42,571 nt of DNA, taken from IMG/VR virus record IMGVR_UViG_3300035703_000164, positions 1 to 42,571 of that record; one strand, 5' to 3'. The notes under the pieces are model-generated. The model was given only the letters and a program-made list of their open reading frames with translations. It did no database searches and was not told where the DNA came from. This document shows positions 1 through 42,571 of the stretch, one piece after another. Numbering within the stretch: the first letter of the stretch is position 1; each line of letters opens with the position of its first letter. Both the position numbers and the translations under genes were made by a program. This DNA comes from a virus.

Positions 1-127
1 CCGCGCCCATTGCAGCGCCGGGGGCCATCGAAGCCTGAAACAAGCCGGGAAGCATTTGCGCGGCCTGCTGCTGCCGGGAAATGTCGTTCTGGTAGTTCGC
101 GTAGTCGAGACCGGCGTAAGCGTTGGT
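1..127. repeat. Terminal 127-bp direct repeat, left copy
   Basis: The first 127 bases are identical to the last 127 bases of the window. The length equals a k-mer size commonly used by short-read assemblers, so the likely meaning is a circular or circularly permuted molecule cut open inside a gene. The coding frame of the gene at 538..1 continues in phase across the joint into 42444..42218, which supports this. Confidence 0.95.
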
Positions 128-538
128 GACGCCTTCCCCGAGCTTTTGGACGTGCGTGCCGCCGCCGAACCGGCCCGAGTTGTTGAACACCGAATTGATG
201 CCCGACATCGCGTCGTTACCGGCATTGGCGCGAAGGGTCGCATAGCCGGGCGCATTCATGCCGAACTTGTTGCCCGCTGCCGTGTCGGCAAAATCCGCAA
301 TGGCGCTGTTGACGCCGCCTGCATAGTTCTGGTTGCCAGCAGCGCCGAGGGTCGAGTTCCACCCCTGCTGCGTCGTGCTGCCAGCCCCGGCATAGAGCGG
401 CTTGTCAAAGACCTTCATGCCCTGATCGTAAGCGCCTTGCAGGCCAGTCAAGAGCTTGGTCTGTGTCGCCGTTACCGCCGGGTTCGCAGGTGCAGTGCTC
501 GACTGCTGCGTTGTCGTGTTGGTCCCACCACCGCCCAT
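1..538 (-). CDS. Virion internal/tail protein, N-terminal part (gene crosses the circular joint)
   Basis: An ATG at 538 opens a frame that is still open at base 1. On the closed circle it continues to the stop at 42218, giving 765 nt and 254 residues. The N-terminus is Gly-, Thr- and Gln-rich (starts MGGGGTNTTTQQSS), followed by a Gly/Ala/Asn-rich body with no membrane segment. The C-terminus is predicted hydrophobic and glycine-rich (GVGLGAASFL). It lies between the tail protein genes and three large internal proteins, so an injection (ejection) protein comparable in role to P22 gp7 is the best guess. No sequence family was recognised; the role rests on position and composition. Confidence 0.75.
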   Translation of the reverse strand, partial: MGGGGTNTTTQQSSTAPANPAVTATQTKLLTGLQGAYDQGMKVFDKPLYAGAGSTTQQGWNSTLGAAGNQNYAGGVNSAIADFADTAAGNKFGMNAPGYATLRANAGNDAMSGINSVFNNSGRFGGGTHVQKLGEGVTNAYAGLDYANYQNDISRQQQAAQMLPGLFQASMAPGAAMGA

Positions 539-539
539 G

Positions 540-860
540 CTATATCGCCTTTCTCAGCCCGTCCGAACCATCGAACGAGGTGTATTCTTCGTAGTCAGGG
601 AACATTCGTTTCTTGAACCGACCGACGAACCGCATTTCCGTGCAGCCCGCCTCTTTCGCTACCGCTTCGATCAGCCCGAGTTCGCGGCGCATGATCGCAA
701 GCCACGCCTTTGGAGGCAGTTTGAGACGCCCGGTCAGTTGGTGGATGGCGCAGACCATCACCATGTCAGGCTCAGCCTCAGTGCCCCGGTTTTCTTCGTA
801 TATATCGAGAGTGATGACGCCTTCGCCTTCCGGCAAAGTGCGCTTGGCCTCACACTTCAC
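540..860 (-). CDS. Small phage protein of unknown function, possibly acetyltransferase-like
   Basis: I place the start at the GTG at 860, which overlaps the stop of the upstream gene as GTGA and gives 106 residues. The longer frame upstream of it has a composition typical of antisense shadow. The end matches a pattern common in small phage proteins: an acidic helix with Cys-Ala-Ile-His, then EAGCTEMRFVGR followed by aromatic and basic residues. This resembles the last strand and helix of GNAT-like folds but has no acetyl-CoA loop that I can identify. It is the last tail-cluster gene before the protein that crosses the joint. Function unknown. Confidence 0.7.
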   Translation of the reverse strand: MKCEAKRTLPEGEGVITLDIYEENRGTEAEPDMVMVCAIHQLTGRLKLPPKAWLAIMRRELGLIEAVAKEAGCTEMRFVGRFKKRMFPDYEEYTSFDGSDGLRKAI

Positions 861-1219
861 GAACGGCCAATCTTCATGCCGGTCACGTCGAACTTGCCTG
901 CCGCATCGGAAGACGTGATCCGCAGTTTCCAGCCCAGCGGCACAACGTATCCATCGGTAAACGCCACCGACTGCTTTGCCGTCACAGCCTTGGCAACCCA
1001 CGTCGAACCGCTTGCGTCACCGAGGTAATACGAGGTCGTATTCGCCACGTCATAAAGCTCAACAGTCAGGTTTGGCGTTGAGCCGTTGTTCTCGGATACG
1101 CGGAACCAGGGGACGTTCACCTGCCCCGTGGTGGCATCCACCAGATCAACAACCGTGTTGCCCGTGATCTTGCGCGCAAGATTCGTGGCGCGGCCATCGT
1201 TGAAGAGAAACACGCTCAT
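857..1219 (-). CDS. Hypothetical virion protein
   Basis: 120 residues, beta-rich, with many Thr, Val, Asn and Gly and no charged coiled coil. It overlaps the stop of the gp10-like tail gene by ATGA at its start and the next gene by GTGA at its end, so it is translationally coupled on both sides. Small beta proteins here in podoviral genomes are often tail accessory or decoration proteins. No family was recognised. Confidence 0.8.
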   Translation of the reverse strand: MSVFLFNDGRATNLARKITGNTVVDLVDATTGQVNVPWFRVSENNGSTPNLTVELYDVANTTSYYLGDASGSTWVAKAVTAKQSVAFTDGYVVPLGWKLRITSSDAAGKFDVTGMKIGRS

Positions 1220-2673
1220 TTCGGCCCACCAGATGAACCGACCACATGGTCAACGCCATATGCATGCGTCCAAGTCGCGCCAGCCGGGAAGTTACGGCGG
1301 AACTGGATGTTCTTGCCCCTGCCCCGGATCATCGCCCTGCCTGACGTGGCCTTGCTGACGCCGGTCTTCCAAGTCGTTGTGTCCGACAACTGAGCGCGCA
1401 CGCCGAGTTCAAGCGTACCCGTTGCGCAGTCATCCATCGGGGTTGCCGACTGCATCAGACCCGTGACGGCTGAGTTGCGAATGCCGGTGGTTACCGTCCC
1501 CGCCAGAGCCGGTCCGTTGAACACGCCGAACTTGTAGTTTTCATCCAACGCCCCGAACAGCGGAGCCGCGCCAGACAGCGCCCGGTCATCGTACTGGAGC
1601 ACCTGACTGTCATACGTGCCCGAAATGGAATTGTACGTCACAGCGACAGTTGCCAGCCGGGTCAAATAGCTGGTCTGCTCCGTCAGCGTGAACCAGCGCT
1701 TCAACCGCCATTCGTAGCCAATCGCGACTTCCGAAACCGTGGTCGAGCTATCGACCGAACGCTTGTAACGCCAGATCACAACCTTGTTCAGCGGGTCTAG
1801 CGCGCCTTGCACCAGAACCAACTGCGACTGGTCAACGCTGGCAAGGAAGGTGCGGGCGATTTCGTCAGCGCCGATGGCGACATTGCCGGTCGCTAGTGAG
1901 AACATGTAGAAGTCATCGGTCGCGAGATAGAACACCATCCCGTCAAACGAGACGCACGACTTAGCCCCTACCGTACCCTTGCCGTCCGCGATCTTCCTAA
2001 GCGAGAACTGAGCGCCGCCCGGTGCATTGCCGAACTGCATGAGGACCAAGGCCCGCTGTTGCAGCAAAAGCGCGGTGTTTTCCTTAAGGTCGAAACCGGC
2101 CAACAGCGCTTCGCCGTCCGCCAATTCCTGATAGTCCGCGCCGTCGCTGGTCCAGTTGGTCTGGTCGTTGAAGCCAGAGGTCCGAATGAGGCGATTGTTC
2201 CGGTTACCAAGGCTATCGAGGCAGTCGAGCCCTATGACGAAATTGGCGCACGTAAAGATATAGCGCGGCTTGCCCGCTGCCGTGATCGATGACGCTGCCC
2301 CGCCCGCTTCAACGTCATAGCTCAGCAGCCCGTCAACGGTATTGGTATAGAGCAGCTTGGTCCCGAAATGCAGGGCGCTCCAATCATCCCCGACAGGACA
2401 TGCATAGCCGTTTGCGATGAGCGAAAGAGTGTAGTCCGATTGCAGTTCATAGAGCGCGGAGTCGGTGAATTCGTAGGCTCGCCAGTTGCCGTTATTCAGA
2501 ACCACCGAGAAAACGCCACGCGGGGCCGCCGGAAGGGCTGCGGCAGTCGTCTCGACGTACAGTGACGGAAACGGCGCAACGCCGTCAGCGGTCGGCAGAA
2601 CGTTGTCGCAGACCATCAGGGGCGAAGCGAGCTCACCGCGATCCGGCTGGTAGGCGAGGTACGGAAACTGCAT
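1216..2673 (-). CDS. P22 gp10-like tail/packaged-DNA stabilization protein
   Basis: 485 residues (P22 gp10 is about 470). It begins with a short N-terminal arm containing LASPLMVCDNVLPT and continues as repeated beta strands with many Gly, Tyr and Trp. In P22, gp10 binds under the portal and adaptor ring and plugs the channel so that packaged DNA stays in. The order portal, coat, adaptor, then this gene is that of P22-like podoviruses. The start overlaps the adaptor stop by one base (TGATG). The assignment rests on length, fold-like composition and order rather than a named motif. Confidence 0.7.
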   Translation of the reverse strand: MQFPYLAYQPDRGELASPLMVCDNVLPTADGVAPFPSLYVETTAAALPAAPRGVFSVVLNNGNWRAYEFTDSALYELQSDYTLSLIANGYACPVGDDWSALHFGTKLLYTNTVDGLLSYDVEAGGAASSITAAGKPRYIFTCANFVIGLDCLDSLGNRNNRLIRTSGFNDQTNWTSDGADYQELADGEALLAGFDLKENTALLLQQRALVLMQFGNAPGGAQFSLRKIADGKGTVGAKSCVSFDGMVFYLATDDFYMFSLATGNVAIGADEIARTFLASVDQSQLVLVQGALDPLNKVVIWRYKRSVDSSTTVSEVAIGYEWRLKRWFTLTEQTSYLTRLATVAVTYNSISGTYDSQVLQYDDRALSGAAPLFGALDENYKFGVFNGPALAGTVTTGIRNSAVTGLMQSATPMDDCATGTLELGVRAQLSDTTTWKTGVSKATSGRAMIRGRGKNIQFRRNFPAGATWTHAYGVDHVVGSSGGPK

Positions 2674-3299
2674 CAGAATTCCGTGCTCTCAAGATAGCCC
2701 GTTTCCGTCTTGTCCATCGTTGCGGACTGGAGACGGTTAAGAGCCGACCTTTCCGCCTGCTGCATGATCGCGGCATTGGTCGGGTCTTCCCAGCGGTGGG
2801 CATAAAGCTCAGCCTTGGCGCGGGACATGATGAGGTCATATGCCTCAGTCATCCACAGGTTATCGGCCTCCCCGCTTGTCGCAGGGGCAGCAACCTTTAC
2901 GTGCCCGACAAGGCGCGTCGAATAGATCGCATCGGGGTTACGCCAGAGCCGAATGGCCTTGTTGATATAGGCGTATTCTTCGGGTTCACCCTGGTCGGTG
3001 TTGTTGCCCGCAAGGAATTCGAGGTCCACATAGTTCCGGCGCGTCAGTTCGCGCACGTCATCGGTGCCGATGGTGACGAAAACCCCATCGATCCGGTAAA
3101 ACTCTGTGCCTATCGTCGTGAATGTATAGAGGTCAGTTCCGGCGACCGTGTTGAACGTGACCGCACGGCTCTCGTTGAACCAGAACCGGCGCGGCTGGTA
3201 GTGCCGAATGGCAGCATCAATCTTGTTGCCGATAGCGGTCGTGTCGGAGCGTTCGGTATCGCTCTCGATTTCCGCAATCATGATCGTTTTCGTGGTCAT
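2673..3299 (-). CDS. Head-tail adaptor protein
   Basis: 208 residues. The N-terminal third is helical (IGNKIDAAIRHYQPRRFWFNE), followed by beta strands with the RIDGV and RRNYVDLE region. The C-terminal half is helical and rich in Arg and Ala, with the pattern seen in portal-binding adaptors (AYDLIMSRAKAELYAHRW). Phage adaptors of the P22 gp4 and SU10 type form a 12-mer ring below the portal. The upstream 58-residue gene ends in an ATGA overlap with this start. It fits the slot between coat and gp10-like protein. Confidence 0.75.
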   Translation of the reverse strand: MTTKTIMIAEIESDTERSDTTAIGNKIDAAIRHYQPRRFWFNESRAVTFNTVAGTDLYTFTTIGTEFYRIDGVFVTIGTDDVRELTRRNYVDLEFLAGNNTDQGEPEEYAYINKAIRLWRNPDAIYSTRLVGHVKVAAPATSGEADNLWMTEAYDLIMSRAKAELYAHRWEDPTNAAIMQQAERSALNRLQSATMDKTETGYLESTEF

Positions 3300-3472
3300 G
3301 ACTTGCCCGCCTTTTGTCGCTTGGCCTGAGCGGCTTTTTTGCCCCGGCGCTTTGGCACCTTGCCGCAGTCAATGGCGGTCAAAACCGTGCTCGCGTGGAT
3401 TTTCACCGCGCCAAAGGTCTCAGGCGGCAGGTCGTAACCCGCCGCCCAGAGGTATTCGACGGTTGCGTCCAT
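3296..3472 (-). CDS. Small basic protein between decoration and adaptor genes
   Basis: 58 residues from the ATG at 3472, which overlaps the preceding stop as TAATG. The ORF extends further upstream, but the overlap and the position inside the neighbouring gene favour this start. The first 35 residues are neutral and predicted helical. The last 20 are almost all Lys, Arg, Ala and Gln, suggesting DNA or RNA contact. Function unknown; in related podoviruses a small protein often sits in this position. Confidence 0.7.
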   Translation of the reverse strand: MDATVEYLWAAGYDLPPETFGAVKIHASTVLTAIDCGKVPKRRGKKAAQAKRQKAGKS

Positions 3473-3954
3473 TACTGGTCCGCGAAGGTCGGGGCCGTAG
3501 TGGAAACAACCGTGCCATAGACGGTCCAGAGCGTGCCGTCGCAAATCATGCGAATGCGCGTTCCGCCCTGCGGCAGATTGATCTGCAACTTCGAGTTGGA
3601 ATTGCCATCGGGGGACACGTTGACCACTTCGTCGCCAGCGGCGTCGGAGTCCGTGTCAAAGTGCGTGACAGCCCCTAGAAAATAGTTGGTATTCGAGCCG
3701 GTCGAGACAATCCAGTCGTGACCGTCAGCAGCGCCAACCTGGGCAATAAACTCATAGTCGAGACCCGCCTTGGCAGCAGGCAGCGTGAACGTGCGATCTG
3801 CCGAGACGTTGGCGACAAGATGAGGCTTGCCGCTATGTTCCGCCAGAACCGTATAGTTCGCATCGCCAACCGCTACCGGGCTTCCGTTCGGGGTGAGCGT
3901 ACCCACCACGACATTCTCGTCCTTCATGGCGTCGTTTTTGCCAGTGATACCCAT
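3472..3954 (-). CDS. Hypothetical head protein, possibly decoration
   Basis: 160 residues, beta-rich, low in Lys and Arg, with no signal peptide. It contains a stretch typical of beta-sandwich capsid accessory proteins (SADRTFTLPAAKAGLDYEF) and a second half rich in Asp and Asn. The ATG has AAGGAGA seven bases upstream. A strong 8-bp hairpin lies just before that ribosome site. Probably a minor head or decoration protein; no family recognised. Confidence 0.75.
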   Translation of the reverse strand: MGITGKNDAMKDENVVVGTLTPNGSPVAVGDANYTVLAEHSGKPHLVANVSADRTFTLPAAKAGLDYEFIAQVGAADGHDWIVSTGSNTNYFLGAVTHFDTDSDAAGDEVVNVSPDGNSNSKLQINLPQGGTRIRMICDGTLWTVYGTVVSTTAPTFADQ

Positions 3955-3973
3955 GTGAGTTCTCCTTTGAAGG

Positions 3974-3997
3974 GAGGCGGGCTGTTACACCCGCCTC
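3974..3997 (-). promoter_or_regulatory. 8-bp hairpin between two head genes
   Basis: GAGGCGGG at 3974-3981 and CCCGCCTC at 3990-3997 form a perfect stem with an 8-nt loop in the late transcript. No U-run follows, so it is not a standard terminator. It sits six bases after the stop of the 133-residue gene and seven before the next AAGGAGA site. It could stabilise the coat message or reduce expression of downstream genes. Confidence 0.55.
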
Positions 3998-4003
3998 ACA
4001 TGG

Positions 4004-4405
4004 TTACTGGTCGTTGTCGACAACGTAGGTCACGATCAGTTCGCCCACGAACGTGTCAGCGCCGGTCGAGACCGTGTAAGTGACCATCGTGTCCACCGTC
4101 TGGAGGATGTTGGTCGTTGCGCCAAGTTCATCGAGGGGGATGAAGCCAACAGCGGCGACGGTCAGAGCCGTAGCGTAGCCGTTGGGATCGTCGGTCGAAC
4201 TGCCGTCCCTGAAACCGACATCGAGAGTGATGCCGGAGTCAGCGGTGACGACATGAATGCCGCCGCCGATAACCGTTGCTCCGGCTGGGATCATGCCCAG
4301 ATCGGTTTCCACAGTCGCCGTAGCGAACGTGATACGCTTGCGCAGGTAGTGAACCTGCTGCGTATAGAACTGGCGAGCCACAGTGCCCGCAGTGTTGGTA
4401 GCCAT
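4004..4405 (-). CDS. Hypothetical capsid accessory protein
   Basis: 133 residues immediately downstream of the coat gene, only 13 bases apart. The N-terminus is basic (QVHYLRKRITFATA) and the remainder is a Thr/Val-rich beta protein ending in VTYVVDNDQ. Its place after the coat gene and its expected co-expression suggest a capsid decoration or cement protein. The family is not recognised. Confidence 0.75.
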   Translation of the reverse strand: MATNTAGTVARQFYTQQVHYLRKRITFATATVETDLGMIPAGATVIGGGIHVVTADSGITLDVGFRDGSSTDDPNGYATALTVAAVGFIPLDELGATTNILQTVDTMVTYTVSTGADTFVGELIVTYVVDNDQ

Positions 4406-4418
4406 TTGCTAGCCCTCC

Positions 4419-5534
4419 TTACGAAGTGTGGGCAGCGGCATAAGACGACACAACAACAGTGCCGAAATCGACGCTGTTGAACTGGGTCTTCTTCATGCCG
4501 AAGATGGACATAACGCTGACTTCAAGCTTGCGCTTGTGGTCGAGCAGTTCTTCGTTCCACGAATAGTCGGTCTCGCCGCCATCCTTGGAAGTCGCCATAG
4601 CGACCGCCTGACCACCGAGCAGAACAGCGCGGCGGACGTTGGCAACCGAAGTCGTCGCGGTCGAGGAGTTAGCCCCGAGAGTGACGTGGTTAGCCTTCTT
4701 GAGAATGACGTTGTTGTGCTCGCCCAGAGCGTCCGTATAGATCGGGTTTTTCGAGGCAGAGCCGTTTGCGAGAGCGGCCTTCTGGATGTCCAGCCACTGA
4801 CCGGTCGAGGTGTTGGTACGAAGGTCCGTGACCTGATAGGGATGCAGGTACATGACGTACTTGCCGCCCGAGATGTCGCGGCCATCGTCGTAACCTTCGA
4901 CGTTGATCGGGCGAACCGGATTGGACGCGGTTTCCGCAACTTCGCGGGCGATGTCTACCATGCGCAGCGTGAACACGTCATCGCTACCGAGGTTTTCGTC
5001 GCCGTCAGAGTTGTTGTTACCGGCGTCAACCCACACCTGCCGACCCGAAGACGGGGCGATAATGGCGTTGTTGCCGCGATACTTGGCACGGGTCTCCGGG
5101 GTATAGCCGCAGACGTGGTTGAAGAAGATGGTCGAGAGGCGCTTGCTCCACCATGCACGAAGGCCCATGCGGGCAGCGTCGCGAAGGTTGAACGGAACAC
5201 GCTGGTCATCGATCGAGCGGCCCTTGTTGGGGATACCAACAACGTGGCCGAGTTCATTGATGACGATGGCGTCGGAATAGATGCTCAGGCTTTCGCCGTT
5301 GCCTTCCGCGATTTCGGCTTCGGTGAAGCCGTCGCCGGTCAGTTCAGTCATGAGCGAGAACGTCACCTGGTCGCCAGCGGACTTGCTGGTTTCCGACTTG
5401 AGGTGGATGATCGAATTCGCGGATTCGCCAATGAGCGAGGAAATGTCGGTCCGATAGACAATCTGGAAACCGAGACGCTTCGCCCACAGCTTTACCGCAT
5501 TGGCGTCGTTCACGCCAAACGTGGTGCTTGCCAT
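4419..5534 (-). CDS. Major capsid protein, N4-gp56 family
   Basis: 371 residues. The order of features matches the N4-gp56 coat family: an N-terminal segment ending FQIVYRTDISSLIG, then NSIIHLKSETSKSAGDQVTF, a TELTGDGFTEAEIAEGNGES loop, and RVPFNLRDAARMGLRAWWSK before the helical part. The family has an HK97-type fold and builds the procapsid around the scaffold. AGGAG lies nine bases upstream of the ATG. It is preceded by the scaffold gene and followed by likely decoration genes, as expected. Confidence 0.9.
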   Translation of the reverse strand: MASTTFGVNDANAVKLWAKRLGFQIVYRTDISSLIGESANSIIHLKSETSKSAGDQVTFSLMTELTGDGFTEAEIAEGNGESLSIYSDAIVINELGHVVGIPNKGRSIDDQRVPFNLRDAARMGLRAWWSKRLSTIFFNHVCGYTPETRAKYRGNNAIIAPSSGRQVWVDAGNNNSDGDENLGSDDVFTLRMVDIAREVAETASNPVRPINVEGYDDGRDISGGKYVMYLHPYQVTDLRTNTSTGQWLDIQKAALANGSASKNPIYTDALGEHNNVILKKANHVTLGANSSTATTSVANVRRAVLLGGQAVAMATSKDGGETDYSWNEELLDHKRKLEVSVMSIFGMKKTQFNSVDFGTVVVSSYAAAHTS

Positions 5535-5642
5535 GATAATGGCTCCTAAGCTGATGAATGTTGGGTTGGGTTTGCGCCGCGCGTTAACGCCCGCTAGGCT
5601 TGGCGAAGCACCGGTAACGGGGGGTGCGCCCGTAGTGATAGG

Positions 5643-5660
5643 GCCTGTTAACGGACAGGC
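5643..5660. other. Hairpin in the scaffold-coat gap
   Basis: GCCTGT and ACAGGC form a perfect 6-bp stem around a 6-nt loop in the 186-bp gap 5535-5720. There is no U-run on either strand. I see no gene in this gap. The stem may be an RNA processing or stability element that helps set coat expression above scaffold expression. Confidence 0.4.
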
Positions 5661-5720
5661 AACCGAAGCATCGCGTTAAGCCGCCATGCGTAGGCTATAT
5701 GGGCTCCTGACTTGGCAGGA

Positions 5721-6677
5721 TCAGGCACCCATGATCTGATCAAACTTGGCTTCGTTGCCCTTTTTCGACATCCAAGCCTTGAATTCCTTGTCCGACATCT
5801 TGGCGAGTGCCTTGGCGTCCAGAGGAGCGATGCCTTCACCCCCCGGCGCGTCAGATAGGCTCTGGTGACGCTGCTGGGCCGCTGCCACGGCTGCAAGGTC
5901 GGTCTTTGGTGCGGTAGGTGCCTGCTGGGCAATCGCCGCCTGTGCGGGTCGCCAGCCGCGCACCGTGGCGAGGTTCTTGATATGCTCCGCAATCGAAATG
6001 CCGCGCTGCGTCACATAGAGGACGTGCTGCTGTTCAATGCGATCCAGCTCAGCTTTGGCCTGCGGGATGGTGTACCCCAAGGCCAGCAATTCTTCGCCCT
6101 GGCTCTTGCGCAAGGCGTTGTAAGCCTCCGGCAGCGTCGGGTCGGTCTGCATTGCAGCGGTGTATTCGGCGTCTACCTTGGAATAGGCTTCCTGATACAT
6201 CGCCGCTTGGCGCTGTGCCTCTGCCTGTTCGGTCGCCGTTCGCTGCTGCGCTTCCTGCATTGCTACAAGCTGCTCAGCCGTCCAGTTGAGCCGAGCCATC
6301 GGATCATCAGGGCCGGGGATGGCGGGCTTTTCGGGCGCTGCCTGCTTGGGCTGCTGAGAGGTCAGAAAGTCGTTCCAACGCTGCTCAAGAATGGCCGCGC
6401 GCTGCTTTGCTTCTCTGGCTTCGGCGCGGGCTTCCTGCACCGCTCGAACGTCAACCATTTTCGGGTCTTCGGCAGGCTTCGCAGCGTCCGGTTCTGCGGG
6501 CTTGTCGTCTGCCCTTGCGGGCTCTTTGTCGTCGCCGGGTTTGGCGAGTACCTGTGCAGGCGGGTCGTCATCCTGTGGGATGTCGTCGCCGTCATCAATG
6601 GGGCTCGAAATCGTACCCAGTTCTTCGTCGGTTGGGGATAGCCCAAGGCTTTCTTCGGTCGGAAGTGTCCGTGCCAT
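5721..6677 (-). CDS. Capsid scaffolding protein
   Basis: 318 residues. The first 75 are acidic, Pro-rich and probably disordered. Residues 75-240 are a long Gln/Ala/Glu-rich helical region with coiled-coil character. The C-terminus is a short basic helix (DKEFKAWMSKKGNEAKFDQ) of the kind that binds coat subunits. This composition and the position between portal and coat are diagnostic of phage scaffolds, which guide procapsid assembly and then leave. Primary sequence is rarely conserved, so the call rests on architecture. Confidence 0.85.
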   Translation of the reverse strand: MARTLPTEESLGLSPTDEELGTISSPIDDGDDIPQDDDPPAQVLAKPGDDKEPARADDKPAEPDAAKPAEDPKMVDVRAVQEARAEAREAKQRAAILEQRWNDFLTSQQPKQAAPEKPAIPGPDDPMARLNWTAEQLVAMQEAQQRTATEQAEAQRQAAMYQEAYSKVDAEYTAAMQTDPTLPEAYNALRKSQGEELLALGYTIPQAKAELDRIEQQHVLYVTQRGISIAEHIKNLATVRGWRPAQAAIAQQAPTAPKTDLAAVAAAQQRHQSLSDAPGGEGIAPLDAKALAKMSDKEFKAWMSKKGNEAKFDQIMGA

Positions 6678-6735
6678 TCAGTCCTGCCAATGTTGCCAAT
6701 TGTTCCGGGATAACCCGCCCGGCGTTCGGGAAATC

Positions 6736-6771
6736 TTGAGGCGCGACGGCCTTTCGGCTATCATGCCGCCA
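6736..6771 (+). promoter_or_regulatory. Sigma70-like promoter giving a leaderless transcript
   Basis: TTGAGG at 6736-6741, a 17-bp spacer, then TATCAT at 6759-6764. Six bases separate the -10 box from the ATG at 6771, so the predicted start of transcription is the A of the start codon. No Shine-Dalgarno sequence precedes that ATG. The promoter points against the surrounding late operon. Confidence 0.55.
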
Positions 6772-6959
6772 TGAGCGACAAACTCACGATCACCTACAGA
6801 GCCACGCCAAACCTCAACGGTTTTTCGATCACGCTCCCGGCTGGGACCGTCATCAAATCACGCGAGGAAGCGATTGACCTGCTGCTATTCGAATATCAGT
6901 GGCAATGCGATGAAGCCCCGACGAAGACCGTCGAAATCCCCATCGGCAAGCGCTACTGA
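6771..6959 (+). CDS. Antisense small gene (moron-like) between scaffold and portal
   Basis: 62 residues on the + strand in the exact gap between two - strand head genes; its last seven bases overlap the portal stop. No competing ORF exists on the other strand. The protein looks globular, with alternating strands (KLTITYRATPNLNGFSITLP), a short helix and an acidic-basic end. It carries its own leaderless promoter, so it could be expressed from the prophage. A 6-bp hairpin (6965-6981) without a U-run follows. Function unknown. Confidence 0.7.
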   Translation: MSDKLTITYRATPNLNGFSITLPAGTVIKSREEAIDLLLFEYQWQCDEAPTKTVEIPIGKRY

Positions 6960-8977
6960 GCCGTCACAGCCTGCCGCTGTGCGGAAACCTTGGCGTTGGT
7001 CGCCATCACCTGAGCCGCGATCTTTTCCATATCAGCGATATGCTTTTCGCGGTCCCGCTCGCGCTCCATGGCCATTGTCTGCATGGTCTGGGCAAACTCT
7101 GCCCGAGAAACCTGCATGTCCATCTGCGCTTCCTGCTGAGCGGCTTCCGCCTTGATCTGCTCAGTCTGGCCCTTCTGACCTTCGGCCTGTGCCTTGGCCT
7201 GATTGAGCATGGCTTCCGAGTTGGTCTTGTCGATCTCGGCAGCAGCGGCCCGAGCGGCCATTGCAGCCTGCTCCTGAGCCTGCGGATTGGGGGCCTTCGC
7301 CATCTCTTCCAACTCAGCCACCACAGAGGACGGGAGCGGCGAGTATTTCAGCGCCTTAAGGATGTACTCGGGCGGGATGACCTTGCCGACAAGCGGCATC
7401 ATGCCCTGAACGATACCCCAAATCTGCTCTTTCTGGTTCGGAGCGTTCGGGGCGTCGTCAACGATAATGTCAAACGTCTTATCCGCCTCACGGATGAGCG
7501 GAACGTACTGCTCATTGTCCTTGCCTGAAATGCGGATCAGCGTGCCCTCTGGAACGTCCTTTTGCAGGTAGTAGAGGATGACCCTGCCCTGCATTTCCCG
7601 ATAGAGCTTCAACCCGTCAAACAAGGGCTGGAGAATCGTCATGCCAGACTGGCGGCGCTGGTATTCGAGCGATGCAGCCTGTGTGCTTTCACGCTGGCCC
7701 AGAAGCTCCAGGCTCACGCCCGACACGTCGCGAATAGACGAAATCGCAAACTCGGTGAGCTGCTGAAATCCGACCGGGAACTGCGTCTGCGGCTTTTCCT
7801 TGACCTTGTTGCCGCTGATTGCGCCGTCTTCCATCAACGTGACGCTATCGGGCTGCGACCATTCCTTTTGCGCCGTGCGCGGGTCTTTGAACGCGCCAGC
7901 TTCGGCCATAATGCCGCCCTTGGCATTGGCGTTCATGATATGCATCATCTGGGCGAGCCACTTGTTGGCCCACCGCTGCGGGTCAAGCATGGCCTCTACA
8001 GCGCCATACCAAATGCCCTCGTTACGGTCGAATTTGCCCGTGGTGCATTGCAGCGAGAATTCATCATTGCAGGGGGCTGGGCCGTAGCTCAGCACCACCT
8101 CACCAAAGAACGCCTGCTTGCGAACCTTGCGCTTGAACTTCACGCCCTGCATTTCCATGCCCAGCATGGCTTTGAGGCGCTTGTTGGCGGCGTTGTATTC
8201 CTCCGGCGTGAATTCGGCTTCCTGCCCCGTCAACGGATCTTCCGCGACGTAGTAGGTTTCTTTCTCAATCCACTGGCACTGCACAATGGTCACATAGCCG
8301 TCATCGCCCTCATGCGTCGGCTCATTGCCACGCATCAGATCGGCTTCGGACGAGACCTCAGACCAACCGGCATGGAGTTCGCCAGCATCAAAGCCGGGGA
8401 ACATCGCCTGCGCTTCCTTGGTCGGAATGCGGCGCGTGCGCCAGACACGGCGCGCGTCCCTTAGATTGCGCTGCCGAGCGTCCCGATCCCAAGACATTTC
8501 AAACGGGTCGAGTTCTTCAATGATCGGCTCGGGCGTCGGGCCGTCATCGAAATTCAGGCGGGTTTCCGTCCACCCCATCCCACCAATGACCACGCATGCA
8601 AACATGGCGCTATCGGCATAGTCGCCATAACCTTCGTCACGGAACCACTGGCCCGCCCCGGTCAGCAGTTCGTTGGCCTTCACGTCCCCGAGTTCGCGGG
8701 GGATGTAACGGACTTCGCGACGATTGCCGATTTCATATCCGGTGATGGCGTCAACAATCGGCCCAATGCGGTTGAACACCACGGCAGGGCGCTTGCGAGC
8801 CTTGAGGGTCTTCAATTCATCATCGGTGAACTGACGCCCGGCGACGAAATCAAAGCAAATCTTGGCGCGTTCTTTCCAGACCTGAGCCTTGTCACGATCC
8901 GGCAAATACCACTGGCGGAAACGCAGCGGGACTGCCTCGCCCTTGCTGATCGCCGTGTCTGCTACTGCACTAGCCAT
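6953..8977 (-). CDS. Portal protein, P22-like
   Basis: 674 residues (P22 portal is 725). Characteristic elements are an N-terminal region with FDFVAGRQFTDDELKTL and RKRPAVVFNRIGPIVDAITGYEIGNRREVR, then a wing-domain region with WYGAVEAMLDPQRWANKW, and a C-terminal Ala/Gln/Glu-rich helix of about 110 residues that resembles the barrel helix of P22-like portals. The dodecameric portal is the DNA entry and exit channel and binds terminase and adaptor. Its start lies inside the terminase large subunit stop region, with a 16-nt overlap. Confidence 0.9.
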   Translation of the reverse strand: MASAVADTAISKGEAVPLRFRQWYLPDRDKAQVWKERAKICFDFVAGRQFTDDELKTLKARKRPAVVFNRIGPIVDAITGYEIGNRREVRYIPRELGDVKANELLTGAGQWFRDEGYGDYADSAMFACVVIGGMGWTETRLNFDDGPTPEPIIEELDPFEMSWDRDARQRNLRDARRVWRTRRIPTKEAQAMFPGFDAGELHAGWSEVSSEADLMRGNEPTHEGDDGYVTIVQCQWIEKETYYVAEDPLTGQEAEFTPEEYNAANKRLKAMLGMEMQGVKFKRKVRKQAFFGEVVLSYGPAPCNDEFSLQCTTGKFDRNEGIWYGAVEAMLDPQRWANKWLAQMMHIMNANAKGGIMAEAGAFKDPRTAQKEWSQPDSVTLMEDGAISGNKVKEKPQTQFPVGFQQLTEFAISSIRDVSGVSLELLGQRESTQAASLEYQRRQSGMTILQPLFDGLKLYREMQGRVILYYLQKDVPEGTLIRISGKDNEQYVPLIREADKTFDIIVDDAPNAPNQKEQIWGIVQGMMPLVGKVIPPEYILKALKYSPLPSSVVAELEEMAKAPNPQAQEQAAMAARAAAAEIDKTNSEAMLNQAKAQAEGQKGQTEQIKAEAAQQEAQMDMQVSRAEFAQTMQTMAMERERDREKHIADMEKIAAQVMATNAKVSAQRQAVTAQ

Positions 8978-10518
8978 GAATCGTCCTCGTCCTCACGGTC
9001 GTAGTAGCGTTTCTTATGCCGGTCCCCATCGTGAACGGGGGCGGCAGCGGGCGTATGCGTCGAATTGGCGAACGTCAGATAGGCATCAGCGCCGTTACTC
9101 TCTGGCCCGTGGTGGGGATGGTCACGCCATACCAGGCGGCGGTCGTCCCATTCCTTGCGGTAGAGTTTCAGGCGCTTCATGCCCTCTTTGGTGCCAGCCT
9201 CGTCAAAGGCGACCGTGCCGAACTTGCGGCGGCCAATCTTGATGCTTTCCCACTTGTCGGGATGGCGGTTGACAATCAGCGGACGGAAGCCAAGCCGCGC
9301 CATGACAACCATAGAGCCCTCTGGCGTCCAGATGGTCTTGCGGTCGCCGTCATGGGGCAGATAATGTTTGCCGAACACCGCGTCGTGCTCAGTGCCCCAA
9401 TCCTTGAGCCAACGGATGTAGTGCTCGATACCCTCGCCCGAGTTCTCATAGTACCCGATGAACGTGGGCTGATTGCCGAAGTCCTGCTCTAGCCAGATGG
9501 CCGTTTCGTCGTTGTGGCCCAAGTCCCAGAACGTATTGACGGGCCGCGTCTTGTCGAACGGGAAAACCCCGATCCGCTTGTGCTTGTGAGCTATGGCAAT
9601 GTCGTCGGCGAATATCGCGCCTTCAATCGCCTGCTCGAATGCTTCCTTGGGCGTGGCAGGATATTCCCGCTTCATGTCGCTGCCCAACTGGCGTTCGGTC
9701 GATAGCCACCAGTTGCGCTGCTCTTTCGTGATCTCACCCGAGAAATGCACTGCCAACAGCGGGTCGGCGTTGATCTCGTTTGTGATCCGTTCAAAATAGG
9801 CTTCATCGTCCGGCGACTCCGCTACGGTCGATTGCGCCAGCACGTATTCCTTGGCTCGCCACCAGGGGAAGAAGAAAAACTTGAAATCCCTTGGCGACGG
9901 CTCAACCTTGCGCGCCTCTAGTTCCTGCGCTGCTTGGCTCTGGTCGTGGAAGTCACCGCCCTCGCCCTCTGCCGTGCTTTCAATGGTAATCACACCATTT
10001 TCAGCAGCAGGGAATGAGCCGGTTCTGATCTCTCGCGCCTTCTCTGGGAACTGAGCGCATATCTTGCCGTATTCCGAGACATGCAACCAGTTCAGCGTGC
10101 CCGAGCGCGCCGAGGTCGAAACCCGAAAGCTTGAATTATTCGCCAGCGTCAGCGTGTCCGCGCTATCCTGCGTGACCGGCATTGCCTCTTTGAGCCCTTC
10201 GTCAAGGTGCTCGTATGGGAACTTCACCTTGTCCCGAAAGATGATCTTGGCGTCGTCTAGCTTGTGGGCAATCACAGCGGCGCGGGTCGTCGGGGTGAAT
10301 ATGCAGGCGTCCAACTGGACGATGCACATCAGGGTTGTGAAACCCCTTTGCCGACACTTAAGGATTAGGTTTCGTGTGTGGATGGTTTCGAGGAACTGGC
10401 GCTGCTCATCCCAAGGGCGAAACGGGACGGCGCGGCCTTTCTTGTCAATGATCGTATAGAGGTTGCAGATGCGCCAGATCGGATCAAGGAACTGATCGGC
10501 GCTAACTGTCGCCGTCAT
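8962..10518 (-). CDS. terL: Terminase large subunit
   Basis: 518 residues with a two-domain packaging motor layout. ATPase: a Walker A-like segment KCRQRGFTT at 54-62, a Walker B-like HVSEYGK at 146-152, and VITIESTAEG at 176-185 as the coupling motif. Nuclease: NTFWDLGHNDETA at about 329-340 supplies the first metal-binding Asp, and GADAYLTF near the C-terminus a later one. It cuts concatemeric DNA and pumps it through the portal. The start overlaps the small subunit stop by 17 nt. Family knowledge suggests P22-like packaging, but the end type cannot be read from sequence. Confidence 0.93.
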   Translation of the reverse strand: MTATVSADQFLDPIWRICNLYTIIDKKGRAVPFRPWDEQRQFLETIHTRNLILKCRQRGFTTLMCIVQLDACIFTPTTRAAVIAHKLDDAKIIFRDKVKFPYEHLDEGLKEAMPVTQDSADTLTLANNSSFRVSTSARSGTLNWLHVSEYGKICAQFPEKAREIRTGSFPAAENGVITIESTAEGEGGDFHDQSQAAQELEARKVEPSPRDFKFFFFPWWRAKEYVLAQSTVAESPDDEAYFERITNEINADPLLAVHFSGEITKEQRNWWLSTERQLGSDMKREYPATPKEAFEQAIEGAIFADDIAIAHKHKRIGVFPFDKTRPVNTFWDLGHNDETAIWLEQDFGNQPTFIGYYENSGEGIEHYIRWLKDWGTEHDAVFGKHYLPHDGDRKTIWTPEGSMVVMARLGFRPLIVNRHPDKWESIKIGRRKFGTVAFDEAGTKEGMKRLKLYRKEWDDRRLVWRDHPHHGPESNGADAYLTFANSTHTPAAAPVHDGDRHKKRYYDREDEDDSWLVQ

Positions 10519-10939
10519 GCTTCACCAACGGCTTGCCTTGGGCTGCGATGCGCTCAAACATTGCCAGCATCTTGGCGTCGCCTGACAGCGTGGTGTCGTT
10601 CTTCGTCTTGTCGGTAATCAGACCATGCAACTTGGCTTTGCCCATTACAGCGCTCACAGCGGCTGCGGGCATCTCCAGGCTACGTGCTAGCGTCCTGTCC
10701 TCGTCAAGCTCTCTGGTGAGGCTTTCTATGGTCACAAGGGTACGTTCGCGGGCCGCTTCCTGCATCTTGAGCACAGTTAGGGCCACGTTGGGGTTATCCA
10801 GCAGCCGGGACGCTTCGACCTTTACCGTCTCTGGCGACGAGTTGTCTGCATCATACGCACGGCGATAGGCTTCGCTGGCGTTCCCCGTTTCCACATATGC
10901 TAGGGCAAATGCCTCTTGCTTGGGGGTCAGGTCTGCCAC
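10502..10939 (-). CDS. terS: Terminase small subunit
   Basis: 145 residues. The N-terminus has the standard HTH opening of the small terminase family (LTPKQEAFALAYVETGNASEAYRRAY), followed by ASRLLDNPNV and a long helical oligomerisation part. The C-terminus is basic and polar. It recognises the packaging start site and feeds DNA to the large subunit. Located directly upstream of the large subunit with a 17-nt overlap. Confidence 0.9.
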   Translation of the reverse strand: MADLTPKQEAFALAYVETGNASEAYRRAYDADNSSPETVKVEASRLLDNPNVALTVLKMQEAARERTLVTIESLTRELDEDRTLARSLEMPAAAVSAVMGKAKLHGLITDKTKNDTTLSGDAKMLAMFERIAAQGKPLVKHDGDS

Positions 10940-10944
10940 TGTTA

Positions 10945-11388
10945 TCAGGCGTCCTCAAACCCAAGCTTGATCTTGAGCGAACCAGCCGCATAGGTCGGAG
11001 TACCTGAACGAACAATGCCACTGAGGTACAGCACAGCGTCGGGCTGTATGATCAGTTCAATGGCGCGCTTTGTGGCAAGCGACGAATTGACCAGCGCGGA
11101 ATAGTCGGCAGCGACTACCGATACAATGCCAAGGATTTTGCGGGCGTCGGCGTCGGATACCGATACAGCGGCGTTGATGGTGCCCAGCGTTATCGTGCCT
11201 GCACTGAATACCAGGTCAAGCGCAACGCCCTGAGCAGCCTCGTCAAGGATCGTAACGCTGACCAGCTTGCGTGCCGGGCCGCTGGCGTCCGATGAACGGT
11301 AGCTTGGGACAATGATGGGAACGAATGCCACGTCACCGCTGGCATAGATGCTGGTATCGGTTACCGGCGCAACGTCAACGACCTGCAT
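10945..11388 (-). CDS. Hypothetical protein upstream of terminase
   Basis: 147 residues, beta-rich and hydrophobic but without a clear membrane helix. Thr, Ser, Val and Ala dominate, and the C-terminus has a GSLKIKLGFED end reminiscent of virion beta-sandwich subunits. It lies five bases upstream of terS in the late unit. A structural role such as a decoration subunit is an inference from composition. Not recognised. Confidence 0.7.
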   Translation of the reverse strand: MQVVDVAPVTDTSIYASGDVAFVPIIVPSYRSSDASGPARKLVSVTILDEAAQGVALDLVFSAGTITLGTINAAVSVSDADARKILGIVSVVAADYSALVNSSLATKRAIELIIQPDAVLYLSGIVRSGTPTYAAGSLKIKLGFEDA

Positions 11389-11416
11389 GGCTTAGTCTCG
11401 CTTTTGAATGTGAGTG

Positions 11417-11632
11417 TTAGTCGCCGTGAATAAGCTGATGCTTGGCGCGTTCCATCAGGATCAGACATTCGCCAGCGTTAGCTGCGCCCGCAATGTACAG
11501 ACTGCCGTCCTCTAGCTCGCCCAGAACAACGATGTTGGCAAAGCCTGCGCCCTTTGCAGCCTCTAGAACTGCGTCAGGATCGAACCTATAGCCGGGGCCA
11601 ACTTCTTCCAGATGATCTGCGAGTTGGATCAC
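11417..11632 (-). CDS. Small phage protein of unknown function
   Basis: I choose the GTG at 11632, which overlaps the stop of the upstream 40-residue gene as GTGA and gives 71 residues. A TTG nine bases further upstream with AAGGTG before it is an alternative. The protein has an amphipathic helix, then a strand-turn region (GFANIVVLGELEDGSLYIAG) and a C-terminal helix with a Cys. The pattern looks like small conserved phage proteins of unknown role. The longer upstream frame is not supported. Confidence 0.7.
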   Translation of the reverse strand: MIQLADHLEEVGPGYRFDPDAVLEAAKGAGFANIVVLGELEDGSLYIAGAANAGECLILMERAKHQLIHGD

Positions 11633-11751
11633 TTCGGCCAATGCTTCACCTTGCGGATTGTTGCTGCGATCTGGCGGCGCGTGAAATGGTCGGGCTTGGT
11701 TGCAGGCTGGAGGATAGTTACGCCATCTGGCGCTTTGCCTACTACAGCCAT
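11629..11751 (-). CDS. 40-residue protein, first gene of the late unit
   Basis: ATG at 11751 preceded by AGGTAAGGC; the product is 40 residues ending HWPK. It is positively charged (DHFTRRQIAATIRKVKHWPK at its C-terminal half) and probably helical. It is coupled by GTGA to the next gene. Although short, its codon use and clean junctions support it. It is the first gene after a 360-bp hairpin-rich gap. Function unknown. Confidence 0.6.
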   Translation of the reverse strand: MAVVGKAPDGVTILQPATKPDHFTRRQIAATIRKVKHWPK

Positions 11752-12111
11752 GCCTTACCTCGCGCGAGAGTACCCACACACCGTGGGGATGCCGCTTCGT
11801 GAGCACTGCTGTAACGTTAGCTACACGTCCCCTGTAGCTCAGCGCTCTTGTGTGTGGGGATTGATCCGAGTGGCGGGGCAGCACTCCCGCCGGTATCTGA
11901 TGTTTCTTTCAGATGGTCGACGCGCCCGGCGCTTCCTGATGATCCGTCTCTCCGCCCCGCAGGAGCGGCAACTAGCATCGCGTCCGCCTGCTTACAGGCT
12001 TCACTCGAAACTGAATAAGTAACCCCGCTTGGTGCGCGTCGAATGCGAGAGGCGTTCGGGGTCTTGTTCAGGCGCTTAGCGCCCATTGTCAAAACCATGC
12101 CTTGATTTGCG
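11752..12111. other. Hairpin-rich non-coding gap upstream of the late genes
   Basis: No convincing gene. Four perfect short stems are visible: GGCGGG/CCCGCC (11872-11891), ATCTGA/TCAGAT (11895-11914), GCCTG/CAGGC (11986-11999) and GGCGC/GCGCC (12071-12083). On the - strand a perfect TTGACA lies just before the last stem, but no good -10 box follows at 16-18 bp. The stretch probably holds the late promoter or an antitermination leader. An ORF at 12143..11817 crosses it but has shadow-like composition. Confidence 0.5.
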
Positions 12112-12681
12112 TTATGAAGCAAGCCCCTGTCGCCTGTTTCCACGCTGTATTCTGCAAACCATGCTGGCGCTGATGCCGTGGCGTGCAGCCGTTACCTTCT
12201 GCGGCTCCAACCCACGCACTCGCATTATGTCAGTTACCCGGTCCATATCGACGCCAGATTGCAACGGGCGAATTCCCATTTCGCGGTGCTTAACCAAGTC
12301 TTGGGCGTTCTCTAACGCCGTTGCCCACCGAAGGTGCTTAGGGTTGACGCAGCCTAAATGCCCATTGCCACACGAATGCGCCGCTACCAACTCCTCCGAA
12401 GCAGGATGCCCGTGAGCAAGAATGCACATGGCGCGACTAGCGGCCATAATCCGGCCTTCAAACTTTAGCGCACCGTACCCGCTGGGTTTTCTCGCATACG
12501 GGAATTCCAAGCAATCATCGCCTTGATACGCGGCATGGGATTGCAGCCATTCAGGCACTTCGCCTTCTTTTGTCCTACCGGAAAGTGGGTCGCCATGCTT
12601 CTCCCACCTCCTGTAATGACGGGAGCAAAGGCCGCGCGCTACATGCTTTCCGGTGCATTCTGGGATAGTGCAAAGCTTCAT
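12112..12681 (-). CDS. HNH endonuclease with N-terminal zinc finger
   Basis: 189 residues. Residues 4-22 contain a Cys-x4-Cys...Cys-x2-His cluster (CTIPECTGKHVARGLCSRH). The middle has an HNH core, AHSCGNGHLGCVNPKHLRW, with the His, Asn and His in place. The C-terminal part is a Tn-resolvase-like HTH (QKVTAARHGISASMVCRIQRG) that could contact DNA. This layout resembles homing-type HNH enzymes, which often sit beside terminase genes; a role in packaging cleavage is also possible. Own transcription unit upstream of the late genes. Confidence 0.85.
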   Translation of the reverse strand: MKLCTIPECTGKHVARGLCSRHYRRWEKHGDPLSGRTKEGEVPEWLQSHAAYQGDDCLEFPYARKPSGYGALKFEGRIMAASRAMCILAHGHPASEELVAAHSCGNGHLGCVNPKHLRWATALENAQDLVKHREMGIRPLQSGVDMDRVTDIMRVRGLEPQKVTAARHGISASMVCRIQRGNRRQGLAS

Positions 12682-12736
12682 TTTCTACCCTTTGGCATTG
12701 TCAAGCGGTCGCTTAAGTTTCCACAATCCCCGCACG

Positions 12737-12765
12737 TTGCGTATTATGCGGGAGCAAACTATTTT
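12737..12765 (+). promoter_or_regulatory. Candidate promoter for the 83-residue gene
   Basis: TTGCGT at 12737-12742, a 17-bp spacer and TATTTT at 12760-12765 face rightward in the divergent gap 12682-12842. The gap also holds the palindrome AAGCGGTCGCTT (12703-12714) and a CCCGCA/TGCGGG inverted repeat. The gap is the most AT-rich stretch nearby, as expected for divergent promoters. Confidence 0.4.
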
Positions 12766-12842
12766 GCATTTTTATGTGCGATACCTGTTGACGGATGCAT
12801 TCCTATGTGCGACAAGGGGTCATCAAACAACGGGAGACGCAA

Positions 12843-13094
12843 ATGACCATCTACATCAACACCGCTTGGACCGCCCGCGACTACGAAACTACCAACGTGC
12901 GCTTTCAGATCACGGACGAACTGCCCCGCAACATGAATGGCACCGTCAACCTTGAGAACTGGCAGCCGCTGAGTGCCGAAGCTCAGGCAGACGCTGAACT
13001 GTTTGCTGAACTTGGCTGCGACTATCTGGCTCAGACCTACAAGGTTGAGCAGCTTGGCGGGTTCGCTGGCCACAAGTTTTACGGGCACCTCTGA
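12843..13094 (+). CDS. Small protein of unknown function upstream of an HTH gene
   Basis: 83 residues from the ATG at 12843, which has GGGAGACGCAA just upstream. An ATG 48 bases earlier is less likely. The product is soluble, with mixed strands and helices (TDELPRNMNGTVNLENWQPL). It overlaps the next gene by one base (TGATG), forming a two-gene unit with an XRE regulator, an arrangement also seen in small toxin-antitoxin pairs. That reading is inference; no toxin motif is visible. Confidence 0.75.
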   Translation: MTIYINTAWTARDYETTNVRFQITDELPRNMNGTVNLENWQPLSAEAQADAELFAELGCDYLAQTYKVEQLGGFAGHKFYGHL

Positions 13095-13279
13095 TGGTGC
13101 CCAACGACTTCGCCCGCTGGCGGGAATTGATGGGCCTCAACCGCACGCAAGCGGCTGAGGCTCTTGGCGTGTCTCGGAATATGCCCGCTAAATACGAGGC
13201 AGGTACTGCGCCCATCCCACTAACCGTGGCTTTGGCGTGTGCCGCGCTCATCAGAGGCTTGCAACCTTGGCCGGGCTAA
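13094..13279 (+). CDS. XRE-family HTH DNA-binding protein
   Basis: 61 residues, almost entirely one XRE helix-turn-helix: FARWRELMGLNRTQAAEALGVSRNMPAKYEAG, followed by a hydrophobic helix. It probably dimerises and represses its own unit. The two-gene cassette is on the + strand between the - strand late region and left early genes, and converges with the Lar-like gene, overlapping it by 29 bp. Confidence 0.85.
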   Translation: MVPNDFARWRELMGLNRTQAAEALGVSRNMPAKYEAGTAPIPLTVALACAALIRGLQPWPG

Positions 13280-13487
13280 AAACCCTCTCATTCCACCACT
13301 CCGAAGCTTTTTTAAAGCCATCCCGGCCCTCAAACCCGCGCCCCGTTACGCCGCATCTGCATTCGACGCGCCACGCCATCCCGACCGGCGACCGATACTC
13401 CGCCAGATGCACCTTGGCGCTCATCGTGGCGTTGTCTTTGCTGTCGTCGCCGCCACAAAACGGGCAGAATGTAAGTGCCTCGTTCAT
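13251..13487 (-). CDS. Lar-like zinc-ribbon protein (restriction alleviation family)
   Basis: 78 residues with CPFCGG at 8-13, then Trp and a VECRCGVTGRGF segment, and ending in a KASEWWNERV helix. This is the pattern of the Lar family, small phage zinc ribbons some of which reduce host type I restriction by stimulating modification. Many members have untested function. It overlaps the upstream gene by ATGA. A second Lar-like gene is at 27405. Confidence 0.8.
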   Translation of the reverse strand: MNEALTFCPFCGGDDSKDNATMSAKVHLAEYRSPVGMAWRVECRCGVTGRGFEGRDGFKKASEWWNERVFSPAKVASL

Positions 13488-14116
13488 GCCGCCTTCCTCG
13501 CTTCAATCTTGTAGTGCCGCGCCAGCACGTTCAACGCAATGCGAAGATCAGCAACCATGTCATGACGGGCTATGTCCTGCTCTACCAAATGCCAGAGAGC
13601 GCTTAGGAGGGTGAACCGTGAGCCGCCGCCCATGTTGCTGGGTTCGTACTGTGCTGCCTGCACCGCGTCGTGCGCAGCCTTGAACTCGGCAATGTCGCTT
13701 AGCGTGCGTTCGATGTTCTCATATTCGCCCGATACTCCACCGCCCGGCGTGTCGCTGATACGCACTGCGCCTGGAGGACGCGGAAGGCACTTAGCCCGCG
13801 CGTTTGCCACTGACTGCTCCAGCCATCGTTCGGCTGCGTCATGCTGGGTAATGGTCAATTCGCCATTGATGCAGAGACGCCCGACGAATGAACCGGCTCG
13901 CTGATCGCGAGAGAGGGCCACTGGCTGGCCTTTGTCGCCTTTCGTGGCTCTGGGTAGCCCGTAGATGCGTTCACGCGCTGCTAGGCCCGTTTCCAGCATT
14001 TCCCGCTCTTCCTTGTCGTATTGGCTGTAGGCGCGGTTTGCCAGTTCCGACTGTGCGCGGGAAAGGCGACCGTTGATGCGTGTACCGTCTTTCGGCTTTG
14101 GTCCTCTACGTCCCAT
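13484..14116 (-). CDS. Hypothetical phage protein
   Basis: 210 residues, starts MGRRGPKPKDG, a basic leader seen in some DNA-binding phage proteins. The middle contains RLCINGELTITQHDAAERWLEQS and a Pro/Gly-rich linker. The last third is helical (LIEQDI-like, ADLRIALNVLARHYKIE). Last but one gene of the left operon, where lambdoid phages often place late regulators; I have no motif that proves such a role. Confidence 0.75.
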   Translation of the reverse strand: MGRRGPKPKDGTRINGRLSRAQSELANRAYSQYDKEEREMLETGLAARERIYGLPRATKGDKGQPVALSRDQRAGSFVGRLCINGELTITQHDAAERWLEQSVANARAKCLPRPPGAVRISDTPGGGVSGEYENIERTLSDIAEFKAAHDAVQAAQYEPSNMGGGSRFTLLSALWHLVEQDIARHDMVADLRIALNVLARHYKIEARKAA

Positions 14117-14177
14117 CGTGATTTGCCCCGGCTATTTCGTTGAAAAGACTAGCGTATCCGCGATTTTTGATCTAGTG

Positions 14178-14447
14178 TTAAGCGGTGTTTTGCGCGTCTT
14201 TATTCGCGTCCAGACTCGCAATGTATGCTTCCAAATCGACTGCCCACCGTTCGTGCGTCATGCCCGGATCAATGGCCAGTGAGTAGGTTGCCCCAGCCGA
14301 GTAACCGCCGCTAACGCCGCTGGTGATTTTGTCCATGTAAAGCTCGGTGACGAAGTTGGTCAGGTAGCCGCATAGGGCATCCCGATCATCCGCCTCAACC
14401 TCAAGGCGCAAAGTAAACGCGCGGTGCGGCTTCCGTGTCTCGCTCAT
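14178..14447 (-). CDS. Hypothetical small protein
   Basis: 89 residues from the ATG at 14447, with AGAGGA seven bases upstream; the longer ORF would overlap the neighbouring gene by 140 bases. The product begins with a basic strand and contains EVEADDRDALCGYLTNFVTE, a plausible helix. It lies one base after the stop of the DUF551-like gene. Function unknown. Confidence 0.7.
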   Translation of the reverse strand: MSETRKPHRAFTLRLEVEADDRDALCGYLTNFVTELYMDKITSGVSGGYSAGATYSLAIDPGMTHERWAVDLEAYIASLDANKDAQNTA

Positions 14448-14448
14448 C

Positions 14449-14697
14449 TCATTCCTCTTTGCTGGTGGGGGTTGGGGCTGACGGTTGAGGCATCCAATGT
14501 GTCGGCGTAAGCCACATGTAGACCAGTTCCCAGCCCTCTTGGTCGTAGTCCACGCGGCCCCACATTTCAAAGCCACCATCGACGGGCTCAAACCGAGCGC
14601 GAGGTTCCCAAAATCCCTGTTTCTCGCCGTTCAAAATCCACGCCATAAACTCGGTGCCATCGCGCGGCGCTGTTTTGATATCTTGCCATTCACTCAT
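14449..14697 (-). CDS. DUF551-like small phage protein
   Basis: 82 residues. It starts with WQDIKTAPRDGTEFMAW and ends with LTPTHWMPQP, a Trp-rich pattern close to the DUF551 and related phage families that end in Thr-His-Trp-Met-Pro. The ribosome site GGAAGGAAGG is strong. Function of the family is not known. Confidence 0.8.
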   Translation of the reverse strand: MSEWQDIKTAPRDGTEFMAWILNGEKQGFWEPRARFEPVDGGFEMWGRVDYDQEGWELVYMWLTPTHWMPQPSAPTPTSKEE

Positions 14698-14718
14698 CCT
14701 TCCTTCCCTTCCTGATCG

Positions 14719-14904
14719 TTAACGGTGGGGGCTTCCGTCCAGCCGGTCAATTCCTGGCCGCGAGAGCTCGAACAACTTCACCACCATGCCGTCAGACGTT
14801 GCTTTGGCTAGACCGACCTGCGTTCCGTCCGTGACGAGGAAAATGCCCTTGTGCGGTGCGGTGTGAATTGGCTTCCATGCTGATTGCGTTCCTTGCTGCG
14901 TCAT
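14719..14904 (-). CDS. Small protein with W-x-P-I-x-T-A-P start
   Basis: 61 residues; begins with SAWKPIHTAPHKGIFLVTDG, the same opening style as DUF551-like proteins, but it lacks the C-terminal Trp motif. It may be a truncated or diverged paralogue of the neighbour downstream. The start overlaps the upstream stop as ATGA. Confidence 0.65.
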   Translation of the reverse strand: MTQQGTQSAWKPIHTAPHKGIFLVTDGTQVGLAKATSDGMVVKLFELSRPGIDRLDGSPHR

Positions 14905-15104
14905 CCTCTATCCTCATTGGTGAGTGTGTGGGGGCGCGAATACGGAGGCAGCCCAGCAAGCTTTCGGAGGTCGTCTGCGACCGCTCGCCGCCAGTTGTAC
15001 GTTGAAGCGCCACGGCTGCGCATTTCGTGGCCTAGAGGCAGTTTGCTGGTCTCGGCGTCGTATGCGTCAAGCAGCGCAACAATTGCTTCGTCTTTCGCGC
15101 TCAT
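14901..15104 (-). CDS. Small helical protein of unknown function
   Basis: 67 residues from the ATG at 15104, chosen because AGGGACAGAG precedes it. Upstream ATGs at 15167 and 15155 have poorer sites. Contains a helix (AKDEAIVALLDAYDAETS) and a basic middle (RRAVADDLRKLAGLPPY). A possible 25-residue ORF (15192..15115) lies just upstream. No family recognised. Confidence 0.65.
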   Translation of the reverse strand: MSAKDEAIVALLDAYDAETSKLPLGHEMRSRGASTYNWRRAVADDLRKLAGLPPYSRPHTLTNEDRG

Positions 15105-15192
15105 CTCTGTCCCTTTATCGCTGCCATGCTGGCTGTTGATGTCTGTGGAGGTCATGCGTGGGTCCATTTCCAGAGTCTCGACGTTCGGGCAT

Positions 15193-15640
15193 AGCTAACC
15201 CTTTTCTGCCTTCACGGTATCACGGACACTGGTTCCGCTCGTGAAGCCCCTGGCTATGGGGACAGCTTGTTAGCTGCGCATACTCAGACCTTTTCCGGCG
15301 CATCGCCGCCAAGTTGGTTCCCAACTCGTTCCTTTGACGCCATTTCTTACGGCTGGCGTCACTTCGGGCATTTTTCCAAGGGGCCAACCTCGGGTGGACT
15401 GCTTCGAAGCCTCGGACCGTTCCGGGGGTTGCCCGGCTGTGAAGGCCCAGCGAGCTATGGGTCACGCTCATCTGGTGTTTTTTGGTTCTGGTCGCTTGTT
15501 GTGGCCCAGCACACGGACTGCACATCATTTGCTTGCGCTCCACCGAATGTAATAGTATTACATAGGTGCGTCGGGTGACCTGCTGAGAGACCGACGAATT
15601 CCAGGGACGCGGCCTTGCCGGGCTTGCGTCCCTTATTCTT
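15193..15640. other. Stretch with no confident gene, AT-rich palindrome inside
   Basis: Overlapping ORFs occur on both strands (for example 15643..15455 and 15543..15220 on -, 15267..15578 on +), but none has family features. The 62-residue - strand ORF starting at 15643 overlaps the methylase-like stop as ATGA and may be translated. The AT-rich palindrome 15547-15563 lies within it. A decayed gene or a frameshifted pair (15643..15455 into 15543..15220) is possible. Confidence 0.4.
15547..15563. promoter_or_regulatory. Perfect 17-bp AT-rich palindrome, operator-like
   Basis: ATGTAATAGTATTACAT has two perfect 8-bp arms around one G. It is conspicuously AT-rich for this genome and has the size of a dimeric HTH or ribbon-helix-helix binding site. 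I did not find a second copy. Nearby candidate binders are the ribbon-helix-helix protein at 16525 and the XRE protein at 13094. Confidence 0.5.
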
Positions 15641-16290
15641 CATGCCGCCACCTCTGCCGACTGGTAAGCCGACCGGGCTATGCCAATGAGGAGGTCACGG
15701 AATTCTGTGGGGGTGTGAATGCGCGGAGTGCTGTTAGTGCCGCCGCCGCGCGCACCAACCTCGCCAAGGCGCTTCGCTCGTGCCAGCCCCATGCGTTCAA
15801 CAACAGCCGGGTCTAGACGGGCTTCGCTCTTGCCCCAACGCAACTCTGGCAACTCGACGCCATAGGCATAAAGCAGCGTCGGCTTGCGGGCGTAATGCCC
15901 ATAGCGCCCCTGCTCCACGCAACATGTCCAGCCGCCGATAAAATCAGCCGCAATCCACCCGCCAGAGCGCGGCGGTACGTTCAAACCAAAATGGGGCCAA
16001 GCGTGGCTTCCCCACGGATGTTCTAGGATACCACCGACCTTGCGGACAGCGCCCAACGCAGCGGCAAAGCAGCCACCATCATCGCCCTTGATCTTACGGA
16101 CGCCGGTAAGCTTCACTGTCAACGGCTGGCCAAACCACATCTTGCCCCAACGTTGGCAAGGCGGGTGGGCAACAACCGGATGCGGCCCGTCATACGTGCG
16201 GGCATCGCGCGCTTCATCCCACGGATCGACACCAGCCAACCCGTAGTAAGCGCCTTGCGACTCGACGTAGAGGGCCGCGACCGTTTCCAT
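15640..16290 (-). CDS. C5-cytosine methyltransferase-like protein lacking the N-terminal SAM motif
   Basis: 216 residues from the ATG at 16290 (a GTG three bases upstream is the alternative). It has VVAHPPCQRWGKMW, equivalent to the Pro-Cys catalytic motif IV, ILEHPWGSHAW resembling motif VI, and YGHYARKPTLLYAYG resembling the late QxxYGxRxRKP-type motifs. The usual N-terminal FxGxG motif and a clear target-recognition domain are not visible. It could be a divergent DNA modification enzyme or a repurposed fold. It overlaps the 47-residue gene upstream. Confidence 0.55.
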   Translation of the reverse strand: METVAALYVESQGAYYGLAGVDPWDEARDARTYDGPHPVVAHPPCQRWGKMWFGQPLTVKLTGVRKIKGDDGGCFAAALGAVRKVGGILEHPWGSHAWPHFGLNVPPRSGGWIAADFIGGWTCCVEQGRYGHYARKPTLLYAYGVELPELRWGKSEARLDPAVVERMGLARAKRLGEVGARGGGTNSTPRIHTPTEFRDLLIGIARSAYQSAEVAA

Positions 16291-16433
16291 CACACCGCAG
16301 CCTTAGCGCGGGCCATGTCGAGCGACGGGCAGACGATGGGGTCACGGAGCACGCCGTACACGTAGTAGTCGGTGCCGTAGCTCTCGGTGACTGCCCAGAT
16401 TTCAACAGCGCCGCTCTTGTAAATCATCTGCAT
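16290..16433 (-). CDS. 47-residue protein, first gene of the methylase-like unit
   Basis: ATG at 16433 with GCGGAG seven bases upstream; ends ARAKAAV with a stop that overlaps the next start. Contains EIWAVTESYGTDYYVYGVLRD, a probable beta hairpin rich in Tyr. Its position directly after the palindromic divergent promoter supports it as the first gene of this transcript. Function unknown. Confidence 0.65.
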   Translation of the reverse strand: MQMIYKSGAVEIWAVTESYGTDYYVYGVLRDPIVCPSLDMARAKAAV

Positions 16434-16457
16434 TTGTCGTCTCCGCGTTCTGATTGC

Positions 16458-16489
16458 TTGACCCTATACCGTACTTACGATACGGTCAA
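16458..16489. promoter_or_regulatory. Symmetrical divergent promoter with operator
   Basis: TTGACC reads rightward and its complement GGTCAA leftward, enclosing ACCGTA-N7-TACGGT. On + TTGACC, 17 bp, TACGGT; on - TTGACC, 17 bp, TAGGGT. Each -35 box thus overlaps the other promoter's -10 region. One dimeric repressor on the inner palindrome would block both. The ribbon-helix-helix gene at 16525 is the obvious candidate. Confidence 0.55.
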
Positions 16490-16524
16490 TAGCGTAGGTA
16501 CGAAAAAAGAGGGATAGACGTAAA

Positions 16525-16755
16525 ATGTTGGAAGCGGCTACAACCCCCCGCGTGGGACGGAAAATGGAATACCCGGACAGGATCACTTTGCCGCTGGCAC
16601 ATGGCGTGCTGGCGCGCATTGACGCGGCCTTGGGCGAGGATGAACCCCGCCTAGACCTCATCCGAGTTGCCATTGAACGCGAGTTGAAGCGCCGGGGGGT
16701 CAAAGAAACCCCTCCCAGCCACCCCGGTTCAAAAACGTCGCGTAGTGCGGAATGA
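16525..16755 (+). CDS. Ribbon-helix-helix DNA-binding protein
   Basis: 76 residues. A basic leader (TPRVGRKMEY) is followed by a strand (DRITLPL), helix (AHGVLARIDAALGED) and helix (RLDLIRVAIERELKRRG), the Arc/MetJ arrangement. Proteins of this class bind as dimers of dimers to short palindromes. It diverges from the - strand unit across a palindromic promoter and is probably autoregulated. The 3' end overlaps the convergent replication gene by 56 bp. Confidence 0.8.
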   Translation: MLEAATTPRVGRKMEYPDRITLPLAHGVLARIDAALGEDEPRLDLIRVAIERELKRRGVKETPPSHPGSKTSRSAE

Positions 16756-17056
16756 ATTTTCCGCCGTCCTTGTACCGATACGTATTTTTGTCGAACTGGC
16801 TTTCGAGATAGGCGCGGGAACCCCGGATGATCTCATCCTCAGTCGCGCTCAATTCGATATCGACAAACTGGCCGCTGTCCTTGTCGAGTGTGCGTGTCTT
16901 AAACCTACCTTTGAGGATGGCGGCATACTTGGCGCGGGCGAGCGGCTTGCCTTCCTTTCGCGGCCAATATTTCCAGATTTCCTCAAAGCGTGTCGGCTCC
17001 ACAACGGGCGCGGCAACATGCTCAGGCTCAGGGAAGAGGCGAAGAACGTTGTTCAT
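16700..17056 (-). CDS. Replication accessory protein, possible helicase loader partner
   Basis: 118 residues from the ATG at 17056, which overlaps the upstream stop as ATGA. The protein has RFEEIWKYWPRKEGKPLARA and ends with KDGGKFIPHYATFLNRGGWE. This Phe-Trp...Tyr-Pro-x-Lys and Pro-x-x-Phe-Leu-Asn pattern is typical of the C-terminal domain of phage replisome organiser and primosome proteins. It is paired with the DnaA-like gene upstream. The protein is about the size of that domain alone. Confidence 0.7.
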   Translation of the reverse strand: MNNVLRLFPEPEHVAAPVVEPTRFEEIWKYWPRKEGKPLARAKYAAILKGRFKTRTLDKDSGQFVDIELSATEDEIIRGSRAYLESQFDKNTYRYKDGGKFIPHYATFLNRGGWEGFL

Positions 17057-17709
17057 GACGCAAGCCTTTTGCTTTGACCGCTCCACTTGGCTTTGCGGGC
17101 AGCAATTTCCTTGGTTTCTGCAAGCGCCCGGCGATGCTTCTGGAGCTTGCTGGCAACGGCTAAGGCAGTTGATGCCCCAACGCGCTTGGCAACCTGCTCA
17201 TAGGTTAGGCCCCGAGAATGCAGGTCCATTGCCTCTGCGATCTTTTCAGGCGTCCAGAACTGGCGGTATTCGTGCGACACGTAACTGCCGGTTTCGAGGA
17301 ACCTTGCGTGACGCCGCCAAGAGTGCATGCAAGACGTGTGGTCCCTGCCGACGCGGCGGCCGATCTGGTGCCATGTCAGGCACACTTCCTCGCGTAGCCG
17401 GTAGCAATACTCTTGACGCGCCAACACGACGCGGGTCGTCCGAATGGGGCTGACAATCTGCTCGGGCGGGATGCCATGCGAAGCCGAAACCTGAAGCAAG
17501 ATTGCTTTCCAAGGCGGCATCTTGTCCCCGATGACCGGAAGCGGTTTCACTTCCTCGCAAGAGAGGACAATGGACAAGGGGCGTGGCGGCTCGGGCTCAG
17601 GAGCCGGGATGGCTGCAACGCGGCGGCGCTTGACGGCTGGAACACCCAGCCGGGCCTTAACCGCTGCATAGTGCGAGGTCTGCGCCTGATACGTCGAAAG
17701 GTCTGTCAT
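17053..17709 (-). CDS. Replication initiator with DnaA domain IV-like region
   Basis: 218 residues. Residues 66-137 match the DNA-binding domain of DnaA: LARQEYCYRLREEVCLTWHQIGRRV and then GRDHTSCMHSWRRH, corresponding to the GGRDHTTVLHA signature that reads DnaA boxes. The AAA+ domain of DnaA is absent. A second HTH lies at about 152-185 (WTPEKIAEAMDLHSRGLTYEQVAKRVG). The role is probably recognition of the phage origin, or of host DnaA boxes. Overlaps both neighbours by ATGA. Confidence 0.8.
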   Translation of the reverse strand: MTDLSTYQAQTSHYAAVKARLGVPAVKRRRVAAIPAPEPEPPRPLSIVLSCEEVKPLPVIGDKMPPWKAILLQVSASHGIPPEQIVSPIRTTRVVLARQEYCYRLREEVCLTWHQIGRRVGRDHTSCMHSWRRHARFLETGSYVSHEYRQFWTPEKIAEAMDLHSRGLTYEQVAKRVGASTALAVASKLQKHRRALAETKEIAARKAKWSGQSKRLAS

Positions 17710-18236
17710 GCGTCCACCATCATCGTGTTTTCGCGTTTTGCCATGTACTGCATGTCGTGTTTGGCGCGGCGCTCAGATGGCGTGCCGGGGCCTTTGGAGA
17801 GCGCCTGATGGCTTTCGCAGTAGGAAGCCCCTACCCCAGCCGGACAACCGCAAAAAAGGAACGGGCGACCCTCTCCAATCGGCCATTTGCACATGCCCGC
17901 GTTTAGGTCCATAATGCCGACCGGCGTCGTGCCTGGAATAGCGGACCAAGCATCAACTGGCTTGATCGGTTCTGGCGGCGGCGGAGGTGGCGTAACCTGA
18001 CGCATGACGCGCACCCGAGGACGCGGGCGAGATGCCCGAACGCGATTCACTCCCGAGCCGGATTTCTTGCGCGGCTTCGGTGTATAGACTTTGCCGTTCA
18101 ATGCCATGCGATGCGCCTTCCCAATGACTGAGTTGCGTGTCGTTCCAAGGGTTTCGGCAATGAAGGAAAAAGCGAACTTGGCGGCGTGCATTTGTCGTAA
18201 GCGCGCAACGCGTTCTGCGGTCCACTCGTAACTCAT
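17706..18236 (-). CDS. gcrA: GcrA-family cell-cycle transcription regulator
   Basis: 176 residues (host GcrA is about 170). The N-terminal 45 residues are the GcrA HTH: WTAERVARLRQMHAAKFAFSFIAETLG, then TRNSVIGKAHRMAL. A basic and proline-rich linker follows. The C-terminal part has MCKWPIGE, a Cys-rich CGCPAGVGASYCESH segment, the sigma70-binding region in studied homologues. In Caulobacter, GcrA binds sigma70 holoenzyme and acts at GANTC-methylated promoters. A phage copy could steer host transcription. It sits with DNA replication genes. Confidence 0.9.
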   Translation of the reverse strand: MSYEWTAERVARLRQMHAAKFAFSFIAETLGTTRNSVIGKAHRMALNGKVYTPKPRKKSGSGVNRVRASRPRPRVRVMRQVTPPPPPPEPIKPVDAWSAIPGTTPVGIMDLNAGMCKWPIGEGRPFLFCGCPAGVGASYCESHQALSKGPGTPSERRAKHDMQYMAKRENTMMVDA

Positions 18237-18251
18237 ATTACACCCCTAGTG

Positions 18252-18722
18252 TTAGATGGATTGGATGGTGACGAGAACAGCGCCACCCGGTACGGGCTCG
18301 CCAAAGGCAAAGCCGCACTCGAATTTGCTGTCATCAATGCCCAAGGCGTCGGCAATGCCATCTCTGGCCGCCTTTGTGCTGCTAATGCAGTTGTCCAAAT
18401 CGCGACGGCGCTTGTCGGGAGGGCAGAAGGTCATGGAGACGCGAGCGCCGGGCCAATTGGGCTTAGTCGGCCCGAACGCCTCGCGGGTGAGATAAAACGC
18501 GGTCGAGCGGCTGGCCTTCACTAGCTGCGCCTTACGCGCCCAATGTATGCGGGCATTCGGGCTTAGCGGGGATACCGGCCACGGCAAGCGCACGCTAACC
18601 GGGTCCAGCAAAGCTAGGTAATGCTGTTCAAGCCGGTGCAGCGCCTCCACGTCTTGCGGAGGGCCGCCGTCAAAGTCGCGCCAGATCATGGACCGTGCCA
18701 ATTGAAGCCTGGCGTCTGTCAT
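18252..18722 (-). CDS. RusA-like Holliday junction resolvase
   Basis: 156 residues. LPWPVSPLSPNARIHWARK at about 46-64 is the RusA N-terminal motif, and RRRDLDNCISSTKAARDGIADALGIDD at about 104-130 supplies the two conserved Asp residues and the Asp-Asp of the active site. It has about 40 extra N-terminal residues compared with RusA. It would cut recombination or replication intermediates as a dimer. The start overlaps the methyltransferase stop by ATGA. Confidence 0.85.
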   Translation of the reverse strand: MTDARLQLARSMIWRDFDGGPPQDVEALHRLEQHYLALLDPVSVRLPWPVSPLSPNARIHWARKAQLVKASRSTAFYLTREAFGPTKPNWPGARVSMTFCPPDKRRRDLDNCISSTKAARDGIADALGIDDSKFECGFAFGEPVPGGAVLVTIQSI

Positions 18723-19444
18723 GCCGCACCATCCAGGATCGAGAGTTGTTCGGCCTTGGGCTGGGGAGTGGCAATGAACATGTCGGGTTCAGTCAGCGCG
18801 CGCGAAATCCGAGAGCACGCCAGATCGAAGTAAATCGGGTCTACCTCGATACCGGTGAAACGCTTGCCAGATTTGACCGCAGCCATGCCCGTGGTGCCCG
18901 AACCGCAGAAAGGGTCAAGGATGGTCTGATTGGGCTCAGGAAGCTGCCCTATGGCCCAGCGCATGACCTCTACGGGCTTTTGGGTTGGGTGCCCCTCGCG
19001 GGACTCTCCGCCCTTGCGCAGCATGCCGTTCCACATCCACTTGATGCGGCGCACTGCTTTGGGGAGATTGGTCCAAGCCAGTTCGCAGTCTGCGAAACCG
19101 TTGTCGCCGTTCTCTTTGTCCCAAACCAGCCAGCACGTTGAGGCGGGGAAACTGTAGTAATTGCCCCCGAAAATTATGTTCCATTTCGCGGCGCTTTGGA
19201 CTAGCATCATCAGGTCCTGCGGTATGGGTTCAATGTCCCAATCCGTAGCCCGGTACTCACGTTTTGCTGCGGCAGCTTTCCCGTATTTGGTGCCGCTCTG
19301 CTTATGCATCGTGGAGTCCGCACCGATGCCGTAAGGCGGGTCGGTAACTACCGCGTCAAACTTCCCCAGCATGGGCAAGATTTCGCGGCAATCCCCAAGC
19401 CAAACCTCAACGCCCTCTGCCAAAACTTCGCGGCGCGGCTCCAT
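18719..19444 (-). CDS. DNA amino-methyltransferase, DPPY type (beta-class order)
   Basis: 241 residues. DPPYGIG at 35-41 is the catalytic motif IV, HPTQKP at 152-157 marks the region before the SAM site, DPFCGSGTTG at 177-186 is motif I, and GIEVD at 198-202 follows. DPPY before FxGxG is the beta-class order, shared with CcrM and other solitary methylases. No restriction partner is present. It lacks the extra C-terminal domain of CcrM. The specificity cannot be read here. Directly follows a 40-residue gene without spacing. Confidence 0.88.
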   Translation of the reverse strand: MEPRREVLAEGVEVWLGDCREILPMLGKFDAVVTDPPYGIGADSTMHKQSGTKYGKAAAAKREYRATDWDIEPIPQDLMMLVQSAAKWNIIFGGNYYSFPASTCWLVWDKENGDNGFADCELAWTNLPKAVRRIKWMWNGMLRKGGESREGHPTQKPVEVMRWAIGQLPEPNQTILDPFCGSGTTGMAAVKSGKRFTGIEVDPIYFDLACSRISRALTEPDMFIATPQPKAEQLSILDGAA

Positions 19445-19567
19445 TCAAGCCCCCCTCTTCAAAGCAGAGATAAGCTTTTGCCGTGTCTCAAGCTCTTTAC
19501 GAGGTAACCGAGTAGAGGTGCTGTGACGCTTCCAGACTTTTACCCGTATGGTGCAATGAGGGGTCAT
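19445..19567 (-). CDS. 40-residue basic protein
   Basis: ATG at 19567 overlaps the upstream stop as ATGA, and the stop directly abuts the methyltransferase ATG. The product is strongly basic (RVKVWKRHSTSTRLPRKE, then KLISALKRGA). The tight packing on both sides supports translation. Unknown function; possibly a DNA- or RNA-binding peptide. Confidence 0.6.
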   Translation of the reverse strand: MTPHCTIRVKVWKRHSTSTRLPRKELETRQKLISALKRGA

Positions 19568-19827
19568 TTGGATGCCTCCCACTTCGGCCATACAGGCTTC
19601 GACATAGGCTCGTGAGGCTCCCAGCCGTGAACGTAGGACACGCCTGCCGTCTTGCCGTTGTCGAGAAGCAGCACGTTGGCAATGTCGAAGCCATACCTGC
19701 GGGAAAAAGCCTTGCCGCCTTGGAACTCTACGCGCCGAACATGCCGCGCTCCGTTATAGTCGATCAGTTCCACGTAACGGACGCCGAACACGCGCGCGCC
19801 GATGTACCGGATGATTTCAGCGATCAT
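19564..19827 (-). CDS. Hypothetical protein
   Basis: 87 residues; starts MIAEIIRYIGARVFG and continues with alternating strands (YVELIDYNGARHVRRVEFQGG). The C-terminus is Trp- and Pro-rich. Overlaps the upstream gene as ATGA and the downstream gene as ATGA. The beta pattern is compatible with a small SH3-like fold, which is a guess. Confidence 0.75.
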   Translation of the reverse strand: MIAEIIRYIGARVFGVRYVELIDYNGARHVRRVEFQGGKAFSRRYGFDIANVLLLDNGKTAGVSYVHGWEPHEPMSKPVWPKWEASK

Positions 19828-20216
19828 TTCATGGCTCCCAATCTCATCCCCGCTTTCCGCGCCTTAATCTTCGCAGCCAAAGCGCGAGCCTCATTTTCCA
19901 AATCTTCCAGAGTGTCATCGCCCGTGGCTTTCTCGACTGCGATCTGATGTTGGAGTTTGGTAACCTGGCGTTCGCACAGGTCCACGTAGGCCAGCCGCAA
20001 TCTGGCAAAGAGGGATACGTCGCACGACTTCGCGCGCCGGTTTCGTAGGTGCATGATCTGGTTAGGGCTGATCCCGTAACGCTGCTCAATTCGGCTCAGC
20101 GCGGTTTCGATGTTGCCGGAACGATGGACCTCAAGGTCCAGCAGTGTGGCGGCGTAATTGCTCGCGGCTTCAATGGTCATTTCATGTACCGAATGCTTGT
20201 TTTTCGGGGACGGCAT
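19824..20216 (-). CDS. Hypothetical helical protein of the left early operon
   Basis: 130 residues from the ATG at 20216, preceded by GTGAGG at a good distance. An ATG at 20180 (118 residues), starting just after the stop of the overlapping frame at 20182, is an alternative. The protein is largely helical: an HTH-like part (IETALSRIEQRYGISPNQIMHLRNRRAK), a central helix with DLCERQ, and a C-terminal coiled-coil (DDTLEDLENEARALAAKIKARK). DNA binding is likely, function unknown. Confidence 0.75.
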   Translation of the reverse strand: MPSPKNKHSVHEMTIEAASNYAATLLDLEVHRSGNIETALSRIEQRYGISPNQIMHLRNRRAKSCDVSLFARLRLAYVDLCERQVTKLQHQIAVEKATGDDTLEDLENEARALAAKIKARKAGMRLGAMK

Positions 20217-20634
20217 TAAGGGCCTCACGTGGTTTGTTGACTGCATCGAAGCAGCCACCACGAAAGGTCTGACGCTTATGGCATTCCGCGACATCGGCAC
20301 CCTGGCAGGCGAAGTGATGAAGCGGGTTACGGTTGAACCGGGAACGGAGCGCAGCACCGTGAAGTGCGCGCATCCGTCCGGCCCACACAACACGGGGGAG
20401 GAGGGGGGCCGTGTTGCGATGAGAATGGGAAAATGGGCCGATGCCGAAACACCGGCCCGAGTTGGTCAGGAGGTCAGTCAGACTAAGGACAAAAGCCGGG
20501 GAGGAACGGCCATGTCCTACCGCAAGCCCACGCTTACGGTCTTGCCCGTGAGCAAGCGTATGAAGGTCGCGCGTCCAACTGGCGTTGCCCCGCGCCATGC
20601 GGCCTTCATTCGTTTGGTCACAGTGAATGGTCAT
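20182..20634 (-). CDS. Doubtful ORF in the left early operon
   Basis: 150 codons open from an ATG that overlaps the 29-residue gene's stop (ATGA), ending two bases before an ATG. Those junctions look like operon structure. Against it, composition is odd (many His, Arg and Cys), the third-position GC is near 60 percent, lower than in the antiparallel frame, and a hairpin with a purine-rich loop crosses it (20388-20416). It may be non-coding or may hide the shorter ORF 20621..20517 (34 residues, GTG start). Confidence 0.35.
   Translation of the reverse strand: MTIHCDQTNEGRMARGNASWTRDLHTLAHGQDRKRGLAVGHGRSSPAFVLSLTDLLTNSGRCFGIGPFSHSHRNTAPLLPRVVWAGRMRALHGAALRSRFNRNPLHHFACQGADVAECHKRQTFRGGCFDAVNKPREALNAVPEKQAFGT
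20388..20416. other. 8-bp hairpin with 13-nt purine loop
   Basis: CAACACGG at 20388-20395 and CCGTGTTG at 20409-20416 form a perfect stem around a G/A-only loop on the + strand. No U-run follows on either strand. It lies in the disputed stretch 20217-20630 of the left operon and could be an RNA attenuation or antitermination site. Confidence 0.45.
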
Positions 20635-20667
20635 GCCGTCACCCATCCACAAGCAACGGCAAGGTGA
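20512..20667 (+). CDS. Possible + strand small gene with strong ribosome site
   Basis: 51 residues starting MSYRKPTLTVLPVS, with GGGGAGGAA six bases before the ATG, one of the best ribosome sites in the window. Third-position GC in this frame is about 75 percent. It is antisense to the left operon and no promoter was found. It competes with the - strand ORF over the same bases; at most one is likely to be real. Confidence 0.3.
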   Translation: MSYRKPTLTVLPVSKRMKVARPTGVAPRHAAFIRLVTVNGHAVTHPQATAR

Positions 20668-20720
20668 AGTGCGGCGAGTACCGCAGCGACGAACAGCAGA
20701 GGGGGAACAGCGCGGGTCAT
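20631..20720 (-). CDS. 29-residue single-helix membrane peptide
   Basis: ATG at 20720 overlaps the stop of the HTH gene as ATGA. The product is one hydrophobic helix (PPLLFVAAVLAALHLAVACGW). Phage early operons often hold such peptides, but no function can be assigned. Confidence 0.5.
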   Translation of the reverse strand: MTRAVPPLLFVAAVLAALHLAVACGWVTA

Positions 20721-20926
20721 TTCCGGTCCCACCGCGCTATAACCTCTGTCTTCGCAGACGAATTTGCATAAGCGACACGTTGCGGATCGCTCAGACCAAG
20801 CCGCCGCGCGCGACCAATGACAACGTTTTTGGTCACACGTAACTTCTTGGCGATCCAATTGACCGGAAGGTCTTTCGCGTAGCCGTCGCGAATGATGGCG
20901 TCCGTCTCTGGAGAGTGCTTGAACAT
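20717..20926 (-). CDS. Small HTH protein, GcrA N-terminal-like
   Basis: 69 residues from the ATG at 20926, two bases after the preceding stop. DAIIRDGYAKDLPVNWIAKKLRVTKNVVIGRARRLGL resembles the GcrA HTH (short recognition helix followed by Asn-x-Val-Ile-Gly-x-Ala-x-Arg). It has no C-terminal sigma-binding part. Could be a DNA-binding regulator of the left operon or a competitor of GcrA. Confidence 0.75.
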   Translation of the reverse strand: MFKHSPETDAIIRDGYAKDLPVNWIAKKLRVTKNVVIGRARRLGLSDPQRVAYANSSAKTEVIARWDRK

Positions 20927-20927
20927 T

Positions 20928-21008
20928 TCAGATGCACCCCCACGCAATAACCAGACCAATGGCAATGAGGGTGCCAAGGATGGGGGATAGGCGTTCGATG
21001 TGGGTCAT
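20928..21008 (-). CDS. 26-residue membrane peptide
   Basis: ATG at 21008 overlaps the Cro-like stop as ATGA; the stop is followed after one base by the next ATG. One membrane helix (LSPILGTLIAIGLVIAWGCI). With the 29-residue peptide it makes two single-helix peptides in the first four early genes. Function unknown. Confidence 0.5.
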   Translation of the reverse strand: MTHIERLSPILGTLIAIGLVIAWGCI

Positions 21009-21241
21009 GCTGCGGTCTCCGGCATCTGCATACGGAACACATCAGGGCGAAGCTCATGGCGAGGAACGCCCGACACCGCTTCCACATCAGCCGCGCGGAC
21101 TGCTGGCACTTGCACCCATTGGTGCACGGCCTGCCGCGTAACGGGACGCTTCGGATTGATGGCGTTGAGTTTATCCGCCAACCCAGCGGCACCGCCGCAA
21201 AGGTCTTTGGCTCTCTGGAGGGGTGTTGGTGCTTTGCTCAT
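21005..21241 (-). CDS. Cro/YdaS-like HTH repressor
   Basis: 78 residues from the ATG at 21241. The core LQRAKDLCGGAAGLADKLNAINPKRPVTRQAVHQWVQ with PAVRAADVEAVSGVPRHELRPDVF is the YdaS/Cro arrangement seen opposite CI in many lambdoid phages of Proteobacteria. First gene of the left operon. Only AGG with one spacer base precedes the ATG, so translation may be weak or leaderless. It likely binds the same operators as CI to start lytic growth. Confidence 0.85.
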   Translation of the reverse strand: MSKAPTPLQRAKDLCGGAAGLADKLNAINPKRPVTRQAVHQWVQVPAVRAADVEAVSGVPRHELRPDVFRMQMPETAA

Positions 21242-21249
21242 ACCTGCAT

Positions 21250-21266
21250 TGAAAGCATATCTTGCA
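21250..21266. promoter_or_regulatory. CI operator O1
   Basis: TGAAAG-CATAT-CTTGCA matches the form TGAAAG-N5-CTTTCA with one mismatch. It overlaps the transcription start of the predicted leftward promoter. Related sites occur at 21273, 22393 and 22438. Confidence 0.6.
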
Positions 21267-21294
21267 ATGTAAGGCAAGCGTCTCTTTCGATGAA
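21266..21294 (-). promoter_or_regulatory. Leftward early promoter (cro operon)
   Basis: On the - strand TTCATC (21294..21289), a 17-bp spacer, TACATT (21271..21266). The spacer is occupied by operator O2 and the start lies in O1, so repressor binding would block RNA polymerase. Confidence 0.45.
21273..21289. promoter_or_regulatory. CI operator O2
   Basis: GGCAAG-CGTCT-CTTTCG, a weaker match, starts 23 bp from O1, the spacing typical of cooperating lambda-type repressors. Its centre lies about 44 bp upstream of the predicted cI start, close to the activating position of OR2 in lambda. Confidence 0.5.
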
Positions 21295-21324
21295 CGTGAC
21301 AAATGCCTCCGATATGTTCCCGGC

Positions 21325-22008
21325 ATGGTAAGTGAAAGCGACATTGGCGGACGGATTCGGGCGGTCAGGAAGGCGCGCGGCATGACGCAGGAAGCGTTTG
21401 CGGCGAAGCTCGGCACCACCACGCGCGGCGCTGTTGGCAACTGGGAGCTGGGGAAAGGGATAAAGACCGACAACCTGGTGGCGATTGCCGATGTGTTTTC
21501 GGTCTCGTTTGAATGGCTGGCAAACGGTCGCGGCGGTATGGAAATCGGCAACCAGTCGGATTTGAATGAAACTGCGAATGCGATTGTTGGCGACAAACTG
21601 CCAGCGCGGGCTAATACTATTCCTTTGTACGGGCACGCCGTTGGAGGGGAGGACGGTGAATTCGTCCTTAACGGTCAAGAATTGGACAACATTACTGCAC
21701 CGCCCGGATTATCGGGCTCAAAAGGCGCATATGCTGTCACGGTTGCGGGGACTTCGATGGAACCCCGCTATGAGGACGGCGAAACTGTCTATGTAGACCC
21801 GAACAAGCGGGTCGTGAAAAACAACTATGTGGTGGCCCAGGTTCAGCACTCAGAGTCAGGGCCGATTTTCGCCTACGTGAAACGCTTCGTCAGCCACAAT
21901 TCCAAAGAACTAGTCCTTGAGCAGTTCAACCCGCCAAAGTTGCTGCGCTTTCCCCATGAGTGCGTCGTTTCGGTGCACTACATCGTTATGGGCGGTCGCG
22001 TATTCTAA
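21325..22008 (+). CDS. CI-like repressor (HTH plus S24 peptidase domain)
   Basis: 227 residues from the ATG at 21325. Residues 8-45 are an XRE HTH (IRAVRKARGMTQEAFAAKLG, then GAVGNWELGKG). The C-terminal S24 domain has GTSMEP with Ser144 and YVKRF with Lys186, the catalytic pair. The usual Ala-Gly cleavage site is not obvious; HAVGG at about 104-108 is the nearest. A -10-like TATGTT ends six bases before the ATG and there is no ribosome site, so the message is probably leaderless, as for lambda cI from PRM. Maintains lysogeny. Confidence 0.9.
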   Translation: MVSESDIGGRIRAVRKARGMTQEAFAAKLGTTTRGAVGNWELGKGIKTDNLVAIADVFSVSFEWLANGRGGMEIGNQSDLNETANAIVGDKLPARANTIPLYGHAVGGEDGEFVLNGQELDNITAPPGLSGSKGAYAVTVAGTSMEPRYEDGETVYVDPNKRVVKNNYVVAQVQHSESGPIFAYVKRFVSHNSKELVLEQFNPPKLLRFPHECVVSVHYIVMGGRVF

Positions 22009-22355
22009 CTCTTACTACCCTAGTTGACTGTTGGTGAGTTCCTGAGCAATAGGCAATAGGAGTCCAGCCCCCGTGCTTTTCAGCATCCGGAGTTGGACCC
22101 CTAGCCTGAGCGAATGTTGACTGCCGGAGCCGTCCCCTCGCAAAAGGCCCGCTGGTCGATCTTAGCGCCAGCAGTCGTGCGTTACTTCACGGGGCACTAA
22201 GAACCCCGGCGGACGCCCCTTCGCACTTTAGGAGTGGGGCTTGAATATGTCCGCGCCCGGTGGTATTCAGATACCGCAATGCCTGCGGTGGGTCGCCACC
22301 GTCTAATCAACCTTCCGACCCGTCAATGAAGCCCCGCCTCACGAGCGGGGTTTTT
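22009..22355 (+). ncRNA. Highly structured cI 3' region, possible regulatory RNA
   Basis: No ORF of note. Nested helices: GCGAA/TTCGC (22110-22114/22220-22224), CTGCCGG/CCGGCGG with one G-U pair (22121-22127/22206-22212), CCCC/GGGG (22134-22137/22191-22194), GCTGG-CG/CG-CCAGC (22151-22158/22166-22172). A second domain has CGGTGG/CCACCG (22258-22263/22296-22301) enclosing ACCGCA/TGCGGT. GGGGCTT at 22236 can pair with AAGCCCC at 22329, which would disrupt the terminator. Also GTCCA/TGGAC (22062-22098) and a tandem CAATAGG pair (22047-22060). Probably a stable RNA from the cI transcript or a weak promoter with TTGACT at 22024. Confidence 0.5.
22332..22355 (+). terminator. Rho-independent terminator after cI
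   Basis: CCCCGC, a 7-nt loop, GCGGGG and TTTTT. The left arm is also complementary to GGGGCTT at 22236-22242 (with two extra bases), so an alternative RNA fold can prevent the terminator from forming. Confidence 0.85.
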
Positions 22356-22392
22356 CATTTCCAGACCATCCCTAAACTGATTTGCGTCAGAT

Positions 22393-22409
22393 TGAAAGCG
22401 CGGCTTTCA
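22393..22409. promoter_or_regulatory. CI operator, right operon, upstream site
   Basis: TGAAAGCGCGGCTTTCA is a perfect 17-bp palindrome (7-bp arms, GCG centre). It ends just before the TTGTGC -35 box of the right promoter. Confidence 0.65.
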
Positions 22410-22411
22410 TT

Positions 22412-22441
22412 TTGTGCTTGCAATCCGCTTTCCGGTATGAA
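22412..22441 (+). promoter_or_regulatory. Right early promoter
   Basis: TTGTGC at 22412-22417, an 18-bp spacer and TATGAA at 22436-22441. Lies between two TGAAAG-N5-CTTTCA sites, the second of which overlaps the -10 box. Starts transcription about 40 bp before the first right-operon gene. Confidence 0.5.
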
Positions 22442-22454
22442 AGGGTAGCTTTCA
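22438..22454. promoter_or_regulatory. CI operator, right operon, site on the -10 box
   Basis: TGAAAG-GGTAG-CTTTCA, perfect outer arms. The whole block is enclosed by TGCGTC (22383-22388) and GACGCA (22455-22460), making an interrupted inverted repeat of 78 bp. Confidence 0.65.
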
Positions 22455-22490
22455 GACGCAGCGAACAGCGCTGCACAACGGGAGATCGAA

Positions 22491-22715
22491 ATGGCCAAGA
22501 TGACCACCGAACTTAAGGCCCTCGTGAAAGCCAGCAACAAGGCTTGGAACGTTATGGCAAACGGCTCCGAAGCCGACGCCTGCACCATCCGTGGTCAGGA
22601 AGGCGCGAACTACCTCGCATGGTGCGCCGCCGCCGATGCAGAGCGCGCTTACCGCGAGGCTCAGGAAGTTGTGGAGGTTTCCCCATCACGCCAGCTCTGG
22701 GCCACCGCCGCGTAA
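22491..22715 (+). CDS. First gene of the right early operon, unknown function
   Basis: 74 residues, helical, Ala-rich, with KALVKASNKAWNVMANGSEAD and an acidic second helix (ADAERAYREAQEVVEV). ACGGGAGATCGAA is a strong ribosome site. Located where lambda has N, but it lacks an arginine-rich RNA-binding motif. The 105-bp gap after it contains small hairpins, GGCCT/AGGCC and GTAGGG-GCGG-CCCTAC. Function unknown. Confidence 0.75.
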   Translation: MAKMTTELKALVKASNKAWNVMANGSEADACTIRGQEGANYLAWCAAADAERAYREAQEVVEVSPSRQLWATAA

Positions 22716-22818
22716 GCGGCCTTCCCCCGAGGCCGGTAGGGGCGGCCCTACCCGTGAACGCCGATGCGCGGGGCGTGACAGACCGGAGAGACGGTCACCT
22801 TAAACCCGTAGGGGATGA

Positions 22819-23229
22819 ATGATGGCACAGACAGCCGCAGCACTCGCAGACGCAATGATTGCCCGTTGGGATGCAGCCGGTGCAGCGCGCGCCGCAGCAT
22901 TTGACGCCCGCGCCAATGACGCGCGGATGACCTACCTGCACAACGCGTTCATTAGCCTTGGCGGTCCGAACGTCGCCAACTTTGCCGATGTTGTGGACAG
23001 TGCCACCAGCGTCCGCGCTGCACGTGAAAAGCGCGCCGGTAAGCTCTGGCTTGCACGCGGTCACCAGATGAGCCGCCGCTTCGTCCATCTGTACGACACG
23101 CCGGTTGATTTCGGCCCCGCCATTCGTCGGCTGCTTCGTGACGCAGCCATGTGGCGAATGATGGAAAAGTCCCGCGCTGAGACAGAAAGCATGCGCGCAG
23201 AGTTCGACCGTATCGAGAGGATCGCGTGA
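22819..23229 (+). CDS. Hypothetical Ala/Arg-rich helical protein
   Basis: 136 residues; two consecutive ATGs (22819, 22822), with AGGGGATGA upstream. Ala and Arg dominate and predicted structure is nearly all helix. The C-terminus is a charged helix (MEKSRAETESMRAEFDRIE). It overlaps the next gene by one base (TGATG form). No family recognised. Confidence 0.75.
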   Translation: MMAQTAAALADAMIARWDAAGAARAAAFDARANDARMTYLHNAFISLGGPNVANFADVVDSATSVRAAREKRAGKLWLARGHQMSRRFVHLYDTPVDFGPAIRRLLRDAAMWRMMEKSRAETESMRAEFDRIERIA

Positions 23230-23426
23230 TGAGCTACGACCGTATCGCAATCATAGCCAAGGCGCTTTGCAAGTCGGGCAAATTTGAGACCGGAGAGGGC
23301 ACATGCGCAATGCTGTGCATGTCTCAACCCGGCAGCGCCCGCCGCTCCTGCGACTATCGCAACGAAGTCCACGGCAAGCTCGCTGAGCAGATCGACGCGG
23401 CCATCTCTAAAGCGACGGGTGCGTGA
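23229..23426 (+). CDS. Small Cys-containing protein
   Basis: 65 residues from the ATG at 23229. Four Cys residues (Cys13, then a pair CAMLC and a later Cys) may bind zinc. The C-terminus is helical (HGKLAEQIDAAISKATGA). Coupled to both neighbours by overlapping start and stop codons. Function unknown. Confidence 0.7.
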   Translation: MSYDRIAIIAKALCKSGKFETGEGTCAMLCMSQPGSARRSCDYRNEVHGKLAEQIDAAISKATGA

Positions 23427-23593
23427 TGTGCAGCCTTGTCCTAGCCGACCTCATCCGCGACCAGCAGTGCATCCCAGCCCTCACCCTCGCTCGATACAGA
23501 GACGAAGCATTGCGCGAATTGCAGGCAGAGAAATGGCCCAAGCACCTCCGGGTTATCGAGACAGTCAAGAAGGCATTGGAGGACGAGAAATGA
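23426..23593 (+). CDS. 55-residue helical protein
   Basis: ATG at 23426 overlaps the preceding TGA (TGATG) and the stop overlaps the next ATG (ATGA). All helical with LARYRDEALRELQAEKWPKH and charged C-terminus. The longer ORF that covers this region in another frame (from 23284) is its shadow up to 23590. Unknown function. Confidence 0.65.
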   Translation: MCSLVLADLIRDQQCIPALTLARYRDEALRELQAEKWPKHLRVIETVKKALEDEK

Positions 23594-24069
23594 ACATTGC
23601 AGCACTCAAGGAAGCGGCGCTGATTGCAGGCGCTTGCGAATGGGATTTGGTGCCAGCCAACGAACATCATGGTCCCTACATCGTAGGGCCTGCCGGTGAC
23701 GTTGCCGACTTCTACACCATGACCAATCCGCAGTCTTTGTCGGTACGTAATGGCGGCGACTCCCGCCCGGTGCTGTTCGTTGACGCGGTAGAGAATGCCG
23801 CGTTTGCGGCCCTCGCCAATCCCTCTGCCATTCTATCGCTTATTGAGCGGGCGGAGACCTACGAGGCAGCGTTGACGCCAAGCGCCGACACTAAGGCCGC
23901 ATACATTGGCGAGTTCGCTTTCAACATCGAAACTCTGTCGTTGGACGAGGACGGCGAGCCAGTTGATTGCACGCGACGTGTTGAGGTGCCGTGGAGCACG
24001 ATCAAGGAAATCATGGCCGCAATACGCGACCGCGCCGCCCTCTCTAACCCTACGGAGACGGTGAAGTGA
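23590..24069 (+). CDS. Hypothetical protein
   Basis: 159 residues from the ATG at 23590. Two segments: an N-terminal helix plus strand (WDLVPANEHHGPYIVGPAGDV) and a C-terminal acidic region (NIETLSLDEDGEPVDCTRRVEVPW). Its last residues, ETVK, are encoded by a 17-bp sequence repeated at the end of the next gene. No family recognised. Confidence 0.75.
   Translation: MNIAALKEAALIAGACEWDLVPANEHHGPYIVGPAGDVADFYTMTNPQSLSVRNGGDSRPVLFVDAVENAAFAALANPSAILSLIERAETYEAALTPSADTKAAYIGEFAFNIETLSLDEDGEPVDCTRRVEVPWSTIKEIMAAIRDRAALSNPTETVK
24053..24069 (+). repeat. 17-bp cassette-boundary repeat, copy 1
   Basis: CGGAGACGGTGAAGTGA, encoding Glu-Thr-Val-Lys-stop in frame, identical to 24280-24296. Recombination between the copies would remove exactly the gene in between and leave the upstream frame intact. 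Confidence 0.85.
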
Positions 24070-24296
24070 TGGACCGATACCCAGAACGCGAAGTGGTTTT
24101 GAACGGCGTCTATTGCCAAGCGCAGGTGTTGAACCCGTGGAAGATGGACCCGCCCAAGTACGTACATGTCAACTCGCTCGATGACCGCCGCCCCGGCGAA
24201 TGGATTGTCGAACAGCGCATGGGCGCATGGATGAACGTGGACATGTTTTCGTTTGTCCGTCGCGTCAACGAATATGCAGCGGAGACGGTGAAGTGA
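24069..24296 (+). CDS. Small protein within a repeat-flanked cassette
   Basis: 75 residues from the ATG at 24069. Contains VVLNGVYCQAQVLNPWKMDPPKYVHVNSLDD and a Trp-Met-rich end (GAWMNVDMFSFVRRVNEY). Compact beta protein of unknown function. Its reading frame ends in the second copy of the 17-bp repeat, which also supplies the GTG start of the next gene. Confidence 0.75.
   Translation: MDRYPEREVVLNGVYCQAQVLNPWKMDPPKYVHVNSLDDRRPGEWIVEQRMGAWMNVDMFSFVRRVNEYAAETVK
24280..24296 (+). repeat. 17-bp cassette-boundary repeat, copy 2
   Basis: Same sequence as 24053-24069, 227 bp apart. Again it encodes the end of an ORF and touches the start of the following one. Confidence 0.85.
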
Positions 24297-24481
24297 ACCG
24301 AACCCGCAAGGCATTTCTAGACCTCGCCCGCGAACAGCGCCGGTCATCCTGGCAGCATCGCAAATGGGCTTGGGAAGAGAAGAACGGGGGCGACCCGGTG
24401 AAATTCCACGAACACGCCGCCAACGCAATCCGGCTCTGGCGCGAGGCGAAATCATCCATCAACGCCGCAAGGAATTGGTAG
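24293..24481 (+). CDS. 62-residue basic protein
   Basis: GTG at 24293 overlaps the preceding TGA. Highly charged and helical (RKAFLDLAREQRRSSWQHRKWAWEEK, shown in part). Four Trp residues. Lies just before the annealing protein and could assist it, which is inference. The ORF extending further upstream in this frame is not needed. Confidence 0.65.
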   Translation: MNRTRKAFLDLAREQRRSSWQHRKWAWEEKNGGDPVKFHEHAANAIRLWREAKSSINAARNW

Positions 24482-24485
24482 CACA

Positions 24486-25274
24486 ATGACCAAGGAAAAT
24501 CTAGCAATTTGGGAGCGGCTAGGCCGCACTGACCCATCGCACACGAAGGGTTTCAAGCGGGCTGGGGGGTTCTCTGGAACTGCCGTCAAGCCGATCTATA
24601 CCGAACAGAAAATGACGGAAGTGTTCGGACCCGCTGGCAAAGGCTGGGGTATGGGCGAGCCTACGTTCAGCACCGTCCCCGGCCACAATGGCGAGATGCT
24701 GGTTTATTGCACCGTCTCGCTTTGGTGGGTTGATCCGAGTGATGCAGACGGCACGGTCAATACCGTGTTTGGCGTCGGCGGCGACAAGGTCGTGACCCAC
24801 ATCAAAGCCAACGATCAGTACAACCGGCCCGAGCGTTGGGAGAACGACGACGAAGCTTTCAAGAAGGCTTTCACGGACGCCGTAGGCAACGCCATGAAGC
24901 ATCTTGGCATGTCGGCTGACGTTCACATGGGCCTGTTCGATGACAGCAAGTACGTCAACGAAGTTCGGCAGGAATTGGCGTCTCAGGCTCAGGACGAAGA
25001 AGCCCCCGAGCCCATGTCGAACACGGCAGCTAAGGCGCACTGGAAAACCATCGCTGACGCCATGTTCGCGGCCACCACGCTCAAGCAGTTGCAAGGCGTC
25101 TGGCAGCGTCATTACGCGGTCTACCAGCAGTTGCCCGAGAGCCTGCAAGCCGAGCTTCGCACGTGGAAAGACGAATTGAAGGACAAGCTGATGGCCTTTC
25201 AAGAGACGCTGAACGCGCCGCAGGTCGGCTCTGTCATCCCCCCGAACTTTGAGAACCTGGAGAACCCGAATTGA
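24486..25274 (+). CDS. Sak3/Rad52-like single-strand annealing protein
   Basis: 262 residues. Diagnostic features are KRAGGFSGTAVKPIYTEQKMTE, VFGPAGKGWGMGEP, a lysine-rich middle and the segment FKKAFTDAVGNAMKHLGMSADV, VHMGLFDDSKYV. This pattern belongs to the Sak3 group of Rad52-superfamily phage recombinases, which anneal complementary single strands. The C-terminal 80 residues are helical and may form the partner-binding tail. It precedes an SSB-like gene and NinB. Confidence 0.85.
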   Translation: MTKENLAIWERLGRTDPSHTKGFKRAGGFSGTAVKPIYTEQKMTEVFGPAGKGWGMGEPTFSTVPGHNGEMLVYCTVSLWWVDPSDADGTVNTVFGVGGDKVVTHIKANDQYNRPERWENDDEAFKKAFTDAVGNAMKHLGMSADVHMGLFDDSKYVNEVRQELASQAQDEEAPEPMSNTAAKAHWKTIADAMFAATTLKQLQGVWQRHYAVYQQLPESLQAELRTWKDELKDKLMAFQETLNAPQVGSVIPPNFENLENPN

Positions 25275-25591
25275 CCGACCGTTATGACGTTTTGATTGCC
25301 CGCCCCTACGTGGATCAACACGGCGAAGAGAAGGCATCGTTTACCCGCATCGGGACCGCTTGGCCGATGAAGGAACGCGACGGCTTTAGCATCACGCTGG
25401 AAGCATTGCCGATCCCCACGCTCAAGGATGGCAAGCTGGAGACGCGCATTCTGATGATGCCCCCCAAGCCCCGCGAGGATAGCCAGCAGCAGCCTCAACA
25501 GCAAGCGCGCGGCGGTTACAGTCGAGACAAGGGCGCGCGCCAGATTGCACCATCGTTCGACAGCGACGACGCAGACGCGATCCCATTCTAG
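25271..25591 (+). CDS. SSB-like protein with DDIPF-type acidic tail
   Basis: 106 residues, TTG start overlapping the preceding TGA (TTGA). The N-terminal part is beta-rich (YDVLIARPYVDQHGEEK and GDGFSITLEALPI type strands). A Gln/Arg/Gly-rich linker is followed by the tail FDSDDADAIPF. Bacterial SSB proteins end in the acidic motif DDDIPF that recruits replication proteins, so a single-strand DNA-binding function is likely. The strict OB-fold signature is not evident. It directly follows the annealing protein. Confidence 0.7.
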   Translation: MTDRYDVLIARPYVDQHGEEKASFTRIGTAWPMKERDGFSITLEALPIPTLKDGKLETRILMMPPKPREDSQQQPQQQARGGYSRDKGARQIAPSFDSDDADAIPF

Positions 25592-25646
25592 TTCCCCCAT
25601 CCAACAGGGCGGCGGGTTGCCTAAAAAGCGCCCGCCGATAAATTCG

Positions 25647-25877
25647 ATGAACCTCAAGCCAGCACTGAAACTATCGTTCGACGTAGCCAATGCCGAGCGC
25701 GAGTTGCGCCGGTCTGAGACCATAGACGAGTTGCAGGATGCCTGGTTCGTTCACGCGGATGACTTCAACGGCAAGCGCCGTGAGTACCTGCAGGGCGTCT
25801 ATGACCAGATGCTTGGCGTCATCAGAACACGCGAGGCATTGGCCGACGATCTGGTTGCATACGCGAGGACGCTATGA
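25647..25877 (+). CDS. Small helical protein
   Basis: 76 residues from the ATG at 25647. Helical throughout, with acidic middle (ETIDELQDAWFVHADDFNGK). The ATG-less 55 bp before it contain GGCGGG/CCCGCC, a possible hairpin. Overlaps NinB by ATGA. Function unknown. Confidence 0.7.
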   Translation: MNLKPALKLSFDVANAERELRRSETIDELQDAWFVHADDFNGKRREYLQGVYDQMLGVIRTREALADDLVAYARTL

Positions 25878-26269
25878 GCCGCGCCGTGATCGTCGTTCGG
25901 ACGCAGGCAGATCGTAACCTAGCGTGCAAATGGGCGCTAGGCGTGCCAGCCGGTTCCCGTATCGAGTTCAAGAAACCGCGCCGGTCAATCCCCGCGAACG
26001 ATTTGATGTGGTCGCGCCTGACTGAGATTGCCCAGCAAGTCGAGTGGCACGGTCAGAAGCTATCGCCTGCCGATTTCAAAGACATGTTCACGGCATCGCT
26101 GCGCAAGGCCCGCGTGGTCCCAGGTATCGACCCCGGAAGCTTCGTTCTGTTGGGCCTGCATACGTCCGACATGAGCAAGGAAGAGATGGGCCTGTTGCTG
26201 GACCTGATCGACGCCTTCGCCGCTGAACATGGCGTGACGTTCAATGAGGCCACAGAGGAGGCCGCCTGA
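25874..26269 (+). CDS. ninB: NinB-family recombination protein (Orf)
   Basis: 131 residues, close to the 146 of lambda NinB. RSIPANDLMWSRLTEIAQQVEWHGQKLSPADFKDMF followed by HTSDMSKEEMGLLLDLIDAFAAEHGV is the NinB signature. In lambda it binds single-stranded DNA and acts as a recombination mediator with SSB and the annealing protein. It lies next to those functions here. Confidence 0.9.
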   Translation: MSRAVIVVRTQADRNLACKWALGVPAGSRIEFKKPRRSIPANDLMWSRLTEIAQQVEWHGQKLSPADFKDMFTASLRKARVVPGIDPGSFVLLGLHTSDMSKEEMGLLLDLIDAFAAEHGVTFNEATEEAA

Positions 26270-26673
26270 TGGCCCGTAGCGAGTTCAGCAAGCCAACCAA
26301 GCGGGAAGCCCTAAAACGCTCTGGCGGCTTCTGTGAGGCCATTGGGACCGTATACGGGCTAGAACCGGGCCAACGCTGCAACGCGCCTCTCTCGCATGGG
26401 GTGGAGTTTGACCATTACCCGGTGCCAGCGACCGAGCGCGATAGCGACGGCTTAGAGAATTGCGTGGCGTGTTGCCGTACCTGCCATTCACACAAGACCC
26501 GAACTTTCGATGTGCCGATACAGGCCAAGACGAAGCGGGTTTCTGACAAACACTTGGGCATCCGCACGCCGTCCAGACTACGCGGGCAGGGATTTCCAAA
26601 ACGCGAAAGCCAACGAACAGCCACCCGGCCCATTGAGCGCCGCAATACATTCAAACGAGAGGAAGTGAAATGA
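26269..26673 (+). CDS. HNH nuclease
   Basis: 134 residues. GFCEAIGTVYGL and PGQRCNAPLSHGVEFDHYP then LENCVACCRTCHSHKT form a zinc-bound HNH site with Cys pairs and the Asp-His of the active site. Basic tail. Lies between NinB and a zinc-ribbon gene. Could function in recombination or resolve branched DNA like NinG, although the NinG sequence itself is not apparent. Confidence 0.8.
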   Translation: MARSEFSKPTKREALKRSGGFCEAIGTVYGLEPGQRCNAPLSHGVEFDHYPVPATERDSDGLENCVACCRTCHSHKTRTFDVPIQAKTKRVSDKHLGIRTPSRLRGQGFPKRESQRTATRPIERRNTFKREEVK

Positions 26674-26885
26674 CGACGAAGGTTTTTTGTGACGGTTGCG
26701 GTGGGCACATTGCCGAGCCGCATAGGGTAAACCAATTGCACGTCAGTTACCCCAACTCAACGCGCGGGCCTGACCAACTAGACTTGTGCCCGAGTTGTAT
26801 GGACTCGTTCCGGGCTAATCATCTGCCGTCCAAGTGGACGCGGATTGCGCCGCAGACCCGCGAACCGGTGGAGATTGCGTCATGA
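26670..26885 (+). CDS. Zinc-ribbon protein
   Basis: 71 residues with two Cys pairs: CDGCG at 8-12 and CPSC at about 41-44. Typical small phage zinc ribbon, which may bind nucleic acid or protein. Coupled on both sides by ATGA. Confidence 0.75.
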   Translation: MTTKVFCDGCGGHIAEPHRVNQLHVSYPNSTRGPDQLDLCPSCMDSFRANHLPSKWTRIAPQTREPVEIAS

Positions 26886-27163
26886 CCATTCGTGCAATCA
26901 CCGCCGTCCTGACTATTGCGGGGAGTACGTTTGTGCTGACCGCTTGCGACGAAGCGGAACGCCAGGGAACGACCTCGCTGCTGTCCTCGCTGAACATCAA
27001 CGATCCGGTTGGCAAGATGGCGTCTCCTGCCCCTGCTGTTGCGTATGTAACAGAGGTTGTGGAGGAGGTTCCCGAGCCGCCAGCGAAGGTATGGAAGTGC
27101 TGGGACGAATGGCACCGCGCGGGAACGATGCGGGTTGAAATCTGCGACTGGTTTGCACCGTAA
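26882..27163 (+). CDS. Putative lipoprotein
   Basis: 93 residues from the ATG at 26882. Signal peptide with lipobox: IRAITAVLTIAGSTFVLTAC, lipidation at Cys22. The mature part is acidic and Pro-rich in the middle, with a Trp/Cys end (WKCWDEWHRAGTMRVEICDW). Early-expressed phage lipoproteins may alter the host envelope or block superinfection; this is inference. It is the only clear lipoprotein in the window. Confidence 0.8.
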   Translation: MTIRAITAVLTIAGSTFVLTACDEAERQGTTSLLSSLNINDPVGKMASPAPAVAYVTEVVEEVPEPPAKVWKCWDEWHRAGTMRVEICDWFAP

Positions 27164-27177
27164 AAACCTAGGTTTTT
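27162..27177. promoter_or_regulatory. Perfect palindrome AAAAACCTAGGTTTTT
   Basis: 16-bp palindrome beginning inside the lipoprotein stop codon. The A-stem and T-run could act as a bidirectional terminator, although the stem has only CCTAGG as GC pairs, or it could be an operator. Followed by a 48-bp gap to the next gene. Confidence 0.5.
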
Positions 27178-27225
27178 CTAGGCTTTGAGCCTCATTTCTG
27201 GTAGCATGAAACCTGCTTTGGAGCA

Positions 27226-27408
27226 ATGAAAATGTCGGTTGGACGACGCATCATTAAGGCGCAACGAGACATGGTGACGGGCGACGATAGCGCAGGCGCA
27301 GAACTCCGCTACCGCTTCCGTCGAAAGCCAAGCGCGAAGCAACGCGCCGAGATGCTGGAACGGATCAAAGTCAACCTCTCCAAAGCCATCCTTGGGGAAA
27401 CCAAATGA
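27226..27408 (+). CDS. Small basic protein
   Basis: 60 residues; second Met at position 3. Very basic and helical (VGRRIIKAQRDMV, FRRKPSAKQRAEMLERIKVN). Could be DNA- or RNA-binding. TTTGGAGCA gives a ribosome site. Confidence 0.7.
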   Translation: MKMSVGRRIIKAQRDMVTGDDSAGAELRYRFRRKPSAKQRAEMLERIKVNLSKAILGETK

Positions 27409-27878
27409 CCGAGGAAGTGAGCAAGGAACTCGCAAGCTGCCCACTGTGTCAGGCTGCGATGATTGTGGAGCATTTTGCGGGATGGGACGGCGAATACCTG
27501 CCGACCGCAACCGTCACCCACGCCAAATCCAATTGCCCGCTTGCTGGCGTGCAGTTCGACGCCACCGAGGAATCCGTCGCCGCCTGGAACTGTCGTTCCC
27601 CTACGGAAGCAAGGGGGGAGCCGGTAGCGTGGCGGGTCAAAGACTATGCAGACGGCTGGATGTTGGCCCACACTCTCGACCAAGCCAAAGGGCAGGCCGG
27701 GAATGGCAACCTCATTCAACCCCTCTACGCCTCCCACCCTCCCGCAAGGGAAGCGGTAGACGATGCGCGCGAGAAGGTTCGTGCGGAAATTGTGCGCAGC
27801 GCCGCCATTCTGAGGCCGGAAGAGCTTGCCGTCACTGTCGATGCAGTTCTGGTCGCAGCCCTACAGGTGAAGCCATGA
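27405..27878 (+). CDS. Lar-like zinc-ribbon protein with extension
   Basis: 157 residues. The N-terminal 65 residues have CPLCQAAM, a Cys at NCPLAG and the SVAAWNCR end, a variant of the Lar pattern. The C-terminal 90 residues, starting GEPVAWRVKDYADGWM, resemble a DUF of phage proteins with Trp motifs and end in a helix. Possibly a fusion of a Lar-like ribbon with a second domain. Confidence 0.7.
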   Translation: MTEEVSKELASCPLCQAAMIVEHFAGWDGEYLPTATVTHAKSNCPLAGVQFDATEESVAAWNCRSPTEARGEPVAWRVKDYADGWMLAHTLDQAKGQAGNGNLIQPLYASHPPAREAVDDAREKVRAEIVRSAAILRPEELAVTVDAVLVAALQVKP

Positions 27879-28036
27879 GCGCCGTCGCAAAATGGGTCTG
27901 GTGCTGGGCCTGCTATCAGGTTGTTGTGCGTGGGCCGCGCCTGCCGTTTGAGTGGGAGCTTCGCTTGCTGCCTTGGGCAGGTCTCTATGCGTACAGCAGT
28001 TGGTCAGAGTTCCGCGCATTGGAGAAAACGCCATGA
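27875..28036 (+). CDS. 53-residue aromatic protein
   Basis: ATG at 27875 overlaps the preceding TGA. Contains KWVWCWACYQVVVRGP and a second Trp-rich region, perhaps membrane-associated. Ends in ATGA overlap with the next gene. Function unknown. Confidence 0.6.
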   Translation: MSAVAKWVWCWACYQVVVRGPRLPFEWELRLLPWAGLYAYSSWSEFRALEKTP

Positions 28037-28488
28037 GCAACGACATGCTGGCATGCGCCGCCCGCCTGCGCAATTTGATGCGCGTTCATCCAGAGTCTCC
28101 GACATGGCGCGGCATGGAAGAAGCCGCCTCAATCCTTGAGTATGAGGGGAAGGCCAAAGGCGAAGCCGCCCGCGAGATAGAGCGCCTTCAATCCGACCTC
28201 ACTCGCTACATAGACATAGCAACGAAAGAGGCAACGGAAGCCGAAGGGTTGCGGCAGGCAGTCGATGCGTTTGCCGACATCTGCGACGAACTTGGATGCG
28301 AGCGCGACAACGAGGCCGGTTTGCAAGCCGCCGCTGACCTCAAGGCCACCGTCTCCACCCTCACGAGACAGTTGGAGGAGGCAAGGGGCGATCTAGAGAC
28401 AGCGTGGGCCGCATTGCGCGCATGGGTTCCGGGGTATCTTGAGGGCACTACCCCGCCCCGTTCCCTCAAGCAGGGAGAGAGGGAATGA
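28033..28488 (+). CDS. Coiled-coil protein
   Basis: 151 residues from the ATG at 28033. Residues 30-140 are heptad-rich (AAREIERLQSDLTRYIDIATK, LTRQLEEARGDLETAWAALR). Central Asp/Cys region (DICDELGCERDNE). Typical of phage early accessory proteins. Function unknown. Confidence 0.75.
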   Translation: MSNDMLACAARLRNLMRVHPESPTWRGMEEAASILEYEGKAKGEAAREIERLQSDLTRYIDIATKEATEAEGLRQAVDAFADICDELGCERDNEAGLQAAADLKATVSTLTRQLEEARGDLETAWAALRAWVPGYLEGTTPPRSLKQGERE

Positions 28489-28739
28489 CACCACTCGCGC
28501 TCGAAATGCTCTGCTACTTCTGCACCCGCGCCGTTCCCGAGGCAGACCCATTCCCGAACATCCACCGGGAGCCGCAGCAGGAAATCGTCAGGTGGTTCCT
28601 AGACGCCGAAGTCATCCGCACAACAGGCCACAAGGATAAGCCAGAGGCAACCGACAAAGGCCGCGCGTGGCTTGAACTGATCCTGCAAACTCCGATGCCG
28701 GTTCAACGCTGGGCAGACCCACGAAAGGACGCAGCATGA
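28485..28739 (+). CDS. Winged-helix-like small protein
   Basis: 84 residues; a predicted helix, turn and strand (IVRWFLDAEVIRTTGHKDKP) and EATDKGRAWLELILQTP match the pattern of phage winged-helix-like proteins that often end PMP...W. The CYFC pair at 10-13 may be coincidental. Coupled to neighbours by ATGA. Confidence 0.65.
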   Translation: MTPLALEMLCYFCTRAVPEADPFPNIHREPQQEIVRWFLDAEVIRTTGHKDKPEATDKGRAWLELILQTPMPVQRWADPRKDAA

Positions 28740-28879
28740 TCCGCAAACGGCCCATGAGCATCACCCGTGTCGCTGTTCTTTTCTTCGCTGCAATGGCCTT
28801 CATATACGCATTTGGATGGCTGGCAACTCCGGGAAACTTGAGCAGTCTCGTCATCATATGGAAGGGGATGGGGGGATGA
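28736..28879 (+). CDS. 47-residue single-span membrane protein
   Basis: ATG at 28736 overlaps the preceding TGA; one hydrophobic helix (ITRVAVLFFAAMAFIYAFGW). ATGA overlap with the next gene. Unknown function. Confidence 0.6.
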   Translation: MIRKRPMSITRVAVLFFAAMAFIYAFGWLATPGNLSSLVIIWKGMGG

Positions 28880-29163
28880 GCCTGGACCTTGCCGACCGCC
28901 CGTTTTCATCTGAGGAACTTGCGGATCGCTGGGGAGTATCAGCCCAGCATGTGCGCGACCTGATCGCCAAAGGCACCTTGCGGAGCTTCCGCGTCGGGCG
29001 TTTGATCCGCATCCCCGCGACCGCAGTTAGAGAGTTTGAGGAATGCCAACCTACCGCGCAAAGCTCTATCGAGGATCATACTACGCCGTCTGGTCCGAGC
29101 AAGGGAAAACGAAGAGAGCGGCTCTTCATACCACAGACCAGCAACAGGCAAAGCGCAGCCTGA
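28876..29163 (+). CDS. xis: Excisionase-like HTH protein
   Basis: 95 residues from the ATG at 28876. FSSEELADRWGVSAQHVRDLIAKGTLRSFRVGRLIRIPA is the winged HTH of the excisionase/MerR-like family. The last third is Ser/Thr/Arg-rich and overlaps the integrase gene by 121 bases in another frame. Probably directs excision with Int, or represses int. The overlap could also couple expression. Confidence 0.8.
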   Translation: MSLDLADRPFSSEELADRWGVSAQHVRDLIAKGTLRSFRVGRLIRIPATAVREFEECQPTAQSSIEDHTTPSGPSKGKRRERLFIPQTSNRQSAA

Positions 29164-30050
29164 TTGATTTCGAGCGCCAGCGTGAAGCGCCACAGGTTAG
29201 CGGCGGCACAGTTGGGGATTACGTTCAGACATACCTGAACTACAAGGCCAGCCGAGTGCGCGACATCGTGCGGCTGCGCGGCGCATGGGCGAACGCTGAG
29301 CCCATGTTCGGATACCTGCGCCCTGACCAGATCACGCCCGAGCTTTGCGAGCAATACGCCGCCAAGCGTCGAAAGCTTGGACGCGGTGACGGGACGATCC
29401 TGAAAGAGATCAACGTCATTCGCCAAGCCCTGAACTGGAGCAACGTCACCAGCGCCCGTTTCGAGGCCCCTAGCGCCCCTCCGCCGCGCGATCGATGGTT
29501 GACCAAAGACGAGGCTGTAAGGCTCATGGACGGCGCTAAGCAGCCCCATATCAAGCTCTACATCATGCTGGCCTTGGCGACCGCCGCAAGGCGCGGGGCG
29601 CTACTCGACCTGACATGGGATCGGGTAGACCTAAAACGGGGCATGATTGACCTGATCACGCCAGACGAGACGAACCGCAAAAAGCGGGCCAAGTCCATTC
29701 CGATCAATGACGAGCTTTTGCCAGAGCTTGAAGCGGCGGCAGCGGCTGCGCAGACGGACTATGTGATTGAGTACGGCGGGGAAAGGGTGCTGAACATCAA
29801 AAAGGGCTTTGCCGCTGCTGTGAAGCGCGCGGGGCTGGTTGATGTCACTCCACACGACTTGCGGCACACGGCGGCAGTGTGGATGGCAGAGAGCGGGACG
29901 CCGTTTGAGCAGATCGCTCAATACCTGGGCCATAGCTCCTCACGCATCACCTATCAGGTCTATGCGCGGTTCAGTCCGGGCTACCTTCGGCAAGCCGCCA
30001 AAGCGCTCGAATTCTATGGCAAAGGTTCAATAGGGCGTGGGGGAGCATAG
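29043..30050 (+). CDS. int: Tyrosine-family integrase
   Basis: 335 residues. N-terminal arm-binding domain (YRAKLYRGSYYAVWSEQGK), SAM-like core-binding domain at about 55-150, catalytic domain with Arg183, Lys217, His271-x-x-Arg274 (HDLRH), His297 (LGHSSS) and Tyr307. All catalytic residues are present. Start overlaps xis. Directly followed by attP, as in P22 and lambda. Mediates site-specific integration into the tRNA gene. Confidence 0.93.
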   Translation: MPTYRAKLYRGSYYAVWSEQGKTKRAALHTTDQQQAKRSLIDFERQREAPQVSGGTVGDYVQTYLNYKASRVRDIVRLRGAWANAEPMFGYLRPDQITPELCEQYAAKRRKLGRGDGTILKEINVIRQALNWSNVTSARFEAPSAPPPRDRWLTKDEAVRLMDGAKQPHIKLYIMLALATAARRGALLDLTWDRVDLKRGMIDLITPDETNRKKRAKSIPINDELLPELEAAAAAAQTDYVIEYGGERVLNIKKGFAAAVKRAGLVDVTPHDLRHTAAVWMAESGTPFEQIAQYLGHSSSRITYQVYARFSPGYLRQAAKALEFYGKGSIGRGGA

Positions 30051-30058
30051 TCTAACGC

Positions 30059-30095
30059 ACTAGACACGAAGGCCGAAACGCCTTATAAGTCTAGT
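30059..30095. other. Nested inverted repeats between int and attP core
   Basis: ACTAGAC at 30059-30065 and GTCTAGT at 30089-30095, enclosing AAGGC at 30069-30073 and GCCTT at 30080-30084. It could terminate int, and/or bind Int or Xis at attP. Confidence 0.55.
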
Positions 30096-30142
30096 GGTGG
30101 GTGCGGTAGGGATCGAACCTACGACCTCCGCCGTGTGAAGGC
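30095..30142 (-). other. attP: attP core: 3' half of a tRNA-Val(CAC)
   Basis: On the - strand this reads as the anticodon loop TTCACAC (30139..30133, anticodon CAC), 3' anticodon stem, variable loop, T arm (GTAGG-TTCGATC-CCTAC) and acceptor CGCACCC-A-CCA. The 5' half of a tRNA is absent. Integrases often use the 3' half of a tRNA gene so that insertion restores the gene. Integration would presumably target host tRNA-Val(CAC). Immediately downstream of int. Confidence 0.85.
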
Positions 30143-30265
30143 CAAGGCCCTACGCCAATATGGCGGTTTCCTTGGGTTTTCTGCCGTACACGGTGCCAAA
30201 GTGTTTTCGTCTCGTTCCGGGCTTGTTCGTCTCGCTCGGCCCATATGCACCAAGGAGCATCGTCT

Positions 30266-30601
30266 ATGAGCCTTAAGAAAGACCTAGAGACAATCGCCGC
30301 GCTGCCGGAGCCGAGCCGCCGCAACAATGCGGAGTGGGAAGAGGCCGACCGCCGCGAGTGGATACGTGAGAATATGGAGCGTGTAGACCCGCGTGTTGAC
30401 GCAATGCTTGGCAAGCGCAGTGAATGGGCGCGGCTTGGCGAATGCATCGAAGCTATGGAAAAGGCTGGGTCAAAGCCGCCATATGCCGTGATCCGTGGTC
30501 GCAATGGCGTCGTGGTCATGGAGATGCAGAAATATCTCGACAGCGGCAAGCGCGTTGACACCCGCAAGGATTGGGAAAGGACGCGGGACGAGTGCAGCTA
30601 A
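30266..30601 (+). CDS. Hypothetical charged protein
   Basis: 111 residues from the ATG at 30266, with AAGGAG eight bases upstream. An ATG at 30245 lacks a ribosome site. Helical, many Arg and Glu (REWIRENMERVDPRVDAMLG). First gene after attP. Function unknown. Confidence 0.75.
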   Translation: MSLKKDLETIAALPEPSRRNNAEWEEADRREWIRENMERVDPRVDAMLGKRSEWARLGECIEAMEKAGSKPPYAVIRGRNGVVVMEMQKYLDSGKRVDTRKDWERTRDECS

Positions 30602-30637
30602 CCCCGCCTAGCCACTACCTTCAATTGGAGAGAGAGA

Positions 30638-30856
30638 ATGGGACTTTGCGAGACGTGTAACCACTTTCAGCGCGACCCAAACTCTGCGCGTGGGTTCGGT
30701 GGTTGCGGGCGTTGGCACCAAGGATATTGGACGCCAGAGGACAAAATGGCTGACAACGAAGTTTTAGTTGAAAGCGACGAAGGCTGGGGAATGATTATGG
30801 GGCCAAAGTTCGGCTGCGTTCTTCATGAGCCCAAGTCCCCCGCTAACCCCGCTTAA
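30638..30856 (+). CDS. Small Cys-containing protein
   Basis: 72 residues with Cys-x2-Cys at 4-7 and two later Cys (GGCG, FGCVLHE); may bind a metal. GGAGAGAGAGA precedes the ATG. Belongs to the run of cassettes that share leader sequences. Confidence 0.7.
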   Translation: MGLCETCNHFQRDPNSARGFGGCGRWHQGYWTPEDKMADNEVLVESDEGWGMIMGPKFGCVLHEPKSPANPA

Positions 30857-30872
30857 CGCTAGGAGATGGAAG

Positions 30873-31133
30873 ATGGACGAGGACCGCAAAGCGCTAATTC
30901 AAAAGATGTGGAACACGACCGGTCGGTTTTGGCCCTTTCAAGGCGACACGATGTACGTACCTCTTCCCGTGTCCATAGCCGATCTAGCGTCCCCGCCAGA
31001 CTACTCAGCGCCGCCTGTCATCCCCCGCCTAGCATTCCGTCGCGGTATCGAATTTAACGATGAGAAGGGTTGGAAGCGCTACTATGTTGAGTGCGAAGGA
31101 ATTCGCGTCGATGAGTACACCCGACCTCTGTAG
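30873..31133 (+). CDS. Small protein starting MDEDRK, copy 1
   Basis: 86 residues from the ATG at 30873, with AGGAGATGGAAG upstream. Contains PFQGDTMYVPLPVSIADL and a C-terminal charged part. Shares its first six residues and its leader with the gene at 31172, while the bodies differ. Function unknown. Confidence 0.65.
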   Translation: MDEDRKALIQKMWNTTGRFWPFQGDTMYVPLPVSIADLASPPDYSAPPVIPRLAFRRGIEFNDEKGWKRYYVECEGIRVDEYTRPL

Positions 31134-31171
31134 TCCCCTGCCTAACCCTCAGTTCAATGGAGAGTGAAGAA

Positions 31172-31414
31172 ATGGACGAGGATAGAAAGGGCGGGGTTTT
31201 TATCGTGCCGCCCGGAACCGTGCCGGACTTCATGCGCGATGACGGGGCGTTTAAGCGGCTTAGGAGCACCCCGATCAACATGTGGCGGTTTCCTCCGCTC
31301 CGTCAGCGAAAGTCGCTGTGTGATCGTCTGCTTGACGCTATTCTTGGCGAAGAGACGCCCTCGCCTCCCAAGCCATCCAATTCTCAATCGGAGAGAAAAG
31401 ATGCCGCTTCTTAA
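31172..31414 (+). CDS. Small protein starting MDEDRK, copy 2
   Basis: 80 residues from the ATG at 31172. Ribosome site GGAGAGTGAAGAA. Contains GVFIVPPGTVPDFMRDDGAF, then RSLCDRLLDAILGE-like helix. See copy 1 for the shared start. Confidence 0.65.
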   Translation: MDEDRKGGVFIVPPGTVPDFMRDDGAFKRLRSTPINMWRFPPLRQRKSLCDRLLDAILGEETPSPPKPSNSQSERKDAAS

Positions 31415-31544
31415 CGTCTACATGGTCGCCGCGTCTGGCTTTGCGGTGTTCTTCATCCTTGCCGTTGTCGTGTCGGCTGTTCTCGGAATGCCGCTGCTGA
31501 CGACTAATCGGCAGACGCCTCCAACTGTGCCCCCGCCCAGCTAA
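31401..31544 (+). CDS. 47-residue single-span membrane protein
   Basis: ATG at 31401 with CGGAGAGAAAAG upstream. One hydrophobic helix (MVAASGFAVFFILAVVVSAV). The stop is followed by the CTAACCC motif found after the previous cassettes. Overlaps the convergent membrane ORF by 41 bases. Confidence 0.6.
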   Translation: MPLLNVYMVAASGFAVFFILAVVVSAVLGMPLLTTNRQTPPTVPPPS

Positions 31545-31629
31545 CCCGATTATCCACCACCGGCATAGCGCCTAAAGCGAGTATCACCGCCACGCCTGCA
31601 AGCAGTAGAACTATATCAGATGAACGCAT
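31504..31629 (-). CDS. 41-residue membrane protein, end of late unit
   Basis: ATG at 31629 with AGGA six bases upstream. The sequence begins RSSDIVLLLAGVAVILALGA, a membrane helix, followed by a short polar tail. Convergent with the + strand cassette gene. Possibly the last gene of the late unit. Confidence 0.45.
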   Translation of the reverse strand: MRSSDIVLLLAGVAVILALGAMPVVDNRVSWAGAQLEASAD

Positions 31630-31650
31630 GGTGCATCCTATACGTTTTTC

Positions 31651-31679
31651 GTGACAAATCAACGTCTTGGCGCTATATT
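31651..31679 (+). promoter_or_regulatory. Strong sigma70-like promoter
   Basis: GTGACA at 31651-31656, 17-bp spacer, TATATT at 31674-31679: five of six consensus bases in each box, the best promoter match I saw. It drives the + strand membrane gene at 31702 against the late unit. Confidence 0.65.
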
Positions 31680-31701
31680 TGCGCAGAAATGAGAGGCTGA
31701 A

Positions 31702-31860
31702 ATGAGCGATATTGTTTGGGGTGTAGCGGCTGGGTTGTGCTGGCTTGCCATGATCGTTGTGACTTACCTTGCCTACGGAATCTTAGGCGGCATCGTTGCC
31801 GCGCTGGTCGCAGTTCTCGGATTGGCCTTGGCTATCAGTGCTAATCCTCGTCACGAATGA
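31702..31860 (+). CDS. 52-residue two-span membrane protein (holin-like or moron)
   Basis: ATG at 31702 with GAGAGG five bases before. Two hydrophobic helices (VAAGLCWLAMIVVTYLAYGI and VAALVAVLGLALAI) with a short polar end. With its own strong promoter it is likely expressed independently, perhaps from the prophage. A small holin or an exclusion protein are both possible. Confidence 0.6.
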   Translation: MSDIVWGVAAGLCWLAMIVVTYLAYGILGGIVAALVAVLGLALAISANPRHE

Positions 31861-32026
31861 TCGTCGTGGGCGCGCCCGGCCTCAATTCCATCCCGTCGAT
31901 AATAGCTTGGATGCCGTCAACCGCGCCGCGCGTATAGGCACCCTTCCCTCGCCTTTCAACGATCCCGTCGATTGCCTTGGTTAGATACTCGTAGAGTTCA
32001 AATTCATTCCATTCGCGAACGCGCAT
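31841..32026 (-). CDS. Small helical protein
   Basis: 61 residues (WNEFELYEYLTKAIDGIVERR and GAVDGIQAIIDGMEL). Directly after the 27-residue peptide. Overlaps the + strand membrane gene by 20 bp at its 3' end. Function unknown. Confidence 0.7.
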   Translation of the reverse strand: MRVREWNEFELYEYLTKAIDGIVERRGKGAYTRGAVDGIQAIIDGMELRPGAPTTIIRDED

Positions 32027-32110
32027 TCAATACCCCGATAGATGCCAAACGATGCAGGCAGAGACCGCGACGAGAAACAGCCCCGCCGCGATGCCAGCTA
32101 AGAGCTTCAC
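32027..32110 (-). CDS. 27-residue membrane peptide
   Basis: GTG at 32110 overlaps the preceding TGA (GTGA) and the stop is adjacent to the next ATG. One hydrophobic helix (KLLAGIAAGLFLVAVSACIV). Fills the gap between two genes exactly. Confidence 0.5.
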   Translation of the reverse strand: MKLLAGIAAGLFLVAVSACIVWHLSGY

Positions 32111-32418
32111 GCGGAAGGCCCGGTAGACGCGAACGGAATGGGCGGAGTCATGCAGCCGCCGATCTCCAGGCCAAAGACCATCTTGTCGCCAAGGATCGCC
32201 ACCAGCACGCGCGTAACGCCTTCGGGCACCTGACCCAGCACGGTCTTGACAGTGCCGTCTAGGAAGCCCTGAACCTCATTGGCGGGCACTTCGGTGTAGG
32301 TCATGCCATTGCCGTCAAGCAGGCTTTTGACATAGTCGAGCGTGTCGCATTCCTGAGCGGCAACGGGAGCGGAAAACAGGGCGAGAGCAAGCGCCCCCGC
32401 AATGACGAGGTTTTTCAT
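32107..32418 (-). CDS. Secreted protein with signal peptide
   Basis: 103 residues; signal peptide (KNLVIAGALALALFSAPVAA) with a probable cut after Ala21. The mature part has two Cys (one near each end), acidic N-terminal half and a Val/Gly-rich centre. Probably periplasmic. Located in the lysis region; it could assist lysis or exclude competitors. Confidence 0.75.
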   Translation of the reverse strand: MKNLVIAGALALALFSAPVAAQECDTLDYVKSLLDGNGMTYTEVPANEVQGFLDGTVKTVLGQVPEGVTRVLVAILGDKMVFGLEIGGCMTPPIPFASTGPSA

Positions 32419-32453
32419 AGGTTGTCCAATCGTGGATTATGTCCCAATCGGGA

Positions 32454-33455
32454 CTAGGAGAAGCGTTCCGCCAACTCTAGGGTCGACCACATCCGAACGC
32501 TCTCGATCTGGCCGTCACGCAACGTCAATTCCGATGGTCCCCATGTCCAACCAGTCATGGAGAGCCCGGCATATTGTTTGATGTAACCAAACGGCATCAT
32601 GGACCCGGTGTTGAAAACCGTAATCTGGTTGCCGATGCCGAACTTGGGCCGGTTAATCAGTTCCCTTTTATGGGTATGCCCCCAGACAACAGAGAACGTG
32701 GTTTCGCGGGCAACCGTCTGGTTAGCGTTGACGCCGCCGACTTCCTTGCCCATGCCGTTGATGGGCGCATGCGTGAAGCCGACGCCCTCGATAAATAGCC
32801 ATTCCCGATAGCGCTTGTTGGTGAAGCCGTAGCGGGCGAACACCTGTTGCAGCGGGATCGTATAGACCCCCGCAGTCGTCGGGTTGATGTTCTCGAATCG
32901 GTCGGCCCGGTAGCAGTGGTTGCCGTCTAGGTGATAGCGGGGAATGTCGTCTGCTGACGGGGCGGTTTCGTTGAACTCGCCATAGGCATCGGTCAGGCTT
33001 GCAATCTCGGTGAGGAACGCGGGCTTTGCCCTATCGTCCATTGACCCGGCAACCGCATGCGTCGAAAGGCTGTCCAAATCTAGACTGTCGCCAACGTCAA
33101 CGATGAAGTCGGGCTGTAGCTCGCTGGCGAGCAGGCCCAAGTGCCTGAACCGGGATTTGTCGGGGATATTGGGGGAGTCGTGTCCATCGCCCCAGACAAG
33201 CACCCTAACGGCCTTGCCGAAGGTGTTTGGGGTCGGCTGGTACGATGTGCGGGCGGGGATACGTATGCGGGGTTTCTCGGGCCTTACGTGAGGCGCTAGC
33301 CCTTGATCCTGCGCAATCTTGATACGGTGGTTTAGTGTGCTGCGGTCTATGCCGAGAACCTTGGCAGCGGCGGTTGCGCTATAAGATGCATCAGCCCACG
33401 CATTGAGCGCTTCCTGCATCTTGGGAATGTCGAACTTGAGGGGTGGGGTGCCCAT
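32454..33455 (-). CDS. HTH-metallophosphoesterase fusion
   Basis: 333 residues. N-terminal HTH (AWADASYSATAAAKVLGIDRSTLNHRIK) precedes a calcineurin-like phosphoesterase with DGHD at 90-93, VDVGDSLDLD at 119-128, GNH at 178-180, His229, and GHTH at 259-262. All metal-binding motifs are present. This combination occurs in phages; the substrate is unknown, perhaps DNA or a nucleotide. The neighbour 33455 gene overlaps by one base. Confidence 0.85.
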   Translation of the reverse strand: MGTPPLKFDIPKMQEALNAWADASYSATAAAKVLGIDRSTLNHRIKIAQDQGLAPHVRPEKPRIRIPARTSYQPTPNTFGKAVRVLVWGDGHDSPNIPDKSRFRHLGLLASELQPDFIVDVGDSLDLDSLSTHAVAGSMDDRAKPAFLTEIASLTDAYGEFNETAPSADDIPRYHLDGNHCYRADRFENINPTTAGVYTIPLQQVFARYGFTNKRYREWLFIEGVGFTHAPINGMGKEVGGVNANQTVARETTFSVVWGHTHKRELINRPKFGIGNQITVFNTGSMMPFGYIKQYAGLSMTGWTWGPSELTLRDGQIESVRMWSTLELAERFS

Positions 33456-33754
33456 TATTTGGTCCCGCTGTTGGTCCGTTCCTGGCGGCGATTTTCCTCT
33501 TCTGCGCGGCGTAAATACCCTACATCCGTCTTTAGCTCGGCTAGGGTTTCACGCATGAACAGCCGGTCATCCTCTGCCTGTTTGGCAGCAGCGGCGGCGG
33601 CAATTTGGAGGTTGGTGATTTCGGCTGTGTGCGCTTCGACGGTAGTGCCGAGGGAACCGTACGCTTGCGCAAAGCCCCAGAGAGCCCCGACCATTGTGAG
33701 CATGGCAAGGATGTTGCCGAGTGAGATTTTCGGGTCGAAGGAAAAACGTGGCAA
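33455..33754 (-). CDS. Membrane-anchored coiled-coil protein, spanin-like
   Basis: 99 residues. One membrane helix at about 13-32 (GNILAMLTMVGALWGFAQAY), then a helical coiled-coil (AEITNLQIAAAAAAKQAEDD, TLAELKTDVGYLRRAEEENR). The arrangement resembles an inner-membrane spanin (Rz-like), but no outer-membrane partner lipoprotein is found nearby. Confidence 0.7.
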   Translation of the reverse strand: MPRFSFDPKISLGNILAMLTMVGALWGFAQAYGSLGTTVEAHTAEITNLQIAAAAAAKQAEDDRLFMRETLAELKTDVGYLRRAEEENRRQERTNSGTK

Positions 33755-34047
33755 AGTATCCTCGCAAGCTTGAGGTTGATCCCGAGCGGGACGATTAGGC
33801 GGGAATATGCGGGGGTATCGGGGAAATGATCCCGAGCGGGGCGTTTGAGGTCACAGATTGCGACTTCAAAGGTTGTATTTTCGGCGGGGTTAGGCTATGG
33901 TTTGGGGCTGGTTCCGAGGGGCCGGGGTTCGTACCCGACCGCGCTAAGGTTGCAACGCCAGCATCGAAGTTAGCTGGCGGGGGCTTTGCAAGTCCGTACC
34001 TACATGGGCGGGTTGGCCTGCGGTAACAAAAGGCCGAGCCTCGCCAG
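33755..34047. other. 293-bp gap with repeats and alternative hairpins
   Basis: No convincing gene. GATCCCGAGCGGGACG at 33778-33793 and GATCCCGAGCGGGGCG at 33828-33843 are a direct repeat. TAGCTGGCG at 33971-33979 can pair with CGCCAGCTA at 34042-34050, and its GCTGGC can alternatively pair with GCCAGC at 33957-33962. ORFs at 33826..34026 (+) and 34065..33795 (-) cross it without a ribosome site or known features. A structured RNA within the lysis operon is possible. Confidence 0.45.
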
Positions 34048-34344
34048 CTACTCTTCCCCATGTATCCAATCGAGGGCTTTACGACCGGGTACGGGGCGGG
34101 TCTTGGGCTTTGGCTGGGGACGCTTGTCGGGATGATGCGTGACCATCTCGTGTTCTGCATCGGGCGTATTACGCCGCCAGAACATCAATGCTCCACCAAC
34201 GGCCAACAGAGCGGCTACAGCGGGCTTTCCAAGCAGTGCGCCTAGGATAAGGCCAGCGACGAAGTTAACGCCGTACCAGCCGCCCGGCACCCACTCGACC
34301 CAGAAGAATGCCGCGCCATATATCCAGTCGGTGACGAAGCTCAT
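34048..34344 (-). CDS. Membrane protein in the lysis region
   Basis: 98 residues, two probable membrane segments (WVPGGWYGVNFVAGLILGAL and KPAVAALLAVGGALMFW) and a long basic tail (HHPDKRPQPKPKTRPVPG). Overlaps the upstream holin-like gene by ATGA. Could be a holin or a holin partner. Confidence 0.7.
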   Translation of the reverse strand: MSFVTDWIYGAAFFWVEWVPGGWYGVNFVAGLILGALLGKPAVAALLAVGGALMFWRRNTPDAEHEMVTHHPDKRPQPKPKTRPVPGRKALDWIHGEE

Positions 34345-34556
34345 TTCAGATCAGCCTTGGTGACGGCAGCGCGGGGGCGCATCCACCAGTTAATCAGGAA
34401 CACCGCCGCCATTGCGTAGGGGATGTACTTGGGCGGGATGATGGCGACGATTTCGGGAGCGCCAAGGATGGGGGCGACTGCCACGAGGAACGCGCCGATG
34501 CCGTTGAATAAAGCGGTGCGCCAACGGACAATTGTCAGCCAGATTGTGTTGAGCAT
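34341..34556 (-). CDS. Holin-like protein
   Basis: 71 residues with two hydrophobic helices (LFNGIGAFLVAVAPILGA and IPYAMAAVFLINWWMR) and a basic C-terminus with AAVTKADLK, common in class II holins. Lies near the endolysin and before a second small membrane gene, as expected for a lysis cassette. Confidence 0.75.
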   Translation of the reverse strand: MLNTIWLTIVRWRTALFNGIGAFLVAVAPILGAPEIVAIIPPKYIPYAMAAVFLINWWMRPRAAVTKADLK

Positions 34557-34558
34557 AG

Positions 34559-34587
34559 TTGCACTTTCCTTTGCAAAAGGCTAGGTT
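34559..34587 (+). promoter_or_regulatory. Candidate promoter of the antisense gene at 34614
   Basis: TTGCAC at 34559-34564, a 17-bp spacer and TAGGTT at 34582-34587. The -10 match is weak. It faces against the late operon. Confidence 0.35.
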
Positions 34588-34613
34588 TTCTGCGGGTTTG
34601 ATGGAGATTTGAG

Positions 34614-34817
34614 ATGGATTACAGCGTGTATCCGAACGGGCCTACATCGGCCTCGCCCTATGCGGACGTTCGCATTGTTGGGCCGCTGAAACGGCACTCT
34701 GGATCAACGGTTGACGGCGCAATCCACTACGAAACGTTTGACCCAGAACGTGGATGGGAGCGGCTAAACCGCAAGGAACGCAGAAAACAGGCTGCGATCA
34801 CCACCAAGGCGAAATAA
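34614..34817 (+). CDS. Antisense small gene (moron-like) between holin-like gene and endolysin
   Basis: 67 residues, + strand. GGAGATTTGAG precedes the ATG. Tyr/Pro-rich first half and a very basic end (RLNRKERRKQAAITTKAK). The last 20 bases overlap the endolysin 3' end. Not recognised. Like the genes at 6771 and 39182 it interrupts the leftward late unit. Confidence 0.65.
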   Translation: MDYSVYPNGPTSASPYADVRIVGPLKRHSGSTVDGAIHYETFDPERGWERLNRKERRKQAAITTKAK

Positions 34818-35607
34818 GCCCTGTAGTCTGCACAATCCATTCCCAAGCAGCCGTTACGCCAGCAGCGCCAGCGGTAGCAATAAGGATGATCCACCCAGCA
34901 GATGGCTTCCGGGCCTCACTGACGGGAGTTTCAGGGATAGACGGAGCAACAGGCTTGGGAGTGGGTTTGGGGGCTTGCTGAACGCCCCAATTGGCCCACT
35001 TGCCAGCGCGGAGCGCATCATAAGCCTTCTCCATGCGGCTGGCATATGCACCCCCAAGACCGCCGCCGTTGTAGACCTGCTCGATACGGTCGAAGTCGGC
35101 ACGCTTGAGAGCATCTGAGAGGTTCTTGCCGACAAGGAACCCAGCGAGGGCGGATAGCTGCATACCCTCGCTATCGCAGAAGGCGTCAAACATCTGCTTG
35201 GCCGACTGATGGCCGCAGAGCTTGTGGTTAAAGCCCATGATCTGGAAAACGCCCATAGAGATGGATTTATAGGCCGCTTCCTCGTCAACCTTGATTGCCC
35301 GAGTGAGGAGCTTGTAACGGCTGTCGGCGTCCCCCTGGTCCTTGTATCCGCCCTTCTGCGGGCTCAACCAGTTCTTGCGGGCTAGGCCATTCTTGACGGC
35401 ATTGGCGCGCTTCGCCTCTGGGATGAGCTTATAAAACCAGTGCTTCTCAAAGAGGATTTTCATCCGCCCGTCAGCAAACCAGCCGTGCCCGTTACTCTCG
35501 ACTTGTGCAATGGCTTCGATGGTTGCCGGATGACACCCGAGAGTGCGCGCGAGTGAGGCGATGTTGTCATCGGTGATAGGCGTAGCTTTGCCGGTTCCAA
35601 GCGTCAT
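34798..35607 (-). CDS. Endolysin, N-acetylmuramidase domain plus C-terminal membrane segment
   Basis: 269 residues from the ATG at 35607 (GGAG upstream). Residues 10-195 match the N-acetylmuramidase domain family: TLGCHPATIEAIAQVESNG with the catalytic Glu37 candidate, DGRMKILFEKHWFYK, then SISMGVFQIMGFNHKLCG. A proline-rich linker (KPTPKPVAPSIPETP) leads to a membrane helix (GWIILIATAGAAGVTAAWEW) close to the C-terminus. Cleaves peptidoglycan glycan. The C-terminal helix is uncommon and would fix the enzyme to the membrane. Confidence 0.88.
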   Translation of the reverse strand: MTLGTGKATPITDDNIASLARTLGCHPATIEAIAQVESNGHGWFADGRMKILFEKHWFYKLIPEAKRANAVKNGLARKNWLSPQKGGYKDQGDADSRYKLLTRAIKVDEEAAYKSISMGVFQIMGFNHKLCGHQSAKQMFDAFCDSEGMQLSALAGFLVGKNLSDALKRADFDRIEQVYNGGGLGGAYASRMEKAYDALRAGKWANWGVQQAPKPTPKPVAPSIPETPVSEARKPSAGWIILIATAGAAGVTAAWEWIVQTTGLISPWW

Positions 35608-35641
35608 CAGTTGCTCCAATAAGAGGAATGCGCCCGCAGAC

Positions 35642-35664
35642 AAAGAAAAGCCCGCAGGCGCGGG
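35642..35664 (-). terminator. Intrinsic terminator before the endolysin
   Basis: On the - strand CCCGC-GCCT-GCGGG followed by CTTTTCTTTG. Placed between the 112-residue gene and the endolysin within the late unit, so lysis genes need read-through. Confidence 0.65.
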
Positions 35665-35691
35665 TTGGGCATGCTCAGCGGTGAGGGATGA

Positions 35692-36030
35692 TTAAGCCGC
35701 AGGCCAACAGACGGCGGTAGTCGTTTCCGGGTCCTGCGGGGTCGTCGCAGTCTCGGGCGGATTATCGTACATGTCCTGTACGTTGTTCCGATTGGTCTGG
35801 TAGGCAGTTGAGGCAAGCGGAGCGGTGTTGAAGTTGGCCCCGATGCTATCAGCCGTCAGAACCTCAGTGGGCAGCGTTTGAAACGCAAAGTACGGATACC
35901 CGGAGCCGACGAGGCTAAGGATATATGGCCCCATGTCAGTGCTGTTGGGGCACACGGCGATGCAGGGCAGTTCGGGGTCTCCATCGAGACCATAGACGAC
36001 ATAGCGCGACATTTCAGTTTCCTCGCTCAT
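35692..36030 (-). CDS. Hypothetical tail-region protein
   Basis: 112 residues from the ATG at 36030 overlapping the preceding TGA. An internal ATG at 36012 has the better ribosome site (GAGGAAACTGAA) and gives 106 residues. The sequence has YVVYGLDGDPELPCIAVC and many Thr and Pro near the end. Probably a small tail or chaperone protein; not recognised. Confidence 0.7.
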   Translation of the reverse strand: MSEETEMSRYVVYGLDGDPELPCIAVCPNSTDMGPYILSLVGSGYPYFAFQTLPTEVLTADSIGANFNTAPLASTAYQTNRNNVQDMYDNPPETATTPQDPETTTAVCWPAA

Positions 36031-36524
36031 GTGGGGATCACTACTCGTTCTGTCTTGATCGTGATTTCAGTGGGGTCTTGGCCGGCACCGGCCAAGTCGG
36101 TCACACGCACTTCAACGAAGGTGGCGGTTCTGGCGGTTACCCGGATGGTACGCGGGTTGGCGTCAAACACCGTCACCAATGCGCTGTACTGATCAGATGG
36201 CATGGCGCTTTCATGCGTTGAGCGATAGCGGCCCTTGCTCACCCTGGTAACGCCAGCCATGCGTATGTTTTCCAGCATCCCAGGCGGGATAGTGCCAGTG
36301 AACCGCGCAAGCCCACCGTTGTTGAGATGGGGCGGCTCCGGCGTCGTCTCGGGAGCCACATACGCATCCGGCTCAGACTTCCCCAGCAACGTGAGAATGT
36401 CCGCGACAGAATTGCCCATGCGGAACTCGCCCGGCCAATCGACCGGCACGGTGAACGTGCGGCCCTGCTGATCGGTGAGGGTGACTTGGGTGTGCTCGGC
36501 GTTGGCGTAGGTTATGGACGGCAT
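36027..36524 (-). CDS. Hypothetical tail-fibre associated protein
   Basis: 165 residues, located right after the fibre. First 40 residues (THVTLTDQQGRTFTVP-like beta hairpin, DWPGEF) resemble the N-terminal strand part of fibre chaperone or baseplate proteins; a Pro/Thr linker precedes a beta-rich end. Function not proven. Confidence 0.7.
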   Translation of the reverse strand: MPSITYANAEHTQVTLTDQQGRTFTVPVDWPGEFRMGNSVADILTLLGKSEPDAYVAPETTPEPPHLNNGGLARFTGTIPPGMLENIRMAGVTRVSKGRYRSTHESAMPSDQYSALVTVFDANPRTIRVTARTATFVEVRVTDLAGAGQDPTEITIKTERVVIPT

Positions 36525-36527
36525 GGG

Positions 36528-38102
36528 CTACATCCTCGCGTTGAAGGCGAACCAGCGCCCGATGGTGGCGTCGAAAGTGAGCAAGGAACCTCCCCCGCTC
36601 GTGGCACCGGAGATGGTCGCGTCAAGGCGCGCGGAGTATGCATCGGTTTGCGTGCCAGTTAGGTCAGTGGTGTCCAATACGCCGCCGCTCGTAGTGCATT
36701 GGAAGTCTGCCCCGTTGCTGACGGAGAAGACCGGAACGCCGGTTCTCATCTCTACCGGGAAGCGGAAACCGTGCCTGCCCTGAGTTGTGCTATTAAACAC
36801 CCCCGCCGCGATTGCGGTCTGCGCAGTGGTCGATGTTTGCCGGAAATAGTACCGCTGGCACTGCCGCAGCGTGTCGTCAAAATCCGGCAGTTCCCACGGT
36901 GGGGCAGCGCTCGTGCTTTCCGCATCGAGGTAAAGCCCAACGTCGAAAATCTCGAATACGCTAGATATCGTCCCCATGCCGTTTGACACGCCGGACGTCC
37001 CGAGGATGTTGCCCGACTGCCACGCGGCGTCGGTTCCCTGAAACGTCGATCCCGCCGCAAGCACAATATCGAGCGAAATGCCGATGCCCGTATCCGTGAG
37101 CCAGGTGCCTGACGTATCCCCCGGAATAACCAGCGAAATCATCTCGTCAGTGTTAGCAGTTGTTGGGCTAAAAGTCTTGACATATGAACGGTTTAGGGCG
37201 CTATTCTTGAGAGAAACCGCATACGTCCCAGCCGGACCTTTGAAGCCAAACCGAAGCACCGATTGACGCGCGCCAGCCGCTCCATAGGCGAAGTCCGCAA
37301 CCTCTTGGCCTTCGATGTTCTGGTTGATCGTCAGATATTCGCCAGCGGCCAACGAAGCATCAGCCGCCGTGATCGTCACCCGGAAGCGGTCTTTGGATTT
37401 GTAGATGGTCTGGGACTGGACGCGCTGCGCTGTGATCGTCCCGGCAGACGTAACGCGGTACATGGCCCACTGATCGGCAGCATAGTAGCCGTTGGTAGTG
37501 CCGGAAGTGTTGGAGTTCTCTTGACTGACCTGCATTGCTGGGTTGACGAGGCGATTGCGGCGGTGACGGACTGCGGCGGCAGTAGCGGGGGAGACGAACT
37601 TGGCCGTGTTCGTGCCTGCAAGGACTTCGGCAAGGGATGCAGCAACCGCCCCGCCCCCGCCATTGATCTGCACGTAATCGTCAAGCGTGGCGTCGTACCG
37701 GGCGATGACATAGGCGTTGTCGGGGATTTCGCCGCCGACGAATGCAGCGCCGCCATTCTGCACGAGGTCTTTGGTTGCGAACGCCGCGCCGCCCGAAGGC
37801 GTGACCGTGACGGTCATTGCGCCAGTATTCGGCCCGCCCGTGTGCTTCCATCCAACAACCTGCCCATCGGCAAGCGCTGTCCACGGCTGGTTGACCGCAA
37901 GCGTGACCGCGTTGGCATTGCCGCCAACAGTTACACCAAGCCCCACCAGGTCTTTGTTGTACCGACTGACCTGTGCCATGATTTCGCGGAAGCTATCGTC
38001 TGCTGTCGAAACCAGCCCAGTGCCGGAAGTGTTGAGGGACGCGCCTAGATCGGTGTTGCCCGATGCTGTGCCGTCCCAGTCAAGGATTGTGTACTTGCTC
38101 AA
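36528..38102 (-). CDS. Tail fibre / receptor-binding protein
   Basis: 524 residues. The N-terminal 170 residues are beta/helix mixed with repeated Gly/Thr stretches, then the RLVNPAMQVSQENSNTSGTT and YYAADQWAMYRV region typical of phage fibre distal domains (NP-Gln and Asp-x-Trp). The rest is a beta-sandwich-type carbohydrate-binding part rich in Thr, Ser, Gly. No catalytic lyase or sialidase motif seen. Recognises the host surface. Confidence 0.8.
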   Translation of the reverse strand: MSKYTILDWDGTASGNTDLGASLNTSGTGLVSTADDSFREIMAQVSRYNKDLVGLGVTVGGNANAVTLAVNQPWTALADGQVVGWKHTGGPNTGAMTVTVTPSGGAAFATKDLVQNGGAAFVGGEIPDNAYVIARYDATLDDYVQINGGGGAVAASLAEVLAGTNTAKFVSPATAAAVRHRRNRLVNPAMQVSQENSNTSGTTNGYYAADQWAMYRVTSAGTITAQRVQSQTIYKSKDRFRVTITAADASLAAGEYLTINQNIEGQEVADFAYGAAGARQSVLRFGFKGPAGTYAVSLKNSALNRSYVKTFSPTTANTDEMISLVIPGDTSGTWLTDTGIGISLDIVLAAGSTFQGTDAAWQSGNILGTSGVSNGMGTISSVFEIFDVGLYLDAESTSAAPPWELPDFDDTLRQCQRYYFRQTSTTAQTAIAAGVFNSTTQGRHGFRFPVEMRTGVPVFSVSNGADFQCTTSGGVLDTTDLTGTQTDAYSARLDATISGATSGGGSLLTFDATIGRWFAFNARM

Positions 38103-39115
38103 TTGAAGTAACCCCGGCTTTCGAGATTTCGGATGGTGGCAGCGGGGACAAGCGCGCCGTCGCTGTAGCCCATGCTGGAAAGGGTCGAGCCCGTTGACGT
38201 GCCCGGCGACACAACCATCGCCTGCCCTTGCGAGGGAGATGTGCCGATTGAGGATGGAGCGCCGGAGCCAAGCCCGCCCGAGAAAATGCCGCCGCCATTG
38301 CCGCCGCCGAACAGCCCGCCTAGTAGCCCGCCGAGCCCGCTAGTCTTGAGCCCAAGGGCCTTGGACAACGGGCCGCGCGTGTCGTTCTGACCCAGCGTGC
38401 CGGAGACGTTGCCGGACGGCGCTTTGCCGCCCGGATAGTAGACCTTCTGCCCGACACGAACCGGAGCGCCCTGACTGTCGGCAATGCCCTGCGCGCCACG
38501 TTCGGATGGGTTGGAGGCGGTGAGGTCAATAATGCCGTCGCCGGTCTTGCCTGCATTGGGAGAGGCGAAGCGCATGGAGGCGGTATAGCCCTTGCCATAT
38601 GCCGCAGTCGGGTTAGTGCCCTTTCCCATCATCTGGAGCGGGAACATGGGGCCAGTCGGCGCGGCGGCGTCGATAGCCTGCACAGCCGGATTGACCGGGG
38701 CGCTGGGTTGCGCGTCGTATCCAAATGCCAGCCCGTTGTATGGGTTCGGATCGCCGGGAAGGCGGGAACTATCCTTGGCAACTCGAACCGATCCACTCGG
38801 CTGGTTAGGCAGCGCCGGAACGGACGAGGCGCTAGCGAAGCGGGGCTGTGCCGTGTAGTTCGATTTGGCATAGACCGAAATCGGGTCTTGCTGCTGGTTC
38901 ATGGCAGCGACAAACCGAGGCTGAGCCGTGTACCGAAGCTGCATCGGGTCCGCGACGGCTGCGCCCTGCTCGCGGTCCTGACGACGCCAGTACGGGGCCT
39001 GCAAGTCGTCATAGAGACGCTGACCCAGACCGCTCCAATCGACAAGGCCGGGGGTCTGTACCTGACCAGCAGCGGCGCGGGCGTTGTAGGCAGGGTTTAG
39101 CGAAAAGTCGACCAT
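38099..39115 (-). CDS. Internal virion/tail protein
   Basis: 338 residues with a low-complexity middle and three copies of a YTA-Q/S-PRFA/MRFA-like motif (LRYTAQPRFVA, NYTAQPRFASA, YTASMRFASP). Glycine-rich stretch at about 255-290. Such disordered, repeated sequences are common in ejection proteins. Located between the two large injection proteins and the fibre. Confidence 0.75.
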   Translation of the reverse strand: MVDFSLNPAYNARAAAGQVQTPGLVDWSGLGQRLYDDLQAPYWRRQDREQGAAVADPMQLRYTAQPRFVAAMNQQQDPISVYAKSNYTAQPRFASASSVPALPNQPSGSVRVAKDSSRLPGDPNPYNGLAFGYDAQPSAPVNPAVQAIDAAAPTGPMFPLQMMGKGTNPTAAYGKGYTASMRFASPNAGKTGDGIIDLTASNPSERGAQGIADSQGAPVRVGQKVYYPGGKAPSGNVSGTLGQNDTRGPLSKALGLKTSGLGGLLGGLFGGGNGGGIFSGGLGSGAPSSIGTSPSQGQAMVVSPGTSTGSTLSSMGYSDGALVPAATIRNLESRGYFN

Positions 39116-39125
39116 TCGGACCTCT

Positions 39126-39158
39126 GCAAAAGAAACGGCCCGACTTGATGCCGGGCCG
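39126..39158 (-). terminator. Intrinsic terminator inside the late unit
   Basis: On the - strand CGGCCCG (39158..39152), a 9-nt loop, CGGGCCG (39142..39136), then TTTCTTTTGC. Transcription from the injection genes to the tail fibre therefore needs antitermination or partial read-through. The loop holds the -35 box (TTGATG) of the opposite promoter. Confidence 0.7.
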
Positions 39159-39173
39159 ATGCATGACTATGTT
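39145..39173 (+). promoter_or_regulatory. Promoter of an antisense gene embedded in the terminator
   Basis: TTGATG at 39145-39150, 17-bp spacer, TATGTT at 39168-39173. The start codon follows eight bases later, consistent with a leaderless or near-leaderless message. Confidence 0.5.
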
Positions 39174-39181
39174 ACGCGCCT

Positions 39182-39373
39182 ATGCGAGACATTGACCTTG
39201 AGCCAGACGCCTACCGCGTCAAAGGCCGTAAAGAGCCGATCCTGCAACGCGGATGGTGGCGGGGCATCGTTCTATTCGTGGCGGTGGTGTTGATCGGCAT
39301 GTATGCGGTGCCACCAGTTCGCCACTTTTTCAGCGATGCGTTAACGTCCTTGGGTTGGGAGCGACGGGACTAA
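39182..39373 (+). CDS. Antisense membrane protein (moron-like)
   Basis: 63 residues on the + strand. Basic first 20 residues, one membrane helix (GWWRGIVLFVAVVLIGMYAV), short end. No ribosome site; predicted leaderless. Its last 33 bases overlap the injection protein stop. Could be an envelope or superinfection-exclusion protein; function unknown. Confidence 0.65.
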   Translation: MRDIDLEPDAYRVKGRKEPILQRGWWRGIVLFVAVVLIGMYAVPPVRHFFSDALTSLGWERRD

Positions 39374-41149
39374 CCCGCGTCCCAGCAGCGATCCGAACCG
39401 AGACGAAGCATCTGTCACCGGGCCAACTGCTTGGTTTGAGAGATAGCGCCGCCCAACATTGGAAAGCATGCCACGCCCAACAGCCCACGGCGTAACCGCC
39501 CCGAGCCCTGCGCCGATCACTGCTCCAGCCGGGCCACCAACCATGCTGCCCATCGTTGCGCCGGTCGCCGCACCAGCCGGGACGAAGAGCCGAGCCCCGG
39601 CCCGCGCTGTGGTGCCGCTGTTCGGCAATGTCGGCATTGCTGATACGCCCGCATTTGCCAATTCGGTAAAGTCGCTCGCGCCCTTAGCGAATGCTCGCTT
39701 GTTCTGGCGAATGGCAGCACCACGCAAAGCCTGCGGAGTGATGATACCGTCTGCCGCGTCCTCGCCTGCCCTGGTAGCTGCATCCTCGATGACGAGGAAG
39801 TTTTGATACTGCTTACGAACAGCCTGCCATGACTTCCGCGTCTGCCCGCTGACGTTGCGCTCAATGGCATCGTCTAGAGCGTTCTGGAGGTCACGGAGCG
39901 CCATCCGGGTTGCGGGATCGGAACGCTGCGCCAGACGGCCAAGGGTTGAGCGAACTTCCTTGTACACCTCGCCAGTGATCCGCCCGCCGTTGTTTCGGGC
40001 CAGTTCGCCAAGGCGGTTGACCATGCGTTCAACGATAGGAGCTGGGGCTCCTGCGGTATCCGCGTAATCGGCGGCAACCTGCAACAGATTGTTCTGAAGC
40101 GTGTTGTCAAATGGCGTGCTGGTCACACTCGCCAGATTATCAAACTGCTTGCCAATCGCATCGTATGCCGTTTCCAAAACATCCGGGGTAGCGCGGTCGG
40201 CTTGAGCGCCAATGCGCTTCAATGCAGCGGCGGTGAATTGGTCTGCCTGCTTACTTGCAAAATCAGACGCCGCCTGACCGCCAAGCTCAGCTTCACGGAA
40301 CATGAGCTTTTCGTTGCCCGTCGCCTGCCCTGCTGTGAGGTCGATGCCTTCTTTCTTCAGCACGGCAGCAGACTTCAACTTCGCGGCAGGAGCGCCGCCC
40401 GATGGGGAAATCAGCTTTTTGACACCACCGACTGTAGCCGGAACGGCAGAGCCAATAACGAGGCCCGTCGCGCCACCGACAAGGGCGCCGCGTGCCCTAT
40501 CTGTCAGGTCGCCTTCAGCGGACGCAAAACCAGCCACAGCGCCTTGCTGAGCTGCCTGCTTGCCGCCTTGCACAATCGCCGGGATCAAACCTGCGACTTT
40601 CGGCGCGGCCATATCAGGGCGACCAGCAAGGACAGCGCCGCCAATCTGAGCGGCCATGCCTGCTGGGCCTGCCGTTTCCGCTCCAGCCGCACGGCGAGAC
40701 TGCTCAAACGCCTGAAAGTCCTTGAACGCTTGAATAGGGTCTTTGCCAGCCCCCAGCGTTACCGGAGACAGAGCGCCGGAGAGGCCCCGCGCCTCATCGC
40801 TAAGCCCCCAAGTCAAGCCGTCACTAAGCAAGCCGCCAGCGTCAGCGGGCTTAAGGTTGGTGATCGGGTCATTGACCGCTGTTTGCCACTGCGTATCGTC
40901 CAAGTTCGGGTAGTAGGTGCGGCGAATGCGGTCGAGATTGAACTTGTAGGAGTCGGGGGCAGTAAGCTGTTCGACGTTGTCTGAAACGCCAGCCTGCGCC
41001 GGGTCCATCTTGCCGACAACGCCGGTCAGTTTCCTTGCAGCAGGGTTTGCTGCAGCCCATTCCTTTGCGCCACGAATGGCGGTCTCTTGGTCTGCCGCCT
41101 TGATCTTGATCTTGCGACCATCGGGGGCTTTGATAGTGAAAACGGCCAT
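39341..41149 (-). CDS. Large internal/injection protein
   Basis: 602 residues. It begins with VFTIKAPDGRKIKIKAADQE, a motif found at the start of many phage injection-type proteins, continues as Ala/Gly-rich helices with coiled-coil parts, and ends with hydrophobic, Gly-rich segments (ATGATMGSMVGGPAGAVIGA) that could insert in a membrane. P22 gp16 and gp20 have comparable size. ATG starts directly after the stop of the upstream gene. Ejection channel formation is inferred. Confidence 0.75.
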   Translation of the reverse strand: MAVFTIKAPDGRKIKIKAADQETAIRGAKEWAAANPAARKLTGVVGKMDPAQAGVSDNVEQLTAPDSYKFNLDRIRRTYYPNLDDTQWQTAVNDPITNLKPADAGGLLSDGLTWGLSDEARGLSGALSPVTLGAGKDPIQAFKDFQAFEQSRRAAGAETAGPAGMAAQIGGAVLAGRPDMAAPKVAGLIPAIVQGGKQAAQQGAVAGFASAEGDLTDRARGALVGGATGLVIGSAVPATVGGVKKLISPSGGAPAAKLKSAAVLKKEGIDLTAGQATGNEKLMFREAELGGQAASDFASKQADQFTAAALKRIGAQADRATPDVLETAYDAIGKQFDNLASVTSTPFDNTLQNNLLQVAADYADTAGAPAPIVERMVNRLGELARNNGGRITGEVYKEVRSTLGRLAQRSDPATRMALRDLQNALDDAIERNVSGQTRKSWQAVRKQYQNFLVIEDAATRAGEDAADGIITPQALRGAAIRQNKRAFAKGASDFTELANAGVSAMPTLPNSGTTARAGARLFVPAGAATGATMGSMVGGPAGAVIGAGLGAVTPWAVGRGMLSNVGRRYLSNQAVGPVTDASSRFGSLLGRGLVPSLPTQGR

Positions 41150-42208
41150 TTACGGTTCCACTCCCAAAACCTCAAAGTCACCGCCAGCGTTCGGATCGCT
41201 AGCGCCATCAACCGGCGAAAAGCCGCCGCTGAAGTAGTCACCAGATCGAAGTGCCTGCGCCTTCTTTTTGTTAAACTCGTTGCGTCGTTCGGCAGCTTTC
41301 TTGGCCGCCTCAAAGATTTTCTGACGAACGTCGCGAGGCTGGTTGATGGAACCCTGCACCTCAAGGAGGATTTTGCGTTCGCCTTCAGTCGGCATTGAGC
41401 CAAAGATTGCCTTGAGGCTTTCAAGTGCATTCGTCGTGACGATGTTTTTAAGCTGCTGTGTCGCAACTGCCTGCTGGTTGCCCATAAGGGCCGCCGCTGA
41501 CGATCCGATGTCAGCTATCGGGCCATCCCATGCAATGCCGTTAAGCTGCATGGCCGTCTCAAGAGACTTAACCACACCCTCGCCAGCCTGTAGCCCTTCG
41601 TCTGTTTCAAAGATTTCCTTCTGGAGCGTAGCGGACGGCATGCCGCCACCGCGCTTATTTGCTGGGTCAGCGGGGCCGCCCGGCACAAACGTCAGTGCCT
41701 CAGGATTGGCGGGATCAACCCGGTAGCCGCTTGGCGCAGCAGGCGCGGGGGGCTGGCCGTCATAGACCACCTGAGACGTACCGGCATACGGGTCGAGCCC
41801 AATGATGTCGCCGTTAACGTCACGGAATTCCATTTTGGTCGGGTCTTTGGGCGTTATAAAGTCCATATACGCAGCGCCGGGCTCGACAATGCCGTCTGCA
41901 ATGCCCTGCGCAATGTCGGGGCGGTTCTGCTCCATAAAGAAGTTGGCATACTTGTCCTTGAGCGCAGCGGCGTCCGCGATCTGCTTCTGACGTTCGGCTT
42001 CGGCCTTCTGCTGTGTGGCGTATGCGTCGTCCTGCTGGCGACCCTGAGCGGCGCGGTCAAAGCCCACCGACATGCCAGTTGAAAAGTCCGGCGATGCCAG
42101 CAAGCCAGAGGCGAGACCGAGCATTGCGTTGCGACGTGGGGCGACCCAATCGGAGACGCCGCCCATGCCGATGGAATGGCCGAAGCCCTGCTTTTGACCG
42201 AGTGCCAT
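41150..42208 (-). CDS. Internal/injection protein
   Basis: 352 residues. The N-terminal 75 residues are Gly/Ala-rich with possible membrane contact (GLASGLLASPDFSTG). Then a coiled-coil (QQKAEAERQKQIADAAALKD), a Pro-rich linker, a helical region with SLKAIFGSMPTEGERK, and a charged end. AGGAG precedes the ATG. Follows the joint-crossing protein in the late unit. Confidence 0.75.
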   Translation of the reverse strand: MALGQKQGFGHSIGMGGVSDWVAPRRNAMLGLASGLLASPDFSTGMSVGFDRAAQGRQQDDAYATQQKAEAERQKQIADAAALKDKYANFFMEQNRPDIAQGIADGIVEPGAAYMDFITPKDPTKMEFRDVNGDIIGLDPYAGTSQVVYDGQPPAPAAPSGYRVDPANPEALTFVPGGPADPANKRGGGMPSATLQKEIFETDEGLQAGEGVVKSLETAMQLNGIAWDGPIADIGSSAAALMGNQQAVATQQLKNIVTTNALESLKAIFGSMPTEGERKILLEVQGSINQPRDVRQKIFEAAKKAAERRNEFNKKKAQALRSGDYFSGGFSPVDGASDPNAGGDFEVLGVEP

Positions 42209-42217
42209 TGCTGACTC

Positions 42218-42571
42218 CTAGAGGAAGCTTGCCGCGCCAAGACCAACGCCAAGTGCCGTCTGCCACCAGGGCGTTGCGGGCGTCGTCTGCGTATTGGTCG
42301 TATTCATGCCACCGACTGGGGCTGTGCCAGCAAGGATCGAAGACGAGCGGGCCAGCGTATCCCACGCGCCATCGTTCTGCCTGCGGAACAGGTCGTTCTC
42401 AGCCATGAGCCGCGCCTGTGCGTCCTGATCCTGCGCAGCACCAACCGCGCCCATTGCAGCGCCGGGGGCCATCGAAGCCTGAAACAAGCCGGGAAGCATT
42501 TGCGCGGCCTGCTGCTGCCGGGAAATGTCGTTCTGGTAGTTCGCGTAGTCGAGACCGGCGTAAGCGTTGGT
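42218..42571 (-). CDS. Virion protein crossing the circular joint, C-terminal part
   Basis: This is the end of the gene that begins at 538: on the closed circle 538..1 continues from 42444 to the stop at 42218. The bases 42445-42571 duplicate 1-127. Any ORF starting at 42499 is an internal start. The C-terminus WWQTALGVGLGAASFL is hydrophobic. Confidence 0.85.
   Translation of the reverse strand, partial: TNAYAGLDYANYQNDISRQQQAAQMLPGLFQASMAPGAAMGAVGAAQDQDAQARLMAENDLFRRQNDGAWDTLARSSSILAGTAPVGGMNTTNTQTTPATPWWQTALGVGLGAASFL
42445..42571. repeat. Terminal 127-bp direct repeat, right copy
   Basis: Exact copy of 1-127 (see there). For numbering, 42444 is the last unique base. Confidence 0.95.

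What the first reader, a model, noticed from the sequence alone, without database searches (positions are those of the whole stretch)
22009..22355. Two-domain structured RNA with terminator-antiterminator logic downstream of cI
A 340-nt stretch without a gene holds four nested helices (5, 7, 4 and 7 bp) in 22110-22224, and a second set in 22236-22335: GGGGCTT/AAGCCCC closing CGGTGG/CCACCG and ACCGCA/TGCGGT. The AAGCCCC arm overlaps the left arm of the intrinsic terminator, so the two folds are exclusive. CGGTGG occurs twice (22258, 22286) and GGTAT/ATACC (22262-22275) adds another option. This looks like a switchable RNA or a repressor 3'UTR sRNA. I do not recognise it as 6S, tmRNA or a known riboswitch. 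It would be expressed in the lysogen.
Basis: partly seen in the sequence, partly recalled or inferred. Interest (0 to 1): 0.85.

Follow-up and report, generated by a model that had tools for sequence, protein, structure and literature searches.

The report
New twin-tag structured phage RNA family
Next to a virus repressor gene lies one copy of a large, previously unlisted RNA that many unrelated bacterial viruses carry; it holds the same short variable "tag" twice, which suggests that the RNA finds a partner by base pairing, although that partner and the job it does are still unknown.

Summary
The stretch after cI does hold a real structured RNA, but not the one described. The strongest hairpin (22046-22111) was missed, the four nested helices at 22110-22224 fold no better than shuffled sequence, and the RNA lies on the opposite (minus) strand. 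No blastn or Rfam search finds it. A covariance model led to one distant relative, and motif scans from there gave about 80 member loci with 51 distinct tags: phage contigs, Paracoccus phage Shpa, an Agrobacterium plasmid and bacterial genomes. On 26 aligned members, 49 base pairs hold in 91% of cells against 76% shuffled and at most 52% when slid; 31 pairs show two-sided changes. Consensus folding energy is -41.5 kcal/mol on the minus strand and -20.3 on the plus. Each RNA carries an 8-nt tag plus a triplet twice, about 90 nt apart: the copies match at 7.4 of 8 positions within an RNA and 3.6 between RNAs. The tag has no partner inside the RNA, nor detectably in the flanks. In most phages the RNA lies between operon genes, one tag just before the next start codon; here and in one other phage it lies tail-to-tail with a repressor gene. 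Family and strand are well supported; the mechanism is inferred.

The parts
22023..22302 (-). Conserved structured RNA (5' end near 22302, 3' end near 22023-22031), here called twin-tag RNA
   Evidence: 26-member alignment A6 and pair counts; strand by folding. True transcript ends are not known.
22023..22030 (-). Tag copy R1' (CAGTCAAC), after the conserved TCACCA
   Evidence: identical in window to R2'; 7.4 of 8 matches within RNAs, 3.6 between RNAs
22116..22123 (-). Tag copy R2' (CAGTCAAC), after the conserved GGCTCCG (window: GGCTCCGG)
22033..22040 (-). Unit 1 constant part: AACTCACC, with variable triplet AAC before TCACC
   Evidence: triplet concordant with unit 2 (2.65 of 3 within RNAs, 1.17 between)
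22125..22134 (-). Unit 2 constant part: GACGGCTCCG, with variable triplet GAC before GGCTCCG
22046..22111 (-). Hairpin P2 between the two tags (arms 22103-22111/22046-22054, 22098-22100/22057-22059, 22088-22092/22068-22072)
   Evidence: helices 8-11; z -4.9 plus / -4.5 minus
22149..22174 (-). Hairpin P3 (arms 22164-22174 / 22149-22159)
   Evidence: helix 6: all 8 pairs with two-sided changes
22189..22209 (-). Hairpin P4 (arms 22203-22209 / 22189-22195)
   Evidence: helix 5: 6 of 7 pairs with two-sided changes
22211..22253 (-). Stem P5 (22250-22253/22211-22214) with inner P6 (22236-22239/22216-22219)
   Evidence: helices 3 and 4
22145..22258 (-). Long-range helix P8 (22255-22258 / 22145-22148) closing the P3-P4-P5 junction
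   Evidence: helix 2, 97% of cells paired, mostly invariant
22260..22299 (-).
   Evidence: helix 1: 3 of 4 pairs with two-sided changes
22331..22355 (+). Intrinsic terminator, most likely that of the cI transcript; outside the conserved RNA
   Evidence: similar terminators elsewhere
21325..22008 (+). cI-like repressor (HTH_3 + Peptidase_S24), tail-to-tail with the RNA
22393..22457 (.). Operator-like palindromes (GAAAGC..GCTTTC) before the early operon
   Evidence: same kind of element after cI in L002, L006, L019, L026
22491..22715 (+). First gene of the rightward early operon, divergent from the RNA
   Evidence: no Pfam family

Best explanation
The stretch carries one member of an RNA family that is not in Rfam 15: about 280 nt, encoded on the minus strand, with about ten conserved helices and a twin tag (8 variable nt plus a variable triplet, repeated about 90 nt apart in the unpaired segments that flank hairpin P2). 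SHOWN: family, strand, helices, the twin-tag rule, presence in many phages and in some bacterial genomes and a plasmid, usually between operon genes on the coding strand. INFERRED mechanism: the rigid RNA displays two copies of one recognition sequence that pair with the same external nucleic acid. Because copy R1' lies just before (sometimes over) the ribosome-binding site of the next gene in most phages, partner binding could both capture the RNA and mask or expose that site. In this window the RNA is detached from such an operon and would be transcribed from the early-operator side towards the 3' end of cI. My confidence: new family and minus strand 0.93; twin tags acting by pairing with one shared external partner 0.4; control of the downstream gene 0.2. 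The figure in the confidence field is for the statement as a whole.
For: Covariation on 26 members: 91.3% of cells paired (shuffles 75.8%; slides 38-52%), 184 cells with two-sided changes (shuffles 55), 0/500 shuffles reach any measure. Strand: consensus energy -41.5 against -20.3 kcal/mol; minus strand more stable in 43/51 members and in 46/51 for P2, GU pairs 135/1080 against 51/974; z lower on minus in 42/50. Twin tags: a search pattern that did not include the tag gave 56 loci with 6-8 of 8 matches against 16 with 0-3; over 51 distinct tags 7.41 matches within against 3.64 between RNAs, triplet 2.65 against 1.17 of 3, and R1/R2 differences away from the outermost tag position are almost all C/T or A/G, which G.U pairing tolerates. 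Members independent of the scans: L215, nine genome loci, A. pusense plasmid pC and phage Shpa. Start codon soon after R1' in 45/51, median 37 nt.
Against: No partner found: tags have no complement in the RNA better than chance, no enrichment of the tag or its complement in flanks (14 8-mers against 14.5 expected), and no outstanding site in the whole window or in Shpa. For this one sequence, sub-domain 22023-22180 alone has the better z on the plus strand (-5.3 against -2.4). The plain energy difference is partly reproduced by shuffles (mean 8.8 kcal/mol), so the strand rests mainly on the alignment and on z. No minus-strand promoter is evident in the window, and no minus-strand gene follows R1' here.
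Confidence: 0.4

Rival explanations
1. A mobile or homing RNA element whose internal tag R2' is a guide identical to the sequence at its 3' border (R1'), so that the element recognises or marks its own insertion site, in the way bridge RNAs or omega RNAs recognise DNA.
For: R1' lies at the border of conservation, directly after the constant TCACCA; R2' is inside and must match it; the RNA sits in many different gene gaps; relatives of the window's cI lack it at the same place.
Against: No recombinase or nuclease gene recurs beside it in the neighbour survey (no HMM test of all neighbours); no target duplication or extra tag copy in flanks; no true empty site among the loci compared; the triplet of unit 1 lies inside the conserved region.
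Confidence: 0.2
2. A cis-acting leader that controls only the next gene by masking its ribosome-binding site.
For: Start codon 2-60 nt after R1' in many members, and in several the tag contains the Shine-Dalgarno-like bases.
Against: Downstream genes are unrelated (terminase, zinc-ribbon-like proteins, HTH proteins and others); window and L251 have no gene there; a pure cis leader gives no reason for the second tag copy, and no internal partner exists.
Confidence: 0.15
3. In this phage the minus-strand RNA works mainly as an antisense or convergent transcript against the 3' end of cI and so tunes the lysis-lysogeny choice.
For: Tail-to-tail with cI here and with a repressor-like HTH gene in L251; divergent from the early operator.
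Against: Most members are nowhere near a repressor; no minus-strand promoter recognised.
Confidence: 0.12
4. The first reader's plus-strand repressor 3'UTR with terminator-antiterminator switching.
For: cI would be transcribed into it and the terminator is real; plus-strand sub-domain z -5.3.
Against: Consensus folding, GU content and z favour minus; the competing helices are not conserved; relatives are not behind repressors.
Confidence: 0.03

Closest known systems
C4 antisense RNA of phages P1/P7 (Rfam RF01695) and its c4-a1b1 target
   Same: Phage RNA inside an operon, recognition by short variable segments on either side of a hairpin, a matching segment near the next start codon (C4 details from general knowledge; listed as a phage RNA in PMC2864571)
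   Different: No Rfam match; here the two segments are copies of each other, not two different ones, the RNA is several times longer, and no complementary target was found
Phage P4 CI RNA with seqA/seqB/seqC
   Same: Two identical segments in one phage leader that bind one partner (general knowledge)
   Different: In P4 the partner seqB lies between the two copies; here nothing between the copies or elsewhere in the RNA is complementary
GOLLD and ROOL large ornate RNAs (PMC12286853, abstract seen)
   Same: Large structured RNAs, some of them phage-borne, with unknown function
   Different: No Rfam match; smaller; no twin tag described as far as I know
IS110 bridge RNA and IscB/TnpB omega or re-RNA
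   Same: Structured RNA with variable guide segments
   Different: No such enzyme gene seen beside it; the two guides are identical to each other; HEARO (the IscB RNA) does not match in Rfam

Membership tests
C4 antisense RNA (RF01695) | Match to the Rfam covariance model | tested here: not met
   No match at gathering score in window or ten relatives nor at E up to 10 in window or E up to 2 in L328 and L309
C4 antisense RNA (RF01695) | Segments complementary to a nearby mRNA start region | tested here: not met
   No excess of tag or complement in flanks; no own-genome site above background
P4 CI RNA type | A segment complementary to both repeated copies within the transcript | tested here: not met
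   Own-against-other rank 0.45-0.55 in all regions
GOLLD / ROOL / HEARO / other Rfam 15 families | Match to the covariance model | tested here: not met
tRNA / tmRNA | ARAGORN or Rfam match | tested here: not met
IS110 bridge RNA / omega RNA | Cognate recombinase or nuclease gene adjacent | tested here: inconclusive
   None recognised in the ORF survey of 23 loci, but neighbours were not all scanned with HMMs
Structured RNA family (general) | Helices kept through compensatory changes in homologues | tested here: met
   31 of 49 pairs with two-sided changes, 0/500 shuffles
Repressor 3'UTR sRNA / switch | RNA on the repressor strand with conserved alternative helices | tested here: not met
Twin-tag RNA (this report) | Tag repeated twice, variable between RNAs and equal within each | tested here: met
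   window tags 8/8 identical; family rule

The most novel reading that the evidence does not exclude
The twin tags are guide sequences of an RNA-guided mobile or addressing system of phages and their satellites: one rigid RNA scaffold with a freely reprogrammable 8+3-nt address displayed twice, able to join or mark two copies of the same target.
Probability: 0.15. Interest if true: 0.95.

Novelty: categorically new. Interest (0 to 1): 0.82.

Why it matters
A widespread phage RNA of this size and conservation that is absent from Rfam and from the open papers searched is a notable gap. Its twin-tag rule is unusual: an exact, reprogrammable sequence shown twice by a fixed scaffold is what an addressing device would look like. 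The tags make the partner question directly testable, because any partner must change with the tag from phage to phage.

Tried and rejected
blastn and nhmmer with the window sequence found only its terminator. A 16-mer pattern gave chance hits. Two of the three first CM hits (L216, L217) were rejected as chance: they lie in coding DNA and lack the motifs. I first took the plus strand to be the RNA, read terminators and -10 boxes into it and built arms on it; the strand test over 51 members reversed that, and the strict terminator/-10 scan found only 6 and 5 of 51. Intramolecular partners for the tag, on both strands with the proper wobble rule: none. Targets in flanks or own genome: none; the only exact 8-mer complement in the window (near 20236, about 25 nt before a start codon) is what chance would give. 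Empty-site comparison among member loci: none usable. Group I intron, tmRNA, HEARO and C4 were considered; no Rfam match. Open-access papers gave no description of it; subscription papers and preprints were not searched.

Full report
Check of the finding. The window is an IMG/VR virus record of 42,571 bases. Between the cI-like repressor (21325-22008, HTH_3 + Peptidase_S24) and the first early gene (22491) there is no convincing gene. The stretch matches no Rfam family and folds better than shuffles on both strands. Its best local structure is a hairpin at 22046-22111 (z -4.9 plus, -4.5 minus), not the nested set 22110-22224 (z -0.3). The intrinsic terminator at about 22331-22355 is sound and most likely ends the cI transcript before the operator-like repeats and early promoter region at 22390-22460.

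The element is an addition to this phage. The nearest cI relative (L002, 62% identical) and a phage with similar gene order (G042, terminase 61%, cI 47%) have only some 40-80 nt between cI and the operator region. In L019 the same slot holds a small ORF instead.

Finding relatives. blastn and nhmmer found only the terminator. A covariance model of 22023-22180 searched over 297 genomes gave one real relative, L215 (29.3 bits), which aligns over the whole element. Motif scans of IMG/VR built on that alignment gave further members, as did a second model in 385 alphaproteobacterial and 398 Pseudomonadota genomes (5 and 4 hits, lower bounds because only nine candidates per genome were scored). blastn from relatives found Agrobacterium pusense plasmid pC (E 1e-17) and Paracoccus phage Shpa (E 1e-5). 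In all, 78 member loci with 51 distinct tags were analysed.

Twin tags. The relaxed pattern fixed TGGTGA, GAGC and CGGAGCC but not the bases before them. In the loci returned, the 8 bases before the two anchors match at 6-8 of 8 positions in 56 loci and at 0-3 in 16, with a single locus at 5. Over 51 distinct tags the mean is 7.41 of 8 within an RNA against 3.64 between RNAs; a triplet after each anchor agrees at 2.65 of 3 against 1.17. Where the copies differ, away from the outermost position, it is almost always C against T or A against G, which a G.U-tolerant partner would accept. In the window both tags read GTTGACTG on the plus strand (22023-22030, 22116-22123).

Strand. Folding of 51 members favours the minus strand (43/51; P2 46/51; GU pairs 135/1080 against 51/974); z is lower on minus in 42 of 50. 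On 26 aligned members the consensus energy is -41.5 kcal/mol on minus and -20.3 on plus. Pair counts on the minus-strand alignment: 49 pairs, 91.3% of cells paired against 75.8% in shuffles and 38-52% when slid, 31 pairs and 184 cells with two-sided changes, 0 of 500 shuffles reaching any measure. The structure was derived from the same alignment, so the slide control is generous to it, but the shuffle margin on two-sided changes is large. For the window sequence alone, sub-domain 22023-22180 folds relatively better on the plus strand, so the strand rests on the family, not on this copy.

Anatomy (minus strand, 5' to 3', window coordinates): P7 22299-22296/22263-22260; long-range P8 22258-22255/22148-22145 enclosing P5 (22253-22250/22214-22211) with P6 (22239-22236/22219-22216), P4 (22209-22203/22195-22189) and P3 (22174-22164/22159-22149); unit 2 with GGCTCCG and tag R2' (22123-22116); hairpin P2 (22111-22046); unit 1 with TCACCA and tag R1' (22030-22023).

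Context. In most members the RNA lies between two genes of one operon on the same strand. An ATG/GTG/TTG start of an open frame follows R1' in 45 of 51 members, median 37 nt (the start calls are mechanical), and the genes differ widely: large terminase, zinc-ribbon-like proteins, HTH proteins; upstream lie primase-like, small terminase or excisionase/integrase genes. In the window and in L251 it instead faces the 3' end of a repressor-like gene. In Shpa it overlaps two small annotated ORFs (gp47, gp48).

Mechanism. Two open copies of one variable sequence that change together need a common partner. It is not in the RNA and no flank or own-genome site stands out. The best reading is pairing with an external nucleic acid, possibly linked to the next gene's ribosome-binding site because R1' abuts it; a mobile, guide-like element is the main rival. 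Both are inference. What is shown is the family, its strand, its helices and the twin-tag rule.

Novelty. No Rfam 15 family matches the window or tested relatives and no open-access paper found describes it. I therefore rate it categorically new as an RNA family, with the reservation that subscription literature and preprints were not searched.

Noticed in passing
window 22390-22460; L002, L006, L019, L026 after cI: GAAAGC..GCTTTC palindromes, probably cI operators, recur at the start of the early operon in related phages.
   Followed up: partly
L019 directly after cI (about 3711-4100): The slot between cI and the operator, which holds the RNA in the window, holds a small ORF with a signal-peptide-like start in L019: an accessory-gene slot comparable to lambda rex.
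   Followed up: no
window 20236 (minus-strand transcript, gene 19824-about 20300): The only exact 8-mer copy of the tag outside the RNA lies about 25 nt before a likely start codon; the number of hits is what chance would give.
   Followed up: partly
KR072689 (Paracoccus phage Shpa) 33035-33300: Annotated hypothetical genes gp47 and gp48 overlap the RNA and are probably spurious.
   Followed up: partly
L272, L271, L266, L274, L270: The RNA occurs beside AlpA/excisionase-like and integrase genes, which looks like phage satellites or integrative islands as well as phages.
   Followed up: partly
L233 (NZ_CP076850) about 5992-6255: A member lies on a 32-kb Agrobacterium pusense plasmid next to a large DNA methyltransferase gene.
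   Followed up: no
window 21005-21277 (-): The Cro-like gene divergent from cI matches Pfam YdaS_toxin (PF15943) and weakly P22_Cro.
   Followed up: no
members such as L276, L279, L313, L328, L342: A second subtype with a different 3' half on the plus-strand reading (CCACCGACGTNCCGCA, ACCACCCGGCTCTAG) shares the twin tag; it was not aligned or folded as a group.
   Followed up: no
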